From an uncultured Eubacteriales bacterium (GTDB taxonomy: Bacteria; Bacillota; Clostridia; Oscillospirales; Oscillospiraceae), in the NCBI GenBank assembly GCA_900554705.1, contig USIH01000044.1, positions 1 through 13,621 of the forward strand: a stretch of DNA of 13,621 nt. The letters are read 5' to 3'. This document shows positions 1 to 13,621 of this stretch, one piece after another. The position numbers and the translations under genes were made by a program. Position 1 is the first letter of the stretch, and every line of letters begins with the position of its first letter. The notes below the pieces were generated by a model, which did no database searches, had not been told where the DNA came from, and saw nothing but the letters and a program-made list of their open reading frames with translations.

Positions 1-1107
1 ACTTCCATAGGAATTTTTCTTGGCGCGCACAAATTTTACGATATGCTCCGCGGTAATATTTTTTGGATAAATAATCGTGTCTAATCCTAAATTGCTGACC
101 ACATCATCATAAGCAATCCGGTTTACCTTGGTAATTTGCTTTCCGTTCATCTGACTTTTTGCAAAGAGGGAAAGAAGAATGTTTTCCTCGTCAATATTAG
201 TCAGGGCAACAAAGGACTCCGCATATTCGATTCCTTCCTCTAAAAGCACTCTGGTTTCCGAACCGTCGGCGTTAATGATGGTTGCTTTCGGTAGAAGCTG
301 ACAAAGTGCATCGCAGCGTTTTTCATCCTGCTCAATGATTTTTACATGAATTCCTGTTTGCAAAAGCTTTTTTGCAAGATAATAGCCGGTAGCGCCGCCG
401 CCGACAATGATGGTGTCCTTCACGCGGTTGGTTTTGATGCCGATTTTTTTAAAAAAGTATGCGGCATTCTGCGGTGCGGCAACAATACTGATTAAGTCGC
501 CGCTTTTTAAAACAAAATTACCGCCCGGAATAAAGGCGTCCTCTCCGCGTTCCACGCCACAGACTAAAACGTCACAGTTGAGCTTGACGCGGAGATCGGC
601 AATTGCCATCTTATCCAAAACAGATTCCTGCGGAATCCGGAATTTTAAAATTTCCACACGTCCTTTTGCAAAGGTGTCAATCTGAATCGCAGTCGGAAAG
701 CGAAGCACTCTTGCGATCTCATCGGCGGCTGTCTCCTCTGGATTAATAATCATAGCAAGTCCTAAATCGTCCTTTACCAGGTCGATTTCCCTGCTGTATT
801 CCGGTTTGCGTACCCGGGCAATTGTCTGGCAGTTTCCTGCTTTTTTTGCAATCAGACAGGTTAAGAGATTCAATTCGTCTGAACCGGTGACTGCAATCAG
901 AATATCTGCATTTTCAATTCCCGCCTCGGTGAGCGTTTCAAGGCTTGCACCGCTTCCCACAACTCCCATCACGTCGTACTGATTGATGGTGTCCTGCACC
1001 ACCTGGTAACGCGGATCAATGACGGTAATATTCTGACCGCCCTCATGGTTCAGCTGTTCTGCGAGCTTCTGCCCAACCTTGCCGCAGCCGGCAATAATAA
1101 TATTCAT
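1..1107 (-). CDS. trkA: Trk K+ transport system NAD-binding regulatory protein TrkA (3' end off window)
   Basis: This is the cytoplasmic regulatory subunit of a Trk/Ktr potassium uptake channel; it binds nucleotide through Rossmann (RCK_N) domains and gates the membrane subunit. I translated the minus strand from the ATG at 1107: 369 codons stay open to the left edge. The first Rossmann motif GCGKVG is at residues 7-12, followed by the typical stretch IAVTGSDELNLLTCLIAKKAGN (about 71-92). An RCK_C-like domain spans roughly 130-215, and a second Rossmann domain opens with IIVGGGATGYYLAKKLL at 233-249. Family members are usually about 450 residues, so about 80 C-terminal residues lie outside the window. 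The start is supported by an upstream AAAGGAA Shine-Dalgarno. The gene has its own strong promoter, so it is not dependent on the dnaD-like gene behind it. Protein style suggests Lachnospiraceae (inference). Confidence 0.93.
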   Translation of the reverse strand, partial: MNIIIAGCGKVGQKLAEQLNHEGGQNITVIDPRYQVVQDTINQYDVMGVVGSGASLETLTEAGIENADILIAVTGSDELNLLTCLIAKKAGNCQTIARVRKPEYSREIDLVKDDLGLAMIINPEETAADEIARVLRFPTAIQIDTFAKGRVEILKFRIPQESVLDKMAIADLRVKLNCDVLVCGVERGEDAFIPGGNFVLKSGDLISIVAAPQNAAYFFKKIGIKTNRVKDTIIVGGGATGYYLAKKLLQTGIHVKIIEQDEKRCDALCQLLPKATIINADGSETRVLLEEGIEYAESFVALTNIDEENILLSLFAKSQMNGKQITKVNRIAYDDVVSNLGLDTIIYPKNITAEHIVKFVRAKKNSYGS

Positions 1108-1145
1108 AGCTTGTTCCTTTCCCGTTTATATATAGAATTGAACTC

Positions 1146-1174
1146 ATTATAAGCTTTTTTTGGCGCTTTGTCAA
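1146..1174 (-). promoter_or_regulatory. Consensus sigma-A promoter of trkA
   Basis: On the minus strand TTGACA (1174-1169) and TATAAT (1151-1146) are separated by exactly 17 bp, a perfect match to the housekeeping consensus. It lies 38 bp upstream of the trkA ATG and just downstream of the DnaD-family gene's stop codon, so it directs trkA alone. Confidence 0.88.
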
Positions 1175-1191
1175 TAGAATTTGGAAAAATT

Positions 1192-2178
1192 TTAATCCTG
1201 GTTCAGCTTTTCACGGGCAAGGGAGGCGAGATCTTTATGATTATAGGAATCCTGGTAAACTGCAAAGGGTTCAGATTGATCCTGTGAGGCAGCTTTCTTG
1301 TTCCGGAACTTCTCATCATCTGCCTTTGCCTGCTCCGGTGTTTTGATTCCCTGCTGATACCAGCGCTCAATAATTTTATCAATATAAGGAAAGGACAGCT
1401 TTGCAGTCTGGATGATACACTGCTCATAAGCGAGCTTTACCATTTCCTCACTCATGCCGCAATGCTCATGCCATTTATTCAGAAACTGCTCCTCATTCTG
1501 GCTCAGAGCGCGGTCGGTAATGCCCATGATTTTCCGAAGCGAGTGAAGATAGGAGGTTTTCTGCTCCTCGTTCTGTAAATATTGTTCCACAGCGTCCATG
1601 CTGTTAATTCCTTTTTCGTGCCAGGAAATTGCAACCTTTTCAATATAGTTTATATTACGCTTGTCCTTAGAGACGCAGTACTCCAAAAGCATCAGTATGA
1701 CCTCGGGTGCAAATTTTAATCCGTCATAGAACCAATACAGCGTCTCCAGCTCGTTTGGAGAAAGCGGTTTTCCTAAAAGCTCCTGTGAAAGGGCAACTAA
1801 ATCGGCAAGCGCCGGGTTTTCGGAAACTGCCAGCGGAGCTTCGTTTGGGGCATATGCCGGCCGGTGATCCCCGTTTTGCGTCTGCGGCTTTGAAAAATCG
1901 GCCTTTACCTGGTTTTCGCCCTGACAAAAGGTGATGACGTCATTGCATTCGGAAATCGCACCCACACTATTCCAATGCGCAAATGCCTGCAGCACGTCGC
2001 TTTCTAAAATATTCAGAGCGTTTGCAATCTCTGCATTACTGACCGACTGACCGTGGCAGGCAAGATTTAAGGCATATAAATACACCTTCACAAATATCCC
2101 GTTTGCATCCTTCATTAAATGCTCCACAAAATAGGATGAAACTGGAATAAAATCACGATTAACTGTAAATTTTGGCAT
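1192..2178 (-). CDS. DnaD-domain protein (replication initiation / primosome family)
   Basis: This 328-residue protein belongs to the DnaD/DnaB_2 family, whose Bacillus members remodel DNA and help load the replicative helicase. Residues 1-90 look like the winged-helix N-terminal domain. A low-complexity linker follows (about 95-125). Then come two tandem DnaD C-terminal domains, each ending in the family motif: YIEKVAISWHEKGI at 178-191 and YIDKIIERWYQQGI at 265-278. Two copies are common in clostridial members; the Bacillus protein has one. A longer frame opens at 2259, but I chose ATG 2178 because GGAG sits 6 nt upstream and the product starts MPKFTVNRDFIPV like relatives; extra residues before it look like untranslated leader. 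It may be a chromosomal replication gene or a paralogue. Composition is AT-rich like trkA, so the two probably share a genome. Confidence 0.85.
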   Translation of the reverse strand: MPKFTVNRDFIPVSSYFVEHLMKDANGIFVKVYLYALNLACHGQSVSNAEIANALNILESDVLQAFAHWNSVGAISECNDVITFCQGENQVKADFSKPQTQNGDHRPAYAPNEAPLAVSENPALADLVALSQELLGKPLSPNELETLYWFYDGLKFAPEVILMLLEYCVSKDKRNINYIEKVAISWHEKGINSMDAVEQYLQNEEQKTSYLHSLRKIMGITDRALSQNEEQFLNKWHEHCGMSEEMVKLAYEQCIIQTAKLSFPYIDKIIERWYQQGIKTPEQAKADDEKFRNKKAASQDQSEPFAVYQDSYNHKDLASLAREKLNQD

Positions 2179-2227
2179 AGCAATCTCCATTCCTGTGTAA
2201 AAATCTAAAATTTTCCTCGAATATCTG

Positions 2228-2256
2228 TTGACAGACTGAAAAAGATGTGATATAAT
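2228..2256 (+). promoter_or_regulatory. Consensus sigma-A promoter of rpoB
   Basis: TTGACA (2228-2233), a 17-bp spacer and TATAAT (2251-2256) form a perfect housekeeping promoter pointing at rpoB. The predicted start near 2263 leaves an untranslated leader of about 150 nt before the preferred ATG. It faces the dnaD promoter at 2316-2344. Confidence 0.85.
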
Positions 2257-2315
2257 CAAATATTGTATAATGATAATAATATGGGCTTATTTTCGTCTGC
2301 TGTAGCAATAACAAC

Positions 2316-2344
2316 ATTATAGCACACCTTTCTGGAAAAATCAA
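2316..2344 (-). promoter_or_regulatory. Extended -10 promoter of the DnaD-family gene
   Basis: On the minus strand TTGATT (2344-2339) and TATAAT (2321-2316) are 17 bp apart, and TGC directly precedes the -10 as in extended -10 promoters. Transcription would start near 2309 and run left into the gene at 2178, giving a leader of about 130 nt. It lies to the right of the rpoB promoter, so the two face each other and their first about 45 nt are antisense. Confidence 0.75.
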
Positions 2345-2398
2345 GAGCAGATTTCCAAAAGAAAATGAGAAGCGTATTTATTAGGTACAAATATGAAT

Positions 2399-2404
2399 GA
2401 GGTG
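2399..2404 (+). promoter_or_regulatory. Shine-Dalgarno site deciding the rpoB start
   Basis: GAGGTG, complementary to the 16S rRNA tail, lies 9 nt before ATG 2414. It falls inside the reading frame if the upstream ATG at 2393 is used, and 2393 itself has only a weak TTAGG upstream. This favours 2414 (or the adjacent ATG 2417). Confidence 0.6.
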
Positions 2405-2413
2405 ATTGATTTA

Positions 2414-7271
<4,858 letters not shown>

Positions 7272-7282
<11 letters not shown>

Positions 7283-8294
7283 GGCGTCCACCTCCCGTCA
7301 GAAGCAGATACAGGAAGATCGGCGCGCCGACAAAGGCCGTCAGGATGCCCAGCGGCAGCTCGCCGGTGTAGGCAAGGCGCGCAATGTCGTCCACGACGAC
7401 GAGAAACGCCGCGCCGAACAGCGCCGCAGCGGGCAGCAGCCGCCGATAGTCGTAGCCGAAGAGCATTCGGCAGAAGTGCGGAATGACCAGACCGATCCAG
7501 CCGATCATGCCGGAGACGGCCACGGAGGCGGCGGTCAGGAGCGTCGCGCAGACGATCACCGCCAGACGCAGCAGGCGGGTGTTGACGCCCATGGAGCGCG
7601 CCTCCTCGTCGCCGAGCGTCAGCAGGTTCATGCGCCAGCTCAAAACGAGCAGCGGCACAAGCCCCAGAGCGACGGGAAGGACGAGGAAGAGCACGTCGCG
7701 CGGCTTGATCGACGACAGGCTACCCATGAGCCAGTAGGTGATGGCGGGAAGCTGCTGCTGCGTGTCGGCGACGAGCTTCACGTAAGAGGTCGCGGCGGAG
7801 AACAGGGAGGAGATCATCATGCCCGCCAGAATGAGCGCGACGGTCTGGTTCGTGCGGCTCAGGCAGCTGACCAGATAGGCCGCCGCCACGGCCAGCAGGC
7901 CGAAGCAGAAGGCCGTCAGCGAAATGCCGAAATAGCCCGCGCCGAGCAGGATGGCCAGCGCCGCGCCGAAGCCCGCGCCGGTCGATGCGCCCAGGATGTC
8001 CGGCGAGACCATGGGGTTGCGGAACATCCCCTGATAGGAAACGCCCGCGACCGCGAGCGCCGCGCCGACGAGCGCCGCCGCCGCGATGCGCGGCAGGCGG
8101 ATCTGAAAGACGACGGTCTGCGCCCCGTCGCGCCAGTTCGGCTCCACGCGGACAAAGCGGGACAGGAGCAGCCGCAGCAGCTCTCTCGGCGTAACGGAAA
8201 AGCGCCCGAGCATCCCCGAAAGGAACAGCACAAGCAGAAACACGACGGTCAGCGCGGCAAAGCGGCGGCGATAGAGGTGTGATCGTTTCATCAT
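7272..8294 (-). CDS. FecCD-family ABC transporter permease
   Basis: This is the polytopic inner subunit that moves iron-siderophore, haem, cobalamin or a related metal chelate through the membrane. The 340 residues show about ten hydrophobic spans and the family landmarks. These are RLPRIAAAALVGAALAVAGVSYQGMFRNPMVSPDILG (about 67-102), GWIGLVIPHFCRMLFGYDYR (265-284) and the C-terminal DDIARLAYTGELPLGILTAFVGAPIFLYLLL (302-332). A single permease gene fits the BtuC/FhuB-half type that works as a homodimer. Its ATG (8294) overlaps the DUF2149 stop as ATGA; ATG 8291 is an alternative. The ligand cannot be read from the sequence. Composition matches the rest of segment C. Confidence 0.93.
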
Positions 8295-8620
8295 TTCCCG
8301 TTTTCTATGATGTAGTACTTGCCCGTGGCGGCATCGTAGTAGACCTCGCCGAGCTTTTCCATGCCGTCCGCCGCATCCTGCGGCTCGGAGGTGACGATGT
8401 CCAGCTCTTCGGGCGTGAAGGTGACGGCCTGATCGCGGTCGATCCTGCTCTGCCCGTCCGTCGGCTCGGCCTTGCCGCCCGCGGAAAGGTCAACGTTCCA
8501 GTGGACGATCAGGGCGAGCATCATGCCCACGGCAAGCACGAGCATGGCGTCGGAAAGGTTGGACAGGTAGTTCATCGGATCGACGCTCTCCTCGGAGAAG
8601 CGGTGCTTTCTTCTTCTCAT
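8291..8620 (-). CDS. DUF2149 family protein, ExbD-like single-span partner
   Basis: The 109-residue product has a charged N-terminus, one membrane span (about 22-42, NLSDAMLVLAVGMMLALIV) and a polar C-terminal part ending LGEVYYDAATGKYYIIENGK. This layout and the closing LGxVYxxxxGxxxxI pattern fit DUF2149, a family usually encoded beside MotA/TolQ/ExbB-type channels. Asp24 at the mouth of the span sits in a DxMLVL context like the proton-accepting Asp25 of ExbD (resemblance by eye). I infer that it is the ion-pathway partner of the channel protein encoded just upstream, whose stop it overlaps as ATGA. Start ATG 8620 was chosen for that overlap; a longer open frame extends to 8887 but runs through the channel gene. 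Confidence 0.8.
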   Translation of the reverse strand: MRRRKHRFSEESVDPMNYLSNLSDAMLVLAVGMMLALIVHWNVDLSAGGKAEPTDGQSRIDRDQAVTFTPEELDIVTSEPQDAADGMEKLGEVYYDAATGKYYIIENGK

Positions 8621-9240
8621 CGTTTCGTTTCCCTTTCGCATACGCAGTCGCTCAGCGTCTCCAGATCGGCCATGTAGCCGTTGTACCAGCGCTTGCGCAG
8701 CGTGGTCACGACCAGACACACCGCCGCGGCGCACAGACCGGCGATGGTGGTGTCGAAGGCGGTCAGGAGGGAGACCGAGAGGGTGTGCGTGTCGCCCTGT
8801 CCCAGCGCGATGATGCCGGGGCCGAGCGGGATCAGCGTGCCCAGCAGGCCGAACATCGGCGCGAGCTTGCTGACCAGCTCCGTGCACTTGAGGATGCGGT
8901 CATAGTGGCTCTGCTCATGCTCGAGCAGGTTCTCGGCAAGGCTTCTGCGCAGCTCGTCCGTAAATTCGGGATGGCGCGTCAGCTCGATGAGCATCGCCTT
9001 CTGCCGCCGGTTGAGCAGGCTTTCGCGGATCGTCGCCTCCGGATCGGTCTGCGGCGCGCGCAGCCGGTCGAGCAGCGGGGGAAGCGCCTGCTTCATATGC
9101 CGCCGCTCCGTGAAATACTCGCACAGGAGCCAGCCGACGGAAAACGCGGCAAAGGCCAGCACAAGGACAAGGAAGATCACGTCGGGGAGCTCCATCGCGC
9201 GCGCGACGGCGCGCAGAACGTCATGAAACACGGAAGTCAT
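8617..9240 (-). CDS. MotA/TolQ/ExbB-type proton channel family protein
   Basis: The 207-residue membrane protein follows the ExbB/TolQ plan: one N-terminal span (about 20-40), a large cytoplasmic loop rich in charged residues (45-120), and two further spans (about 127-147 and 163-183). The diagnostic stretch KLAPMFGLLGTLIPLGPGII (125-144), followed by SVSLLTAFDTTIAGLCAA (155-172), corresponds to the ExbB GLLGTV and LTTAxGL motifs. Such proteins couple ion flow to mechanical work by an ExbD/TolR partner; here the partner is probably the DUF2149 protein encoded next. In diderm bacteria they power TonB-dependent outer-membrane uptake, so its place in a probable monoderm's transporter operon is notable. 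ATGA overlaps occur at both ends. Confidence 0.87.
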   Translation of the reverse strand: MTSVFHDVLRAVARAMELPDVIFLVLVLAFAAFSVGWLLCEYFTERRHMKQALPPLLDRLRAPQTDPEATIRESLLNRRQKAMLIELTRHPEFTDELRRSLAENLLEHEQSHYDRILKCTELVSKLAPMFGLLGTLIPLGPGIIALGQGDTHTLSVSLLTAFDTTIAGLCAAAVCLVVTTLRKRWYNGYMADLETLSDCVCERETKR

Positions 9241-10676
9241 TTCTCTTTCCTCCCATTGGAATAGTAGCGCAGCGCGCTCAGCGCGCCAAGAACGGCCAGC
9301 GCGAGCGCTCCCGCGCCGGTCAGAAGCAGCAGGCGGCCGTCATCCTCCTGCGGCACGGTAAGCCGGGTCACGGGGTGCGACACGGCCGCCGCGCTGCCGT
9401 CGCCGCCGGTCTGCGCGTCGTCCTGCCTGCCGCCGGCAAGCTGCGCGGCCAGCGCGTCGCTCAGGGCATACATACGAACCGGCTCCTCGGTCGGCTCCGT
9501 CGGTTCGGTCGGCTCCGGCGGCTCCGGCGGCTCCGGCCTGCCGTTCTGCGTCGGGCCGCTCGGCCCCACGGGGGCTTCGGTCGGCTCGGTGGGCGACGGT
9601 TCGCCGCCGTTCGTGCCGCTGCCGGTGTCGCCCGTCGGCTGCGCGGTCGGCGGCTCCGTCGGCTCCGTCGGTTCGGTGGGCGCGGGATCATGCGTGCGCA
9701 CCTCCGTGCGCTCCGCCATCGCCGCGCCGCCGAAGAGGAACGACAGCTCCGCGCTGCCCTCGGTGTGCACCGTGTAGGTGAGCGTCACCGTGGCAAGGTC
9801 GGAAAACTCCGCATCCGGCGTCACCGTAATGCCCGTGATCTCCAAAACGGAGCTGTCCGACGAGGAAATGTTCAAAAACTGCGCCAGCGCGTCGCGCAGC
9901 GCCTGCTGCCCCACGGAGACGCGGAAGGCGACGCTGTGCGAGCCGATCTCGCCGTCAAACTCCGGCAGCTCGTCGCACACCTTCGGCGCGCCTTGCAGCG
10001 TGATGTAGAGCGTGTGCGTATATTTCGCGCTCTGGTTCGTGCGGCACTCCATCGGATAGGACTGCCCGAAGAGCAGGCGGAAGCGGTTGCCCGTGCCGAG
10101 CGAGGCGTAGTTCGGCGCGGTGTGCTCCGTGCCGATCTCATAGCTCACCCAGCTGTCCTCCAAGGCCAGCATCGGCTGCACCGTCCGGCAGTCGCCCCAC
10201 GCTTCGTCCGCGTTATACTCGACAAAATTGCCCGCCTCGTCATATACGGGGCGGATGTGCGCGGCAAGGTCATTAAAATAGTAGCGCTCCGTGTAAAACA
10301 GATCGGCGGCGGTGAAGGAGGTGAAAAAGCCCACGTCCTGATCCTGCGTGTAGAAGGCGATGCTCTGCACGTCGCCGCTGTAAACACCGGCGTAGTCGAG
10401 CAGATCGGTCAGGTAAAAGCCATAGGCCGAGTCGATCACCGTGCGGTAGTCGCCGTCCGTCCCGCTGCGGAAGAAGGAATAGGCGTTTTGATAGAGGGGC
10501 AGGGCGTTATAAAGCTCGCTCCAGTGGTAGGAGCCGACCTGCACATACCGCTCCGTTTCCATGCCGAAGTAGCCGACCTTGACGGTCAGCGTATCCGTCA
10601 CGGTGCCGGCCGCACGGGCGCGCGGCGGTATCAGGCACAAAAGCAGCAGCAGGCACAGCGCGAGGAACCGTTTCAT
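9237..10676 (-). CDS. Secreted, membrane-anchored surface protein with Thr-Glu-Pro stalk
   Basis: I do not recognise a named family with certainty. The 479 residues show a signal peptide (MKRFLALCLLLLLCLIPPRARA, cleavage near 22-23), an extracellular region rich in Tyr and Phe (about 25-325), and a Pro/Thr/Glu/Gly-rich stalk (331-400, repeated TEP and PEP). A single transmembrane span (about 448-469) and a short basic tail (RYYSNGRKEK) end it. The part around 85-230 (SAYGFYLTDLLDYAG, then FRLLFGQSYPMECRTN) weakly resembles sulfite-oxidase/YedY-like molybdopterin-binding folds; this is a hint only. AAAGGAG lies 7 nt before ATG 10676. It sits between the binding protein (13 nt upstream) and the ExbB-like gene (ATGA overlap), so it may be the cell-surface receptor or force-receiving partner of the system. 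Confidence 0.8.
   Translation of the reverse strand: MKRFLALCLLLLLCLIPPRARAAGTVTDTLTVKVGYFGMETERYVQVGSYHWSELYNALPLYQNAYSFFRSGTDGDYRTVIDSAYGFYLTDLLDYAGVYSGDVQSIAFYTQDQDVGFFTSFTAADLFYTERYYFNDLAAHIRPVYDEAGNFVEYNADEAWGDCRTVQPMLALEDSWVSYEIGTEHTAPNYASLGTGNRFRLLFGQSYPMECRTNQSAKYTHTLYITLQGAPKVCDELPEFDGEIGSHSVAFRVSVGQQALRDALAQFLNISSSDSSVLEITGITVTPDAEFSDLATVTLTYTVHTEGSAELSFLFGGAAMAERTEVRTHDPAPTEPTEPTEPPTAQPTGDTGSGTNGGEPSPTEPTEAPVGPSGPTQNGRPEPPEPPEPTEPTEPTEEPVRMYALSDALAAQLAGGRQDDAQTGGDGSAAAVSHPVTRLTVPQEDDGRLLLLTGAGALALAVLGALSALRYYSNGRKEK
9474..9687 (-). repeat. Low-complexity Thr-Glu-Pro/Pro-Glu-Pro coding repeat
   Basis: Irregular iterations of a 9-nt unit (minus strand, ACCGAGCCG and variants) encode the stalk of the surface protein. 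They occur in two blocks separated by a Gly/Ser-rich spacer. Such blocks expand and contract by slippage, so the unit number may vary between strains and is prone to assembly collapse. Confidence 0.75.
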
Positions 10677-10689
10677 ATCGCAGCTCCTT

Positions 10690-11763
10690 TCAGGACTTCA
10701 GGGTCGAGCGCGAGAGCATCTCCCGCGCCTCTTCTTCCGAGAGCGAATAGTGCCAGAACAGCGCATAGAAGCGCTGCGCCTGCTGCACCATGTCGTAGTC
10801 AAACAGCTCCGGGTACAGGAGGTTTCCCAGCCAGTAGATGCCCAGCACGCGGTTGACCGACGGCGGCGAGGACATCCAGTCGTAGGGAAGGTTCGGGATC
10901 TCGTAATACGCGCCGTTCTTCACGGCGGTCAGCTCCGACCATTCGCTTCGGGCAAGCGTGTCGTAGGGACCGCCCGCCGACAGGAGGATCACGTCGGGGT
11001 CGCAGAGATAGACCTGCTCCAAATTGACCGTGGTGCCGCCGTTGCGGTTGCTGATCTCGTCGCTTTGGATCGCGTTGACCGCGCCGACGACGGCAAGGAT
11101 GTCGGCCTGCACGGAGCCTTCGGCATTGCAGGCAAGGCCGGTCGAGCCGGTGCCGAACAGGACGCGCTTGCGCTCGGCAAGCGGGATGCGCGCGACGTTC
11201 CGCTCCGCCATGCGCAGCGTCTCCTCAATATAAGAGGCCAATTCCTCCGCCTGCTCCTCGCGCCCCAGCAGGACGCCGAGCTTGCGGTAGGCCTCGGGCA
11301 TTTTTTCCAGCGTCGCCTCGATGAAGACCGTCGGGATGCCCGTCTGCTTCTGAATGCCGCGCATATCGTCCGCGATGCTCTCCTTGGCGTCGCCGAGGTC
11401 GATGATGATCTGCGGGCGGGCGGCGATGAGCGATTCCATGTTCAGGTTCGCCTTGCTGCCGTAGAACTGCCCGAAGGTGGGAAGCGTCCACATCTGCTCC
11501 GGAAAATACGGCATCTGCGCCGTGCTGGGGCTGCTGGCAAGCCCCACAAGAAGCTCCGGCGCGAGCGTCATGAGGATCATCTGCGCCGTGGAGCCGCTGG
11601 CCGCCACGCGCGTGATCTCCGCCGGAACGGTCACGTCGCGCCCGCAGTCGTCGGAGAACACCGTCGTGTCCGCACCCTTCAGCGGGTCGTAGGACGGCGC
11701 GGCGCGGCAGGCGCACAGGAGGAGCAGCGCAAGGCTGAGCAGCAGGGCGAGCGTTCGTTTCAT
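10690..11763 (-). CDS. ABC transporter substrate-binding lipoprotein (FecB/BtuF type)
   Basis: This is the extracellular solute-binding component that hands a metal chelate or cofactor to the FecCD permease encoded in the same operon. A lipoprotein signal ends LLLLCAC with the lipidated cysteine probably at residue 19. The Peripla_BP_2 fold is recognisable from VTVPAEITRVAASGSTAQMILMTLAPELLVGLAS (44-77), ESLIAARPQIIIDLG (110-124) and the C-terminal lobe helix region MSSPPSVNRVLGIYWLGNLLYPELF (297-321). Length 357 is normal. GGAGG lies 6 nt before ATG 11763, just downstream of an intrinsic terminator in the leader, so expression is probably set by transcription attenuation. The ligand (iron siderophore, haem, cobalamin or other) cannot be assigned; the leader does not match the cobalamin riboswitch I know. 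Confidence 0.93.
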   Translation of the reverse strand: MKRTLALLLSLALLLLCACRAAPSYDPLKGADTTVFSDDCGRDVTVPAEITRVAASGSTAQMILMTLAPELLVGLASSPSTAQMPYFPEQMWTLPTFGQFYGSKANLNMESLIAARPQIIIDLGDAKESIADDMRGIQKQTGIPTVFIEATLEKMPEAYRKLGVLLGREEQAEELASYIEETLRMAERNVARIPLAERKRVLFGTGSTGLACNAEGSVQADILAVVGAVNAIQSDEISNRNGGTTVNLEQVYLCDPDVILLSAGGPYDTLARSEWSELTAVKNGAYYEIPNLPYDWMSSPPSVNRVLGIYWLGNLLYPELFDYDMVQQAQRFYALFWHYSLSEEEAREMLSRSTLKS

Positions 11764-11953
11764 GGAATGCCTCCGTTCAAAAAAAGCACGGATAACCAGA
11801 GGTTATCCGTGAGCATACTTCCACCATAGTAAAATCACAGACTTCCTTCTCAAAACACGGAAGGCCGCACTGTTTCCGGCGCGACCCTTTGTACCGACGG
11901 TACCGGATGCCGACCCTTGGCGGACCGCTTTAGGTTCGGCATCTCCGGAAATC
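11764..11953 (-). ncRNA. Structured leader RNA, candidate riboswitch of unidentified class
   Basis: Between the predicted start (about 11953) and the binding-protein ribosome site lies a foldable leader. P1: 11951-11945 (TTTCCGG) pairs with 11879-11873 (CCGGAAA). Inside it are P2, 11943-11936 with 11913-11906 (GATGCCGA/TCGGCATC), and P3, 11903-11899 with 11895-11891 (GTACC/GGTAC), giving a three-way junction with purine-rich joiners such as AAAGGG. Downstream a hairpin CTTCC/GGAAG (11863-11859 with 11846-11842) competes with a possible antiterminator (TCCGTG 11861-11856 pairing CACGGA 11811-11806), which in turn excludes the terminator. I could not match it to TPP, FMN, cobalamin, SAM, Moco, fluoride or c-di-GMP consensus features from memory. 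The folding was done by eye. Confidence 0.6.
11779..11811 (-). terminator. Intrinsic terminator in the leader (attenuator)
   Basis: On the minus strand an 11-bp perfect stem (CACGGATAACC with GGTTATCCGTG, loop TCT) is followed by C and a run of seven T. It ends 5 nt before the GGAGG ribosome site of the binding-protein gene, so it terminates transcripts before the operon unless an alternative structure forms. Confidence 0.9.
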
Positions 11954-11959
11954 AATTCT

Positions 11960-11988
11960 ATGATACAATGCGCCCTACGAAAAAGCAA
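11960..11988 (-). promoter_or_regulatory. Probable promoter of the uptake operon
   Basis: On the minus strand TTGCTT (11988-11983), a 17-bp spacer and TATCAT (11965-11960) give a reasonable sigma-A promoter (-10 matches 5 of 6). The predicted start lies just before the leader's P1 stem. It is back to back with the promoter at 12000-12028. Confidence 0.6.
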
Positions 11989-11999
11989 GCGATTTTTTC

Positions 12000-12028
12000 T
12001 TGCATTTTCCCGCGCCGACTGGTATGTT
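12000..12028 (+). promoter_or_regulatory. Possible promoter of the phosphoesterase-iclR pair
   Basis: TTGCAT (12000-12005), 17 bp, then TATGTT (12023-12028) with TGG directly before the -10 (extended -10 type). Matches are moderate. It lies about 45 bp upstream of ATG 12074. Confidence 0.5.
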
Positions 12029-12073
12029 AAAATGGGAGCGCCGGAGAATGCGGCGCGGAAAGGGGCGCTTGGC

Positions 12074-12709
12074 ATGATCTTCTACACGGCGGATCTGCAC
12101 CTTGGCTATTTCCCCATCCTGCACGACACGGCGCGCCCGTTTGCGAGCGTCGAGCAGATGGATCGGGTGCTCATCGACAACTGGAACGCGCGCGTCGGCA
12201 GGGACGACACGGTCTACATCGTCGGGGACTTTTCCTACAACGGCGGCGAGGCGCCGACGCAGTATCTTTCGCGCCTGAACGGCACGCTCCACCTGATCCG
12301 CGGCAACCACGACACGGGACTGCGCAACGCGGAGCGCCTGCTGGACTACTGCCGGAGCGTCACCGATTTTTTGGAGATCGACGACGGGGACTGTCACATC
12401 CTCCTGTGCCACTACCCGATCCTGCACGAAAAGGGCGGCTATATGATCCACGGCCACATCCACAACCGGCGCAACCATGCCTACGAGATCCTCAAGACGC
12501 TGCCCCGCGTGCTCAACGCCGGAACGGACATCAATTTCTACAGGCCTGTCACGCTGCAGGAGCTGATCGAAAACAACCGAAAATACTACAGCGAGGAATA
12601 TCCGCAGCTCTTCCCGATCCCGCCCGAGCCGGATCGGAACGCGCCCGGGCGGATGCCGCGCAGGCCGGATTTCCGGCCGCTGCCGCAGCGAAAGGAGAAT
12701 ACGCTATGA
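12074..12709 (+). CDS. Calcineurin-like metallophosphoesterase family protein
   Basis: This is probably a cytoplasmic two-metal phosphoesterase; the substrate is unknown. The 211 residues carry the full metal-binding set: DLH (D7, H9), GDFS (G51-D52), GNHD (77-80), H113 in LLCHYP, and GHIH (127-130). The fold ends near residue 175; the last 35 residues (PPEPDRNAPGRMPRRPDFRPLPQRK) are Pro/Arg-rich and probably disordered. An open frame continues upstream to 11960, but ATG 12074 gives the usual MIFYTADLHLGY start and has AAAGGGG 8 nt upstream. The gene overlaps the IclR gene by ATGA, so the two are translated together. Small phosphoesterases of this type (LCHYPI, GHIHN motifs) are common in bacteria and phages. 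Confidence 0.88.
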   Translation: MIFYTADLHLGYFPILHDTARPFASVEQMDRVLIDNWNARVGRDDTVYIVGDFSYNGGEAPTQYLSRLNGTLHLIRGNHDTGLRNAERLLDYCRSVTDFLEIDDGDCHILLCHYPILHEKGGYMIHGHIHNRRNHAYEILKTLPRVLNAGTDINFYRPVTLQELIENNRKYYSEEYPQLFPIPPEPDRNAPGRMPRRPDFRPLPQRKENTL

Positions 12710-13494
12710 AAGAACCCAAGGGCGAGATCCGCTCGGTCGGAAAGGCGATGGAGCTGCTGGAGCTGTTTTTCGCGTGGCGCAAGCCCATGAGCCTCCAGCA
12801 GCTGGCCGAGGCGACGCAGTACCCCAAGAGCACGGTGCACAGCCTGCTTGCCACCCTGCGCGAATACGGCGTGGTCATGCAGGAGGAGAGCGGGCGGTAC
12901 TATCTCGGCGCGCGCCTTTACGAATACGGCTGCGCCGCCGCCGCCTCGTGGGACGCCGCCGCGCTGGCGCGCCCGCGGCTGGAGCATCTGGCCGAAAAGC
13001 TCGGCGCGAGCGCCTTTATCTCCCTTATGGAAAACGGCTATGTGATCTCCTTTGACCGCTGCACGCCGCACAGCGGCAGCGGCTATCAGATCTTTCCGGA
13101 GGTCGGAACGCGTCTGCCGCTGCACGCCACGGCGCAGGGCAAGCTCCTGCTCAGCACGCTGAGCGACGCGCAGGTGCTGCGCCTGCTCAAGCGCTACGGG
13201 ATGGCGCAGTTCACGCCCCATACCCTGACCGATCCGGAGCGCTTCCTTGCGCAGCTTGAGCGGATCCGCACGCAGGGCTACGCCGTGGAGGACGGAGAAT
13301 ATAAGATCGGCCTGCGCACCGTCGCCGCACCGGTCTGCGACTATACCGGCGCGGTCAAGTACGCCCTCGGCGTCGTCGGCCTCTTCCGCCGGATCGACAG
13401 CGTGGAATTTCGCCGCGCCGTCGAGCTGACCGTCGCGCAGGCGAAGCTGCTGTCCGCCGACCTGCGCTACCGGCCGGAGCCAAACGGGAAGTAA
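12706..13494 (+). CDS. IclR-family transcriptional regulator
   Basis: This is a one-component DNA-binding regulator of 262 residues, the normal family length. The N-terminal winged helix (about 7-68) includes SLQQLAEATQYPKSTVHSLLATLREYGVV. The C-terminal effector domain (about 85-250) carries the hallmark TRLPLHATAQGKLLLS (135-150) and GYAVEDGEYKIGLRTVAAPV (191-210). IclR proteins typically sense small carbon metabolites and act on neighbouring catabolic genes; the ligand here is unknown. AAAGGAG precedes ATG 12706, which overlaps the phosphoesterase stop (ATGA). Nothing in the sequence shows it binds the uptake promoter, although it lies in the divergent transcription unit. Confidence 0.93.
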   Translation: MKEPKGEIRSVGKAMELLELFFAWRKPMSLQQLAEATQYPKSTVHSLLATLREYGVVMQEESGRYYLGARLYEYGCAAAASWDAAALARPRLEHLAEKLGASAFISLMENGYVISFDRCTPHSGSGYQIFPEVGTRLPLHATAQGKLLLSTLSDAQVLRLLKRYGMAQFTPHTLTDPERFLAQLERIRTQGYAVEDGEYKIGLRTVAAPVCDYTGAVKYALGVVGLFRRIDSVEFRRAVELTVAQAKLLSADLRYRPEPNGK

Positions 13495-13621
13495 AGACCA
13501 AAAGCGCTTTACGGATGCGGGCATACCGCTTGCCGGTGCATGACAGCGGTCAAGACTTATCAAGACTCATAAAGTTTCCGCCGCACCCAAGCTCCCTCTG
13601 ACGAGGGAGACGGTTGCGAGC
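13495..13621. other. Intergenic end region with short palindromes
   Basis: No gene is visible. It holds a 10-bp palindrome AAAGCGCTTT (13501-13510), a 6-bp inverted repeat ACCGCT/AGCGGT (about 13525-13550) with a 14-nt loop, and two near-identical tandem 10-mers CAAGACTTAT/CAAGACTCAT (13551-13570). A hairpin follows at 13592-13609. No T-run follows any of these, so no clear terminator for the iclR gene is seen. Confidence 0.5.
13592..13609. repeat. Palindromic CTCCCTC-TGAC-GAGGGAG element
   Basis: A perfect 7-bp stem with a 4-nt loop sits in non-coding DNA at the right edge. Similar CCCTC...GAGGG intergenic palindromes recur in many GC-rich gut Clostridia genomes (from memory), so it may be one end of a dispersed repeat that continues outside the window. 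Confidence 0.45.

Follow-up and report, generated by a model that had tools for sequence, protein, structure and literature searches.

Moco riboswitches (Rfam RF01055), whose proposed ligand is the molybdenum cofactor (Moco), sit before molybdenum genes, with molybdate transporters among the published cases, and some of them use terminator-type expression platforms (PMC2408646). In this class the presence of the P3 helix has been associated with Moco and a lack of it with the tungsten cofactor (Tuco), a subtype rule that is itself a correlation (Regulski et al., 2008, PMC2408646). On the side of transport, the molybdate importer MolBC-A of Haemophilus influenzae, to which HI1471 contributes MolB, has a MolA component that also binds tungstate (PMC4031551), and in Porphyromonas the haem operon hmu (hmuYRSTUV) places a MotA/TolQ/ExbB gene beside a DUF2149 gene (PMC10434189). 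Two further points of comparison are PruR, a pterin-binding SUOX-fold protein, and the proton-driven ExbB/ExbD pair.

The window analysed here, by which we mean the whole stretch of 13,621 nucleotides, contains on its minus strand a structured leader RNA that runs from about 11962/11953 to 11779, ahead of a start codon at 11763 (Table 1). It has in common with the published class the whole architecture, P3, the GAAA tetraloop and the terminator platform; what sets it apart is that it controls a FecBCD/ExbB/DUF2149/surface-protein operon, a kind not mentioned in sections 5, 6 and 11 of PMC2408646. With MolBC-A the operon shares a type II FecCD-fold permease, for which HI1471 is the closest solved relative, but its binding protein is distant from HI_1472 and it adds ExbB, DUF2149 and surface proteins. 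With the hmu operon it shares the ExbB-DUF2149 neighborhood, but CobN, a TonB receptor and HmuY are absent among the window operon's Pfam hits, and hmu is iron-responsive and comes from diderm bacteria. Compared with PruR, the window surface protein is larger and carries in addition a membrane helix, a second domain and a Pro-rich linker; of the ExbB/ExbD pair, the window has an ExbB-family protein. The leader itself is one more Moco riboswitch, and the operon is more worth following, since the leader ties to molybdenum nutrition an uncharacterised importer that comes with ExbB, DUF2149 and surface proteins.

Table 1. Features of the leader and of the operon behind it, in positions of the window.
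Feature	Positions	Strand	Details
Moco riboswitch aptamer (RF01055)	11827..11962	minus	72.2 bits, model 1-135/135
P1 inner helix	11841..11952	minus	11952-11947 with 11841-11846; two-sided changes in 6/6 pairs, 40 relatives
P3 hairpin	11890..11904	minus	GUACC-GUC-GGUAC in free fold, 5 bp; Moco-not-Tuco feature according to PMC2408646
P4	11862..11887	minus	GAAA tetraloop 11876-11873 (GNRA); two-sided changes in 10/11 pairs in relatives
Predicted antiterminator	11805..11842	minus	11842-11835 with 11812-11805, 8 bp; folding energies
Intrinsic terminator	11779..11811	minus	11-bp stem 11811-11787, T run 11785-11779 (7 T)
Possible promoter	11960..11988	minus	TTGCTT 11988-11983, 17-nt spacer, TATCAT 11965-11960; by eye
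Substrate-binding protein (Peripla_BP_2), 357 aa	10690..11763	minus	Pfam 61.6 bits, cut-off 27.5
Surface protein, 479 aa	9237..10676	minus	Model, fold comparison, relatives' Pfam matches
MotA/TolQ/ExbB-family protein	8617..9240	minus	PF01618 47.4 bits, cut-off 22.9
DUF2149 protein	8291..8620	minus	NLxDxML membrane motif; PF09919 33.9 bits, cut-off 27.1
FecCD permease	7272..8294	minus	PF01032 297 bits
ABC ATPase gene, 5' part	6858..7291	minus	Cut at signature motif; ABC_tran positions 1-119 of 137

A full-length Moco riboswitch in the leader

A cmscan of the window against all 4227 Rfam families recovered RF01055 as the sole family at gathering level, matching the leader over the full length of the model with an E-value of 3.7e-16 and a score twice the gathering score of 36; a mir-2831 match fell far under its own threshold. 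The leader is a new example of this known class. The first-pass annotation had taken it for an unidentified, new or divergent class and had named a scan of all Rfam models as the check on novelty; that scan decides the class, and the idea of a new class, for which nothing speaks beyond the RNA structure itself, is refuted by the full-length match and has become virtually untenable. The broader description of a terminator-controlled transcriptional riboswitch ahead of a metal or cofactor uptake operon has been borne out by the RF01055 match, the terminator and the operon genes. Molybdate and haem were on its list of candidate ligands, from which Moco, the ligand proposed for the class, was missing.

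In the Rfam alignment 36 of the 42 model pairs are canonical in the window copy, with both letters differing from the consensus in 16 of these 36; the other six are broken, and two of these belong to the three outer pairs of P1. The closed multi-stem junction that had been described as closed by P1 is present and corresponds to the known Moco architecture. We realigned 40 relatives to a covariation model built from 33 hand-chosen RNAs, from which P3-lacking RNAs and one 195-nt outlier were excluded and in which two rows (L002 and L057) are one RNA. Two-sided changes occur at 34 of 39 pairs. The score for covariation reaches 0.576, compared with 0.224 in shuffles and 0.12-0.16 (at most 0.162) with slid partners; these figures lean towards the structure because the alignment was fitted to it. 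By helix, two-sided changes were found in P1 (6/6 pairs), P2 (13/15) and P3 (5/5), the helices in which a lack of covariation had been named as evidence against a conserved aptamer. The candidate tetraloop receptor site in the P2 bulge reads CCUAAAG/CCAAGG in the window and CCUAAGG/CUAUGG in the consensus of the 33 relatives. The fold of the whole leader has a z-score of -3.0, with one of 200 shuffles as stable. Taken with its platform, the leader is very probably a P3-containing Moco riboswitch that acts as a transcriptional OFF switch in front of a predicted molybdenum-compound uptake system, and we infer that it binds the ligand of its class.

Terminator platform and predicted switching

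The strong intrinsic terminator recognized in the first-pass annotation is real (-16.3 kcal/mol, z -7.0; 0/200 shuffles as stable). Folding energies further predict an 8-bp antiterminator in which GUCUGUGA (11842-11835) pairs with UCACGGAU (11812-11805); this pairing is exclusive with P1, for whose 3' strand it competes, and with the terminator. In constrained folds with the polymerase at 11800, the antiterminator state lies at -59.3 kcal/mol and the P1 state at -55.3; at 11795 the values are -61.0 and -55.3; and once the terminator is complete, P1 with the terminator reaches -67.3 and the antiterminator state -64.2, the gaps of 3 to 6 kcal/mol being within prediction error and kinetics being ignored. 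The UCCGUG/CACGGA pairing originally put forward as the antiterminator does exist (6 bp), but it reaches -51.3 at 11800, -55.6 at 11795 and -58.9 with the complete terminator, which is 4.5 to 8.4 kcal/mol above the best state over six lengths and 0.3 better than P1 at 11795; as the 8-bp pairing is better at all lengths compared, we retain the shorter one as a weaker alternative. Similarly, the hairpin proposed at 11863-11842 (CUUCC/GGAAG) is present and exclusive with P1, but it lies 2.0 to 5.4 kcal/mol above the best state over four lengths.

When the cofactor is scarce, the P1 3' strand and adjacent bases (11842-11835) would pair with 11812-11805, and this pairing would block the terminator so that the operon is transcribed. 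With the cofactor bound, P1 would be held, the terminator (11811-11787) would form and transcription would halt ahead of the ribosome site. A ligand that holds P1 should therefore bring about termination, and from the energies we infer an OFF switch in which bound Moco likely keeps P1, favours the terminator and turns the operon off.

With regard to the promoter, by-eye boxes agree with the earlier suggestion (TTGCTT, 3/6 consensus bases; TATCAT, 5/6) and weakly place the transcript start near 11953, but a consensus promoter scan does not report them, its only minus-strand site being 11853-11826, inside the aptamer. The by-eye start would leave the outer P1 pairs untranscribed. A divergent metallophosphoesterase gene is listed on the plus strand at 11960-12709, its ATG at 11960 overlapping the leader; judged by eye, the gene more likely starts near 12074.

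Genes of the operon and the surface protein

Names from NCBIfam were obtained for the operon's proteins at sub-threshold scores only. Comparison with solved structures placed the permease closest to HI1471/MolB (2nq2_A, 246 bits), ahead of FhuB (177), HmuU (169) and BtuC (156). This favours the import of molybdate or tungstate through a type II ABC importer like MolBC-A, with ExbB/DUF2149 and the surface proteins as accessories and the riboswitch sensing a downstream product, a reading that we hold to be quite possible, short of preferring it. The binding protein argues against it, being far from HI_1472, which we take to be MolA (30 bits, rank 10 of 19), with its best solved relative in 4pag (134 bits). 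In the DUF2149 protein the N, L, D, M and L of the motif, including the membrane Asp, do not vary in any of the 25 sequences aligned; presumably this motif is one that recalls ExbD. The ATPase gene is cut at a junction (6858-6878) where the plus-strand rpoC breaks off and the minus-strand ATPase starts, the two having in common a 21-base word that falls inside the ATPase signature motif; the junction looks like an assembly chimera, and rpoB/rpoC and the operon are therefore possibly not true neighbours. On one side of the junction lie the riboswitch and, with it, the first five operon genes.

The surface protein has a signal-like N-terminus, a SUOX-like domain encoded at 10613-9978, a second beta domain, a Pro-rich linker and a C-terminal membrane helix, the domain ends having been read by eye and from the predicted model. 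A sulfite-oxidase/PruR-like fold is predicted for the first of these domains from the model. The window protein itself has no Pfam match at 0.001; among 13 relatives, Big_2 is found in eight and Oxidored_molyb weakly in four (E up to 10). A profile of the surface protein run against PDB sequences recovered mainly Ig-like domains, and neither sulfite oxidase nor PruR. Foldseek searches returned antibody chains for the whole protein and no significant match for the SUOX-like domain alone. None of the 21 invariant and 10 nearly invariant columns in 13 sequences holds a conserved Cys, the molybdenum ligand of SUOX-family molybdoenzymes, and in three of the 13 the domain has no Cys at all. Elsewhere, large SLH-domain proteins directly follow Moco RNAs (L013, 1501-1641; L044, 4109-4261), as do two large dockerin proteins (L032, 2513-2659 and 5049-5192), so that the Moco regulon seems to include surface proteins; a molybdopterin domain was not found in five SLH or dockerin proteins near such operons.

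We predict that the operon serves molybdenum-compound uptake through a FecCD-type ABC importer, an ExbB/DUF2149 pair and a surface protein. A set of genes of this kind may represent an undescribed bacterial uptake system for molybdenum or the finished cofactor; a search of open-licence PMC full text for 'riboswitch', 'molybdenum cofactor' and 'FecCD' together found nothing.

Recurrence in Oscillospiraceae and the imported compound

The only relative of the binding protein from a scan of genome contigs was in locus L001, of an Oscillospiraceae bacterium from a red deer metagenome, and neither this locus nor its genome has a Moco RNA. At 7011-10857 the L001 locus carries a paralogous set of binding protein, FecCD and ATPase genes, the binding protein and permease being 70-71% identical to those of the window; this set has no Moco RNA but is immediately preceded by an IclR gene. 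In the window, too, there is an IclR gene, 54% identical to that of L001, which lies at about 12700-13494 on the far side of the leader.

We searched 400 genomes drawn from the family of this bacterium, a sample of that family only, and recovered RF01055 in 135 and DUF2149 in 24, with RF01055 in 16 of the 24 DUF2149 genomes versus 119 of the 376 others (Fisher 7e-4). Taking 66 above-cut-off RF01055 hits and 28 DUF2149 loci (30 places, two of them merged with tandem neighbours), we found RF01055 on the same strand within 10 kb upstream of seven loci (0.19 expected), two of them at 9.7 and 10.0 kb, and within 5 kb upstream of four (0.09 expected); at 21 of the 28 there was none within 10 kb upstream, several of these loci ending at a contig edge. 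The closest complete operon (L049, in genome G001) has the six genes in the same order, with identities of 74, 54, 70, 57, 69 and 54%, and RF01055 has no match at this operon or anywhere in that genome. Among the 30 best Moco RNA loci, where the first gene is in most cases a molybdenum gene, the thirtieth is exbB-DUF2149, and the first ORFs of the other 29 comprise three FecCD, seven SBP_bac_11 (five passing the NCBIfam modA cut-off and two narrowly under it), six MoeA/MoCF, one MobA-like, one MobB, two molybdopterin oxidoreductases, one TOBE, four others and four ORFs with no hit.

A cargo of haem, corrinoid or chelated iron, with the Moco RNA there for cross-regulation, would accord with the families that NCBIfam relates to the binding protein and the permease, among them systems for haem, B12 and siderophores (each far under its cut-off), and with the presence of ExbB and DUF2149 in the Bacteroidetes hmu haem operon (PMC10434189). 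An Rfam scan of 34 fetched loci, however, returned only RF01055 and tRNA, with no cobalamin riboswitch among them, and we judge such a cargo improbable.

To our knowledge there is no earlier bacterial Moco import system. The case for one here comes from genomes lacking MoaC, the test for which covered all but 15 of the 135 RF01055-positive genomes. In 48 genomes also searched for MoaA and MoeA, MoaA was missing in all 15 MoaC-less and in 1 of 33 MoaC-positive genomes, and MoeA in 8 of 15 and 2 of 33; 14 of 80 further RF01055-positive genomes likewise had no MoaC. All 29 MoaC-less genomes have molybdoenzyme-family proteins, PF02738 in 25 (and in 18 of 25 MoaC-positive genomes of the same search) and PF00384 in the other four, a family that also takes in proteins without Moco.

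We then compared the regions up to 5 kb downstream of two sets of Moco RNAs: every one at gathering level in 24 MoaC-less genomes, 35 in all (G163, whose only hit was under the gathering score, was left out), and the 60 best-scored ones in 49 MoaC-positive genomes. A FecCD importer follows in 16 of 24 MoaC-less versus 9 of 49 MoaC-positive genomes (Fisher p 7.5e-5) and after 16 of 35 versus 9 of 60 RNAs (p 0.0016), or 11 of 21 versus 9 of 60 on the common score list only (p 0.002). These Fisher values overstate independence, since score governed which MoaC-positive RNAs were sampled and the genomes are relatives of one another. MoeA, MoCF, MobB or molybdopterin oxidoreductase follows 4 of 35 versus 27 of 60 RNAs, and ModA-like genes follow 6 of 35 versus 18 of 60. 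Clustering 26 FecCD sequences (one gene, of L073 and L078, counted twice) at 70% identity gave 15 groups, nine of which contain the 16 MoaC-less cases; more than one clade is therefore involved, the cases still not being independent.

Cells that need Moco, are unable to make it and place an importer under a Moco sensor suggest import of the finished cofactor or molybdopterin, the reading to which we tentatively incline. The SUOX-like domain of the surface protein would capture the pterin, the proton gradient may be used by ExbB/DUF2149 to release it or pass it on, the FecBCD-type importer would bring the cofactor in, as BtuCD does for B12, and the riboswitch would sense the transported compound itself. 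Several observations weigh against cofactor import. The arrangement also occurs in 9 of 49 MoaC-positive genomes and so is not confined to auxotrophs; G001, which has the closest operon, has no Moco RNA; the absence of MoaC was read from assemblies whose completeness is not stated; and the surface domain lacks both a significant Foldseek match and a conserved Cys. The site of PruR is, moreover, probably too small for Moco (PMC13259868). In six MoaC-less genomes, among them G300 and G362, which also lack MoeA, a Moco RNA is followed by a ModA-like gene, which suggests molybdate use or missing contigs.

Molybdate import is the main rival of cofactor import. In favour of molybdate, beyond the permease and the cargo of MolBC-A (PMC4031551), Moco RNAs ahead of molybdate transporters are already published (PMC2408646), and in G220 the genes exbB, DUF2149, PF00174 lipoprotein-like and Crp-like are followed on the same strand by modA (219 bits, against an NCBIfam cut-off of 62.5); in this locus (L033 2951-5131 minus, on contig C33) the PF00174 protein has 164 aa and scores 24.4 against a cut-off of 24, and the Crp-like gene and modA come after it. 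Against it, genomes that lack MoaA, MoaC and MoeA have no evident use for molybdate alone. The more specific form of cofactor import, in which gut Clostridia unable to make molybdopterin take up Moco or molybdopterin by a SUOX-like surface receptor, an ExbB/DUF2149 motor and a FecBCD-type importer, all shut off by the Moco riboswitch when the imported cofactor suffices, we offer as a conjecture that, as a whole, is possible though less likely than not. If the importer does carry the cofactor itself, it would bear on an open question (compare the 2022 work on dietary Moco), and cofactor sharing would link prototrophic and auxotrophic members of the gut community.

A MobA-like gene between the Moco RNA and fecCD in G184 and G025 had been considered as support for cofactor import and was dropped, since this nucleotidyltransferase (NTP_transf_3, 105.8 and 106.1 bits) also matches APH-like kinases (21.0 bits, below the cut-off, and 31.8, above it). 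The G220 genome has 16 Moco RNAs, and eight at gathering level lie within 59 kb (contig C33, 39187-98265). A facing pair of Moco RNAs occurs in G055 (contig C48, 63454-68409), with a FecCD operon behind one of them and, behind the other, a gene set that includes an NTPase_1-like protein.
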